Positions 1-64,000 of a stretch of DNA of 64,000 bases are shown here, one piece after another. The stretch covers positions 79,863 to 143,862 of the forward strand of contig JAMQCK010000041.1 of the NCBI GenBank assembly GCA_024196135.1, written 5' to 3'. The DNA is from Pleurotus ostreatus/Saccharomyces cerevisiae fusant. Taxonomy: Eukaryota > Opisthokonta. The stretch's first letter is position 1, and each line of letters opens with the position of its first letter. Made by a program: the position numbers and the translations under genes. Under the pieces are notes generated by a model. That model was not told the DNA's origin and made no database searches. It worked only from the letters and a program-made list of their open reading frames with translations.

Positions 1-125
1 TGCAGCCATTGCTTCGGCATGCGGACAATCGGGCTGTCGTCGCGGGTCGACGGGGTCGATGGGCGGCAGAGAAGAGGGGAAGAGCCGAGTGTAGATTCCA
101 TGCTACGGGGCGAGTCAGAAGCCAT
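1..125 (-). CDS. Partial gene at left edge, N-terminus only
   Basis: An open frame starts with ATG at 125 on the minus strand and runs off the window, giving 41 residues. They are rich in Ser, Pro and Thr (MASDSPRSMES at the start) and end in PIVRMPKQWL at the edge. No domain is visible. The start is the first ATG in the frame. The composition looks coding, but one cannot tell whether this is a whole first exon. It is divergent from nothing obvious on its right. Function unknown. Confidence 0.4.
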   Translation of the reverse strand, partial: MASDSPRSMESTLGSSPLLCRPSTPSTRDDSPIVRMPKQWL

Positions 126-827
126 CGACGACGCAGACGCTGGCGGCGCACCTGAAGGCCGTTGTCGTGATAGTCGTGGGGATGGGGGAGGTCGTGGACG
201 GTCCGGCCGTGGAAAATATGCGTGTGGATGGGGAGGAGACAGATGACACCGCGGTGGTGGGTAATGAAGAAGAAAGGATGCAGGGGCGGGTATATAACCT
301 AACCAGCACCCAGCCGACACATGTAAGCGGGCACGCACTGCGCGCGGCGTACACGATACCCCCGACACGTCGGTACGCAGCCCTATCGACTCGTGTATCC
401 AACCCGATGCTAACATGGTTCCCCCGAATCACAGGCGATCTATTGACGCTCCCCCGCGCTGGACCTCAAGCGATACGTGCAACGCTCATCCAACACGTGC
501 AGAACAGGCGTGAGCCTCGTGCAGTACGCCGCTCCGCCATCTCATCTCAACGTTGTTTGGAAGAGAGCCTTCTCGTCCATTTAGATGCGTGTTCATGTCC
601 CTGTTTTGCCCTCACGATAGTCGCTTCTAGGGGTATCGTTGTCGCCCGCGGCCGAGAGGCCAATGTTCGTTTACAGTACAGCAACATCCGAATCCATAAC
701 TTAGGCAATCGCGCTCAACGCGAAGCACCTCTACTACTGGCGTGTACGTAGTAGATATCGATATCAGTGTCCTTCCGGGTTCCACCCCTCCCAACCCAGC
801 GCACAATGCACATCCGCGAATCCACAT
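126..827. other. Intergenic stretch, no supported gene
   Basis: A 194-codon plus-strand frame crosses 167-751, but its composition is erratic and it has no recognisable motif or intron pattern, so I do not call it. A TATATAA-like run lies near 290. Nothing else was recognised. Confidence 0.5.
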
Positions 828-1493
828 CTACTGGCGCGTCCCCGCGGGCGCCGGGATCCCCGTAACGTGCTCATCGATGCTCCTGCACAACTTGCTGACG
901 ATGAACTCGAGGCCCTCCACATACGTCTCCCGCTCCCGCAACCTCGCCTCCGCGGCATCTGCCCGCGCCTCCGCTTTCCGCACGCGCTCCTCCGCATCCG
1001 CGGTCCGCGCTTTCTCCTCCCGCACAGCGCGCTCGGCGGCCTCCGCGCGCGTCTCAGCTGCAGCGGCTTGCGCCTGCACGGCGTGCATCGAGGCGAGCGC
1101 CTCGTCCTCCGCGTCGTGCAGGTGCTGCGCGAGGAGCTGCGCCGCATCCTGCGCGTCCTGGAGCTGCTGCTCGAGCAGCCGCGCGGCCGCGTGCTCGTGC
1201 TCCGGGCTCACCGCGCTGTACACGGGCGGCGGGATGTCGATGGACATCGACCGCGAGCGCTGCGGCTCGATCTCGAGCTCGAAGCGCTGCTTGGAGTCCG
1301 GGCTCGGGTGTGACGGCTTTAGGTTCTCTGTGGACGGCCCGCCGCGGGGGAAGTCGGCGCCGCTGCCCATGATGTCGTGCAGGCTCATGGCGAGGGTCGC
1401 CTTCGTGTCGGCTGCGACATCGGCCAGCGATGGACGATCCTGAGTAGGCGACATGTGCGTGGGCGAGTGCGGGTCGGTCGTAAGGTGAGGCAT
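828..1493 (-). CDS. Coiled-coil protein, 221 aa
   Basis: This is a single-exon frame from ATG 1493 to TAG at 828. The first 90 residues are Pro/Ser-rich and probably disordered (PSLADVAADTKATLAMSLHD, then SMSIDIPPPVYSAVSP). Residues of about 97-205 form one long Ala/Glu/Arg heptad coiled coil, with runs such as AAAETRAEAAERAVREEKAR. The short tail contains YVEGLEFIVSKLCRSIDEHV. There is no signal peptide or membrane segment. Long coiled coils of this kind are usually structural or adaptor proteins, but no family can be named. It lies in tandem downstream of ADE2 on the same strand, about 350 bp away. The reverse-strand frames here are shadows of its Ala/Arg-rich codons. Confidence 0.7.
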   Translation of the reverse strand: MPHLTTDPHSPTHMSPTQDRPSLADVAADTKATLAMSLHDIMGSGADFPRGGPSTENLKPSHPSPDSKQRFELEIEPQRSRSMSIDIPPPVYSAVSPEHEHAAARLLEQQLQDAQDAAQLLAQHLHDAEDEALASMHAVQAQAAAAETRAEAAERAVREEKARTADAEERVRKAEARADAAEARLRERETYVEGLEFIVSKLCRSIDEHVTGIPAPAGTRQ

Positions 1494-1840
1494 GGCGCGC
1501 AGCGCGGTCGTGAATCAAGTGGTTGGTGGTGGTGATGGTGGTGGTGGTAGGTACGAAGGAAGAAGGAGAGGTCCTCGCTTGGGATGCATGAGTGCAGCAA
1601 GGGGTGGCGGTGCTTACCATCATGCTCCATGCCTCGTTCAACAAGCGTGTTCTTCATGAAGGGACGAGGGCCTTGAGGTTGGCGACCCTGATTCCGCCGG
1701 GAATGCGCGTCTAATACGTTATCGCATAAGTAACGATACAGTACAGTCTGGTGATACAACAACAGTTTGTCTATACAAAGTGCGACCTGCAGTGGTCAGT
1801 GTTGCAGATCGCTTCGTCTTCCGTTTTCTTCGCGGGGCCT

Positions 1841-3726
1841 CTATTTCTTCACCACGTAGTGCTCGTAGCCCTCGCCCTCGAGCTTGTCGGCCTTCTCCAG
1901 AACCTGCTGCTCCAAGCCGCGGGCGAAGGCTTCGGTGTCCGTGATGAGGTGCGGGATTGCAACGCCCAATATGCGGACCGCCAACAAGCCCGCGTTCTGC
2001 CCATTGTTTATCGCCACAGTAGCGACAGGAATACCGCGCTAACATCTCATGAGCAACTTTGTCCAATATTGTGTGCGACAGTACTCACCGGCATCTGCAC
2101 AATACTATGCAGCGAGTCCACACCGTCGAGCGTGCTCCCCTTCACCGGCACGCCGATTACGGGCAGCGGCGTCATGCTCGCCAGCATCCCCGGCAGGTGC
2201 GCCGCGCCACCCGCGCCCGCGATGATCACCTTCAACCCCCTAGCCGCCGCGCTCCTGGCGTACTGCACAAGCCTATCCGGCGTCCGGTGCGCGCTGACGA
2301 TCGTCACCTCGTGCGGCACGCCAAATTGCGCCAACGCCCGGGCTGCAGGAAGCATGACTGGCAGGTCCGAGTCCGAGCCCATTACGACGCCGACGAGGGG
2401 CGCGGGGTGCGGTGCGTCTGCTGCGCGGGGGAGGGGCGCATACGTCTCCGCGTCCTTGTCACCATCGCCACCGGGCAGGGCGAGCAGCAGCGGACGAAGT
2501 CGTTCACGCAGCTCAGCGTCGCTGCCCGCGACTAGCGTGACGTGGCCCATCTTACGGCCCTTGCGGCAACCGGACTTGCCGTAGAGGTGTACGGAGACGC
2601 CTGGTACTCCGAGTGCGGCCTGAGCCGCCTTCTGTATCTCTCCTACGTCGTCCGACGCGCCTATGTAGTTCAGCATGCCCGCGGCGGGAACGACGAGCTC
2701 GGTACTACCCAAGGGTAGGTCTAGGATGGCACGCAGATGGTTCTCGTATTGCGACGTCGCGCAGGCCTCGATAGTGTAGTGACCCGAGTTGTGTGGCCGA
2801 GGTGCGATCTCGTTCACGTACAGCGTCCCGTCCTCGAGCAAAAACATCTCCACGCCAAACACTCCTGCGCCGCTAAGCGTACGCACAGCGTTCTCTGCGA
2901 TCGTCTGCGCGCGCGCGGCGAGCGTCGGGTCCGTGCTGCGCAGGGGGGCGAAGACGAGGTGGCAGATGTTGTGCTTGTGGATCGTCTCGACCGCGGGGTA
3001 TGCGCGTACCTCGCCGGACGCGGCGCGCACAACCATGACGGCGATCTCCTTCGTAAAGGGCACCCAGCGCTCGGCGTACAGAGCGCGGCCTCCGAGCGCG
3101 GCAAGAGCGTCGGGGACTTCATCGAGGGAGCGGAGAGCGTAGTTGCCGCGGCCGTCGTAGGCTTGGGTGCGGCTTTTCAGCATGAGGGGGAGGCCGAGGG
3201 TCTTGACTGCGGCTTGTACGCCGGCCTCGGATGCGTCGACGGAGATGTATTCGCCGAGCGGGGTGTCGTGCGCGCGCAGGTGCTCCTTCTGGCGGTACTT
3301 GTCCTGGATGAGGCGGATCGTGGAAGGAGAGGGGTGGATCACGACGGACGAGTTCGTCGTCTGCGCTGCTTCGAGTGCGTCTGCGTCGACGTGCTCGATC
3401 TCGACAGTTAGAACGTCGACCTTGGCAGCAAGTTCCTTGATCTTCGCGGAGTCGGCGAATGATCCATCGACGTGGGCGTGCTGCTCATTCGCTGGGTTGA
3501 CGATCTGCTTCGCGGGACTGTGGCCACTGTCAAGGAAGACGAGGGGGATGTTTAGCCGCGCCGCCGCCTCCGCGAGCATACGCCCGAGCTGACCACCGCC
3601 TGAACAACGTCGGTAAAGTCACTGAAAGTAGAGAAAAGACCTGTAAAGTCAACTATTGGTGAATGAACAAGCAAGGGGACAAGACCACGCACTCGTACCG
3701 AGAACACCAACGACCTTGTCCGCCAT
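1841..3726 (-). CDS. ADE2: Phosphoribosylaminoimidazole carboxylase, PurK-PurE fusion
   Basis: This enzyme makes CAIR from AIR in de novo purine synthesis in the cytosol. Exons on the minus strand are 3699-3726, 2089-3599 and 1841-2038, giving 1737 nt and 578 residues, the usual length for fungal ADE2. The first exon is only 28 nt ([10 protein letters not shown]). Splicing completes the ATP-grasp opening motif [12 protein letters not shown]. Residues of about 1-390 are the PurK-type ATP-grasp half ([49 protein letters not shown]). From about residue 411 the PurE half begins with [13 protein letters not shown], followed by [21 protein letters not shown] and [20 protein letters not shown]. The final intron (2039-2088) sits inside [21 protein letters not shown]. 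It shares an 82-bp intergenic region with RSA3. Confidence in function is very high; the start and both introns are forced by the conserved motifs. Confidence 0.97.
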
Positions 3727-3808
3727 CGGAGGATACAGTGATGAGGGCAGGAGGGAAGAAGGGAATGTCGGGAGGAACACCGATCGATAGGTTTTTCTTC
3801 CCGCTCTC
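3727..3808. promoter_or_regulatory. Short bidirectional promoter between ADE2 and RSA3
   Basis: Only 82 bp separate the two start codons, which point away from each other. The strip is purine-rich (AGGAGGGAAGAAGGG near 3750) with a pyrimidine run, TTTTTCTTCCC, beside the RSA3 start. No TATA box is visible. Both 5' leaders and both core promoters must overlap here, which suggests that purine synthesis and ribosome assembly are co-expressed. That last step is inference. Confidence 0.6.
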
Positions 3809-4455
3809 ATGGCCCCTTCCGCCGCCGCCCCCCGCAAGCGCATTCGCAAGAGAAAGCGCAGAGTCGCTTCGGACTCTTCTTCTTCGTCGTCCTCCTCGGA
3901 CTCCGAGTCTGATTCGGGCGTGGTCGTCCAGCCAGCGGCGGCCATCGCAGCAGCGAAGGCGAAGACAACCGCACGATCGTCCGAGTCCTCAGACTCCTCG
4001 GAAGATTCATCGTCCTCCTCAGACTCAGAGTCGGACTCTGACTCCAGCGACCCTGCGGATGACGCGCCTACACAAGCCGCGCCTGGAGTACCTCGACCCG
4101 CAGCCTCTGCCTCTCGCCGATCACCTTCCCCGCCGCTCCCCTCCACCGAGATACCATCCTTCCTCCCAGACAAGTCCGCTCCCAACGCTCAGGAGAAGGA
4201 ACAGGAGCTGCGAGACAAGTTCCGCAAATTCTGGATGTCCGCGGTCGTGGATGGGTTCAAGGACGATTTGGAGGAAATCCGCAAGGTGCGTCGCATGAAC
4301 CAGATCCTTGTACTTCAATGCTGACACGCACTCAGGAGCCCAACCTTACAACGCCGAAGCTGAGCTTGTTGATTGACTCGCTTGCATCGGGCGCGGACGT
4401 TTTCGCGATGTCCGGGAAGGGGGACGTCGGCGAGATGGCTATGGTGGTCGACTGA
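3809..4455 (+). CDS. RSA3: Ribosome assembly protein 3 homologue, 198 aa
   Basis: Exons are 3809-4285 and 4336-4455 (597 nt) with a 50-nt intron. The first 20 residues are basic (RKRIRKRKRR), a likely nuclear or nucleolar signal. They are followed by two acidic Ser/Asp/Glu tracts (about residues 21-90) typical of nucleolar proteins. The conserved C-terminal domain reads FRKFWMSAVVDGFKDDLEEI, then across the splice junction RKEPNLTTPKLSLLIDSLAS and GADVF. This is the Rsa3 domain (established family), which acts in early 60S subunit assembly. The minus-strand frame of similar length here is a shadow of the Ser-rich region. The function call rests on the C-terminal motif. Confidence 0.88.
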
Positions 4456-4936
4456 TCGTCCCACCTCCATTGTAGTTTGCGCAACTCAGACATCAGCCAC
4501 TGTTGCCGTCGCTCGGGGCCTCGCTGTCAGAGAACGCCGAGAGAAGATCGTGCAGGCCATAATCGACCACCAGGACGTAGTTTCAGACGAGGATCTTCGC
4601 TGCATTCATCGCACGGACGCCCGTCATGGGTCGCTGTATACTCACTGCCGAAACCACGCAGAAGTTCGTTGCATCAGTCTGCTATACCCATTACTGTAGC
4701 CTTGTTCTGCAATGCGAGCGAATGTTGCGCGAATCCTACTACGCAGCGATTCGAGGTTCCCCGACTGGACCCTCCCTTTGGCTCGAGAACTATACCCGGA
4801 ATGGTCGTAATTGCCTGCCCCATATTCTTTGGAACGGTATGTTCACTTCGCGCAGCGTCAACATCGCATTTATGGGTTTGTTCCAGCAAAGGCTACGCGG
4901 GATGATGATGGCGTTTTAAACCGTTCCACCGTCAAC
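4456..4936. other. RSA3 downstream region, no supported gene
   Basis: Short overlapping frames in both directions show no domain, splice pattern or composition that would support a gene. It probably holds the RSA3 3' UTR and the tRNA upstream region. Confidence 0.5.
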
Positions 4937-5007
4937 TCGGATATGGTGTAACGGCTAACATTGCCGCCTCTCACGCGGCAGCTCGGGGTTCGATTCCCCG
5001 TATCCGA
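4937..5007 (+). tRNA. tRNA-Glu (anticodon CTC)
   Basis: The acceptor arms TCGGATA and TATCCGA pair fully. The anticodon stem GCCGC/GCGGC encloses the seven-base loop CTCTCAC, placing CTC in the anticodon position. An A-box-like TGGTGTAACGG and a B box GGTTCGATTCC are both present, and the T stem CGGGG/CCCCG pairs. There is no intron. A run of T follows as terminator. All identity elements were read directly. Confidence 0.95.
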
Positions 5008-5012
5008 ATACC

Positions 5013-5017
5013 TTTTT
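5013..5017 (+). terminator. RNA polymerase III T-run terminator
   Basis: Five T residues begin six bases after the tRNA-Glu 3' end and are followed by GTTTTTTG. This is the normal Pol III termination signal. Confidence 0.85.
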
Positions 5018-5249
5018 GTTTTTTGTGCAACATTGGCAGGCGAGAGCTCTGTGCCAAGTATACGGAGCCACAGCGGCAGATGTCGTTGAGCCAGAGAAGA
5101 ACCTGCCCATCGTGAGCTTGATCGTGAGCACCAATGCTTCCTAGACTCTACATTCCAACAGTGAAATTCCAATTTAGCATTCGATTTCCTGCTGAATATC
5201 TACGACTGCCACCTATTCTCCGCCCGAACGACCACCTGGGCGGAAACTA

Positions 5250-6518
5250 TTACCACCCCCTCTTCTCGAAGTCCTCGAGCGTATCCTTTGTTGACTGCTC
5301 GATGGTCATGAAAGTGAAGCCGAGGTCCTTTGTGACGGTCGTCGTGTCGTAGTTGACGTTGATCTTGTCCGGCTTGGGCGTGTTGACGGCGCCCTTCGCA
5401 AGCTTGAGGTGGTTGGGCAGCCCATTTGGTTTGACCTTGTTAGCGGCGTCGACTGGGAAGAGACATGGTAAGTAGATAACTCGACGGCGGGTAAGCTTCT
5501 ACTCACTGAAGTCTTGCCAGGTGAAGGGCCCCGCGGATGCGATGACACGCTTCTCGGAAGCGGCCTCCTTCGACAGCGCGAGCTCGTGGACCTGCCCAAG
5601 ATCGCGTACGTCGACCCAGCAGCTCGCCTGCGTCGTCAGCGCCTGCTCACTCTTGCCGCCAGCGTCCTCCTCCACGACCGTCTTGTACCAGTCGAGCGCG
5701 GACGTGTTCAGCGCCGCCGCCTTATCGACCTCATGAATCGCAGGCCCGAAGACGAACGGCGGGTTGATGGTGACGAGGTCCCACTGGATCTTGCCCTTGT
5801 TCGCGTTGTACAGCTTCCAGGCGGCCTTCTCCGCGAGCGTCTTCGACGCGCGGTACTTCGCCGCCGCGGACGCGCCCTTGCCGAGCTTCTCCACTTCGTC
5901 GATGGACTGCTGGTTCCAGTCCTTGTCGGTGAAGACGACTGGGCCGGAGCGCGACTCTAGGATGGCGGCGACGGAGCTGGTGACGACGACGCGCTTGACG
6001 GAGTGGCTGCGGAGGGCGCTGATCAGGTGAGTGCGCCGCAGAGAGGGGAGGGGGCGACGCACCCGTTCTTCAGAATGCTGTTGAGGATGCTGCGCGTGCC
6101 GTTCACGGCGGGGCCGATAAGCTCTGGCGAGACGATCAAGCACGCTTCGACGGTCGACGATCCTGCGACGCACCTTGGGGATCGTCCGCCCTGAAGTGGA
6201 ACGGCGAGGCCGTGTGCTCGACCGCGTCAACGCCCTTGACCGCTTCATCGAATGCGCCCTCCTGATGATCGCCAATCAGCGCGCTACCCTCGCCCTAAGC
6301 GCCCGCTTACGCACCTTCGTGATATCGTCGACGATCGCGAGCTCGAACTTGTCGCCGTACGATCGGAAGTAGTTGCTCAGGTAGGCGCCCTTCGCGGACG
6401 AGCGCACCGTCCCGCGCACGCTGTAACCCTTCTCGAGAAGCGTGCGCACCACCCACATCGCGATGTACCCATTCGCGCCGGAGACGAGGACCTTGGCGGG
6501 TGCAGTGACGGCGGGCAT
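5250..6518 (-). CDS. NADPH-dependent reductase, DFR/Gre2-like (paralogue A), 355 aa
   Basis: Exons on the minus strand are 6315-6518, 6174-6261, 6063-6123, 5507-6018 and 5250-5452, totalling 1068 nt. The N-terminal Rossmann signature is [20 protein letters not shown] at about residues 10-29. The extended-SDR catalytic pair is in [15 protein letters not shown] (Tyr and Lys near 172 and 176), followed by the substrate-site signature [15 protein letters not shown]. Such proteins reduce ketones or aldehydes, as in dihydroflavonol reductase and yeast Gre2 methylglyoxal reductase. The real substrate here is unknown. A paralogue lies at 27553-28994 with the same four core introns. There is no signal peptide, so it is probably cytosolic. 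A TATA box stands 84 bp upstream of the ATG. The exon joins are supported by family motifs and by frame. Confidence 0.92.
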
Positions 6519-6601
6519 GGTGTTCTGCGGCTATTGATATGTGGTGGAAGGTGAGTTGTGTGCGATACGAGTTCCTGGGACGCCATCGCGCCTTCAGGGG
6601 C

Positions 6602-6608
6602 TTATATA
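6602..6608 (-). promoter_or_regulatory. TATA box of reductase A
   Basis: On the minus strand the sequence reads GGTATATAAGC, 84 bp before the start codon of the reductase at 6518, a suitable spacing for a basal promoter with a short leader. Confidence 0.55.
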
Positions 6609-6619
6609 CCCTGACGCGC

Positions 6620-8860
6620 TCGCCGTATATGGTAGGCATTGTCATCGGAGCTTACAGGACATAGGAGTTTGTGATGATGCGCAGGAACCTCCGTCCGTCC
6701 GTCGCCCTCGAGACGGGCTTGCCGGAGACGGCGCACTCGGCATAGCGGACGGCCAGTGACTGGTCTTCGCCCCGAGCGCGGCAGGCATCCGCTCGTCGAC
6801 CTCATCGGATGCAGAGACTCCCCTCGGAGTGCTACGTATGCGGTTCCCGATTCGGAGTCTCTGTCTGTGGGAAGCTGCGACTTCCATCGGAGAGATACCT
6901 GATAAAGATGGATACAGGGATGAATAACGGACTTTGGTTGATAAGTCGTGAAACCTACTAGAACAGTGAAGAAACCGTGCAAATGGAAGTCGTACTTCGT
7001 ATTCTAGGCCGTGCAAGCGATTATTGGGTAGGGGCACGATAGTCATCCTGGCCTCGAGTGACTTTCGATAGAAATGGGTTCTAGGTCCTGTCAACCTTGC
7101 GTGAAAGCTCGAAGGATGTAGTACGTCCAAGTTGAAGTAAGTAGGTCCATGAGGGTCCTTGTCACATGATACAGGGATGGACACTGCCGATTCGGGTAGT
7201 CCGCCTCCTGCTTCTTACCCTCGTCACCTCATATCCTTGTCGCGTAAAGATTACGCTGGCTGTCTCAATGGGCTCCGACGCGCCGACAGGAGATGTCTGT
7301 GGCCGGGCAGCTTCCACCTGGATGCCCAAGAGTTGATCTACGAGCACGAAGTCATTGCCGATAAGCGCGCGATCGATAGACGTACTGGAAGACCTTGTCT
7401 CGCCAATGCGTGCAGGATTGCGAAGATACTCCTCTGTCTGATTGCTTGAGCAACACGATAAGGTCGACGATACCGTTTATTGACCGAGGGATACATGTTC
7501 AAGTGCGTATTATTGATACCGGAGCAAGTTCGATCGTCTCTTGGCAGAGCTCAGCGATGCGATTTCATGGCGGTCAGAAGATCTTGTACAACATGCGATG
7601 TTGCTCTATGGGAGTATTCGGGGCGCTGAAGGGTGCGTCGAAGACTCGCAAAACCTCGTCGTCTTGGGCACCACGCCATACGGCTCCTCGTCACAGCGGG
7701 CCAGCCCCTACCATTGCCTCGCAGAATCGCGCTGCAACTGCAGTCACCCTTTATGGCCATTGAATCGATTCGGAACCAACAGGGAGGTTGCTCGGTACGC
7801 CATCCTCGCCAAGGACCAAACCCTTTCTCGGCCTTTCGAGGTTCCGTCCCATTCGTGTAGAGCCCGTGCTCTCCAGTTTGTATGCTGTGCTTTTTATCCT
7901 ACGAAATGCTATTCATCTTGTCATCTCCTTTGCGCGCGCCCCTCAAACTGCACCTTGACAGAGTTCATACCCCGACCAACGCAAGCGTGGCGCACAAGCA
8001 TGACTTCCTCTGGCTGCTTTCCACCTTGGTGCTTGTGAGCTATCTAGCGGGGACTCTGCTTTAGCACGTCGTCGGGTTCCTGCGCACAGCTCAGCAGATC
8101 TATTAGAACGTTCCTCTTCTTTCAGAAAGTGCGTCGCTTTGCTTCTACTTCCTCTTCCTGGCTGACTCCTGGAGGCAGACCTTCGTCATAGACCATACGC
8201 ACGAACCCATCGGTGGTTGAGCTGGATCACGCAGGCCGAAATACCTACATACATCGCCGCTTCAGATGAGTTCTGCAACTAGGGCTGATAGTCACGTGCA
8301 GGCACCAACGTACCGTCACGACCGTGACAATGTCCGGGTTCCCTTCCAGCTGTCGCTTGCGTTCAGGCCGACCTCGACGTCGTGCTCAATCCCAGACGAC
8401 CACACTGCTCCTTTGATCCCGGATCTTCCTGTCATGTATGGGAAGCCCGCGGCTGTATATAAGGTCAGGATGACAACCAAGGCGACCTTCCGAGGTGAAT
8501 GCCTCGCGGTCCTTCGTGAGGTTCGTTGTGTCGCGCAGTTAGGGATAACGCTGGTGAGGCGCTTCTTCATCCTCGATGCAGCTCTCCGCTTAACGATCTG
8601 CAGTGTACTGCTTTTGACAAAGACGACAATGACGCCCCTCCGGCCGTGCTCAAGAAAACCACCTCAGAGGGATGCGTATTTGATACCGGCTTGCATTACG
8701 CGCCAAATGTATAGCTGAATTCATACCTCAAGTCCGAAGTGACGCATCGTCTCTTTGTGCCGACTAGGTTTTTCAAGACTTCGTACGGTCCTCGCCCTCT
8801 GCCGCTCCCGCTTCTGGACGTCCTCCGCGCGCCTAGCTTTCTGGTGATCTGACTAATCGC
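6620..8860. other. Gene-poor stretch, nothing supported
   Basis: Many short frames overlap on both strands (largest 165-180 codons, around 6640-7184 and 7541-8038), but none shows a domain, a consistent intron series or an isoform-like composition. Likely decayed or non-coding DNA. Confidence 0.5.
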
Positions 8861-8865
8861 TATCG

Positions 8866-9291
8866 ATGATATCGCTGACGAAGTGTTCCGCTGCGCCAGA
8901 GCGGCTGAACACGCGTGGGGCGTGCTGTATCCCGGTAAGCCTCATTCGCTCGCACACGAATTTCGTGGCAAGCCATACGCCGGCTCTTCTCTATCTTCTG
9001 CAAATCTATCTCTATCGGGATACCAGACCTCGAAGCCAAGCTCAAGGTCGCTTTGGGTCCACGAATTTTCATCGGTCAACCGGGCCTTGGACGATAGACC
9101 TTCTTCTCATTGGATGGGAATCAGGTCAACGAGGACGCTGACGTGGCCGACAGATGCGTTGCCTTGTACGTGAACCCCCACCTCGAGGGCGACGAGTTCG
9201 CTCCTGGGGCACCGGAGCCCTCGGTCTACGAGCCGCTCGCGCCGTTTGCCGTACGCCCGGTCCCGCTATTCAATTGTCCCCGTCGAGCGTG
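8866..9291 (+). pseudogene. Decayed coding island, family unknown
   Basis: A frame beginning DDIADEVFRCARAAEHAWG reaches a good donor (CCCG|GTAAGCC near 8934). A consistent acceptor near 9026 restores a frame reading LEAKLKVALGPRIFIGQPGL. That frame then meets an in-frame TAG. After the stop it continues with coding-like composition (FFSLDGNQVNEDADVADRCV, then ALYVNPHLEGDEFAPGAPEP) to a stop near 9291. One nonsense codon inside an otherwise protein-like, spliceable frame suggests a recently broken gene. I do not recognise the family, and chance cannot be excluded. Confidence 0.3.
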
Positions 9292-9833
9292 AGCTGACGT
9301 TCTCCGAAGTTCGTCCACATGAGTGTTGTCTGCAGTGCGCTGATTCTTTGCATTAAGGTGGTCCTTCTGGCGTAGGGGCCCATCGTTGTCTGCAATAGCC
9401 TCTTCAATTGGAAGGCGTCGACGATCTTCACCAGTCTAGCGCTCGTGCAATGACGATTTGATTCGTTGTGCGAAAGCTGAGCTCATTGGCCGCAATACGA
9501 ATTAGCGGTCGCTACTCGTCGGACATGAAAGCGATTGGTCCGCGGCCGAGAACTGTATTCCAGGACATAAACTTTCTGCACGATTGTATGCCTCGCCACG
9601 AGCGTCTACCGCTTGCCTGCTAGCTCTTCTCATTCAAGGTCTGCCCTCGTGTTTTCAAGTGACCCGAGATCATTGACGGTCTCCTAGCGCGCCTTGAGGT
9701 ATTGTCGGGACGCTTTCATTTTGTGACTGTCTGCTGCGCGGACAAGCAGACAAGTGTTACCGTTGACCGCGTAGCGAACGTTGACGGAGCGGCAATGGCA
9801 GACAACGACGACAATGACCGTGAATTCTCTTTG
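9292..9833. other. Upstream region of the first C2H2 gene
   Basis: No gene is supported. The region leads into a TATA-like TATATAG at 9834. Confidence 0.45.
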
Positions 9834-9840
9834 TATATAG
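9834..9840 (+). promoter_or_regulatory. TATA box of C2H2 gene 1
   Basis: TATATAG lies 86 bp upstream of the ATG at 9920, matching the spacing seen at reductase A. Confidence 0.45.
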
Positions 9841-9919
9841 CGCTCTCTATACTGCAGCATGCTCAGCACCGTCGCCTCGATCCTCAGCGGACTCTCCAAG
9901 CAAGCGCCAAACGCACAAC

Positions 9920-10930
9920 ATGTCGCTTCAACCGCAGAACTTCGAGGACCCCCTATCCAACGAAAGCCAACTCCGTGCGTATCTTTCGCATTATTACTAC
10001 TAAGCTATATACTGACCGACCGCGTAGGTGCGCTCCTCAAGTTGGGCATTCCTGTCTCGGGACTTGCACCGGAAGTTCAGGATTACTGGAAAAGCAGATC
10101 CAGAGATGCCCAGCAAGCAACGGCTTCTCCTGACAATCAGTATGAGCAAGCAGAGCAAGGCGCGCTGCAATCGCAACAGGTTTTGGATGAAGGCGACGGT
10201 CCTCAAGTCGACGACGCTCCCGACCTCAGTTCGCCTTCGGAATGGCCTTCCTTTGATATGTTCGCGCCGTTTGCCTCTATACCAAGCGGTAAGTTCGACT
10301 TGGCTTGTATCACTATCTGTTTACACTCGCCCCAGACGCTTCCGGGATTCCGTTAGGTTCTTCCGAAGGCAAGCTCTTTCAGTTAATCCTTCGTCCCTCT
10401 TGAATCGAGAATTCTTATAGAATCTTCCTCAAACACCACTGTATGCTCCCCCGAGTATGTCAACGAGTCGTGCGATGGAATGAGTGAAGCAGTAATGTTC
10501 TTTCTTGCATTTACCTGGTGCATCCTACTGATACGGACGTGCAGCTGCCGCCTAACTCGGACGATGAATTTTGTGCAACGCAGAGCACTCGTCCGGTGCG
10601 CTTCAACGTGTCCTCGGACGCGCGACTCTCTGCCGCAGATCTGCGTCGCGCCCCTGGAGCCATGACCTTCCGTTGCCCGTACTATCCACTTTGTGAATCA
10701 AAATTTACGAGGAGAAACGCAATCCAAGGTATGCATCCCTCAATGCGGCGACCGACAGTTATCCTGACCCTCGCTGACACTCAGCGCACATGAAGCTTCA
10801 TGACGATGAGAAATCGTGCGCATGCAAACTACCGGGCTGTGACTTTAGGACCAAAACCGACAAGCTACTACGCAGCCACGTCCAGCATGTGCATGAAAAG
10901 AAGGGTGAACAAGTCGATGCCGGTCACTAG
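9920..10930 (+). CDS. Two-finger C2H2 zinc-finger protein (family member 1), 249 aa
   Basis: Exons are 9920-9974, 10028-10288, 10336-10368, 10421-10491, 10545-10728 and 10785-10930 (750 nt). The N-terminal 180 residues are acidic and Ser/Gln-rich with no domain. The C-terminus holds two zinc fingers. The first (CPYYPLCESKF...) has a C-x5-C spacing, then x12-H-x3-H ending AHMKLH. The second is CKLPGCDFRTKTDKLLRSHV with C-x4-C-x12-H-x4-H. The tail is KKGEQVDAGH. Intron 3 has a GC-AG boundary (AAG|GCAAGC), the known alternative donor consensus; this is the only reading that keeps the frame. The last intron splits the codon before the first zinc-binding His, as in all members of this family. A likely DNA-binding regulator; targets unknown. 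The middle small exons are less certain than the finger exons. Confidence 0.75.
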
Positions 10931-12227
10931 GTACGCCCTGTCTGCCCTCGTTCTACGCCAGTGTTCAATGAGATATACCCAGAAGCGACGCGCTCTTTCT
11001 TTGAATATACCTCACAATATTCGCTGAAAAATTTGGCTTCGTTCTAGTGGACTTGGACTTGAATCATCGTGTAATATTCGTCCTGTTACTCTGACATTGT
11101 ATTCCTTTCGATCCGCAACCGATACGTGTATAATGACCTCTTCGTGACGCACTCATGCAACAGCGTCCTATACCTTATATATCTTCTTCTCGTCCTTCTT
11201 GCCCGCTTGCTCATGGAGAGTACCGCTGATGTGATGGGTCCCGGTAGGTCTATGTCACGTGACTATCAGACGCGTGCCCGGGCCGCGGGTGTGCGAAGGA
11301 CGCTCTTGTCCGTCGCGTCCATCCGACCTGCGGTCGACTGGCGCGAACCTAGTGCACGAGATCATCTCTCCACTGCTGATCATGCCTCAGGCTTTCTTTA
11401 CTGTCATATCGGTGTCGAAGCTGGCGAAAAGCTATGTTCGTAGCGACAGAGGCCCTCGGCGCGCGACACGCGGAGAGCGAGTCGCATCTCATCAAGAATA
11501 CTATGCGTCTCATATCTATACGGTCTGATAAATCTCCCGACGCCCTCTGTCCTCCCCTTGAATACCCAAGGTTCATATGTCAATGGCGCGGACGAGTGGT
11601 CGACGCAAGTTGGCAATCTCGAGCAATCGAACGCCGTCTCCTCACAACTAAGGCAAGCTACATTCGATGGACATCTTCCTTCTGAAACTGCGCCTGAATA
11701 GCTCTGGCTAGCCCTTCTCAATCGCACTAATACTTCCGACTTGACGGAGGGTAGGGTAGATCAGCGTGCGCCATCGCCGCACGCTGACTATCTACCTTAA
11801 AAGTGTGATTCTTCGTCTTTGCTATGGATGACAATGACTGACAGTTCGCGAAGCACTCGTATGTCCGCGGCGGGCAATTCTTCACGGCATTGTCGGTGCC
11901 GTGATCCTTTCCACCCGCTCTCGGTTTTGACGGCTCGTACACCCCACCAGATAGCGGCTTGTAGGTACTGACCGTCCTCTTGTTGCTTTTCAGTGCAGTT
12001 GGCGTGCGATTGAAATACTTGAGGGTCACATACCGTCCACAACGCGACAAGCGGTCAATACCGACAAGCTCACGACTTTCCGTCTCTCGGTCGTCGTCCG
12101 TGTCGTAGAGGTCAACCGACAAACCGTCAACAAGGGAAAGTTTTAAGCATGGCGCGCGACGCCGACTGTATCAGAAGCCACCATTCCGAGGCGTTTCTGC
12201 AGAGTCCGCCCCACCTGGTCGCTCACA
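10931..12227. other. Intergenic, contains copy 1 of a short repeat
   Basis: No gene is supported. Frames around 11126-11727 on both strands lack domains. A segment starting at 11236 recurs near 15241. A TTTTAAG element sits about 87 bp before the next gene. Confidence 0.45.
11236..11264 (+). repeat. Short direct repeat, copy 1
   Basis: TGGGTCCCGGTAGGTC followed by TATGTCACGTGA matches the segment at 15241 (TGGGTCCCGGTAAGTC, then CACATCACATGA). About 70 bp further on, CTCTTGTCCGTCGCGT matches CTCTTGTCCGCCGCGT. The copies lie roughly 300 and 210 bp downstream of C2H2 genes 1 and 3. They are therefore probably remnants of the segmental duplication that spread these genes. Confidence 0.5.
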
Positions 12228-12884
12228 ATGCCCTCTTCTCCTCCATGGTACATGCGGCCGGACTACCTTGAAAAAACCATGTCGTCCTGGTCTCCAACAG
12301 ATATTGACTGGTCCGCGGTGTCTCTATGCCTTGCTCCTGAGCCTCAAAGGCGCGACAACAGCGGAGGTGCGAGAGAAAACACCGCTCAGCTTCTCATACT
12401 GACCTCGCCGTGCACCTGGACAGTCCATGGATCCATTAACTTGGTGCAGTTAGGAATCCGGCGAGATGTTCAACTCTCCGGACACGACGCCCCAGTTGAC
12501 GTGGCGATATACACCCTCCGTTCCCCCAGCGGGTCCCTCCCATCTAGCGCGGACCATGCTACCGGTGCAGGACCCAGCTCACCTTCTCGTCCGAACGTGT
12601 CCTCGCCCGCGCGGCGGAAGGATACGCTGGGACGGCGAAAGAAGAACTGCGAGCTCGTTCATTTATGTCCCATATGCGAGACTACGTTCACTCGAAAGTG
12701 GTCTCTCGAAGGTATGCCATGTGACTGTTCATCGTTCTTCCTGACGACGTATCCTGGCGCAGGCCATATAAAGGCGCACGATGACAAGAAGGAGTTCGCG
12801 TGCAAGATTCCGGGCTGCAAGGACAGGTTCAACACGAAGGCTCACCTCAAGAGTCACCTCAAGAACCGTCACCATGTTTCGTAG
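12228..12884 (+). CDS. Two-finger C2H2 zinc-finger protein (family member 2), about 182 aa
   Basis: Exons are 12228-12366, 12424-12711 and 12763-12884 (549 nt). The first intron is 57 nt long, has a TACTGAC branch site, and does not change the frame, so an unspliced 201-aa form would also be open. A basic stretch, ARRKDTLGRRKKN, precedes the fingers and may be a nuclear signal. Finger 1 is CPICETTFTRKWSLE plus GHIKAH across the intron (C-x2-C-x12-H-x3-H). Finger 2 is CKIPGCKDRFNTKAHLKSHL with NRH (C-x4-C-x12-H-x4-H). The protein ends five residues later. It is shorter than its relatives, and the N-terminal frame before 12500 is uncertain because another frame also reads well there. The finger exons are secure. 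Confidence 0.7.
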   Translation: MPSSPPWYMRPDYLEKTMSSWSPTDIDWSAVSLCLAPEPQRRDNSGGARENTAQLLILTSPCTWTVHGSINLVQLGIRRDVQLSGHDAPVDVAIYTLRSPSGSLPSSADHATGAGPSSPSRPNVSSPARRKDTLGRRKKNCELVHLCPICETTFTRKWSLEGMPCDCSSFFLTTYPGAGHIKAHDDKKEFACKIPGCKDRFNTKAHLKSHLKNRHHVS

Positions 12885-14120
12885 GGTGATAACATGCTTA
12901 CAGCGCGTCGTCGTTGTACTGCAGTCTTACGGCCTGCGTGGACGATTGCATTGCCTGTACCTCGTTGTTTCGTTCGGACTCTTTCCATCTGTATTTGTCC
13001 TTTCTTCTCTGCGAAGCTCTAAGTAGCTATCCGGCTATGGATGGAATTACCGTACTCTCAGTTCTCACGTCCGCGCGCGCAAACTCGAACTTGCGTGCTG
13101 GTCGCCCCGAATACTGTCACAAGGGCATGGAATTTGTGGCGCTGCCTTCTTCCTGACGGTCATGAAGATGATCATCACATTGTACCCATCGAGTTTTTGA
13201 CGCTCCTTTCACTGACCTACCCGTCGTCGCGATCGAGCGTCAACATCTCTGCTCTGCTAGGCTCCTCTTCTCTTGAATTTCGCGCGAGGTTTGCCCAGCC
13301 GCGTGCAACGTCTTCACAGTGGGCTCAGCCCAGCATCGACTGTACATATGGAGGTCCCGATGGTCAGTGGATATATCCACGTGCTGATTGTGATACTTCC
13401 GAGCTCCGACGTCTGAAGTCCGCCGACAGGCCCGAGAGAATTATGCCTTCTTCCACGCACGTCATTCGAATATATTGGTGGCCGGACCGGAACCTCCCCA
13501 GACTCGTGACAAGAGCGTCGAAGCGCCCGGCGCCTGGCCTCATCCTTGTATGTGTTGGGCTAAACATGCTTCGCGGCCTCGCTCCGTCTGACGCATTGCG
13601 CAGTACCGACATTCGTCAATCGCGCGTATCATGAGCCACGAGGTTGACGACTATTGAATGCCCACAAGCGCTTGTCGGGCCCCCTTCTTTGACCGTCAAT
13701 AGACTATTTTGATCCGTTGACGGCTAGGTTGTATGCCGTGATTCTCAGGACTCGCCATTGTCTGCACTTGCAATGCTGGTCGCGGAGCTCGTTGTCGGTC
13801 GGACCGCATATCGAGGTACGTTTGTTTCTTCAAGGTGTGTCTGCATCATGTTTGAGGCGTGGTTGGGGGGTGTTCCTTCCTCGTGGTCCTTCGAAGTGAG
13901 GCGTTGTCTGCTCGCTGTTGGCCTTTGACATTGACAAGCCTCCACCAGATATTCACAGCTGCACGGAACGCTACGCAGTGAACAGCTTTTAAGGACGCGG
14001 TCGTTCTGCTTAAAAGATGCCCGCCGCCCGCCAAAGATCATGCCTCGCACACCGATAACCTTTACGTAGGTGACCTCAACCTATGTTATCTTACGCGCGC
14101 TGACAATCCCCATTCCAAGC
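12885..14120. other. Intergenic, no supported gene
   Basis: A 197-codon plus frame (13041-13634) has no finger or other domain. It contains YGGPD, as does the N-terminus of C2H2 gene 3, which may be a trace of a lost copy. TTTTAAG lies at 13987. Confidence 0.4.
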
Positions 14121-15032
14121 ATGCAGCAATGCTCTGCTTATGGCGGTCCCGATAATCCTACTACGTCATGGGATTGCCAGCAAGGGCTTGGTACGTTCGA
14201 GTTGCTCAAGGGATCTTCAACCTCTGATATCCTGCTCGCAGTGTGGGAGCCCTCTCTAATCCCGGCGCTGCCAAATGAGTCCTATGGGTTGAGCGGCTAT
14301 ACGCTGGGAATGCCCTGGGATGAATATGACCCTGCGCCTGCGACATGCGGTAAGTCGCTTGCTCGTCCAAGACTTCCTAACGCCCTAACTCTTCGGGGCA
14401 GATTATACACGGGATTTCGAAAGTACACTGCCTAGTACGGTGCAGTGTACACCTGCCGCATCCATCCGCGATGTGCCTATCCCTTGCGATAGTCGGTCGA
14501 CGGATATGTCAATCACAGCCCCACTCTTTCCTACGGTCGCGAGCGATCCAAGCGTCGAGCGTCTCTCGCCCTGGCCTTCGCTCTACAACTGCGATCCCCT
14601 CATGGGCCCACGCGCCTGCCTTCTTCAGTCCCTTGGCGCGCCTCGTAAAGCCGCCAACTCTGACCCCACTCGTCTCGAAGTTGGCTCACAGGCGCAGACT
14701 GAGGCATCACGTAGGCGCCGGAATTCTTCATGTCCGTCACATCCCGCCTTTGTATGCGTGTTCTGCGGGAAGAATTTTACGCGGAAGATAAACCGCGACG
14801 GTCAGTGAGAAGCGGCCTTCACGAACCTCCGGCTAATCCTCGAGCAGATCACACACGTCGGCACCAAAATCTTCGGCGCTACAACTGCAACAAATCAGGA
14901 TGTCAGTCGCGCTTCAACACGAAGAACGATCTCGCTCGCCATGCTAGGCTAGTGCACGCGGTGGGTCATCAGGACCGGAAGTGCGTAACGTATCTTGGAC
15001 GTGAACTCTCCTCTTATCTCGCTCGCAGCTAA
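14121..15032 (+). CDS. Two-finger C2H2 zinc-finger protein (family member 3), 237 aa
   Basis: Exons are 14121-14190, 14242-14349, 14402-14800, 14848-14980 and 15029-15032 (714 nt). The last exon contributes one base of the final Asn codon plus the stop. The N-terminal 175 residues are Ser/Pro/Cys-containing and have no fold I recognise; a basic RRRRN precedes the fingers. Finger 1 is CVFCGKNFTRKINRD plus DHTRRH across the intron. Finger 2 is CNKSGCQSRFNTKNDLARHA with RLVH. All eight zinc ligands are present. A nuclear regulator is likely by family. The intron in finger 1 is phase 1 in the codon before the first His, identical to the other copies. Confidence 0.78.
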
Positions 15033-16183
15033 GATCATCCCTTGTTGCGGCTACGATGACGATTATATTGGGTGAATCAAAGTCCTGGGACAATGTACCG
15101 TAGATATATACTTGTAGCCTCATCGTATTTATACCATTAGTCTCCAGATACTGACTTGACCGCACGAACCAATGATGTCTTAATTGTCTCTTGTCTAAAT
15201 CCAAATCTGCGCGATTTTGAGCCAGCGGAAGCTGGTGCCAGTGGGTCCCGGTAAGTCCACATCACATGATCTCGGTGAAATCCGGGCGCTATCACTGTCA
15301 GCGCGTGCGTCGTCTGCCTCTTGTCCGCCGCGTTCACTGACCACAAGAGCTCAAGTCTCCTGCATGAACACTTCAGATTGAAATGGTACAAGAGCTATAC
15401 TTATTTGGCCTACCCATCTCGCCGACATGAGCCGCCCAATTGCGGTGGCGTTTCAGCGGCCAAGCCTTCACGCCCTCGTATGTCGCTGGCTGGCCGCATC
15501 AACGACCTATCTGCACCATTTCCTTGCGCCGAGTCTGACGTACTTCGAACAAACTGTCGACCATCTGCGCCAACTACCGCGACCTTGCCGCCATGTAGTG
15601 GGAGGATGACAACCGCTAGGCGCCCAGCGCTTATTCGCCCGCTACTACCGTCCCGCGATACTAAATCCCACGGCCTAAATTGCCTTACCTGAAGTGCCGA
15701 CAAGCAGTCAATACTGTATCGCCGCACGCCTAAGAACGAGCACGAGACGCGACTGAACTCGTCGGGCCCTCGAACCTCTCCAGCCGACAATGCCTGCGTT
15801 GACCGTCAAGTTGTCCGCGGGCACGCGAATACCTCGAAGATCAGCATATGAAAACCACGCCTCTCACACGCCGAAGCCTTTCATATCTTCATATCTAGGC
15901 TTCGTTGTCTGTCCAACTTGCGTCGCGGTTGTCCGTCCATTATCGTTGTCCGTCGCCATTGTCGCTCTTCGTTGTCGGTTTCTGCAGTCAAGTACGACGC
16001 ATAGTAGTGGATGTGGCAGCTGTCTGCGATGCTCCTTTCGTATAAATACTCATGCCCTGGAGACGGGATGGATACCCTCAGCAACATTAATACCCTCTGT
16101 GGATATAACACGATCTGTTGCTATTCTTTGCGTACGTGCCAGTATTCTACTTCGATTCTCTCATACTGATACATTGAATCAGC
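15033..16183. other. Intergenic, contains copy 2 of the short repeat
   Basis: No supported gene. Copy 2 of the repeat described at 11236 begins at 15241. TATAAATA at about 16041 lies 140 bp before the next frame. Confidence 0.45.
15241..15269 (+). repeat. Short direct repeat, copy 2
   Basis: This segment matches the one at 11236 over its first 16 bases with one difference, and then more loosely through ACATCACATGA. It is the downstream flank of C2H2 gene 3. Confidence 0.5.
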
Positions 16184-16960
16184 ATGCGCTCTTTCTCGAC
16201 CGATCGGCAATCCTCCGTCGACTGGGATCGTGCGGACCAACGTACGTCCAAATCATCCTTTTTTGTACTTTCTGCTAACTGTCAGCAGGCTCTCGCTCGT
16301 TCTCGCTGCCTTTGGCACTGGATTATTCTGCGTCACCACCAGGATATTCTTCTTCGTCTCTCGGATATTCGAGCACGTCCTCAAGCACCTCACTATCGTA
16401 CCCGCAAGCTCCCTCACCTTCACGCCACCAACCCTTCACTGCGAGCGCAACCTCTCCCTCAAGACAAGATAGACTGGATACCCGCTACCTTACGCTGCGG
16501 CCGCTCGAAGCGACCACCTTCGAGCCAGTCGGCTTGAACGAATCCTGGGAGTTAATTCCCTCGATGCCGCTGCAAAGCAGGACGGCCCCCGACGCAACTC
16601 GAGATGGAGCTGGTCCTCAATCGTCAGGAAACTGTCGGTCTCGTCGTGCTCGATGGATTGAGACGTCCAAGCGAAACGAACGACCTCAAAGGTGCGTAGC
16701 TGTCTGCTTCGAGCGCTGGTATCTTGCCTTTCTGACTTCTTCTTAGACTATGCTCGCCCCCACAAGCGCCGAAGATGTCCAAACTTGCGCGAATGCTTCG
16801 CCCGGCGCAACGTGAGGAGCAGTCTTGCTCTGCGGTGGACGCGTGTATTTCCTCAGGAGTCTCTTTGAATAGCGTCGGCACGGAAGAACGAAGAAGCAAG
16901 GAGGGATATGGGCTCGGCAGCCGAGCGCTATGCTTAGGTTCGCTCCCTCGACACATATAA
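16184..16960 (+). pseudogene. Eroded member of the C2H2 family, fingers lost
   Basis: Splicing 16184-16241, 16289-16691 and 16747-16960 leaves an open frame of 224 residues, Ser/Tyr/Pro-rich in the middle (YSSSSLGYSSTSSSTSLSY), with no zinc ligands. The intron layout matches the family. Read in the other frame, the last exon starts DYARPHKRRRCPNLRECFAR. This aligns with DHIRRH...CSKPGC...RF of the intact copies, with the first His changed to Tyr and the later histidines absent. I infer that a frameshift before the finger exon and later substitutions destroyed the fingers. It could still be expressed as a finger-less protein, so the pseudogene label is provisional. Confidence 0.4.
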
Positions 16961-17510
16961 TTGCATTTACTTAGAGCTACTTGCACTTTCTGTAGCTCAT
17001 CTACTCACGATTGTGGAACCGCTGGCTCGCTGACTCGGACGACTGGAATGAGCTATCATGATTGCTTCTTGGACATACTGTACAGCTGTCATTATATCGC
17101 AATCCAATGGAATCGAGGTCATTTACTCTCAACCATCTCCCCAGCGATAGACGGAGCGATCGGGCGAGACGCCGCTGACCTTGGTCATCTCTTTTGCTTC
17201 CGCCGGCCGGAACCAAATGATGTGGGTCCGCCTATTCGGGGATGCATCATAAGTACCTTATGGGGAAGGCCAAGCTTGTGGCGTTCGACGCAGCTCAGTC
17301 CTGACTTCCACATAACAGGGTTGCTTTCGACCGTTGGTCAGCACCGGCTCGAAGAAGGTGCTTGAACGGCCGTATGTAACACAAACATAGCGACTGTAGC
17401 GTGTTACTAGGCGCAGCGGAAGCAAATTAATTCGGGCTAGCAGCGGCGGCAGGATGTGGACCGCCGCGCGTTCGTCCTTTCCTCTCGCCTGTGGTATGAC
17501 CGTCAGGCGG
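16961..17510. other. Intergenic, nothing supported
   Basis: No coding signal was found. The stretch ends at the hairpin-row repeat that starts near 17521. Confidence 0.45.
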
Positions 17511-17520
17511 GCGGGGGATG

Positions 17521-17870
17521 GCAAAAAGTTCCCAGAGACACGCGTTATGCGCGCCTGACTGCACTATGCAGCCCTTGCCCTGCGTTATGCAGGACGGCAC
17601 CGCGTTATGCGGCGGGTCGCAGCTGCGTTATGCAGAGGACCTTAGCTGGGCTAAAGGTATGCATCAGGTCATTGACAGAGTCTTGGGTTAAATTCAGCCC
17701 CGAGGGTTACCAGCTAGCTGTGCCACGCTAGCGCACGGACGTATGAAGTTGTCGAGCAGCGTATCTTCAGCGCGGACGCCGGGCGGGTTGATCGTGGGAC
17801 CAGCCTTGACGTTGTGGGCGCTCAGTGTGATGTAATGTGATGGTGGGCAAATATCCCCGTAAGGTATAAG
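17521..17870 (+). repeat. Hairpin-row repeat, copy A (uninterrupted)
   Basis: Starting at GCAAAAAGTTCCC, five small hairpins follow. They are 17541-17553 (CGCG/CGCG), 17559-17571 (CTGC/GCAG), 17580-17592 (CTGC/GCAG), 17600-17612 (CCGC/GCGG) and 17623-17635 (CTGC/GCAG), mostly around a GTTAT loop. Then come CTGGGCTAAAGGTATGCA, CAGGTCATTGACAGAGTCTT, GTTAAATTCAGCCCCGAGGG, a run matching 33310-33420 in reverse, TTGACGTTGTGGG, GTGATG repeats and ATCCCCGTAAGG. Copies B (33.0-33.6 kb, inverted) and C (35.9 kb) match. Copy A retains the empty insertion site for the MITE found in copy B. The class of element is unknown; it may be a long terminal repeat or a non-autonomous transposon. Confidence 0.75.
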
Positions 17871-18543
17871 GTCCTCAACGCCGAGCAGACGAAGGCCTTC
17901 CGGATTACTCCTACGATCTACTGACCCATACAGACTTCACGCTAGGACTCGAACATGCTGCCATAATTCAGAACTCTCTGACGTTCGCGCCAGACGCAAC
18001 TTGTAGACGAGCTATTGATGCAGGTGTTCCATGTGTCCAGCTCTGCGCGCGGAAGTAGGACAGCGGGTCGCAGCGATAATCTTCCCATCAATTGAGAAAG
18101 ACAGCCCGTCTATTTCTTCTTGGAACTCTCATCCTAGATTAGCCGCCGGCTGCCCGACGACTTAGCCTGCGCAGCTGCGGCTCTGGCACCTCGTCGCTCC
18201 AGCCGGAATCGAGCACCCCATCATGCCGTCCTCTCCTCAGTCAGCGAGTGAATTCCTGCGCGTCTGGTCTTGCGGTTATCGTTCGCCTTCGGCCCCTCCG
18301 CCTTTAGCCGCGGGGCTCTCCACATCCATCCGCAGGCGCCGTGCCCTCCATTGCGATTTGAGCCGCCTACGCCCTCGCCCCTACCCCCATCTCCGTGTCC
18401 TCACACCTGCCTCCTTCTCCGTTTCCTCCCCGTACGCCGTTATTAGGCAATCCTCGTGTCGACCTCGAAAGACCCCGCAACGACCCCGGCGGCCGCAGGC
18501 TCAAAGTCGATCTTGACGTCGACCGCGCTCTCGAGGGGCCCCG

Positions 18544-18898
18544 TCAACGTCTCGACCCCCGCGCAATTCCCGCCTCCCCACCCGCTCCGCTCCCCGCCGC
18601 ATCCCCATCGCCGACCCCGCCGACCTCCGTGCGCGGGTGCCCGATAGCGTCTGAATCTGAGTGTTGGGCAACGCCCGCACCTGGATGTCCGAGGGCGTCC
18701 GCGCTCGGATGCCCACTAGCGATCCGCATTTCCCTCAGGGCCGCCAACCGCCGGGACCCCGCGAGCGATCTCGACCACCTCCGCGATGGCGTATCTAGAG
18801 CAGCGCCTACATGACCTATGACTCCTTGGTAGCTTGCTGCTGTATGGCACAGGTTGAATCGTCCGCGACAGCAGCCTCCTTCTTGTTGTCTCACCCAC
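18544..18898 (-). pseudogene. Broken duplicate of the low-complexity gene at 29.4-31.2 kb
   Basis: Minus-strand AIAEVVEIARGVPAVGGPEG aligns with AVAEVVENARGTTATDGEGK of the gene at 29424-31193. A TAG interrupts this frame at once. In a shifted frame SGHPSADALGHPGAG and DAIGHPRTE correspond to AGRPSADGDAGTRGAD and DAVGRPSAE. At DNA level the shared blocks include GTCGACCGCGCTCTCGA and TCTCGACCACCTCCGCGA. The piece covers only the N-terminal third of the parent region. It therefore looks like a truncated, frameshifted duplicate next to a repeat. Confidence 0.6.
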
Positions 18899-18899
18899 T

Positions 18900-21432
18900 C
18901 ATCAGGCGTCGACTCGACCACAGGCAACGCTTGCGCACGCGCCACACTGTGTCTCCTGGCAGCTAAATTTGACCGTGAAAAAGATGAAACACGTCTACGC
19001 ACATCGTCACCCTTAGAAAAGTCCTCCAGGCTTTCGGTAGCAACACTAAGCTGCTTGTACTGTTTGTCGACACCCTTCTGTCGGTACTTCTTCGTGCCCA
19101 AGCTGGCGACATTTCGCTGCACGATTGTCGCTCTCCGCATTACGCCTATGCTCGACGGATCTGAAGCTATTTTCGAGTTAAATCCGCCTCCCCTCGGAAT
19201 GACAAGCGACGTATCTTCTCACCCTTCACCTGCGGACATCTGGACTATTGCCTGTCCATCAGCCACCGTGCGTTGTCCCTAGATGATATCATGGTCAGAT
19301 GAACGCGATGGCACTCACGTACGCGCGCTCACCTTGAGGAGCGTGGCAGTGATCACCGCCGCGTCGCTGACCCTGGCGCATCACGCAAGTCCGACGCGCC
19401 ATCTTCAATCCAGCGCACAGCGCCATAGGGACTCGTAGCGGGAGCTCAAGACGACCCAGTTCACGATTGGTGATTTTATAATCCAGGTGATACACACAGA
19501 GGACTAGAACATAGAAGATACGGAGGCGGGTTTGAGTACTTCGGGAAGACGACGACAGCAAGTAAGGTACTGGGGACCGGTCCATGATGCAGTGGACAAA
19601 AAATTTAGTCTTCCGTTTGCTGGCGTTATCGAAGGCGTGCCCTCGATCGTGCCGGGACTCGGACAGCGTGAGCGAGGATTGAAAGCACAAGTCGCCCGCG
19701 GTCGAAAGCCGGTTGAGAAGGGCATCTGAGATGTAGAGATGGGTAAAGATTAGCTTAAGCGACAACAGGGCCAACGCAAAGCCAAAATCTGATATCCAGG
19801 AGAGACACTTCGCACCGCTCGCGATACAGTATGACGCCGATCTGTGGCCAAGTCGCCTCTATATGCCGAATGAGCGGAGATGCGGGTACGGTAAACGTAG
19901 GACGCACCTGAGAAGCTCCCCTCGTTTTCTGCGGCAGGTACCCTTGCGCGGTAGGGCCGAAGTTCGACGATAATCTGAAGATTCTGGACACCCTGTGGTT
20001 TGACCGTTCATCGGCGCGACTGAACTACATTGACAGGTTACGTGGAGCGATTACACGCGCGCAAATGTTGGCCAATTCATGAGAGAGTTGGCAAGATCGC
20101 AAGCCAATCCGTGGAGGTTACGACGACGGCGATGGCGGGACGGAGGCTGAAAGTACAAGGTGCGTGACGTGCCACGTAATTGCCAAACGGGGATGCACCC
20201 TCCGATATCACATCAATCACATTTGGACCCACAACGTCGACGCTAACTCCCACGCCCCTGTATCTCCGTTCTGCGTGCGCCAGAACTAACTGTCCACTGT
20301 TAACACCCAAGTTCACCCTTAGCACGCCATAGCAGCACCATACGCCACAGCCACCAAAGGTGTGCATCACGTGCGCTTAGCAGGACGGGTATATAACCAG
20401 GACGGCCATCTCCAGCAAAATCAGGCCGGTGAGGCAGCATGACCATCGTCTGCGTAAGTCCCCGGCTTAGATCTCCGAGCCAGCGCGTCGTCGAGGTCCC
20501 TCCTCAGGAGGTCTGCTATGCCATCGCATAGCCCCAGCAACCATCGTTGCTGGTATCCGGATAACCTATCTGGTTGTCTTGTCGTTGTCTTCAACGTCGT
20601 TGACTATCCGGAGCCGCAACGAGGCGCGGAGGCGCGAGGGGAGGGAGGAGTGGAGGGGAAGGGTGTCTTCCTGTTGCAGCGTGGAAGGGGGATATCTTGA
20701 CCGTCTTACTTATATTCAACGGACTCTCTTACTTACATCGTTTGTTCTTTGTGCAAGCGCAGTACGGGCGCGCGTCGCCGCAGAGCGCCTACTATCGTCA
20801 ACTTGCATATCTTTCTCCCTGACTCTCGTCTTTTCTTACCTACACTGGGTCGTCTACCAGGTCGGGAAGGACGTACTTTATATATACGCCGCATCGTGTT
20901 CGAAGCCGTGGGTCCACCAAATACATGTCCACCAAGTCAGCCCTTCGCCTCCGCTTCGATCCCTACTTCATCTTCCATGTCTGCGTAACTCAAAGCTACC
21001 GCGCATATTGTGTAGTATAGTACAATTCACGTCGAGGGTGCCTTGATAGATGGGACCGACGCTCGGACAATGATGCTCTCCGACTTGGATGGATCAACTC
21101 GGACTGCCGACTGAGCGCAAGCATGCACGGGTTTTCAACAATCCCGAGTCCAGCCCTGCCACTGATAGTCCATGCCATGTCTACACCATATACGATCAGG
21201 CTCTGGACGCGCCACCGACATCGCATGACCGGTGCGGCGCGCGGCATTCAATCTGGGCGCGACGGTCCAAGCGCTTGTTTGAAAAAAACTGTCTCCGCCG
21301 ATTGGCGGAACCCGAACTCCGTCCCCGACGTCGACGTCGACATCTTGCGTTCCCCGCCCCCGGACGCCCTGTCGTCCGCCACCACGCTCTCCTTCGCCTG
21401 CGCTGCAAGCTAGTCCTACCCGGCCGCGCTCG
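18900..21432. other. Intergenic with one repeat terminus, no supported gene
   Basis: Frames on both strands are short and patternless. A copy of the GTTGTGGGTCC repeat end lies at 20185-20235. The region from about 20400 to 21430 probably includes the promoter of the gene at 21433. A Pro/Ser-rich open stretch runs into that start codon without an upstream ATG. Confidence 0.45.
20185..20235 (-). repeat. Dispersed repeat terminus (GTTGTGGGTCC type)
   Basis: On the minus strand it reads GACGTTGTGGGTCCAAATGT, then GATTGATGTGATATCGG and GCATCCCCGTTTGG. The same order of blocks (GTTGTGGG, GTGATG runs, ATCCCCGTNNGG) ends copies A, B and C of the hairpin-row repeat. Here the hairpin part is missing. 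Confidence 0.6.
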
Positions 21433-23512
21433 ATGTCGCCTGCAGTCCAGCACCAGCAAGCGCCGGCCGAGGCGCATGCCTTCCTGCGCGCCAAGTTCCG
21501 CGACATTGCGCGAATGAGCGCGCCGAGGACGAAGGCGGAGCACTTGCAGTCGATACACGACCTGAGCTTCTTGCTCGTAGTCTGGGCGAGGACCTACCGC
21601 GCCGCCTGGGACCATGAAGACACCCCGCCCGGGGTGGTGGAGTATCTGGCGGACGTTGTCGATGGGCTTGCGCTGTCTGCGGAGGAGGGGGAGCTGGAGA
21701 GGAGTCGGTGAGTGCTCTATCTGTACGTGAGTGACGAAGTGGGTGCGGGGGAAGGGTCTGGTGGCCGATCGGCGCTCGCGCCGGTGACCGCCAGCGCATG
21801 ACACCTGGGATGAGGGCTATATGCCCTCGGAAGCATAGTCCTGAAGCACTCCCTGTGACGCAGCGAGGGCTCCTGTGTTTGGGCGCGGGTCGCGGCTGAG
21901 GAGCTCTGAATTTCGTTGTGCTCGGCAGGCTTGCTTGGAGAACCGCTGCTCGTGGTTGCTCTCGTTGAATGGTCCCCGTGGCCGCACGTCTAATAGCGCC
22001 TTTTCAGTGCTAACGAAGCTTGACAGGGAGGACACGCTTAAACGTCTACGCGCTCGCGCGAAGGAGTCAGAAAGCGACACCGACAAGACCCCCGTCAAAT
22101 CCACCAAGGACAACAAGGCCACCGCCACCTCCCCCATCCTCGCGTCCTCCATCCACCTCACCTTCACCGGCCCGCAAGACGCCAGCGACTGCCACCCCGG
22201 CCTCTCGCAATTCCTCTCAGGCCGAACGCTCGTCGAATCTCCGAGCGAGACACTCTTTACCGCCCCCACCCCCTCGCCGGACACCTCGGCCCCCGCATCT
22301 CCTCCCGAACCCGCGGTCCTGACCACCACAATCTCGATTCCCCCTCCCACCGAGCTCGAGACAATCCCCGAACCGACTTCACCTGAAACCAGCGAAGCGG
22401 CGCCTCAGTCCGCGCTCACTTCCCCCAAGCCTCGCCCCGCGTCGGAGATCCCACGTCCCCCCACGGAGCACGCAGCTTCGGCGCCTCCGGACCTAACCTT
22501 CGCGTTCCCGAGCACGGATAGGCCACCGTCGCATCGCGCGTCCACGGAGCACCTCCATCGCTCGTCTCATGAGCATCTTCACCGCTCTTCGAACGAGCAC
22601 TTGCACCCCTCGCCATCCCGCGCGCGTCGCGGCCTTGCGAAGTCGTTCTCGAGCACAGTGCGCTCCCTCGTCAGCGTGTCCTCTCGCGCGTCGGAGGATG
22701 ATCACTCGCACTCGGGTCACTCGTTCACTTCGTCTTCGGCGACTGGTCACTCCACGGCTGCTTCCTCCACAGATGGTCATGCCGACTCGTCGGCCACCAC
22801 CGTCAGCGCCAACAACTCGCCTACGCCATCGCGGAAGTGGAGTGGTCTCCTCGGGCGCACCGACGGCAGCGTCCGGGAGCATCCCGCCAAGTTGAGGAAG
22901 CGGCACGTCTCGATGCATGCGCGCGCAGCCACAGCCCCCGCGGGCGAGTTGCACACTCGGGCAGTCAGTATGGGTCTGGGCGAGATCCCGCAAGGCCTCA
23001 GCGAAGCCCCGGCTGAGGGCCTAACGGAGGAGACCGGGTTGGCTGCCAGCACGCAGTCGGGCCATGCCGCGTCCGCCAGCGAGCCTGCGAGCTTCCTCCT
23101 CGCGCAGGGTATGGACGCATTCCCGGCGACGCCGCCCTCGCGCACGCCTTCTCTGCCGTCCTCGTCGCGGGACCCGTCTCTGGCGAGTCCGATGTCGTCG
23201 CCGATCAAGCCTTCGAGGATTCCGTCGCCTTCGCGGCCCTCTGCGTCCCCGCGCCAGTCGCACCCAGGCGCGTCGGGGCAGGCATTCCCGCCGTCGCCCT
23301 CGCGTCCGACGCTGTCGTCGGGATCGCGTCAGTCGCTGTCCGCATCCGTGGCGTCGTCGCCGAAGGAGAGTAAGGACAAGGAACACAGGCGGCGCACGCT
23401 GAGCTTCAAGGCGCCGTTCCGGTCGCTATCACATGCGCTCAAGAAGGACAAGAAGGAGAAGGTGCAGGAAGAGGCGGAGGAGGATGCGGAGAGGAAGACC
23501 GAGGAGGCGTGA
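21433..23512 (+). CDS. Ser/Pro-rich protein of unknown function, 586 aa
   Basis: Exons are 21433-21707 and 22027-23512 (1761 nt). The first exon encodes a predicted helical region (HAFLRAKFRDIARMSAPRTK through LSFLLVVWARTYRAAW, then PGVVEYLADVVDGLALSAEE). The rest is a long disordered tail rich in Ser, Pro, Thr and Ala. It has tandem EHLHRSS units near residue 262, many SP/SRxPS sites, and a basic lysine-rich end (SLSHALKKDKKEKV). The 319-nt intron is far longer than any other here and might hide another exon. The upstream frame stays open for about 45 codons without an ATG, so an extra 5' exon is possible. The composition suggests a phosphorylated cytoskeletal or signalling protein; that is inference only. 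Confidence 0.65.
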
Positions 23513-23791
23513 GGGAGGAGAAGCTTGTCTCTCTCTGCCGTTGGCCGTCGTCGCCCGCTGTGGGGTGTTCCGCTCAGGATGTCACTTCTTGGAGGGACGC
23601 TCGCAGTGGAACTGTGGAAGACTGCTCTCGGCTCGGCAGCAGAGGGACAGCCCATGCATGCTCATCACCATCTGGAGGATATACTCGCGCGAACGCCGAG
23701 CAGAAGGACGGTATACATAACCCCTTGCATAACACCAACATCTTACCTGCATAGTAGCGATACTCATACTCCCGTCGCAGGGATACACATA

Positions 23792-23984
23792 CAGCCGTTT
23801 GCAGAATAGAATGCAGTCTCGTGCCGCGAGATTTCGGGCACGTGGGTCGCAGGGCGTCGCCAGGGACCCATACGAGAACGCCCAGAGCGTTGATGGCCCT
23901 TGAAGGGCGCGTCTGATTGGCCTACAGCGGTCGCGTGCTCGAAATCTCGCAGCACGGGACTGCATTCTATTCTGCAAACGGCTG
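23792..23984. mobile_element. 193-bp MITE with long inverted repeats and TA flanks
   Basis: The left arm begins CAGCCGTTTGCAGAATAGAA and the right arm, reversed, begins identically. Pairing continues through TGCAGTC and, with small gaps, to GAGATTTCG and GCACG, about 45 bp per arm. TA stands directly outside both ends (23790-23791, 23985-23986). A TA duplication and CAG termini suit the Tc1/mariner group. There is no coding capacity. It sits about 280 bp downstream of the Ser/Pro-rich gene. Confidence 0.8.
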
Positions 23985-23986
23985 TA

Positions 23987-25097
23987 CTCACATACTACCA
24001 GAACGACCCGCCCATGTTCATAGACGATGATTATGATTCAATTACTCCCCCCGCATAGATATTTGGCCGCAGCGCGCTCGCGTAGTGCTTGTGCTGCGGC
24101 TGTCCAGTGCTCTAGTTGACCCCGTGCCGCCTAGTTGACCAGGCGTCGTGGTGCTTGCTCTCCAATCGTTGCAGTTGTTTGTCTGCTCGTCGCTCTCTGG
24201 ACTTGGACTTGGACCATGGACTGCGCAGACTGTCAGTCTGATGGACTCGTCGCTCGCTACTTGCATGTTGTCGTTCTGGCTGCTTGTCTGTCTCTGACTC
24301 TCTTTTCTCTACGGAGCCTCGTATAACGTATAATCCAGGGGTAATTGTGTGGTTCTGCAGCTTCCCCGCCGGAGGTCCTCAGGAGCGCCACATCGCATGT
24401 CGGGAGTTGCCGCACAACTAGATAGTGACGGAGCTGTCACAAGTTCATCTTGGATCGTGCCGTCACCTTCTCTTCTCCACATCCCATCCTCGTCTTCGTA
24501 ATGTCCCGTGCCCTTTTTAATCCTCTGATCCTGCATGATTCTTGCTTGTCATACTGCGCCGCTGGGATATTTTCCAGACATGAGCGAAAAGGCGATGCCC
24601 AGTATGTCTTTTACGTGCGCGGCTCCGCTGCGGCTGCAGCTCGCCCTGCCCATGTTCAGAGGCCACACGCCGAGTTCTGGCGAAATTAGCGATAGCAATC
24701 ATTTTTTAAAAGAGGCTTTTGAGCAGCGGTCTTTCCAGACTTCCTCTGGCTGGCCCCTTCGTTAGTAGATGAGCTTAGAGCAACTTGAGCTCTCGGATGC
24801 CCCTCCACGCGCTCCGCATTGTTTTGCAGCGAGATTTTACATCTTGCTCATGTCCGGTATTTCTCCGGACTCAGGCTCGTTATATTCAATGGCGCTCTCT
24901 GTATATTCTGCGCTGGCACGGCGCTTTAACATGTAGCCATGTTTTTTCGTGTTATTCTCAGATCCCCATGATCAGGTGAGCTTCCCTATGAAGTATTCAT
25001 CACGTGCGTAAAGATTGCGTCTCGTTTCTCGTTCACTAGCACTCAATCTATAGCACGACGAAAGCATCTCCACGAACTCCCGGACTCGCACCTCGAG
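23987..25097. other. Intergenic, nothing supported
   Basis: Short frames only. The 3' part probably holds the promoter of the C2H2 gene at 25098. Confidence 0.5.
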
Positions 25098-25922
25098 ATG
25101 GAAAGCGAGCTTAGCGACTTGTGGTGCGTGCTCGATTTACCCTTGCTCGCCGTTCGCTCAGCAGGCAATGGACTACGCAGGCTCTCGAGCCACGATCCCC
25201 CGACCCAATCGACGGAGCCGTTCGTCGGCGGCTTCATCTTCGAACTGGAGCAGATTCTCTTGTCTTGCATAACGGGGGGCCCCCAGTCAGGTTCAAATTC
25301 TTCCCCACTGTCCTCAGGACTCTACACTCATACCCGCACAGTCTCCGCGTCAACGATCGACGCGTACCATACTGCATATACACTCTATCCGCCCATGAAC
25401 AGCATTTCGTTCCCCACACCTCAAATACCCTCGCCGAACTCTATCGCCGGCTGTCTACCACCCATAAGCCATACGCCTCTCGAGGACATCGCGCACATAT
25501 CAAGCGTTGTCATGGACGCCGGCATCTATCAGTATGACTTCACCGCCGAGCACGGACATGAACCGTATCCCCAGGAGGCCAGGCGTGGCGAGGAAGATCA
25601 GGTCCATTGGCGCGATGTCGGATCTGCGGCTCACACCAACGCATCGATAAGGCGTCGTCGATCGTGTCACGAGCCGGGCTCGCCGCATACGTGCCCTAGA
25701 TGCCGTAAGTCGTTTACGAGGGCGCACAATCTCCATGGTCAGTCTTGCGGCGGATAGAGTACATGTACCGAATGATTGACATGATTGCTAGACCACATTC
25801 GCCGCCACAAGGATGAGGGCAAGTTCAGGTGCTCCAAGCCGGGCTGTAGCTCGCGCTTTAACACGCGTAACGGCCTGCGGAGTCACCTTCAAAGGGTCCA
25901 CCACGACACGACGCGTCTCTAA
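25098..25922 (+). CDS. Two-finger C2H2 zinc-finger protein (family member 4), about 256 aa
   Basis: The model is 25098-25737 plus 25792-25922 (771 nt). Finger 1 is CPRCRKSFTRAHNLH plus DHIRRH across the intron; finger 2 is CSKPGCSSRFNTRNGLRSHL with QRVH. All ligands are present with spacings C-x2-C-x12-H-x3-H and C-x4-C-x12-H-x4-H. A basic SIRRRRS precedes the fingers. The N-terminal 200 residues are Ser/Pro-rich (NSISFPTPQIPSPNSIAG). A plausible donor at 25124 (TG|GTGCGTGC) suggests that the N-terminus may really be split by one or two short introns, which I could not resolve. The finger exons and the phase-1 intron between them are secure. It lies about 13 kb from the main cluster. Confidence 0.7.
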
Positions 25923-27552
25923 TCGAACATACGCATTACATGCCGGCGTACTGATGATGGGAGCCCGTTCGTCCATCCGCGCGCGCTCCTTCATCCAGAC
26001 GCAGATTTCTACTCCACAACTTCCGCCTCATATATTTATTACCGCAGCTTACGCTTCTTTCAACGGCCCCTTATTTATGTCGTTCGCTGTGAACATCCGC
26101 CGCATACTAGTCGCTCCCTCGTTATGTACACGCTGTCCGTCTTCGGTCCTTTATCTATGTTGTCCAAGTTATCCCTGACGATCTCCTCCGTTTCGCTCTT
26201 TTTCGCTCTCTTCCTCTTCCGGCCTTTTAACGTTATTCACCGACTCATCCTGTCTCTCCTTGTATTCTAGTCAAGTCGCTCCCTGTTGTCGTGTTATGTA
26301 CGAATGGACTGATAGATACGTCGTGATGAGAAGCCCTGACAGAAGTTGCAAGCGGCCCAGAAGCTATCCGAGAAGCTGCTGAGGTAATCATAAGTACGAG
26401 GCGCGAAGGAAAAGTAACTGTGAGAAGTAGAGAAAGGGAGAAGCGCGCGCAGGGATACCAGCAACGCGGGTGGGGGTCCTGGTTATATACCCATCCGCTG
26501 AAGGCACGTGATGTACATATCAAATGACTGTGGTAGTCGGGGTAAGATTCAGGCTAGTAATCGCTGCCATGGGTCCGCTTGTAACTGGAGTCTGGCACGA
26601 ACGAAAGCGCGAACGCGTCCGGAAAGACCGTGAGAATCGGCGTTGACGTTGTGGGTCCGAATGTGATGGACGGAACGTGATTTGTGTGATTTTTCGAGGA
26701 GATCAATCACATTACAGTGTCATGGCCGCAGTTTGATGGCCGGTACGGCGTGCCTTCCCGAGTTCACGTGTTGCGCCAGCGTTCCCCGCTCTTGGCTTCC
26801 ACCATCACTCGGAGTGGCTTGCTTGCCAGTCCGTGCCACTATGAGCCTCTGGATATCTGTGTTGATTTCTGAGAGTATGATATTGAATAGCCTCGTTGCC
26901 TGTCCTTCCTGAGATGACTGTACGCCCTTTCAAGTTGCAACTTGAACGCGACGGCGACACTTTATCCAACTGACTGCACAGTTGGTCTCTCCATGGAATG
27001 CGAAGTATGGAGAATGACGAATAGCGTAGGCTCCGAGGTTGCTGATGCATTTGAGTAGCACACGTTAGAAATATAGGTAAGCAAGCCACAGGTATACCTC
27101 GTCTAGAGGGCTGATCCTTTGTGTCGCAGCGGGAGCTGACGCTTGTTCAAGTCGAGTATTAGATGATCTTTATCGATGCGTACTCAAGCTTTGCCTGCTC
27201 TTAGCCGATATGCGTCGCCAAAGACGACCGCATGACGTGTCCTCGGGGTCGGCAGCATTGTCGCTGTCGCTGTCGAAGATAGATGCCTGATCTCGACGAG
27301 TACATGGGTGAGGACTCGCGCTGAACACTCAAATTCGACCATTTCCGGCTCTAGACGACCATCCTGGAAGTTAGATCAGCGTAAAGGCAAGGCCACTCGA
27401 TTTCCAATGTTTATCTCGTGATCGTGGCGACATCTTATCGGTTCGTGGGAGCTCATCGCGGCCGCCAAAGTACCTGTTTCTAACCATCGTCATCTCAAGT
27501 AAGTACGAACGTAGCTGTCGGGGGCATACAGCAATTTTGATTGCTCATTTAG
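25923..27552. other. Intergenic, one repeat terminus, no supported gene
   Basis: No gene-like frame was found. A repeat end of the GTTGTGGGTCC type lies at 26641-26672. Confidence 0.5.
26641..26672 (+). repeat. Dispersed repeat terminus (GTTGTGGGTCC type)
   Basis: It reads GTTGACGTTGTGGGTCCGAA followed by TGTGATGGACGG, matching the outer ends of the hairpin-row repeats and the copy at 20.2 kb. The neighbouring ATCCCC block is not evident here. Confidence 0.5.
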
Positions 27553-28994
27553 ATGCCTGCTATATCTGTGACCTCCTCCTCCGCGCCGCCAAAGGTCCGA
27601 GACCATCTCTCGGGCTTCATCCTAGCGTTGCTCGATGCTGATAAATCACGAACATCTTATCTTCCAGGTCCTCGTCACCGGCGCGAATGGCTTCGTCGCT
27701 ATGTGGACCGTGCGCACGCTGCTCGAGCGAGGGTACTCTGTCAGAGCGACGGTTCGCTCAGAGCAGAAGGGCGAATATCTCAAGAAGTACTTCGAGAAGT
27801 ACGGGGACAAGTTCGGGTTAGCTATCGTCGCGGACATTACGCAGGTATGAGTGCTCGTCTTGACGACGCCGTTGTCAGGCATTGTGCTGATCTTCATTAG
27901 GAAAATGCGTTCGATGAAGCAGTCGTCGGGTTTGACGCCATCCTTCACATGGCCTCGCCCGTCTCCTTCGGTGTAGAGGACCCACAAGGTAGATATTCTG
28001 CTCCATATACGGAGCTCGCGAGCTGATAGCATCGACAGAGCTCATCCGCCCTGCCCTTCAAGGCACTCTCGGCGTCCTGAACAGCGCCTTGAATCATGGG
28101 TAAGCCGTCCGGCACGTCAGCCCGCTCGCTTTGGCTTAACCGCCTTCAGTGCGTCCATCAAGCGCATCATCATCACCGGCTCCGTCGCCTCTATCGTTGA
28201 AGAGCGCGACACACCCGCAGTCTTCGACGAGTCGCACTGGAACGAGCAGGCGCCGCACGAAGTCGAGGAGAAAGGAGTCGCGGCGAAGCCGACGTCTAAG
28301 TATCGCGCGTCGAAGGTCATCGCAGAGCGCGCGGCCTGGGACTTCGTCGAGAAGCATGCAAAGGAAATCAGCTGGGACCTTGCGGTCATCAATCCGCCAT
28401 TGGTCAGTCTCTACCTCCTCACCGAGTTAGTCTACCTGACATTATGCCCACAGATATTTGGCGTACGTCTGCTGACCTGACGAAGCGAATTGCCTCTCAC
28501 GATCATACAGTCCGCCATCCACGAGGTCAGCAAGCCCGAAGAGCTGAACTGGTCCGCGCTCGAGTTTTACAAGACGGTCGCCAGCCTAGACATGGGCGGC
28601 AAACCGAAGGAAGTCATTCTCTCCCGCCGCGCGTGCTGGGTCGACGTCCGCGACGTTGCCGAGGGGCATGTGCGTGCGCTTGAGACGGATGCGGCTGGTG
28701 GCAAGCGCTTCATCATCAGCGCTGGCTCGCTCTGCGTTCAGGAATTCAGTGAGCTGTCCTCCGAATCTCGTGTTCAATGTCGCTGACGCTCGGTGCTCAG
28801 TCAATGTAGCGAACGCGCTGAACAAGACTGGGCGAAAGCTGCCAGTCGGATACCCCGATCTCCCAACCGAGAACCCGCCGTTCCTTCTCTACGACGCTTC
28901 GCGGTCGAAGGACATCTTGGGTATGACATACAGGTCAGTGGAGGAGACGACGCGGGACACGCTCGCGGACTACGATGCGCGTGGATGGGCTTGA
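27553..28994 (+). CDS. NADPH-dependent reductase, DFR/Gre2-like (paralogue B), 353 aa
   Basis: Exons are 27553-27594, 27668-27844, 27901-27988, 28039-28099, 28150-28402, 28454-28462, 28511-28748 and 28801-28994 (1062 nt). The Rossmann motif is [20 protein letters not shown]. The catalytic Tyr/Lys are in [15 protein letters not shown] near residue 172, followed by [10 protein letters not shown] and IFG. The sixth exon is a 9-nt microexon coding Ile-Phe-Gly. It restores the NPP-x-x-FG-x-AIHEV motif that is uninterrupted in paralogue A. An extra intron also separates the first 14 residues, with a weak GTCCGA donor. Substrate unknown; a cytosolic oxidoreductase. The four core introns match paralogue A, so the genes share ancestry, with three intron differences. 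Confidence 0.9.
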
Positions 28995-29423
28995 GTGACG
29001 GTCAACCTGAGGACTGGCAGGGTGCAGCACATATGTGGTGTACTTCATTGCTATGTAGACATTAGAGAACAACATCCAATAGACGACCGTAGTCTCGTAT
29101 GTTAAACAGGAAACAAAGAAAGTTATCAGAAGCGCACCACAAAAGCCCAGTTTGTGCGAGACGCTCAACCAGACAGTTCTACAACGACAGAACGCGCGGC
29201 GATCGAGCCACGAGAACCAGTCGACGTGGGAAATGAGGCGATCATCAGACCGATGCGAAAGACGAGATAAAGGCGCGTGGCCTACGAGATGATTATGTCG
29301 ACGACACACATGTAGAGATTCATCGAGGAAGAGAGCCTGGGGAAAAGAGCTTGAGTAAAGGGACCTCCAAATCTAGAAGTCAAGCGAGCGCGTGAAAGAG
29401 AGATAGACCTAGCGGCAAAGACT

Positions 29424-31193
29424 CTAGGTAACCGCCAAAAGCACGACCGGCACTGGCACGTCCGCTCCGATGTCCACCGTGCGGGTGACGACGAAGGCGT
29501 CGTTCGTGCCGCTGACCGAGTATGCAGCTACCTGTCCAGCGACAGGAGTAGTCACGCCACTGACCACAGGCGCAGTACGGACGCCCTCACCGTGTGCGCC
29601 AGCGCTTTCGCCGGCGGCGTCAGCAACAGCAGCGTTCTCGCGCACGCGACCGTTGCGAGCTCGACCACCACGCGCGGGAGCACGGCGTCTGCGGCGCGCC
29701 TGCGCTTTGCCCGACGGCGTGCCGGACCTGCTGAGCTTAGAGGCGTCGACGGAGAGACCCTTCACGGAGTCTGTCGCTCCGTCGTGCGCGAGCGCGGCCG
29801 TCCGCTCGTTGACATCGGTAGTCTTTTGGTCCGCTGAGGTAGCCGTCCCTTTGTTCGCAGATGCAGCCGTCCCGTCCTCGGCCGGCGCAGGACCTCCATC
29901 GGCGGGCTCCCCTGCGACCTTCTTGTCCGTCTGCTTTCCGCCGCGCTTAGCGCGCCCCTTCCAGAAGCGCCGTCGGGTGCCCGACTTCTTGTCCTGGGCA
30001 GCCTGGGCAGCCTCCTTGCTCCCTTCGACGGCTGACGCTCCGTCTGCCTGCTCTCCGCCCAATGCAGTCAGGTCCTCGCGCGTCTGGGCTTGGGCTTCCC
30101 CACCTGCGACCGCAAGCTGTTCACTGCCTCCGACCGTGGACGATGCCTCGCCCGCACCCGCAGGGGCCCCGTCGCGCGCATCGACCCGAGCCGCCTTCGT
30201 CCCCGCCAGCTCCGCACCCGACCGCTTCTTCGACTTGGCGCCCTTGCGATTGTTCCTGCGGGGTCGAGGCTTGGACTTGGACTTGACCTTCGCCTCCGTA
30301 TCGACCCCGCCGTCGACTTGGGTGCGCGCGGCATCGACCTCGATAGGCCCTGCGCCGGCTTCGGCGCTCTCTGCAGCGACTTCGGAATTGACCGCGGGGA
30401 CCTCGGTGGGCGCTCGCTCTACGTCGGCCTTCGCGTCGACCGCGCTCTCGACACGCCTCGCCACCGCCTCGACCGCGCCATCAGGATCGACCGCCGCTTT
30501 CGCCCCCGCAACGTCCTCCCGTCCGCCCCCCAGCGCACTTCCGCGACCGGCCTCGCCAGCTTCCGCGCTCGGGCGTCCGACAGCGTCTGCACCCCGAGTC
30601 CCAGCGTCCCCGTCCGCGCTCGGACGTCCGGCCGCAACCGCATCTTCCTTCCCTTCTCCATCGGTAGCCGTGGTCCCGCGAGCGTTCTCGACCACCTCCG
30701 CGACCGCGCGTCCGAGGGCAGTACCCGCACGCTCGATGGCGGCTTGGTCCTTCCCGCTCTTGTCCTCAGGCTTCGACTTCTTCGTGTACCGGCGGCGCTT
30801 GCTGGTGCTCTGCTCCTCCGGTCAGTCAACATCGACCTTCGACCAGATGAAGCGCATATATGCACCTTCTTGGCCGTGGGGACGTCCTGCGCATCCTCGG
30901 TGGTGTTCAACTGATCTCTGGGGCCTGCTTGTTTGATGTTCTTGCTGTTCTTGCTCGTGCGCTTCATGTTCGTACTGCTCATGTTGGCGCTGTTCTCGCC
31001 CTCGACGAGCTTGATGCTTTGGTCCGGCTCGATAGCCACCCTATCGTTTTGCTGTGGATTGGCCGCATCACTGGGCCAAGCGGTCAGGATCGTTCACCGC
31101 GGAGCAATGTGCAACGTACGCGTCGTCCTTGCGAGCCTTCGCTGCCTCCATCTTTACAACCCCCTCCTCCTTAATCGTGCTCGGCAATCGCAT
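29424..31193 (-). CDS. Low-complexity Ala/Gly/Lys/Arg-rich protein, about 554 aa
   Basis: Exons on the minus strand are 31120-31193, 30866-31070 and 29424-30809 (1665 nt). The chosen ATG opens MRLPSTIKEEGVVKMEAAKA. The frame also extends upstream, so the true start may be in an earlier exon. There are two basic clusters, KRRRYTKKSKPEDKSGKD and KSKSKPRPRRNNRKGAKSKK, plus a third, ARRRRRAPARGGRARNGRVR. The rest is Ala/Gly/Glu-rich and disordered, ending VPVPVVLLAVT. The plus strand has an equally long open frame, but the spliced minus-strand model, its clean 50-nt introns and the basic clusters favour this strand. A broken duplicate lies at 18.5-18.9 kb. Possibly nucleic-acid binding (inference). 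Confidence 0.6.
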
Positions 31194-31689
31194 CGATGCG
31201 CCAGGCCTTGGGACGTCTGCTCGGGCGTCATCGACTGCACACGCCTGCTCGGCGACGTTGGAAGTGCTCACTCATTGGCCCCGTTGTTGCCTCCAGCGAT
31301 ATTCGGCGCTGCTGGCCGCGACCGCGGGTACGAGGCTTGCGAGGGCTTCACGAAGGGAGCAAAGGTGAGCGTTCTGAGGTGGATATATGCGCGGGGAAAC
31401 GCACCCAGCATCTTTCAACTTCGCGTGCTCTGCGTTGTTGAGATTGGTTTGTTCAGCAGCGCTGTCGAGGGACGCTGCTTCTGGGACACCGGGGTTCTCG
31501 AGTATCGGTGAGAGAGGGACTCCAGTGGCGACGCTGCCATGGCGTCAGTGCGGGGAAAGGCGAAGACGCTAAAGGAGACGCACCCAAGGGAGACCACGAC
31601 CTGAGGTGAGTCCAAGATGATTGACATATTGTGCCCAGGTGTTGACTGTACACAGTTGAGCACGCGAACCTTCACGGACATGAAGTTCA

Positions 31690-31926
31690 CGAACCTATGA
31701 GGGTAGGGCGGGTCGGCGAGCGAATTGCTCTGTGCCAGTCACCTGTGCACTGTGAGCAGAACAGCTGAGGCGGGAATAAATGCGACGTACGGCGACGGCG
31801 GCGCAGCGAAGATGTCGAGGAAGAGGATGACAATGAGGGTGCTTGGGACGAGTCAGGCGTTGTAGACGACGATAAAGCGTGCGACGTACTGTTCTGCTGT
31901 CTTGCTCGTCGTTGACTTCCAGGCGA
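31690..31926 (-). pseudogene. Membrane-protein relic, possibly DUF6534-like
   Basis: A minus-strand frame reads AWKSTTSKTAEQYVARFIVV then YNA, a TGA stop, and LVPSTLIVILFLDIFAAPPS with PYVAFIPASAVLLTVH. The order of a WKS motif, a hydrophobic helix, a second helix and then an SNSL (after a small insertion with a displaced splice site) resembles the C-terminal half of the Agaricomycete DUF6534 multi-pass proteins, from memory of that family. The internal stop and the disrupted junction point to a dead fragment. It might instead be the 5' part of the gene at 29424-31193; no splice joins them cleanly. Confidence 0.4.
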
Positions 31927-31929
31927 CGT

Positions 31930-33005
31930 TGACGATGGCGGGAAGAGGAGAGCTTGGGTGTCCCCGGACGAGCGCCAGCTGCCCATTTTGGGGAACATGA
32001 AAGCTAAAGTGACCGACGCGTCCTTGACAGAACTTCGCGCGTCATCGGGTATCTGGACGCGTCATCGCAACAATCCAGGGTTTCCTTGCGGGTGCCAACA
32101 GGAGGAAGGGACGGAAGAGATCATGACAGTGTATACATTCACGGTGGTAATATACTTGGGAAGTACTGCGACAGACATGCGATGTACGATGTTCATGACT
32201 CGACACGAACAGCGCGATGTCCAAGCAGGTACGCCTTAACCGGACGAAGAAGCGAAGAAGCAGCAGGCTCCTGTAATCCCCGTTCGAGGGCTGTTTGTGT
32301 ATATCCAGAATCAGGTCCGTGTCGGGTATGGGCAAGGAAGGGCAAGTCACGATCGATATAAGGTGAGAGCCGCGCAGGCCTGTCCGAGGGCGCCGCTGCT
32401 CCGGGAGTAGCACGGCTCGAGATAGAGGACCTTGAACACGCGGTCTTCGTCAAGGGGGTCGAGGAGATCGTCCGTCCAAAGCTTTCGATCGATGTTTGCC
32501 CAAGTCTTCCTTCCTGATCGTGCGAGCGGCGACGACGGTAGTCGCTCAGACAAGGTGAGACGTGGGACGGCGCCGGATTCACGAGAAAGCTCCTAAGCAG
32601 GCCTTGAAGGGAACGACGGTCGTCAATTTGGCGACTAGACGTGCACGGTGATCCTGGTGAGCTGGTGCGGGTTTGTGGATAATGTGGGACACACCTTTCA
32701 AGCCCTTCCCCTACTCATGCCGCGTAGATGTTCGCACGACGACCAGGGTCTTCTATCGATCGCACTGGTGAATGAGAGCCGGAAACCTCGACGAGGCTGC
32801 GTAGATCGAGATTCGTGATATCACTTGCAACTGACACGGTCGTCGGGGAGGCATGAGCATCCAGACAGCGGACCGCAGAAAGAAATTCAGCACGATAGCA
32901 AGATGTTGACAATGACCAGGACTCGGAGGGCCTTAGCTAGATCATTGTCGAGGACAAGCTTGTCGGGAGGCAGCGGCCGGCCCTGCCGCTCTCACGCCGC
33001 TTTCT
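31930..33005. other. Intergenic, nothing supported
   Basis: No domain or splice series was found on either strand. Confidence 0.45.
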
Positions 33006-33009
33006 GCCT

Positions 33010-33610
33010 AACGGGGATACTCAGCCGTCATCACATCACATCACATCCAGCGCCCACAACGTCAAGCACCACACCTGAGATTCGATATTCCCCGACGCAT
33101 ACTGCAGGAATATTGTGAGCCAATTTTGAATAAGCGAAGCATAAAGGCGGCGGGTCGATTGTGGTCTTATGGGTGGCATATCGATCGGTACGGCCTCCGA
33201 TTGGCTGGGCCTCGATATGCTCTTTCAATCGACCCGCGGTCTTTATCGAAAATTGATTCAGAATATTCTCTCAATAAGCGTGCAGTATGCGCCGGGGAAT
33301 ATCGAATCCCAGGTGTGGTGAAGGCAGGTCCCACGGTCGACCCGCTCGTCCGCGCTGAAGATACGCTGCTCGACAACTTCGTGCGTCCGTGCGCTAGCGC
33401 AGCACAAGCGGAAGGCCAACCCTCGGGGCAGAATTTAACCCAAGATTCTGTCAATGACCTGGTGCATACCTTTAGCACAGCTAACGATCCACCGTATAAC
33501 GCGGTGGATCAGCCGTATAACGCGATGCCGTCTGTATAACGCGGACGAAGGGCAGTATAACGCTGCCAGACGAGCATAATGCTCGTCCAGGGGAACTTTT
33601 TGCCTTGTCC
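33010..33610 (-). repeat. Hairpin-row repeat, copy B, interrupted by a MITE
   Basis: Read on the minus strand, the order is the same as in copy A. The sequence runs from AAAAAGTTCCCC through hairpins with CGTTATA loops, CTAAAGGTATGCACCAGGTC, GACAGAATCTTGGGTTAAAT and CCCCGAGGG. The block shared only with A (GTCCGCGCTGAAGATACGCT in plus sense) follows, then the inserted MITE, then GACGTTGTGGGCGC with GTGATG repeats and TATCCCCGTTAGG. It is inverted relative to copy C, 2.3 kb away. Confidence 0.75.
33067..33320. mobile_element. 254-bp MITE nested in hairpin-row copy B
   Basis: Both ends start CACCACACCTG; the first 40 bp of each arm agree at 38 positions (GATTCGATATTCCCC and GCATACTGCA are shared). 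Looser pairing runs on to GGGTCGATTG, so the whole unit is nearly palindromic. AAG stands on both sides (33064-33066 and 33321-33323). The uninterrupted copy A has a single AAG at the matching place (17805-17807 on the opposite strand), so a 3-bp target duplication can be read directly. CAC termini with a 3-bp duplication resemble CACTA-type elements. No coding capacity. Confidence 0.88.
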
Positions 33611-34337
33611 TGCCTGCCTGGCCGCTGTGACGCAAACAAGACGAGAGAACATCGGCGAAGAGGCCCTCGAACAGCCGTCAATGTTGCTCTGTAGCAATTT
33701 GCTTCCGTCCAGCCTAGCGCTACCCCTCAGTCGCTATACTGGTCCTACCTTAGTGCATTCTCGTCGTGCATTCCGAGCATCGTCCTTCTTAGGCGCGGAC
33801 GAGGAGATTATGAGTATCCCTCCGTACAACTCGTACCTGCACTGCTTTTGCGGAAACGAGCTCGTCCTACAGATCGACAGCTACCTTGTAAAAAGTCGTC
33901 AGAAAATGAAGCGCTGGGCTGTTCCTTGATAGGGGGACGTGGACACCTCATTCAATAGCCTACGGAGGTTCGAACTCTCGATAGCTAGCGTGTGATCTGG
34001 TCCTCTGGATCGGGCCGCACGTCGGCGCACTTGGTCCCTCCTTCGACTTGTGACCACCGACTTGATCGCCGATTCATCGCGGGCAATCTGAGGCTTTCCG
34101 CCGCCGTCGCGTCGATCCATGCTAGCTCAGGCGTCGGAGGCAAACGCCTGTACACGATGGCGTCTGCTCCGTCAATCCCTCCTTGCCCTCCGCCAACTCG
34201 CCCGTGGACACATACTATCTCTTTCCCCTCCATCGGACAGACGAAGTGTACGACCTCGCCATGATCTTCTCTCCGCGACCGCCGAACCCGCCTGGCTTTG
34301 TCGAGCTGTCCGCGTACGTCCATCCAGAGTCTTTGAG
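33611..34337. other. Upstream region of the zinc-knuckle gene
   Basis: No separate gene is supported. Open frames overlapping 33985-34337 could hold an additional 5' exon of the zinc-knuckle gene. Confidence 0.4.
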
Positions 34338-35478
34338 ATGGCGATTCGCCAACAACTCGCCCACAGAAACGCGCACCACATCACTACTTCGTCCCCGCCT
34401 TTTAGATTCGACCCATCGCGGCCAGCCTTTCAACGTACGAACCGCATATGGCCTCTCGCCCATTGCGTTGACACCTCCCGCAGCGTCTCTGAAGACCCTT
34501 CAAGCGCTCGGCGACTTCCAAAGTAGGGCGGTAGTTTCCCCGGCTATGGCCCGCCTTGAGTTGGCGAGAGAGCAACGACAAGCTCGCCGGATGGAACCGT
34601 ACGGAGTCCAATTTCTTCGTGAGGTATGCGTCGATTATGCGTCCACGTCCTTTCGCTCATCAGACATTCATCTCGCACTCAGACTACGTATAGCGACATC
34701 AGACGCCAGTGGGTCAACTATGTCGATAGCGGCTTGACCGACGTGCCAACGTTCATTCCTGCTGATCCGGAGATCCCTTGCATCGAGATGGCGGATGCGT
34801 TCGAGGTACGCCGCGCATTCACTCCCTCACCCATACCCATTGACACGGACATTTAGACCGCGTCGGAGGACGCAGGCGGCGAGCCGATGGACGGCATCGA
34901 AGACACAACGTTGGTTGAACCAGGTGAGTTGGCAATTTGCTGCGCACTTACCGCGCTTTTCTAACCGTGCATCAGATATTTATACCCTCTGGCCAAGTCC
35001 TTCCTTTCCGAAGGGTGCGGCGACACCCTCCCCGTACAGACCGTTGGGTTTCAGCTGCCAACCTACGGCGTCGGCGTTTCTTCGTGGTGACTTGGGCTCA
35101 TACCCTCGCTGGCACCGTAGCGATCAGTTCTCGAGGGGTCGCTGCTTGATCTGCTCGAGAGGCGGCAAACACCGCTTGGCGGCTCTGTGCGACTCCGATT
35201 ACGCACCTCTTCACCTCAAAGTAGAGGACGAGAACGGCGACCTTGTGTGGGTGTCCAAGCTGGAGGAGCGCCCCGATGCGTGTCACGACTTTAACAGAGG
35301 CACGTCTTGCGCCAATGGCTGCCCGACGGACAGTCATTGGTGTTCTTTATGCGCCGCCTATACCCATGGGGCTCAGGACTGCCCGCTGTACTTCCGCCAT
35401 GTCGGTAACGGCAAGTTCGAGGCGCATCCGCGCTCTCGCTGCAGCGCGCCGAACAATGTTCGTCGGCAAAGTCTGTGA
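34338..35478 (+). CDS. Zinc-knuckle protein, Gag-like CCHC with CCCH motif, 309 aa
   Basis: Exons are 34338-34434, 34484-34623, 34683-34805, 34857-34923 and 34976-35478 (930 nt). The N-terminal 120 residues have no known fold (ARLELAREQRQARRMEPYGV, then YSDIRRQWVNYVDSGLTDVP). An aromatic-rich middle (DIYTLWPSPSFPKG) follows. The C-terminus contains CHDFNRGTSCANGCPTDSHW, a C-x8-C-x3-C-x4-H pattern. Directly after it comes CSLCAAYTHGAQDC, which is exactly C-x2-C-x4-H-x4-C, the retroviral and retrotransposon Gag knuckle. RNA or single-stranded DNA binding is likely. It lies between two inverted copies of the hairpin-row repeat, so it may be the gene of a mobile element or a captured cargo. The start is the first in-frame ATG of exon 1 and is uncertain. 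Confidence 0.68.
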
Positions 35479-35885
35479 TGATAGGCAGCTTTTCCCCGTA
35501 ATCTTCCGACTCCCTGTTCGTATTCGCCCAATCTATCCATCCATAGGCGTCCATCGTACTATCCTACTCGACCCGTATGGTCATTAGTCACTTTACTACA
35601 CGTACACATAGTCGTATGTTCGATCTTCGACGTCGTAGAAGACCAAGCCACATATATCCTTCCTAGAATTGATGGACGGCACATCGACTATCGTTCAGCG
35701 TGGACCAATCGCTTTTGCATGTGCTCCGATGCTCGCGAATTCATGCGGCATATCTCAACTTTGAGCCAGCACAAGGCATAACTAGGCTTGGCGGAAGCAA
35801 ACCCAACCGAAGCTAGTAAGCGTCAAAAGGGGATCCCTCCTCGCAAGGGCGCTTATCCTTCGCCCACATCCTCGCCAGGCATGAG
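35479..35885. other. Downstream of the zinc-knuckle gene, nothing supported
   Basis: No coding or structured signal was seen before the hairpin-row repeat. Confidence 0.45.
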
Positions 35886-35889
35886 CTTG

Positions 35890-36090
35890 GAAAGCAAAAA
35901 GTTTCCCTGGACGAGCATTATGCTCGTCTGGCAGCGTTATACTGCCCTTCGTCCGCGTTATACAGACGGCATCGCGTTATACGGCTGATCCACCGCGTTA
36001 TACGGTGGATCGTTAGCTGTGCTAAAGGTATGCACCAGGTCATTGACAGAATCTTGGGTTAAATTCTGCCCCGAGGGTTGGCCTCCTACA
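35890..36090 (+). repeat. Hairpin-row repeat, copy C
   Basis: Hairpins are at 35910-35928 (7-bp stem, loop ATTAT), 35930-35946 (5-bp stem, loop CGTTATA), 35950-35968 (4-bp stem) and 35987-36011 (9-bp stem, loop CGTTATA). They are followed by GCTAAAGGTATGCACCAGGT and the CCCCGAGGGTTGG block. It is nearly identical to the inner part of copy B in inverted orientation. After 36090 the match fails, but the usual outer end reappears at 36321. Confidence 0.75.
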
Positions 36091-36320
36091 TCATCGTGAT
36101 AGCGCACGCACATAGAGGTTACTGGGCTGACCTGCCTCTGCGCCATGCACTCGACCACTATTAGGTGACCTATGCTCTCGGGTCCGCGATGGAAAAGCAG
36201 TGACAAAGTATACGTATTGTACGGGTATTTATGTATCTATATAATCCTCGGTCAAGTATCAGTGAAGTCAGAATGCGCATGGGTGCAAGCAACGCGAAGA
36301 AGGCCGTGGCGCGATGTTGT

Positions 36321-36376
36321 TGTGGGTCCTGGATATGATGGATCGGCAATATCAATCACATCCCCATATGGTATGT
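36321..36376 (+). repeat. Outer end of hairpin-row copy C
   Basis: GATGTTGTTGTGGGTCCTGG is followed by ATATGATGG and CATCCCCATATGG, the same block order as the ends of copies A and B. About 230 bp of unmatched DNA separates it from the hairpin part, so that stretch may be an insertion. Confidence 0.5.
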
Positions 36377-36380
36377 TCAA

Positions 36381-36815
36381 TAGTTCAGCGCTGTAGTTAC
36401 TTGGCTGATAAGATTGACTTGAACCTATGAAAGATACCGCCAAGTACCGTGGCTGTCCCCTCTCAGCACTCGCGGTCAGTACTTCATCAAGTCATGGTTT
36501 TAGAATTTTCAGCAAAAGAATCATTGGCTAGTCAGAACTGTTTACAGTTTGCCTTGGCCATCCGCACAAGCAACCTCTGAGGTGGCACTGTCAGTAATCC
36601 CTCAGCCGTGTAGGATCGTTTTCGCAGGTAAAGGCGGGCAGGTTGAGCCGGCATTTGCCGGTGTTGTTTGAACACGTGGTGATTAGTCATCGCACAATAA
36701 GCGTCAGTTTCGGAGGTTTGCTTTTGTTCTGCGCGCTCGCCGCGTTCGACGACGAGCACAACGCACCCTCGCACACACTCTCCTCAAGCCGTGAGCTTGC
36801 AGGCCGCACGATATT
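36381..36815. promoter_or_regulatory. Probable upstream region of the MLP1 gene
   Basis: No gene or clear TATA box was seen. The start codon follows directly after TTGCAGGCCGCACGATATT. Confidence 0.35.
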
Positions 36816-39800
36816 ATGATGAAGACGAGGAGGAAAGCCAAGGCAGCGGCGGAGACCGCGAGCGCCGTCTCGAACGGTGGCGACGCCGGCCCCTTCACCA
36901 TCGACATCCCCGACGACGTGGACACGGATGCGCTTGCTGCAGTCCTCCCCGACGCGTCCTTTACGACCCCCTCCCCCGACACTGTCTTGGCGCTTTACCG
37001 GCTGGTCCTTGCGCAAGGCGCGGACATCGACAATGCGAACCGGGAGCTTGATGCCGCCACAGCGGAGGCAGAGAAGAAGGGGATCGAGCTCGAGCAGGTG
37101 TATCAAGACAAGGACAATGTGGCGCGTGACGCTGAGGCAGCGGTGGAGGCCGCGAACGCGGAGCTGGCGGCGGCTACGAGGGAGCGGGATGAGCTCGCGG
37201 CCGCGAATACGAAGCTCAAGGCCGAGCTAAACGCCGTCACCTCCTCTCAGTCGTCCTCGTCCATTGAAGTCACCGAGCTGAAGCGGAGGGTGGAAGACGT
37301 CGAACGGGAGAAGCGCGACTTGGTCACGGTTATCACGCGGCTGAAGCAGGAGAACGGTCAACGGGAAGGTGCGTAGCCTTATACAATTTTCGCGTCTCAT
37401 ACTCACTGCACGCCGCAGAGGAAGTCACGACGCTACGCAAGAACCTCAAGGACGCGCGGCATGATCACGAACAGCTCGAGAACCAGCTTCGGGAGCTCCG
37501 GTCTGCGGAGTCGACGAACAAGGTGCGTGTGCTCCTTGTTCCCCCGCCCGCTCTTGGCTCACACCCAGCAGTTCAAGCTCGACACGCTCCAACAACAGCT
37601 CACCCTCGCCCAAAATGAAGTCCAGCGCACGACCGAGTCGCTCAACAACACGACAGAAGCTTACGCCACCTACCGCCGCACGAAGCACCAGGAAATGCTC
37701 GCCCTCCAGACTGCGCACGCCGCTCTCCAGACTCAGTACGACACACTCCAGGCTAACCACGCTGCCCTCGAATCCGCACACAGCCAGCAGACGCATGCTT
37801 TGCAGTCCGCTCAGGCACGCATCCAGGAGTTGTCAGGCCGTCTTGGTGACCATGAAGCCGCTTACGCGAGCGAGGTCGGCGGCCTGAAGCGTCTCGTAGC
37901 GATCATGGAGGAGCGCGAGAAGCAGTCGCGTGAGATCGTGGACAAGGTCGAGGGTTCCTGGGCAGCAATGGTCGAGAAGGCCGAGGCGCGCGAAGCTGAA
38001 CTCCTCGCCGAGATCGCTCGCGTTGAGAAGGAGCGCGACGAAGCGGAGTCTCGCGTCCGGCGACTGGAGACTGTCGTCGAACGCTTGGGCCGCGGAGAGC
38101 TCCCTATCGCCAACGGTGGCACGTCCATGCCGGGTACGCCCGTTCGTGGTGGAGGCGCTGATGCGGGTATATCCCTGCTCAGTCCGACAGTTGCGATGGC
38201 GAGCCGAGCGCAGAAAGGCGGGAAGACGTTCACAGAGGTCTACGCGGAATATGTCAAACTACAGGACGACTTCGCGAAGAAGTCGGCGGAGTGCGAGCAT
38301 ATGGAGCGCACTTTGACGCAAGTACTTGCACAGATCGAAGAGAGGGTGCGTACTAATCTGGTTGTTTTATGTTCAGTGGCTGACCGAGTTGCAGGCACCG
38401 ATTCTCTCGCAGCAACGCGCGGAGTACGAGCGCGTTTCCGCTGAGGCCGCACTGCTGTCCACTCAGCTGTCGCAGGCAATCGTGGAAAGGGACACTCTGG
38501 CGACTTCGAACCGCGACAACGAGCAGAAACTCGTGAAGGCTCTTAAGGAGGGCGCCCTTCTCGAGAAGAACGCGGATGACCTCGGCCGGCAGGTTCGCCA
38601 CCTCACTCGGGAAAACGCTCGTCTGCGCGATCCCTCACTACCTCACGACATCGACGCCGACGACGGCGCTAGCGTCAATGGATCTCTCGCCGACGGCCGC
38701 TCTGTCCTCTCGGCTGGCACCACTGCCATCAACGAGATTGCCGCAATGGCCCCCGCGGAGAGCGTGGACGATGTCATTGCGAACCATCTTGTGCTCTTCA
38801 ACTCCGTCCCAGCACTCCAGGCTCAGAATCGCCGGCTCTTGCTTCTTGTGCGTCAGCTCGGCTCGCGCATGGAAGACGCAGAGCGCGAGTGGCGCGAAGA
38901 GGCTGAGAGGGAGCAGCTCGCGGCCGTGCGCGAAGCTCATGAGGCAATGACGGAGATGGCGAACCAGCTCGAGGCCGCAAGGCGCGAGATGGACGAGCGC
39001 TCTGCAGCGGGCGAGGCGAACCGGAGAGAGCGGGAGGCCCTGAAGGCGATGGTCAACCGTCTGCAGCGCGGCGAGCACCTTGAGGGCGAGCAGCCGCGCG
39101 CCGTCGAGCGGAGACCAGCACCGGAACCTTCGAGCGCGGACGAGGAGTCGGAGTTGACGCGGCTGAGGGCGTACAAGGCGGAGATGGAGTCGGATGCGGG
39201 ACGCCTCAGGGACGAGCTCGGCGCGGCGCAGCGCGAGATCGGTAAATTGACGGCTGCTCTCGCGAAGGCGAACGCGCGGGCGGAGTACTTGACTGGTGAG
39301 TGGAGGTGGTTATGATGTTGTTCCTTCGCTGACATCCGCCGCAGAACGTACTCGCGACTCCGCCAACCAGTACGACGTACAGCTTGCGCAACTGAAGGGC
39401 CTCGAGCAGCGCAACGCTCAGCTGTCCGACCAACTCATCCGTCTCGACTCTGAAGCCGCACGCGCTACGGACGAGCTCGTTGTCGCTCAGGGCCGCGTGG
39501 AGCAGCTGCGGAACGAGTGCGCCAACTTGCGCGCGGAGAAGCAGCTGGCGAGCAGCGCACAAGCCCAGCTGTTGGAGGCGAATCAGAACCTGCAGCGCGA
39601 GCGCCTGCAGTTGACGGACCTACTCAGCAACGTACAGAAGATGAACGCGTCGCTGGAGGGTGCTGAGCGTGGAGAGCGGTCAAGGCTGGAGAGCGAGGTG
39701 CGCTTGTTGGAGCAGCAGACGTATGTGTTGCATTCCTATGTGAGTGTAGCAGGATTTCTGATAAGCGACGCAGCAAGGACCTTCGGGAGCAAGTTCACCA

Positions 39801-42800
39801 GGAGCGCGATGCTCTCAGGCAGACGTCCTTGCAGAAGGATCTGGAGCAACGCGAGTTGCAGAGCCGCCTCGAGCGTGCGGCGCAGGATCAGGCGAAGACG
39901 CGCGAGTCCTTGGTCTCAGCGGAGACCAGCCGCAAGCACCTCGAGGACCGCGTCAGCGATTTGACGCGCGAGCTGCAGGGCAACTTGGAGAAGCTGGCTG
40001 TCTACGAGCGGCACGGTACGGTCTCGGGCTCGCCGAGCGCGACTGCAGGGGCTGCTAGCGGCGACGCGGAGGGTCTGCAGGCTGAAGTGGCGGAGCTGAG
40101 GTGAGTCATCGCCCGATGGCATACTCTGATTACTGACTTGTGCATAGGTCGAAGCTGAAGGTTGCGGAGGTCGACTTGGAGGCCGCCAAGAAGCACGCGG
40201 AACAATACAGGGAGATCAGCAACGCGAATGAGAGTGCGCTGTCCGACTTGAACGCGACGTTCGACGACTTCAAGGCGTCGACCGAGAACCAGTTGGCTAC
40301 GCAGGAGGTGAGCTGATTTGAATGCCGGATGCCATTTGGTTGCTAACGCGTTACGCAGTCCAATCTCAAGGCTGTCGAGGAGAAGCTTGCGGCGGCCATG
40401 GAGGAGCGCGAGGCCGCCGTGACGGCACTTGAGAACCTCCGCAAGGAGTTCGAGGGCGAGAAGAAGGCGTGGCTCAACGACAAGCGCGAGCTTGAGGACG
40501 TCATCACGAACCTTAGCACGAACGACCGCCAGTCCGAGGAGGAGCGTACCGCGCGGGAGACGGAAGTCAAGCGCGCGGAGGAGCGGGTTCAGAGCGCTGA
40601 GGACCGGTACTCGCGCGAAGTCCAGGCTCATGCGCAGACGCTTGCGACGAACGGGCAGCTGAAGGAGCAGCTCGCCGCTGTGCAGGCGACCGTGCGCGAG
40701 GCCAAGACGGCGGCAGAGACAGCGAAGGCCAATCTCGCCTCGTCGGAGCGCAGCTGGGATCAGCAGAAGCAGATGCTGCAGAAGGAGGTCGATGAGCTCA
40801 AGGATAGGTGCGTACTGTGATCTCAAGTGCGTGGGAGGTGGTGGTACTAAACGCGTCTTCGATAGGTGCAAGGGCTTGGCCGACCAGAACAACATACTCC
40901 ACACGCACCTCGAGAGCGTCAGCTCGCAAGCTGCACGCATCAAGCAGGCGGCTTCCGCGGATGGTGACGAGAATGCGACTGGCGGCGAAGAGGCGGACGA
41001 GCATCTGCACAAGGTCACAGCCTATCTGCGGCAGAGTCTGCATGTCGCCGAGATGCAGATCGACGTCAAGCAGAAGGACATCATCCGGCAGCAGAGCACC
41101 ATCGAGCACCTCCAGAAGTCGGTCTCCGATCTTGAATCCCAGTTGCAAGACGCGCGGGAGAAGATCGTCCAGAACGCCGCCGCGTCCGCGCAGCACGACG
41201 AGCTTATGGACCGCATCAACCAGATGAACATCCTGCGGGAGAGCAACGCGACGCTGAGGGCTGAGTCCGAAGCGAACGCTCGCAAGGTTAGGGAGCTCGA
41301 GGTGAAGCTGCGCGAGGTGACAGCACAGCTGGAGCCGGCGAAGGAGCAGGCCCGCATTGCAAAAGCGGAACTGGAGTCCCGCGATGCGCACATCCAGAAG
41401 TTGGAGGCCGAGGTCAAGCACTGGCAGGAGCGCTGCCAATCGCTCATGAGCAAGGTGAGTACACTAACTTAAGGTCTGCTACATATTCTCACGTAATGTA
41501 GTACAACCGCGCGGATCCCGCCGAGATGCAGGCGCTCAAGGACCAGAGCGATGCCCTGTCCAAGCAGGTGGAGGAGTTGAAGCAGCAGCAGACGGTGCTC
41601 GAGGCGCAAGTGGCTGAGAAGACAGAGCAGTACGAGGCGAAAGACCGGGAGCTCGCTGCCAAGCAAGTTACGGTAAGTCGAGCCCGTTCCTTCCTTTTGC
41701 ATCAAGCTGAACGGGCCAATCAGATGGATCGCTGGAGGGCGGCGGAGAAGGAGAACGTCAACCGGTTCAAGAAGCGGATGGCAGACGCGAATGAGCGCGA
41801 GAAGGAGTACCAGTCTTCGACTGCGACCCTCAATGCGAAGATCGCTGAGCTTGAGGAAGCTCTCAAGGCTCAACAAGAAGCTCAAGCCGCCACCGCATCC
41901 GCCGCGCCTGAGGTCTCGCCCGAGCTTGTGAGTGTACACGTATCGACCGCTGAAGTATGCCACTAACGATCATCAGGCAACTCTCCGTGAGGAAAGGGAC
42001 CGCCTTTTGGCGGAGAACAAGAAGCTCCTGGATGAGAAGACCACCTGGACGATTGCATCTGCGACTGGGGAGGGGGCTTCCGTTCCCTCCGATGAGGCGC
42101 GTGCCGCTTGGGAGTCTGAGAAGGCCGAGCTCCTCAAAGCTCGCGATGACGCTCTTGCCAAGGCTCAGGTTGGTAGTTTTAACGTCATCAAGTACGGCAC
42201 TGGCTAACCGAGCGACAGTCTTCCGAATCAGCTACTCAAGAGGTTGAGCGTCTGCGCACGATGAATGTAAGCTCTTCTATGCTCCTCGTGTGTGTCATAC
42301 TGAGAAGCTCTTGCAGGAGAAGATGAAGCAGCAGATCGCGCAGTCTAACGCTCGTGCTGCCGACCTGCAACGCTCCCTGCACGAGAAGACGCAAGCTGTC
42401 AAGGCGGCTGAAGAACGCGCACGGACTGAGGCGCAATCCGGCGCACAGCCAGCGGACGCCGCTAAGCACGCTGAAGAGCTTCGCGCGTTGGAAGAGCGCC
42501 TCACGAAAGAGCACGAGGAGAAGCTGAAGAAGGCGGTCGAAGAAGCCACTGCTGCCGCATCTACCCAAGCTGCGTCTACGAGCGGGTCCAAGTTCACCGA
42601 CAAGGACATCAGCGACGCTGTCGAGCGCGGTCGTCAGGAGGCCGGGATGAAGGTCAAGCTGAAGGAGAAGCAGCTCATGAGCACCACGCACAAGTTGAAG
42701 CAGTTCGAGGCGGCGGTGCAGAAGTGGCAGAGCGAGGGCATCATTCCAGCGGACTCATTGTCTACGCTTTCCAAGGCTGCGGTCAGCGCGACAGCCCCAC

Positions 42801-43270
42801 CACCCACACCTACGGCGTCCGCAGCTCCCTCGTCGCTACCGGCAAAACCAGGAGCCACCTCAGCGTCTGCAAACACCCCTGCTGCTACGACTACTCCTGC
42901 TGCGTCGGCCTCAGCCGCCGCTGGTCCGTCTAACGGCGCTGCGAAGCCTGCGGAGGGTGCTGCGGCTCGCGGACGAGGCGCGGCGCGCGGTGCCCGAGGT
43001 GCTCGTGGTACTGCTGCGCGCGGACGGGGTGCGGCCCCTGCCACTCGTTCGGTCAACAACGCGCTTGCTGCCGCGACCGGGAACGCTAGCGGCGGCGGCG
43101 GCGTGTCCATCATGGGCGCTGCTGCTGCTGCTAAACGCCAGCGGGACGAGACCGGCGGAGATGGCTCGCTCGCGAAGCGGATAAAGACCGATGGCGGGGA
43201 CGGGCAGCCCGCCGCAAAAACTGGGGCGCCTGTGCAGATTCGCCGGCCACCACCAGGACCCTCGTCGTAG
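36816..43270 (+). CDS. MLP1: Nuclear pore basket protein, TPR/Mlp1 homologue, 1933 aa
   Basis: Fourteen exons: 36816-37368, 37419-37522, 37572-38345, 38395-39295, 39345-39720, 39774-40100, 40148-40307, 40359-40807, 40866-41454, 41502-41672, 41724-41927, 41977-42168, 42219-42266 and 42317-43270 (5802 nt). The size matches yeast Mlp1 (about 1875 aa). Residues of about 80-1700 are continuous heptad coiled coil. The TPR-family signature NHLVLFNSVPALQAQNRRLL with LVRQLG is near residue 605. The tail from about 1775 is Ala/Thr/Pro-rich, then an RG-rich segment (ARGRGAARGARGARGTAARG), and ends with a basic AAAAKRQRDE and LAKRIKTDGG, a probable nuclear signal. Mlp/TPR proteins form the nuclear basket and act in mRNA quality control and the spindle checkpoint. 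Every intron is 47-58 nt long. Dense antisense open frames here are shadows. Confidence 0.93.
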
Positions 43271-43553
43271 TGTGATCGCATGTTGACTTTGCTTTTGGTA
43301 TCTCACACGGACCCGTCGTGCATTGTATTGTAGTATCTTGTACTCGTATTATTCCCTATTGACTAACGTCGCATCGCATTGCTTGAACCAAGAGACATCC
43401 ATAAAGAAGAGTGGCCACGACCATTAAATACGGGACGTCTATAATACCACAGCGTGAAGATCGAAAGTGTGCGTAAAGGTGGGCGTTGAACATTAGATAC
43501 TTGAGTATGTGCGGTGCTCAAGCCAGTCGAGCAGTATGTGCGTCGCTCGACCG

Positions 43554-44560
43554 TCACCAGCGTGAATTGAGAGAACAACGGGTATATTCAGGACAGCTCG
43601 ACACGCCGAACTCATCGACTTCTTCTTCGGAGACGACCTTGTAGCCCTTTTCTCGGAGCATCTCGACGTTGGCGAAGTGGTAGTAGAAGGTAGGGCCGGC
43701 ATAGCGCGTCTCGAGACCGCGGAGGGGACCGGCGGTGACGCGAATGCTGTACTCGGCGCGCGTCTCTTTGGGGTGTCGTTTCTGGGGAGCGTGTTGAGCG
43801 ATCGTGCGGTTGCGCGGAAGAGGGAGGGCGCCAAGATGTATCATGAAACCGGCGAAAAGGACGGAGAACGGTGGTTGGGGAAAACACATACCACGACGAG
43901 TGCAGGCATCCAGACGTATTCTCCTTGCCGGTATGAGACGTGTACCAAGACCTTTTCCTGTGCAATGTCAGCGCTCATGTCGCCAAGCATGAAGAATAGG
44001 AGGTACGCACCGATGACTCGAAGGATGTACTCCTCCGCCCCAAGTCCCCTCCACTGTGTCGCCGCAACCCTCGTCGCTTCCTCCTGCTTCCTGTGGGATC
44101 CCCTCGCGCTTCAGGCGGGAAGGTGATCTCGCCTCTGAGGAGGGAGAAGCGTCCGATCATCTGTGCGCGCCCGGAGTCGCGGAACCAGTGTACTTCGTAC
44201 AGGAACTCTCCCCTCGCCTCGAGGTTGGGATGCACGGGGCATATGCCAATGACTTCGGCGGGGGCCCATGCAGAATAGGCGCCGCGTTTGAAGCGACGGA
44301 CAAGGCAGCGATCATGAATCTGGAGGGTGGGAAAGGTGGGGGTGAGTATGCGTTTGACATTCTCGAGGCGGGACACGCACCTGGAATGGCCCCGGGGAAG
44401 GTTGGAGGTCGTCAAGAGGCTCGTCGTAAGTCGTAGCTGTTCGTGAAAGACGGAGGGCCCCCGCGCGACCAATGAGGGAGGATGCTGCAGACGCGAGGGA
44501 GCGCAGCATCCGGACGGGGCTCTCGAGGGCGGGCTTGACCGCCGGTGCGTGGCTAGTCAT
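43554..44560 (-). CDS. Unrecognised protein with two possible Tudor-like repeats, 260 aa
   Basis: Exons on the minus strand are 44381-44560, 44011-44319, 43892-43957 and 43554-43781 (783 nt). Residues 1-60 are a Ser/Ala-rich leader (MTSHAPAVKPALESPVRMLR). The middle reads CLVRRFKRGAYSAWAPAEVI, then a gap, FLYEVHWFRDSGRAQMIG and RFSLLRGEITF. The shorter third exon, VLVHVSYRQGEYVWMPALVV, has the same layout: basic lead, aromatic, W-x-P-A-x-V. That pattern recalls small beta-barrel Tudor, PWWP or KOW-type modules that sense 'written or paid-for' path residues, but I cannot assign a family. The C-terminus has YSIRVTAGPLRGLETRY and VEMLREKGYKVVSEEEVDEF. It is convergent with MLP1, whose stop is only 283 bp away. 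Confidence 0.7.
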
Positions 44561-45641
44561 TGAGGGAGGATGGTCGTGGAGGGAGGGGAGGTTGTCTGGA
44601 CCCGCATAGGGTCCGCGGCGTAGTCTTGTAGTCGGGAACTATGCCGACACACATGTTGGTGCAATTGCTAAGTATGGGCGGCCAGCAGGCTGGGCGGTGC
44701 ACCGTGCGGTGAAGTTCTTGGGTGGAGCGCGTAACCAAGTCGCCGCGGGATTCAGGGTTGTCGATCATCCCGGTCGAGGCCCCCCGCGTGCGTCGGGCAT
44801 CAGTCGGATATTCCACGTGCCGTTCCCTTTGTTCTGCTTTGGGGCTTGCTTGGCAGCGTTCCTGAGTCCTTCAGTCCAAGTATCGTCCCTCAATCAATCT
44901 TGGTCTGTTGGATGGTAAGGGGAGGGCCTTCTTGCAGTTGCTTCACTAGTGGCGCACCTTACTGCTAGCACTCCTAAAAATTGCTGGCGCCGAACCATCA
45001 CGCCCCGAGGCAGACGATTGGTCCGTTGTGCTCGAGCCGGAGGCCCATTACGCGCGGGTCGTCCGCGCCCACGGAATGTGCACGGAACAGCGCCTGTTCC
45101 TTGACGGTGCCTCTGAAGGCAATGCTAACAAGCGACGTAAGGCTATGCTATCCTCGGAACGCCCTCGACTATTATTGTGCATCGCAGCCGATAGCGGCTA
45201 ACCGGCTGACGTACTGGTACGCTTTAGCGTAGCGTTCGCGCCCTCTACGTCTTCAGTCGCGATCAAGTAGACTGGTTATGAGTCGAATGGAATGTTCAGT
45301 GGTGTTCAGTTCAACTTCTGGGCTTGCGTTGGTGATTAAGAAGACCTATGTAAAGCGTGAATACAGGGGCGAAAGCGAGCTAGTACTGATACTCACCTTA
45401 CGCGCAGCCACCAGAAACAAGCGTAGTTGCCTCAGTTGACGCTATGGTTAAGGGGCCGAGAGATCTCCATACCTGAGAGAAGGGAATGCGTCGTAATCGG
45501 GGGGTCGACTCTCGCAGGCGCGACAGCCTCTTATAGTACAACAACGCTGCCACTTAGGCAGCGTCCAAACGTAGCTGACATACAAATACAACACATGATG
45601 GCTTGTGAAGAATCTGGGTATCTTGGTACATGATGTATCGC
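44561..45641. other. Intergenic, nothing supported
   Basis: Short frames only; no repeat or structural signal was recognised. Confidence 0.5.
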
Positions 45642-47629
45642 TCAAAACTGTCTCCTCCGAACGGCGGGGGATGACCCTATGAGGGCAGATGAGCACGCAG
45701 ACCATGGCTCCGGCATCCTGAGGACGTACCGAACACGAATATCGGCCCCCAAGCCGCGAGCAGGAGAGCTGCGTGATGGGTACCTACTGGTGTCGGCGTG
45801 GGCCGCTCAGTCGCGATGTCGATGACCGTGGTCACGGAGCTGAGGATCTGCACGGCGATGAAGGTGCTGCGACGTTGATTAGCCATGAGCACGGCGATAT
45901 ATAGGATCCCAGACAGCTCCGCTATCAAGGTTGACTAGACGCCATGGCAGAGGTGATGCGATCGAGAGAGAATGGCACTCACAACTGGAAGAACACGATT
46001 CGCCAAATCGCCCCTCGAAACTGACTCGTAGATGCTGAGCGACCTATAGACAGCGCTCAGCTGAGTAGGGGGAAGAGAGAACAGAAGACGCACGAGACTG
46101 CAAAGACACAGGAAGGGATAGCCGCCTTGGCCTTCGACCGAGCTTCAGAGATGCCGCACGGACAGACGATTCGGGCTGCGTCGACGGGGCTGCGTCCGTC
46201 TCCGTCGTCCTGTCGCACGACGTGCGCACCGTCGACGCGTCCGTGCCCGCCGAGCGCACTGGAAAGACGCTCGCGCTCTCCACCGACTGGTTATCGTCGT
46301 CATACTCCTCGCTCGCCGTCGAGAAAGCACGCCCGATCGATGCATTGCCTGGTAGATAACATGGCTGCACGACCGGGAGCGCATCCTCGTGGTAGTCAGC
46401 GCCTACCCATAGTCCCTCATCATAGGCCGACTGTTTGTCCAGAGGTACCTCTTCCGATACGATTGATACGTCGTCTTTCGCCCAGGACGACGTTGCGAGG
46501 CGTGCGGAGGCGGGCTCGGAGAAGCTCACACTCCGTCTTCGCCCCGCATTATACGTCGTGCCCACGAGTCGCGTCGCAGACGTCGGCGACTGTATAGCCT
46601 CCGCGTATGCGCTGATCGGGGGAAGCGGCGGCGGGCGCGTTGGAGAGGGTGGTATTGCAGGCGGGTTTGCGCAGTCGAGGGAGGCGAATGAGCAGGAACG
46701 GTTCATAGGTGGTCTGCTATATCTTGAGGAAGTCGAAGGCCGGACGGACACCGGGGATATGGGCGAGGGGAGCGGGATGCTATGCACTGGCGATGTGAGC
46801 CCTCCATCGGGTGCAACGAGCATGCGAGAGGCTCGCGCCTTGCGATCAGTGGCGCGTATGCGTATCACTGAAGCGGCGGAGAAGGCGATGCACGGGATTG
46901 TGAGGATGTATGGCGCGCCGGCGTAGCTCAGAAAGCGCGTCCTATTGTTGGTTAGTCACGCGACTTGGGCAGAAACAGGTGCAGCGCACCAAAGGGGGTC
47001 ATTCGCGTCGCACTGCAAGCCATCCTCAAGGGTCACCGCTCCGAGCTTCATGACCACGGTCGCCTGAACGATCGTCGCGGCCACGGGAAATGCAACAAGG
47101 GGGAGGAGGAACAGAGGGTGCCACTGAAGGGGTGTTCTGGGTCGACTAATCAGCTCGCATCCACGAAGAGTGGGTGATTCACGTACGTCCTCCCGCCTTT
47201 CGTTATGAAGATGAACGTCGAGCAACTGAACGTGGTAACGAGTCCAGTCATGACAAAGGTCGAGAAAGCGATGACGATGGGTTGAGCGACGCAAAGGACC
47301 CAAGGCATGTAATACGGATCCATCTCCCAGATCATGCCTGCGCGCCAGTGAGTCAAGCAACTCGGCGTCGGAGGGGGGGGGACATACCGAGGCAAAACAC
47401 CCCTTCGCATAGCGTCAACCCGATCAAGTAGGTGAAGGCTGCCCATTCTGCCTTGATCGCGCCCCCCCAGGCGATGAGGACGAACCAGCATCCGAAAAGC
47501 CCTGTATATCGTCAGATGCGCTTCTGAGGCGATGTTCGAAGACGCACCAGAGAGAGAAAGCGCGAAGAATACTGCCCTTACTGCCCGGGACACCATGACG
47601 GGAGGTAGGAAGCCCAGGGCGAAGTCCAT
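45642..47629 (-). CDS. Seven-helix membrane protein with long cytoplasmic loop, GPCR-like layout, 521 aa
   Basis: Exons on the minus strand are 47548-47629, 47388-47501, 47183-47337, 46990-47123, 46094-46941, 45983-46043, 45730-45866 and 45642-45676 (1566 nt). Hydrophobic segments run in order: about 19-42 (FGCWFVLIAW), 46-68 (FTYLIGLTLCEGVFCLG), 74-105 (WVLCVAQPIVIAFSTFVMTG), 119-142 (HPLFLLPLVAFPVAATIVQA), 165-190 (YILTIPCIAFSAASVI), then about 260 residues of Ser/Pro-rich loop, 453-478 and 493-510 (AALLLAAWGPIFVFG). CDANDPLWTRFLSYAG precedes helix 5. Five helices, a long third loop and two final helices match a receptor-like topology. It is not the classical Ste3 family as far as I can see. 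One intron (45867-45982) is 116 nt. Ligand and partner are unknown. Confidence 0.8.
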
Positions 47630-50600
47630 CAGCTATTCATTATCCGAGCAACTTCGCTACCGAAGCCGACACGGGTGTCGTGCGGGGGAGGAGTATCACA
47701 AGTGATCGCAGCACACCTGAGCGCCCCGGGTGTCTGTTGGGACGTCCCATGACCGGGGAGACATGCATTCGCGTGAGAGGGTAGCCGCTAAAGAGTCACG
47801 CGGGCGTGCAGAGGGCGCCAAGAACGTCATCGCCATCCTTCTTGATCTGGACAACTCTAAGCTGGAATTCTTGTCGAGGACGACGCTTAGGGAAAACCGG
47901 CGGTTAATGCTCGGGAAAGACTGTTGTTTTGTATATATCGATGGTCGTGAGATACTGCATAAGCGTCAAGCTGTACGTTAAGCATCAGCTGCACACGTCC
48001 AACGTGTATTACTCGAAAGAGTGCTCGCACCTGCTCGCCCGCCGCCTCCAGCCAAGTATAGCATCTACATAGCAGGTATCTCTTTGTATCGTGATGGCGA
48101 CATGCGAGACGCTGGGAACTTCCTCGACTCGCGATGTACCAGCAGTCCGTGTGCGGACTGGGGGGAAAATGTGACGAAGTACGTGGCGATCTGAGGGAGG
48201 TGGTCGAAGAGACAAGTCCATAGGATTTCGAGCCCGCCAAAGCCCTGATCAGGCTTGAAGAATGCAGTCGATGTCGAGAACCACGGACGGCGCTGGACGG
48301 TGATGACGGTGGGAGCCAAGAGCTCAAACCAGGAATTCCCTTTGTTGATCCTTGTTGTCGCGCGGTCCGGTCGGCAAGCTCCGGATTTTGCCGAACATTG
48401 TTCTCCTCTTGACGCTCATGCAGGCTCGCCTACGCAGTGCGGGACTATGGCCGCAGGTCTCATTCCTGGTCTTCTAACTCTACCCTCTGTACCCCCCATC
48501 ATATTTCTGTCTTCTTGGGATTATACGATTTCCTGCTCGACGCCAGCGATACGATTTCTCGGACTCTTCGCATCGGGGCTCTTCTGACTTCGGGATTCTT
48601 CTCTATCGTGATATGAGGACCGTGCATCCCTGTCGATGTATAATAGCTGGTGCGTCGTATGATGCTGAATACGTGACTTGACTGCTTACGCCGTTCGCAA
48701 GACTTTTACGACAGCTGCTTGTCGTGCATCGGTGTTTCGACGCTTGTTTTGAGTAGCATACGAGGTGAATCTTGGATCATAATTTCTGAGCTTGCATGGT
48801 TCTCCAGCGCAAGCATGTACATCGCCGTCACTGCGTGCGGGCGTCAGACATGCCACTCATCTGGCACAAAATCACAACGAGCGGACCAGTCCTACACGAC
48901 AGGACAGCTTCGTCCAATAGTCGCAGGCGTCAAACTTCCACGCGCGCTTGTTGGGCTGCAGGCAGTTGGGTAAGTCTACATGTCCGCCCTTCGTGCTTCA
49001 CCTCATGATACGCTGTGGCAACCTGTCTATTTTCCTGGATATAGCCCAAGCAGCTCGATCAATCAAGTCTTCGCCAACGCGTTTCATTGGTGCTCGCGAC
49101 GTTCCGGCGCTTCGATGGAGACGGAGGCCTGCGGTAGGTGGCGCGCAAGTAAGCCCATCTCGGTGTTGCCTCATGCGATAAAGCAAGCGCCCAACTTCTA
49201 GCTGAGCGTCGACACAAGCTCCGAGCGGCCTCGAGCTTTCATCAACCACCGCGCGGCATGCGCGAGGCGAGCTACTGCCCGCACCGTCTTGTCATTTGTA
49301 CGTACAAAGTCCGTCTTCTACAGCTCTCGCTTGTGCCCATGGCTACCCCGCGCCCCTAGTCAATATTCTACGTCCCTTTTGGCAAGTCCAATTCGCGTGC
49401 AGGGCCCACTGGTCAACTCGGCATCACCTCGAGGACGGCTCTGGGACCGCGCACGCCCTCGTGGTCGGCGATTGTATCGGGTAAGTGCGTGTCAGTCGAA
49501 GACAAGCAAGGGCAGCTCTTCCTGATTACGGTGCCCGCTGCGGTATCGCCGTCTCTTCCGCGAAGACTTCGCTTCGCTGACGATCGCGGTTGCCCCTGGA
49601 GGTGCGGTGGAAGCACCAGGACCAATCGCTCCCGCCACTACCAGCCGCGGCGGCGGCTCAGTCTCTCCGTGATCGCGTCCTGGAAGTACCCGTCTGTGGA
49701 GCACCGTTAGGCGCCCAGTTTTTCCTCGCGGTGCGGATTAATTTCGCGGTCCACGGAATTCTGCGTGCTGACGCGCTCGTTCCTCCAGAATGACGGGAGC
49801 CTCCAAGTGATTATGTGAGACCCTGAACACGAGTCCTGCGCCTGCGGTATCGGCGGTGGACGGTGTCTCCTGGCGCTCGGCGGGCCTGCGCGATTCATTT
49901 GATGTGGCGGCGCTACAGCGGGTGTTGCGATTAGCGCGCAACGTGGATGGGCCAGACGACGCCGCTTTTGATGGTCCGGCGCATGCATGTTGAATTCTGT
50001 GCACGGCATTTCATCTTTACGTCCTCGGATCGACACACCTGAGCTTGCTCGGACAACTTCGCCGCCCAACTGGCTCCTTCGCGACGGGTCCATTTCCAAG
50101 GCGATGATTGGTAGCTACTTTGCTCACACGCTGTCATGGATAGAACGGTCCGGCGCAGGAGATTACTGGAAGTCCGCCGCAGAAATTCTTGGGTATGGCT
50201 TCCGAGGAGCCAAATCATGCAGCGTGTGAGTGCACTACACGGAAGATTAGCCGTTCCTGATTGTCGCGAAGGTCAATGGCATTCTATACAATTAGCGTCT
50301 TTTGCATTCGAGTAATTCCCATCCTTTGCGTTGACGAGCCGGCCATCTTTTCGCAGCCATAACGCTGCTCGCGAGAAAGCATTTTGACGCCAGCCGCGAC
50401 GCTATCGTCCTCCGCCACTGAACTATTGTAGTCATGTGCCCGCGACCTGAGGCCACGTTATCGTCACGTTCATCTGTCACGCATCAGGCGCCCCTTGTCT
50501 CGATCTTCCATCACGCGTACGCAGCTGCGCGATGTTCTTTCTCCCAAGCCACACAGAGGCTATACGTCCTCTATCAAGGGGTCTTCACTTCATGTACGCA

Positions 50601-51882
50601 TCACTAATGAGATCCCATCATATTGGACGGACATGTGCGAACGGGGCCGCCCTATCTGGCAGGGAACGTCCCATCAAGAGACAGTTCCCAGGTAGGTAAT
50701 GCCATTGATAACCTGCGTAGATCATCGCACCGCCGCTCGTTTCCCCAATGTTCCGAGCAACAGTGCCGCCGCCGACTTCATGGGGAGCGGGCTGACGCAT
50801 GAGCCTCGCGTCTTCCGTGACATATTACGCAGCTAATCTCACGACGAAGGCTCGGGTGTTGCGCGTACCATCAGCGCGCGCCTGGCTACCAACAGATCTG
50901 CTGCCCGGACACCCGTCGATCTTGCATTGTGGCGCGTCACAGTGTCGGGTGCCCATACACTCGCATTTGCTCTACTCTCATCCTTCGCACACTTTCTTAT
51001 TCGGGGGTATGGAATGCTGTTGGCTGTTTTCATTGATTCCCAATTTCAGGCTTTGGAATAGACTGGCCTAAGTCGCACGTGGTAGGAACGGGTCTACGAA
51101 CGATGTGGCGGTCGAAGCTGCGGCCAGACAGCGAACCAAAGCACGCGGTACCTCCGACTGCCTGCGGCGCTGTCCTGGAAGTTCGATCGTACGTCAGTCA
51201 GTACCCTCCTTCATAGCACTTGCGCTCTAGAAGATGACCCATGTCAAAGACAGGATTTATGAGCTTTGATTGTTGAGTGAACACGCCCACCCTGGTCGTA
51301 CTTGTCCTTTGATTCACGACATTCCCGCTCAACCTCTTCCCTAGATCAGCCCTCGGACCCGCTCTTGAAATGAATGGGCGTATGGCAAGTTTACATCGAG
51401 ATCGCGAGTTGCCGGTGGCATGTCTGACTCATGGACGGATGCCAGCGCCGTGCTGCTGCCGCTCCGGCGCTAGTCCCGGGATATCATCGACTGACACCCT
51501 CGTGCGGTCTTCAATTACTTGACGCCGCCCAAACTCCTCCCCACTGTCTTCACGCCGTGTCTCTTTGCCGAGCCGGCCATGCTCTACCGTCGTGGATGGG
51601 AAAGAGGAAGGCCGCGGGTCTGCCTTGTTCGGGCGCCGCAACGTACCATAGGTAGGGCACCGTCTCGCCTGCGCAATCATTTTCATTGGTTCCTCCTGCG
51701 GTTGCCTGGCAGAGCTCGGATACGTAACCAGATCCATCATGGCGATCCAACCCCGAGGGAAGAGAACGCCAGGAAGGATCGAATTCGAGATCTTGACGGT
51801 GAGGTTCAAACTTACTTACTGAATTGATCGCCTCGCTCGCGATGGTTGCGGAGTCCTTGTTTGGCTCGGGGATATCACCGCG
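47630..51882. other. Gene-poor stretch, one weak frame only
   Basis: The best candidate is a minus-strand frame at 48065-48319 (LEILWTCLFDHLPQIATYFV in its middle). It has no start, partner exon or family. Another fragment at 50070-50229 (plus) is likewise isolated. Neither is supported as a gene. The DNA may be decayed. Confidence 0.45.
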
Positions 51883-51890
51883 TATAAGAG
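51883..51890 (+). promoter_or_regulatory. TATA box of C2H2 gene 5
   Basis: TATAAGAG stands 63 bp upstream of the ATG at 51946. Confidence 0.45.
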
Positions 51891-51945
51891 CAGTCCCGTC
51901 CTCCTATTTGGTGGATTCTCGCCTCTACTGCCTTCTCTCAACAGC

Positions 51946-52849
51946 ATGCCGCAAGACACGCGTCGGCCGGGGTACGAGCAGCGCTACTGAACATGCAGAG
52001 ATTATCTGACGATTATTTGCGCAGATGTGTGCGTAGCGAGGAATGTGCCCCAGGATGGTGGCAGGGCGAGGAGCCCATCCAGCGACAGTGTGCGTCGATT
52101 TTCATGTGCACGCCAGCCGCTAATTTTCAGTAGTCTCCCAAACCCCCGCGTACGCTTTTTCCGTGGAGTACCCTCTGCAACATCACCAGAGCGCAGCGCT
52201 CCAAGCCCCCGAAGGATCTTACTATCTCAACCATGGTGTGTTATAGGCCATCTCATGTTCGCCTGCGCTAACGTGCCCCGCAGATCTGCCGGGATATGAG
52301 CAGTCAGTACCGCTGATGGATGGGAACGCGCTAGCACCCCGTCACTTTCTTTCCCCCACGTCCTTTGGTGGCACCTCTTGCGACCTCAACACGTTTCCCG
52401 ACCATGACTCAGGTCTTTCAGCTCATCTCACACCCTCTCCATCGGGGTCGCCGCCTTCGCCCTCCCCGGCTATGTCCATCGCGTCCATGAGCGCTTATCA
52501 CATTCCCCCGTCGCCCTCTGACGCTACACGTGGCCTCGATCGGAAAATGGGCTTCCGCCGCGACGTCGGTTCGGAGGCACAGGCAGCAGCATCCCTCCGG
52601 CGCCGTGACCCGGAGCACGTCGGGGACTCGATATTCCAGTGCAATGAGTGCGACAAAACATTTACTAGGAGGCACAATCTCAATAGTGCGTCGCCCGATT
52701 CTGGCATTGGAAGCGTTGCTCACCCGCTTCTCATAGATCATCTACTGCGACACGCGGATCGGAAGCAGTATTCCTGCAATGTGCACAACTGTGCATCGCG
52801 CTTCAATACGAGCGGCGACCTCAAGAGTCACATCAAGAAGATGCACTGA
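51946..52849 (+). CDS. Two-finger C2H2 zinc-finger protein (family member 5), 236 aa
   Basis: Exons are 51946-51971, 52025-52089, 52131-52235, 52284-52685 and 52737-52849 (711 nt). The N-terminus reads MPQDTRRPGCVRSEECAPGW, then a Gln/His/Tyr stretch (YPLQHHQSAALQAPEGSYYL). A Ser/Pro segment, HLTPSPSGSPPSPSPAMSIA, precedes the fingers. Finger 1 is CNECDKTFTRRHNLN plus NHLLRH across the intron; finger 2 is CNVHNCASRFNTSGDLKSHI with KKMH, and the stop follows at once. All eight ligands are present. The intron is phase 1 in the codon before the first His, as in genes 1-4, which lie 26-42 kb away. A sequence-specific regulator is likely by family. Confidence 0.8.
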
Positions 52850-55800
52850 ACAGGCCGTATGCTGAGACGCCCTAGGAGCCAGCGTAAATCGGTCACGTCT
52901 TCTTTTCCCCCGCGATTGCTCATCTCGCACAAATCATCTGAAATGTTGTATTTCCCTGACCGCTCACGTCCACAAATGCCTACATCACTTTACTACATGT
53001 TTTGGACCTCTAATACCTCCAATCTACCCTCGTAGTCATCATGTATCAGTTGATACCTCTCGAATCTTTTCTAGTGTGTTGCGCACCACCAACCCTCCCA
53101 AGGAAGAGGGGCAGAAAAACAAACTGACAGAACGAGACAGTGCACGGTGCACTGGAATGCTGTGCCGTGATACAATGGACTAAACCTACTTAGAAGGAGT
53201 CTGCAGCCAAGGCATCCGAAGCGCCTCTGCTAGGCATGCGTTGCGACAGCACGAGACGAAGGCCTATTGTTCGATGTCGGCAGCTTGATCCGGCGGGGCG
53301 TAACAATGACGGTGCCGCTATTGTCGGACAATGATGTTCTCCAGCCACGTTGCATAGAGGCACTGCCTGTTGTCTTGTCTCGACACCGGTTTTAAAGAAT
53401 GATCAGACATGCTCTGGTCTCTGCTTTGGGTGCCGCTCGCCCTCAATAGGTAGTCTATCGCAAGATACGATAGAGGTTTGCACCCGCGCTTGTCACCTTC
53501 ATTGGACGTGCTCGATTGGGACACAACACATATACCCATCAAACCTTCCTGCATGTAATAGAGTCGTCGACGCCTGATGCCGGTAGAATTCTGCCTTTTT
53601 TTGGCTGCGCGCGCCAGAAATTGGTCCTAGAAAGGGCAACGAATCTGGGGTTACGGGCTTCATATACGGCATAGCGTACAACTTGAAAGCTGTAGTTCAG
53701 CCCTTCGCTATACCAACATATTCAACGCTTTGTGAGTCAGGCTCGTAAAGCAGTACAGTGCTGTCCCTGAACGTAGACACACCCGGAGATGTAGGATTCG
53801 GACAATTAGAAGTTGTGGGTCCACGGAAGCAATTACAAGCGGGGATATCAACGCGATCAGATCAGCCTCCGAGAATTCGCCTCTCGGAGGCTTTTCTTTT
53901 CTCTCCTCCTCGACATCGTCACAGTACCAGCTGCTCGTCCTGCGTCCCCTACTTTTTGGCTCATTTCTTCCGTATACCTCCCTAATCCCTCTGCTATCTC
54001 TAGCTCTGCACTGTGGCTTTGGACTTCATGGCCGGGCTCGATAGCAACTCGCTCTGAACTCAACGTCGAGGGATGGACAGCCACAAACGGTCACGAAGGG
54101 AGGTTGCGGATGGCTCGAAGGGAAGTGCTGGAGCATACGAGAGATGAGAATGGCAGGGCGAAGAGCGGGTCATCGCCATTAAAGGTGCGTTATGTTGACT
54201 ACGCATCGGAGACTGTCGCTTATTCCCCCTCCTCCTAGTGGCCGCTACTTGAAGATTGCGGCTCTTGGTGCTCTGGCAACACATTGCATAATACAACCAG
54301 TCTGTCAAGAGGTTTCGCTTCGGAAGGTGCCGACCTACTTCTTGATCCCCCTTCGCGCGCGCGCAAATTGGACCTCAGCAACCGCCCTTTGCGCCGTACG
54401 TGAAAAGGAACCTTACTCTACGACTTGCTGGCGCCCTTGTACATCCTGCGGAGTCCCAGCATGATGCCCTGACGCCTGCCCTCACGAGCCTTGAAGCCGG
54501 ACGTATCGGCGGTGACGGACGTGCGAATGGCTTCCCAATCCCGGACAGTACTCGCGGTAGCGCCCCCGGGAGATCGACGTTCATATGAACGACCGCCCGG
54601 CAGAGGCAGCCGCTCTAGTCCGACCCATGCACTTGTCGTCGCGCTGCGCCACCTCTCACGCAATGACACAAAGTCCGGCCGGCGCAGCGCCCGCGGCGCG
54701 CATCGTCAGGCTTGACGAACCTGTTCACCTTTCGATCTCTCCGCCGGCGAGGCCGCTCAGCATTGAGACCTCTTCGTCGAGGCTATGCACGACCATCGAC
54801 CATCGATTACTCGCATCCGCGTGACCGTCCCCGCCCACTGAAGACGTGCATCGTCGGGGCGCGGCAGCGCGAGCGCGCTCGTGCGGTCATTGCCAAGCGA
54901 CACCAACCTCATAGACGACCCTCAGCAAGATACGACCGCCTTTACTTTCACAACGTCAATTGCGTCCCGCCCGTGCCATCCCCACAATCGTGTTCTTCGT
55001 CGCAGCCGGAACGCTCCGCCGATTCTCGGCCATCTTCGACGCATCGGCGCTCCCAGGGGCGCTGTCATCGACCAGCCACACACGCCGAGAGAGGGGTAGG
55101 CATGACCTACAAGACGAGCTCGGTGCTCAATGACAAGCTGCCGATGCAGCTCCTCTTCATCAACGTGGGCGACTCCAAGACCACTTCTGCTGCGTGGCGT
55201 TGTCGCTGGTGGTCGATAAGCTCTCGAAGGTCAGCTTCGAGGCGACGCAACCAGCTTGTTAATGAAAGCGACACACGACAGTGAGTAATCTTACTATACG
55301 TGTCCATTGCTCCTGCTCACGACCTTCGTAGCCTCCGCACCTTGCGACCTCGCGAACTCTGGCCCGAGCGACTTCAACGTGGGGCCCATGACCTGGTGCT
55401 AGGAGCCGGGCGTTACGTCGAACGAGATTTAGTCGATCAGCGACACTCACAAGGCCGAGCTTCGGACTGGCAGCGTAGACGTCCTGGTCCCCACGTCGCT
55501 CGCCGTGAGTCCAGTCCCGCCAAGAATGCATACAACGACGCGTCCGGAAAGTCTTCCAGCGACAAGAGGTACGCGTCGCTTCTCCTGCCTTCTGCTATCC
55601 GCCTCTAATCCCTTCTTCGCTTATAAACAGGCGAGAGTCGCTTTCGTCGTCATGGACTTGATCAGCGACTGAAAGATCCTCAAGCGTTACTGCTGCGACA
55701 AAACGACCTCCAACATCGACGACGTCTTCGCTGCAAGTGAAGACCACACCTCGCGCACCCTCACCTGTAGCGACAGGCTAGACACTTCCGGGACGGCGTG

Positions 55801-57227
55801 GTTGCTGACACGGAGACCTCACTGATGAACGCCTTCTTCGACGAGGTGGAGTTGGATATGCTATACTCTGACACGACGATCGCAAAATGCGACGTCGGAG
55901 GCGGCACGACGCGGTACGACTTGGCGCATGCACCGAAGAGACGTCGTCTTACAATGCAAGGTGGATGGGCAGGTTTTTGACAAAGCGATGATCCTGAATG
56001 CGCGCAACCTTGACTCAGTGAGCTCCAGTAGCCTCCTACCTGGCTGTTCATTGACTTGTCCACCAGTACCACTCGACCCAATTGTACGCCGACACGAAAT
56101 GGTGGGGTGTGCATGTTCTCGTACCTATTGAGCAACTTGTTCCGAATATACGGCTGTGTATTTCGCTATGTTACCACACGCCAGTGCGCACAAAGTTGTC
56201 CTTGTATTTGTTCTCGATGCATGCTTCTCCTCAGGCGCGGTGTCGAAGTAGGTGAGCTGAAGTCTCCAGTCGGAGATTGCGTGGGAATGCGGGGATGAGC
56301 GGTCGCATGCTTCTCTCCGACTCTGTCATATCTAGCTTTAGAGTTCTGGAGGAGATCTCGGGAGCAAACGCGAATCTCGGGTTCCTTATGTCCGCATCCG
56401 GTTACTCCCTTTGTTTGTCGAATACCGAGCCGGCTTTTGCCGGACTTGCCATTTCTTCGCAACTTGTCTCTGACGTTCATCCAGCAGAGCGAACAGGTCA
56501 ATAAGTAGAAGTTTTGACCGGTATCATGCCGTAGCTCTTTGCACCAGAGTGGGGATGATCTATGGTAGTAAGTCGTGCCGATTACCGATGACGTCCTGGG
56601 TTTTGACAAACACCGTAGGACTTCAAGGAACTTCAGTCTGGTAGTAACCGGTGATACACGTCGGGTCTGGATACTCTTCGCACTTCTGGACTGCAACGAC
56701 GATAGCGCTGACGGACAGGAATATCATGCATTTGAACATTCAATGGCCGTACTCGTGGTGTTGAAACGGCTGTACTACCAGCTACAGCGAGGTACACCGG
56801 CTGCATCGGGACTTGGGGCGCAACACCCGCCCTCTTACAATCCTTCTGCGCCGTCAAATGCTCCACTCCTTTGTGCAGGTCCACTTGACGCGCCAAGTTC
56901 TATGGAGTAGCTGGGCGCCTGACGCTAGCGCCGGCGATGCAAAATACGGACGGGCGGTCTTCAGCGTACGCATCTACAGACCCTCACTTTCCAATATCTG
57001 ACTCGTTTCACCAGATGCCATGTCTTCGTAGGTGAGAGGGGGAACTCGAAGGTGACCTCGTCAACACGAGTTATCGCTTTGGACCAGCGAAGAACCCCAG
57101 AAGCTGTGGTCATGATCTAGCGGTTAGTACTCGTACGATGGCGCGAACAAAGGTAAAAACCTACGCAGACCACGGTCGAACGCAGATTCCTCCGACTCCG
57201 TGGGGCGTGGTGCCAGGATATACGGTA
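52850..57227. other. Long stretch without a supported gene
   Basis: Several coding-like scraps occur (for example LPMQLLFINVGDSKTTS near 55133 and MNAFFDEVELDMLYSDTTIA near 55825), but stops and frame changes surround them and no family can be fixed. A weak GTTGTGGGTCC block is at about 53811. A perfect 9-bp inverted repeat, CTCCGAGAATTCGCCTCTCGGAG-type, lies at 53868. Confidence 0.45.
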
Positions 57228-57250
57228 CATCGGGAAAAACCCAGATTGTA
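57228..57250 (+). repeat. Left terminal inverted repeat of the Plavaka element
   Basis: Pairs with 63978-64000 at 21 of 23 positions. It lies 157 bp beyond the stop codon of the transposase, the expected place for a transposon end. Confidence 0.8.
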
Positions 57251-57407
57251 ATTTGAGCCACCACGTACCACGGTGCCGGTAAATTGCTGAGTTTTCTGGT
57301 GCGGACGTGGTTGATAATGGTAAAGTCTGGTAAAGTGAGGGAAACATCATACTCCAGAACCACAATAAGCGAAGATGCGGGTCCTTGAACCAAAATATAC
57401 CAGTAAA

Positions 57408-60400
57408 CTAGTATAAAATACGATACAAATGTTTATCAGTGAACGAGTTGACGAAGAATGTCTTACAGTGGTCCAGTACATTACTGCTTGTCCATTCGGG
57501 CGGTGCAACTCTGCCGAACTTCGGAAATAGATGGACGGATCGTCGCAACTGGGAAATGGGGACGATACTGGCCAGATGTCCGCCCCCGACAGCATCGTTC
57601 GTCGATACCTTGTACATACGGTGATCTCGTTCTGGTCTCCGCGAGAATGGCGTATACCACTCGACGTAAGCAAGATGGCGTGGGACAACAACCCCCGGGT
57701 TGAATGCGTAGCGTACAGCGACCTTGCTGAGCGAGAAGATAGCGCGTACACGACCCACTCGATGGCCTACAAACCAGGATCAGCATGTTATTGAGCATGT
57801 GCCCATTGGAGAGAGCGTACCTTGTACTCCCGTATCCATTGCTAGTCCGTCATTTAGATCAAACAAGCCGGTGTCGAACCGGGCAGGGATCTGACGGCCT
57901 TGCTTATCGCGTCGCGCGGGATGAACATGCACGGAGTCGACCGTTGTCTTCACATCGGTCCATGGATCACGGCGAGTGTATTTGACGCGATGTCGGACAG
58001 CGACCTTGTCGAAAGGGAGGTAGACATGCTCTGCAATGTCCTCCACTTGGCGAGCAGTATTGAGGGAAGGGTTATTCTTGATCGTGATGTATCGCGAGAG
58101 TGCAGGTCGGATGAACTGCGCGCCATAGTCGCGCTCCAGCTCCGTAAGCGTGGCGCTCCTTGTCGGGTGCTTTGCAAGCTCCTGCATTCGGTCGAGCTCC
58201 AGACCGGGAGGTGACCACCGAGCGCTGCTCGCCAGTGCAGGCGAGCCCGCAAGACGCCATCGCACGTACTGCCCGAAGCGAGCAACCCTCTCGCGTCGTT
58301 CGAGCCAGGTCGTCATTTGCGGAAGCTCGTTTTTGCGGTTCGTCGCAGCATAGGCTCGCTTGGCGTAGTCTATGTGCAGGCGCTCCGTGTACTGCGTGTT
58401 GTAGTTGTCTGTCGTGCCGAATAATTTGATCTGCGTCACGTAGTGGGAGGCGAAGTGAAGCTTCGGAAGATTGAAGTGCTCGCGAATGCCTAGCTCAACG
58501 AAAACATTCTTGTTCTCGTGGAAGCTCCCGAGTGCGTCGTTGACGAGCACTAGGGATTCGCTGGAGTGTACAGGAAATTGAGTGAGATATACGAAGTCGA
58601 GAATACCACGAACAGCGGCCACGATGCGCGGTCCCGCACGAGGTACCGCTACACCGTCGGGAAGATGGACAGGCGCACCGATAATAAGTCCGAGGAGCTC
58701 GGAGCATATCTCGTCGTGGGTTTGGCCGGTGACGTGAGTGAGCGAAGAGATACCGGACATGAAGATACGGATGTTATGGTTTGGGGGAAGGCGCCGACAG
58801 CGCGCATCGAGTTCTGCCGCGCCATATGCGTCGACTAGCCACGCAAGGAGATGTTTGACGACTCCTTGGTAGAGCTGATGAAGTACGTCGGGTGTGATTG
58901 ACCTATGAGGGTGCGCGAACGGCAAATCGCTCCAAAATGGCTCGCGGACAGGCCGGACACGGCTGGATTTGCAGCGCGCATACCACCCATCCTGATCTGC
59001 GGAGTTCAGCACCTCCATGACCTTGTCGAGCTCGCGTAGTGCGTTCTTGTTTCCATCCGCAACATCACGGTCAAAGACTCCGAGCTCGTTGTGAGTTGCG
59101 CCACAGAGCGAGCAGTCGCCATTGATCGTGCACGTCACGAGGACCTGTTCCGGATAGTCGCAGACGTCGCAGGCGAAGATTGGGTGACAGCTGCGAACTT
59201 TACCGTCCGCGGTGGCCATCCTCTCGCCGTAGACACCAGGGCCTTTGAGAGGTGCTGTTATACGCTTGAGACACGAGTGGAACAAGTTGGCGAGGCATCG
59301 ACGACGTGATGCAAGCGTCGGGATGTGCTTGAGGCCCGACGTGGGCAGGTAGGCAAGGAGGACGTATGCGCGCGATGATGGTTTCCGACGAATCTCCTTG
59401 GGTATATTGCCAATGGTCATGTACAAGGGGTAAGCACTTTTATTGCGAAACAGAGTCAATTGCGTTTTGTCGCTCGAGAAGATTATCGGAATGATCGTGG
59501 CGCCCTTACACTCAGGCCGAGCTTCAACACGCTTCTAGAAGGTCATCAGGATTAGGCCCTCAAAGTAAAGAAGTGACGGACCTGCGTATCCCACCACCAC
59601 TTTCCCGTGTTCATGTCGTGATAGAGACGCTGCTGTCGTGTTTCGTCCATGTAGTGTCGTTCCGGACAAAACATGAGCACCGGGCAGAAGTCAACGTCAC
59701 CGAGAAGGGCACGGACACAGGCCAGGATGTCGCGGTAGTATACGTCGAAGATCTGGCCAGCAACACTGACCTCATGGCGCTCGAATGGAGGACGCCCGGG
59801 GAGGTGTTTGTCGATGAGCTTGTCAAGCTCAGCCGTGTTCCGGAACGGCAAATCAAGAGCTTCGACAACCTGCGGGTGGATGTTAGGGCAATATAAGGAA
59901 AAAGACTGATTACTGACCCCATCAATCTGCATCAACTCGGTAAATGCGGTCGAGCTAGGACCGCGCACCTTCGCCCATTGGGCAACCTCCCATGCCAGAC
60001 GATGTCCGAAAACACCATATATGTTGTCGAAGGAGTCACCGAGCTTCTTCGCATAATCGTCATGCGAGGAGTCCACCTCGTCATCGTAGACTCGACCGGC
60101 ACCAGCGTAGCGCTCGACTACAGGGGGACGTCGCAAGCCATCCTCTGCTTGATCACGATCTGGATCTGCGCCAAAGTCATCGTCGCCATCAGAGTTCCCT
60201 TCATCGGGAGAGCCCATCTCAACATCCACGTCGTCAGAGTCGGAGTCCCAACTTTCGTCGTAGCCCATGAAGTCGCGCTCAGGCTCGGCGCCACCCTCTA
60301 GTTCTGCATTGTATGCATCAATCTCATCCTCGAGCTCGACGTCGGCCTCGAGCTCGAAGTCGGGGTCGAGCTCGGAGTCGTTGTCAAACACTCTGTCTCC

Positions 60401-60709
60401 CGATGCTTGAGGTTGAGCGTCCAGATCATCATCATATAAGCCCGGAAACTCGTCCATAGTGTAATTATCGTCATAGTCCCCAAAGAGGTCACCAGCAGGA
60501 TCGACGGGTATGCGCCTCTCGTTGGAAGGATCGGCGGGATCGGGTACGATGGGGGCATCCTGCATCACGCCAGCGGTATGCTCGATCTGCGGGGCAATCG
60601 GAGCGGGTACCACGGGCAGTGATCCATGCGCCTTGCGCTTGTGGATGTTGAGACCTCGCGCGCCCTTGCATGGCTTGCGACAGTCTCCAACATCGCATGT
60701 GACGATCAT
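57408..60709 (-). CDS. Plavaka-type transposase, intact, 1066 aa
   Basis: Exons on the minus strand are 59582-60709, 57821-59534 and 57408-57766 (3201 nt). The N-terminus has a C2H2-like finger (CDVGDCRKPCKGARGLNIHK with RKAH) and then a highly acidic region of about residues 60-200. The conserved core runs FCPVLMFCPERHYMDET, MNTGKWWWDTQ, (junction) IFSSDKTQLTLFRNKSAYPL, YMTIGNIPKEIRRKP, SITPDVLHQLYQGVVKHLLA and GTTDNYNTQYTERLHIDYAK. The end reads HLAYVEWYTPFSRRPE and SVHLFPKFG, then PPEWTSSNVLDHCKTFFVN. These are the hallmarks I know for the Agaricomycete Plavaka family, a group related to CACTA/EnSpm transposases with an RNase H-type fold. No stop or frameshift was found, so it may be active. 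The first intron has an unusual GTCCGT donor, but the junction is fixed by the motif. An extra 5' intron may end just before the ATG. Confidence 0.93.
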
Positions 60710-61302
60710 GCTGCAAGGGCTGGTTCAAACGAGTGCTTACGGTATAGAGCTGAGTTCTCACCTTCGTGTATGGGGCTGAGACCGCTCGCGTCTTCTGCAG
60801 GCGAGCGTAGTTGAGGGGAACTGAGTACACGTTCAGGGCAATATGGAGAGATTTGCGGAAGCGAAATCGTGCTGTGGCACGTGTGAGTATGATCTGTTTC
60901 CCTGGCTTCGACTCCAAGCTGCGCACCTAGCCGAAGCTGCAGGCTCTATACGTGGTGGTAACGTAGCGGCTTAGGGAATCCTTACACGCCCCCAAGATGA
61001 TACGGCTGTTTGAGGAGTTTGGCAGAGCGGGGAGAGGTCGGGAGACTGATACTGATGATGTGGAGTAACGGAGCGAGCGCGGCGAGGAGCCCGAGATGTA
61101 AGCGAGAGCGAGGCAAACGAAAGGTGATGGGGGAAGGAAAGAAGCCAACACGCCCCCTTCGGCCCGTAGCCCGTGGACCGGCAGCTGCCGTGCGCATAGA
61201 CCATTAAATAAGACACGTCAACGGCTTGGTCTAACCACGACGCCCATCTCGACGTCGACAACTAGATCCTCTACGACCCATCTAATTCACGACAACACCG
61301 CC
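60710..61302. promoter_or_regulatory. Shared upstream region of transposase and DUF6532-like gene
   Basis: The two start codons point away from each other, 593 bp apart, inside the element. On the minus strand an intron-like end (CCTTGCAG) lies directly before the transposase ATG. A run of CAT/CAC-rich sequence precedes the plus-strand gene. No TATA box was certain; TTAAATAA lies at 61203. Confidence 0.45.
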
Positions 61303-63596
61303 ATGTCCGCGACAAACGACTTTACTCTTACACCGGCGCAGAAGCGCCAGCGAACAATGGCGCTCAACCGGCAGCAAGCCCAGAGCGCTGGCAGCGCAGC
61401 ACCTTCGCGCGTTCGGAACGCGTCGCGCGCTATCTCGAATGCTGAGAACGAAGGCCATGGTGCGTAGCCTGCTTGGGGACTCGTACCTCCCTGCTGATCG
61501 GTCTACAGTGGCCCGAAATAATGCGCGTCCTTCAGCGGCACCAAATGGTTCATCGGCCAGGAAGCGGCCAGCGCCCGCTCCTGCGCAAGGTGCACCCGCT
61601 CCGCCGCCTAAACGTGGCCGTCCCCCTGCTGCTGAAGGTGCGCTCTCATATCTGACGTGGCTGAACACATGTTGATCGTATTGCAGCACGCCGAAGTCGA
61701 GCCCCAAACATCGGAGGGCAGTCCACACGAGCTGTGCCGCCTCGTCGCTCTCAACCCGCTCGCTCTGCCAACCCCTCGCGTGCGCCGGCATCGACAGGTC
61801 CGCCGTCTGCATCAACGCGTCGCGGGCTCGGTGGCTCGCAGGCGCGCCCGCAGCTATCCCACCCTCGGACGCAGACTGTTCAACCCCAGCAACCCTCGAC
61901 AGCGCCGACAGCTGACATCAACGTCAATGATAGTGATGGTGACGACGAGCTGATTGAGCGACCTCCGCGGCTGCGTCGTCCCCACCCTGCTGTTGTTGAC
62001 GATGAGGGACACGAAGATGAAGAGGGCGATGCGATGCATTACGAGGACTCAGCCATGGATGCGACGATGGAAGAGGAGCCTGAGGAGGACTCGCCAGTTG
62101 ATGAAGGCGACCCCATTGCCGAGGTGCGTTATCACTATCATGTACTATCATCTAAGCTGAAGTCTCGCAGGCTGCGATGTTCATTGATGATGGATTGGCG
62201 CAAGAGGACGAGGGACGCATGCCGCAGCCGCCCCCCTCGGCCGCGCAACTCTTTGACAGCGACGTGCATCCTGTCCAGGAGGTGAGTCCTTCATCGGGTG
62301 ATTTGGCACGTCTAAACGCGAGCAGGAAGCTTGTCGCCGATCGAGCAAGGCCTCTCAGCGACGTCGGGATGAGGTACGCAGCGCAGCAGCTTTCATAATG
62401 CGCATGCGACTGACCCATTGCAGATGCCGCAGTGGACCCCTGAGGTCATCGAAGTCAACGACGAGAACGACGCGGACACTGGCGAAGGCGCTCATGGGCC
62501 GTCACCTGTGGCTTGGCCTGGGTACAGCAACATTCGCAACGCACGCCACGGACGCGACCTTCCCGTCACTCAGCAGTCCCCCGAGATGCGTCTTCTGATA
62601 GACACGGCTGTCGACATCGCTTCCTACAACGCTCTCTTCGTCGATGCTATCCAGGAGCATCAAGATGGCTGCGATACGGACCACTACCTCCACAATGTCC
62701 TTGTCGAAGCTGCTGGCCTATTCACGGACACCCACCCCGCCTTTCTCCAACGTATGACGCAGGAGGTGGACTACACAGATCCCCTTCGACGTGTGGTATG
62801 TTTTTTGTTTGTTTGCTCACTGAGATGTACTGACGTGCTTGCTAGGTGATGCAACGGATCTCGACGCTGCGAAGCACATTCAAGAACCTCGCTGCCAAGT
62901 CTGTCGACTCTTGGTACAACTTGCCAACGCAGGACGCTGTGGAATGCACAGCGAAGGTGGAGACTTTACTGCACCAATCGGCCTTCAAGTTCCCTGAGGT
63001 GAGTCGTATGACTACACTGCGTCGCTGCGTGTTTTGACGGCAACAGGTGCCAGCTGGGTCCCCCGATGGTTCTCGACCGTACCAGCACCGGGCCATCATC
63101 AAGCTACTCTCGAGCATCGTCTTCTCGTCCAGCTCACAAAGCTATGTTAGCAAGTATCACCAGTATTTCCGTAGCTCGATTGAAAGCCTCCCGGACGAGC
63201 CCGAGTTACCGATCCCCACGGTGGCGCTCACTGCAACTGCGGTATGCCACTTCGCGAGCTTGTTCCCCTTGCACTCTGACCGTCATACCAGATCAACATC
63301 GCGCTGCGAGAGTACAACTCGACGTCCGGCCGCTACAACATCGTGTTCAACTATGAGGTCTACAAGCATTACTACAACGTCTACGTCCAGGACCTCGAGG
63401 GCTTCAAGCGCACGCAGCCCACGAAGTTCCACCGTGCGATGGCGAACCTTTACCACGAAGCTAGGTATGTTGTTGTCTGCTGTTCTCCCCGAACTCGTCA
63501 TTGATGAGCATTTGTAGCGGACGGTCAGGCGTAATAGGACCTATCACGGTCGAGTCGGAGACGGCGTTGTACAACGTTGCTGCTATGCCGGAGTAG
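61303..63596 (+). CDS. DUF6532-like protein carried in the Plavaka element, 617 aa
   Basis: Ten exons: 61303-61459, 61509-61637, 61687-62123, 62171-62281, 62326-62373, 62424-62795, 62846-62998, 63047-63241, 63292-63464 and 63518-63596 (1854 nt, no stop inside). Residues 1-340 are Pro/Arg/Ser-rich, with an early basic helix (TPAQKRQRTMALNRQQAQ) and an acidic run (DDEGHEDEEGDAMHYED). The C-terminal domain of about residues 345-600 reads RLLIDTAVDIASYNALFVDA, FLQRMTQEVDYTDPLRRVVM, HRAIIKLLSSIVFSSSSQSY, TAINIALREYNSTSGRYNIV and YHEASGRSGVIG. This is how I remember the Agaricomycete DUF6532 family, of unknown function. The spliced form with small exon 5 is required, because reading through shifts the frame. 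Its presence inside the element suggests a second transposon protein or cargo. Confidence 0.85.
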
Positions 63597-63977
63597 GTAT
63601 CCTACAGCTTTTCATGCTTTCTAGATAATAGACGACGGTTGATGATAGAATGACCCCTACGATTACTTAGACTATAGAGCATTTGATAGACTGTAGAGGC
63701 TTTCGTAGCACATGTGTTCCTTGAATACATCCCACATTCCTTTCCTACTTGTTTGCTGTGATGATTGCCTGAACCTCAATTATCCAAGTGACCAAAGATG
63801 CACCATTGATGGTATACGAGGGTGCGTTGGGTTAAAATGGTCCGAGCTGGTTAATTCTGGTGAGGACAAAGTCGGCATGGCTCGCAATATGTTCATACTG
63901 GTTCATTCGTCGCACAATGGTGCAGTGTGGTACAGACTGGTTTAATCGTGGACATTCGTGCTAAAAGCGGTACGACG
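63597..63977. other. Subterminal region of the Plavaka element
   Basis: No gene. Several imperfect repeats of CTGGTT(T/C)A(A/T)T occur between 63840 and 63960, as expected for transposase binding sites near a CACTA-like end. Confidence 0.5.
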
Positions 63978-64000
63978 TACAGTCTGGGGTTTTCCCGATG
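63978..64000 (-). repeat. Right terminal inverted repeat of the Plavaka element
   Basis: The minus-strand reading matches 57228-57250 at 21 of 23 positions. It is cut by the window end, so it may be longer. Confidence 0.78.

Follow-up and report, generated by a model that had tools for sequence, protein, structure and literature searches.

Plavaka transposons (PF18759) are the closest described relatives of the element analyzed here. In the accessible portion of their published description (PMC12730594), PlavakaB elements have the termini 5'-CATCA..TGATG-3', generate a target site duplication (TSD) of 2 or 3 bp and encode a DDE transposase in which C(2)C and H(3-4)H lie between the second D and the E; this portion describes the transposase together with a TET/JBP gene in two species and mentions no DUF6532 partner. 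CACTA elements such as En/Spm encode two proteins, TNPD and TNPA, a conserved transposase and a fast-diverging partner, which are generated by alternative splicing, and they are characterized by CACTA ends, a 3-bp TSD and subterminal repeats that differ between families. In Nuwa/Harbinger elements, the second component is a separate, presumed DNA-binding protein (Myb/SANT), and the TSD is again 3 bp. VANDAL21 of Arabidopsis also encodes a second protein, VANC, and carries short repeated motifs that differ between related elements, but its transposase superfamily is unrelated to that of Plavaka.

We analyzed a stretch of 64,000 nucleotides (the window) on contig C625, the right-hand end of which is formed by the element described here (Table 1). 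It shares with PlavakaB the transposase family, the DDE, C(2)C and H(3-4)H signature and the CATC...GATG ends, as far as the accessible text of PMC12730594 describes them, and its relatives share the 2-bp duplications. Its own termini read CATCG..CGATG, in contrast to the published CATCA. Like CACTA elements, it combines a conserved transposase with a fast-diverging partner, and subterminal repeats differ in a similar manner in most of the elements studied here. But the CATCG ends and the 2-bp TSD of its relatives set it apart from CACTA, and its two proteins are encoded by separate divergent genes instead of arising by alternative splicing. A Pfam scan revealed no sequence likeness between DUF6532 and TNPA or TNP1. 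With VANDAL21 the element has in common the transposon-encoded second protein and the short motifs, and with Nuwa/Harbinger the two-component organization, whereas the latter belongs to another superfamily and DUF6532 gave no Myb/SANT match in Pfam scans.

Table 1. Features of the two-gene element in the window
Feature	Position	Strand	Basis or remark
Plavaka element, complete, two-gene, 6773 bp	57228..64000		Pair of terminal inverted repeats (TIR) and near-identical copies on C737 and C409
Left TIR, starts CATCGGGAAAA	57228..57250	+	23 nt
Left subterminal region, TGGT 10x in 300 bp	57228..57527		Motif count
Plavaka transposase, 1050 aa, 4 exons (60709-59918, 59869-59582, 59534-57821, 57766-57408)	57408..60709	-	Gene model
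Intergenic stretch between the two divergent start codons	60710..61302		Gene models
DUF6532 gene, 10 exons, 617 aa	61303..63596	+	Gene model, Pfam and database identity
PF20149 DUF6532 domain, residues 403-572	62748..63405	+	113.6 bits, E=1.4e-32; coordinates via exon table
Right subterminal region, TGGT 10x in 300 bp	63701..64000		Motif count
Right TIR, ends TTTTCCCGATG	63978..64000	-	Contig C625 stops at 64000

The initial annotation had described a 23-bp inverted repeat, paired at 21 of 23 positions, that encloses a 6.77-kb unit with two head-to-head genes. Recomputation gave the same figures for the repeat (91% complementary), a length of 6773 bp for the unit, and a transposase and a DUF6532 gene diverging from the starts at 60709 and 61303. 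Assuming equal base frequencies, only ∼0.002 such pairs of arms are expected by chance per 10 kb. Genome-wide, the 18-bp core of the TIR has exact matches at four places, every one of them an end of the window family (the reversed-pattern control gave 0), and two further places match with one mismatch. The search for other copies of this unit with the same ends, which had also been proposed there, showed that the family comprises at least two near-identical copies in the genome. C737 corresponds to the first 822 bp of the element with one difference and has a left flank unrelated to that of the window. Because it joins the same base from this unrelated flank, the left boundary of the element is fixed. 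C409 covers element positions 70-6773 with one difference in 6704 and continues into its own right flank. The left flank in the window ends with ...GGTA and the right flank of C409 starts with TAAT, which, if paired, would represent a TA duplication; the left flank of C737 ends with ...CC. However, C409 begins just past the variant that distinguishes C737 from C625 and mismatches C625 at position 6559, and may therefore belong to the C737 copy and not to that of the window. None of the three flanks of this family had a second match anywhere in the genome that could represent an empty (pre-insertion) site. We read the window element as a two-component Plavaka transposon of Schizophyllum commune that is apparently intact and was mobile recently.

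The two large open reading frames of the transposase gene match PF18759 with E=1e-59 and 2.8e-23. Of the 1066 stop-free codons originally assigned to this gene, the open frame was retained but not the length, since removal of a 48-bp in-frame intron (16 codons) leaves 1050 amino acids. Residues D382, D486, E744, C501/C504 and H720/H724 are invariant in all eight aligned transposases (the partial sequences of C97 and C1209 were omitted), and, read against the Plavaka signature published in PMC12730594, D382/D486/E744 would constitute an intact DDE triad. The stretch between the two genes is probably a promoter region shared by both.

The DUF6532 gene was open over exactly the 617 codons claimed before, distributed over 10 exons, and 616 of the 617 residues are identical to the NCBI entry EV122DRAFT_275880 of S. 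commune. The score for PF20149 lies far above the Pfam gathering cut-off of 24 bits, and this was the sole family under E=0.1 in a Pfam scan of the protein, which gave no match to DNA-binding families. The protein consists of a basic N-terminus with the sequence KRGRPP, which we take to be an AT-hook-like core, an acidic belt and the C-terminal DUF6532 domain; in all 10 partner proteins profiled, the first 50 residues are basic and are followed by a net acidic stretch. The domain is predicted, at low confidence, to be all-helical: two AlphaFold models reached a mean pLDDT of 34.5 and 47.0, and a search of the PDB found no similar fold at E<=0.001. We discounted a profile hit to a Brix-domain chain (6.3e-5), as it covers profile positions 46-216, apparently a low-complexity charged part. 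Wider protein searches had S. commune proteins alone among the matches listed (2, 11 and 8), but the absence of other species means little, because these searches required shared exact words and the last two runs scored only the ∼8,000 candidates with the largest number of shared words. No relative was found in one scan of viral contigs, and in the literature searched DUF6532 and PF20149 were each mentioned by a single paper, inside a list of domains. A candidate second DUF6532 relic near 54.8 kb of the window, at a 28-bp repeat, was supported neither by tblastn nor by an HMM search.

The pairing of the two genes extends across diverged Plavaka elements of this genome and is thus broader than the single element annotated initially. 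All nine contigs with a Pfam DUF6532 match contain an adjoining Plavaka transposase in the same head-to-head orientation. A search with the PF18759 profile matched 25 contigs, 11 of them strongly (best match >130 bits) and 14 weakly (68 bits or less). A DUF6532 partner is present on 10 of the 11 strong contigs, and the eleventh is interrupted by the contig end. The partner on C568 scores 42.2 bits, and that on C360 reads as DUF6532 with 22.7 bits, just under the cut-off of 24. Two candidate exceptions were rejected: C367 carries the N-terminal part of a transposase head-to-head with its DUF6532 gene before the contig ends, and on C568 the partner was found past an HSP70 fragment. No stand-alone DUF6532 gene was detected in 40 Mb, either by Pfam or with two protein queries from DUF6532 subfamilies; a third query, the C360-type partner, had C360 as its single match.

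Six further elements, diverged from that of the window, are complete on one contig (C1167, C618, C568, C360, C726 and C979), with transposase identities to the window of 39-71% for five and 30% for the sixth; a right end for the element on C1156 was looked for but not found. In all six, the repeats enclose both the transposase and the DUF6532 gene. These results support the earlier view that this gene lies inside the transposon and not beside it; the outcome named as contradicting it, repeats bracketing the transposase alone, occurred in 0/6 of these elements, and within this genome a tie between the spread of DUF6532 and Plavaka is likewise supported. A 2-bp target duplication flanks five of the six (TC, AG, CA, TA and CA), for which the chance probability is 5e-6 at odds of 1/16 for each dinucleotide match; C979 has complete ends but no TSD. 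Both termini read CATCA in C1167, C618, C568 and C360 and CATCG in C979, and C726 has one of each. In spliced alignments, a frameshift was needed in one of seven DUF6532 genes (C726; for C97 and C367 only the N-terminal part was aligned), and one of nine transposases (C1209) contains a stop.

The divergence of the two proteins is correlated (Mantel r=0.91; 4/20,000 shuffles), also for the core six elements (r=0.94; 12/720 permutations). Both are under purifying selection, with pN/pS values of 0.29-0.69 for DUF6532 (four pairs) and 0.24-0.34 for the transposase (three pairs). The partner evolves faster: when the window element is compared with the five relatives closest to it, identity is 26-34% for DUF6532 and 56-71% for the transposase. 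CACTA binding proteins are likewise reported to evolve faster than their transposase in the accessible part of PMC2613891. In the DUF6532 tree, the window groups with C979 at a support of only 0.44.

In most elements, though not in every one, the motifs that recur close to the ends are specific to the clade. In the interior of the window element TGGT occurs 1.75 times per 300 bp, compared to the counts given in Table 1 for its ends. With motifs picked after viewing the ends (CTTGAG on C97 alone was preset, from its sister C568, and the C97 end had already been inspected by eye), both ends summed contain TGGTTNA five times in the window element (0.2 expected) and four times in C979 (0.0 expected), and we counted six TAAGCC in the ends of C1167 (0.2 expected), six GATTGG in those of C618 (0.3 expected), 12 CTTGAG in C568 (0.3 expected) with five in one end of C97 (0.2 expected), and 12 AAGGAC in C360 (0.5 expected) with just two in the single end of C1209 (0.4 expected). 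No clear array was seen in the ends of C726 or the one end of C1156. When the most frequent 5-mers and 6-mers were counted blind, C568 and C360 gave a clear result and C1167 a borderline one, and the window element, C726, C618 and C979 did not stand out; the window element passed at 4-mers only (0.013). The 6-mer counts of C568 and C360 were reached by 0/300 random interior pairs, and the arrays of the window element, C979, C1167 and C618 are weaker.

In this genome we encountered DUF6532 nowhere except as the second gene in Plavaka elements, head-to-head and co-evolving with the transposase, which suggests a functional component of the transposon rather than a stray passenger. We lean slightly towards a TNPA-like partner that recognizes the ends of its own element. 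While the DDE transposase would perform cutting and joining, DUF6532 would be a standing, element-encoded partner, most likely DNA-binding, that may bind the short motifs repeated within both ends, help to bring these ends together for the transposase and/or regulate the element's own divergent promoter, in the manner of TNPA in maize En/Spm. DNA binding, the subterminal motifs as its target and a need for DUF6532 in transposition are the parts of this proposal that we infer. The main rival, which is possible but clearly less probable, is an anti-silencing or transcription factor that maintains expression of the element by binding to its repeats, outside the cutting complex. VANC is also transposon-encoded, and its targets are often tandem repeats varying considerably between related elements (accessible part of PMC5735166); TET/JBP genes in some Plavaka families of other fungi are thought to counter methylation (accessible part of PMC12730594), and the divergent gene pair has a single common intergenic region. 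But the arrays, where present, adjoin the inverted repeats, the expected place of a synapsis factor, and DUF6532 accompanies 10/10 testable strong Plavaka contigs, in contrast to TET/JBP in only some families. The two functions are also compatible, as TNPA acts in Spm both in transposition and as a regulator according to the accessible part of PMC2613891.

A different mechanism, for example a target-site selector, a transposase-stabilizing protein or a self-limiting regulator, seems unlikely. The domain is known only from its low-confidence helical prediction, which leaves room for such roles, but end recognition accounts better for the clade-specific subterminal repeats and the basic N-terminus. 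Even less probable is that DUF6532 has no role for the element, being passenger cargo or the result of a single capture of a host gene. C568 does contain apparently captured host DNA between its ends, the HSP70 fragment, but this is seen in one element, whereas DUF6532 is present, always in one orientation, in all seven complete elements when that of the window is counted, and it co-diverges with the transposase under purifying selection; the Pfam and protein searches described above detected no stand-alone gene in 40 Mb. That the two genes are chance neighbors or an assembly artefact, with a coincidental inverted repeat, is extremely improbable. The contig end does coincide exactly with the repeat, but two unrelated left flanks meet the element at one same base and six other complete elements have an equal layout, and these comparisons already refute it.

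We give an even chance to the wider reading that DUF6532 is a dedicated end-binding, possibly anti-silencing, Plavaka subunit and not a host family, whose co-evolution with the transposase and clade-specific end motifs predates the deepest split among the Plavaka lineages with DUF6532 seen here, and that many annotated DUF6532 host genes would hence be transposon or domesticated genes. A Pfam family of unknown function thereby gains a testable role, and its predicted binding is directly testable on the clade-specific end motifs. The results suggest a two-component organization for at least one large Plavaka branch, and this matters for how mushroom gene families are annotated and for the construction of a minimal working Plavaka system.

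Speaking against a general pairing, the 14 contigs with weak PF18759 matches are all absent from the Pfam DUF6532 contigs (0/14). For five of them (C836, C875, C1022, C407 and C326), an HMM search of ∼2.4-4.5 kb upstream of the match, with the window as sole positive control, detected no DUF6532 (best E=4). The transposases of C836, C875 and C1022 are distant, with 28-30% identity to that of the window, and C407 resembles a decayed C360-type fragment.

The window's Plavaka element sits at the very end of C625, a contig in the 40-Mb assembly. Its 23-bp inverted repeat (21 matches) was re-found exactly as initially annotated, and within it the two genes again lie on opposite strands. The 617 codons given for the DUF6532 (PF20149) gene are exact in our 10-exon model, and the hand-spliced protein equals EV122DRAFT_275880 of Schizophyllum commune at 616/617 residues, which assigns the genome to S. 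commune or a very close relative. The 1066 codons of the transposase are indeed an open stretch, but this figure takes in a 48-bp in-frame intron. In another S. commune record, the homologous gene (EV121DRAFT_274713, P0002) is on a 6759-bp contig, near the 6773 bp of the window element, as a collapsed repeat contig would.

Features of the window element and of six other complete elements (both ends on one contig)
Feature	Contig	Position	Strand	Remarks
Plavaka element, two genes	C625 (window positions)	57228-64000		inverted repeats + both genes
Transposase gene	C625 (window positions)	60709-57408	-	4 exons, 1050 aa
DUF6532 gene	C625 (window positions)	61303-63596	+	10 exons, 617 aa; GT-AG introns, 44-53 bp
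Complete element	C726	11362-20906		both ends on contig; 9545 bp
Complete element	C979	7211-14178		both ends on contig
Complete element	C1167	207386-214570		both ends on contig
Complete element	C618	2076-9755		both ends on contig
Complete element	C568	12139-21937		both ends on contig
Complete element	C360	25489-31787		both ends on contig

In the initial annotation, the DUF6532 gene appeared to be inside the transposon and not beside it. This was borne out by the six other complete elements: their repeats enclose both genes in all six and bracket the transposase alone in none. Ends were chosen by repeat similarity or terminal motif (for C568 also by likeness to the C97 end), and flanks were shown alongside without serving as the criterion. 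Flanking dinucleotides are equal in five of the six (TC, AG, CA, TA, CA; p = 5e-6 for at least 5/6 at odds of 1/16 each) and differ in C979. In spliced alignments to the window transposase, the six show no stops or frameshifts, at identities of 71 (C979), 60 (C1167), 59 (C618), 59 (C726), 39 (C568), and 30% (C360). Residues D382, D486, E744, C501/C504, and H720/H724 are invariant in all eight transposases compared and agree with the published signature of Plavaka and its relatives, DDE with C(2)C and H(3-4)H (PMC12730594). The C726 element is longer than most relatives (6.3-7.7 kb; C568, 9.8 kb). Between transposase and partner, the C568 element holds part of an HSP70 gene (PF00012, E=1.1e-56; C568:15762-16571, equal to 7762-8571 (-) of fetched locus L028), which is probably captured host DNA.

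A genome-wide search for the 6.8-kb unit with the same ends gave a total of at least two copies, the window element included; they are nearly identical, which indicates recent movement. On contig C737, the first 822 bp of the element (one difference) follow a left flank unrelated to that of the window copy. C409 holds positions 70-6773, differing at one of 6704 positions, and then a right flank. Exact matches to the 18-bp core of the terminal repeat number four (C625 left and right, C737 left, C409 right), and two more places have it with one mismatch (reversed-pattern control, 0). The final base of C625 is also that of the right repeat, and therefore this contig shows no right flank for the window copy. 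If C409 continues C625, TA is the target duplication of the window copy. Since C409 begins right after a variant specific to C737 and differs from C625 at 6559, it may belong to the C737 copy, whose flank would not match. No empty site for the window family was found in this genome.

Plavaka was reportedly named by Iyer et al. in 2014. The initial annotation raised the possibility that the spread of DUF6532 is tied to these elements. In this one genome (a fragmented assembly), the association is seen for one Plavaka branch, covering all nine DUF6532 contigs, and was not found on contigs with only weak matches to the transposase domain PF18759. Pfam profile searches gave 10 PF20149 matches on nine contigs and 44 PF18759 matches on 25, of which 11 are strong (best match >130 bits; next contig, 68 bits). 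Eight of the nine DUF6532 contigs (C1156, C726, C1167, C979, C618, C409, C625, C97) have strong Plavaka matches, with divergent genes in 8/8. On the ninth, C367, a transposase N-terminus lies head-to-head at 43048-43446, shortly before the contig end at 43669. Among the other strong contigs, the C568 partner reaches 42.2 bits for DUF6532 after splicing; that of C360 has DUF6532 as its sole Pfam match at 22.7 bits, slightly below the cut-off of 24; and in C1209 the contig end cuts through the transposase. Counting C409 and C625 as one family, nine distinct elements have a partner, plus C367; the partner models of C568, C360, C97, and C367 were hand-made. Queries with the C360 partner and the DUF6532 proteins P0005 and P0014 gave no further DUF6532 locus elsewhere in this genome. 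None of the 14 contigs with weak Plavaka matches only is in the Pfam DUF6532 list, and in the five fetched, an HMM built from the partners found no DUF6532 close to the Plavaka match (best E=4). Therefore, as far as this genome shows, the pairing is a property of one Plavaka branch and not of everything PF18759 detects. C836, C875, and C1022, with other weak PF18759 places, represent a second, distant Plavaka-like lineage, which might, as a guess, be the PlavakaA of the literature. In the loci fetched from these three contigs (L036-L038), the HMM search found no DUF6532 upstream.

Pairwise identities of transposases and DUF6532 domains correlate across nine elements (r=0.91, reached by 4/20,000 label shuffles) and among the six closer ones (r=0.94; 12/720 permutations). 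Three groups recur in both trees: the window element and C979; C726, C618, and C1156; and C97 and C568. C367 is only in the DUF6532 tree and C1209 only in the transposase tree. The transposase tree is well supported, but in the DUF6532 tree the split uniting the window element and C979 reaches only 0.44. Divergence is much faster in DUF6532 than in the transposase. Its pN/pS ranges over 0.29-0.69 (four pairs) against 0.24-0.34 for the transposase (three pairs), rough values because synonymous sites are near saturation.

Profiles of ten partner proteins (that of C360 and nine from the S. commune database entries; P0003, P0012, P0013, P0015, which are shorter models, and others were left out) all show a basic region over the N-terminal 50 residues and a net acidic one after it, a pattern least marked in C360. 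The window protein contains KRGRPP, which we take to be an AT-hook core. The domain is predicted to be all-helical in poor models, and a fold search gave no nameable fold.

Two known systems offer models for such a partner. En/Spm requires both TNPD and TNPA, the latter binding subterminal repeats and regulating the element; TNPA-like partners are little alike and transposases conserved (PMC2613891). In VANDAL elements, VANC proteins act against silencing, and the motifs that they target are often repeats differing from one related element to the next (PMC5735166). DUF6532 would be compatible with either role, and end-binding and anti-silencing are not exclusive. Subterminal motifs stand out strongly in two elements and moderately in others; C726 and the single C1156 end show none. 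TGGT occurs 10 + 10 times in the terminal 300 bp of the window element versus 1.75 per 300 bp of interior. TGGTTNA occurs five times in its ends and four times at the ends of sister C979; the other eight end sets examined lack it. Further counts are six TAAGCC (C1167), six GATTGG (C618), 12 CTTGAG (C568; five in the single end of sister C97), and 12 AAGGAC (C360; two in the single end of sister C1209); these motifs were chosen partly after the fact. Counting the commonest 6-mer blindly placed C568 and C360 above all 300 random interior pairs and gave 0.017 for C1167; the window element, C726, C618, and C979 were not significant. The blind 4-mer count gave 0.013 for the window element. Because the motifs, where present, adjoin the repeats and because every testable strong-Plavaka contig has the partner, we favor a putative TNPA-like recognition of the element ends over a VANC-like role.

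In our literature search, DUF6532 and PF20149 turned up in a single paper, whose Ganoderma domain list also names Plavaka (PMC8955403). Our literature search on Plavaka (supplements outside scope) found no report of DUF6532 as a Plavaka gene, nor did the portions covered of the M. oreades papers on Plavaka; an earlier mention is possible.

Lone ends also occur. The terminal core with one mismatch lies at C358:133917-133934 (-), in a locus matching neither gene. An end like the window's left repeat, CATCAGGAAAATCCCAGATTGTAAAATGA, lies at C960:13814-13831 (-) (around 1518 of L043) and may be a relic or a non-autonomous copy; the fetched locus of 3018 bp matches neither the transposase nor DUF6532.
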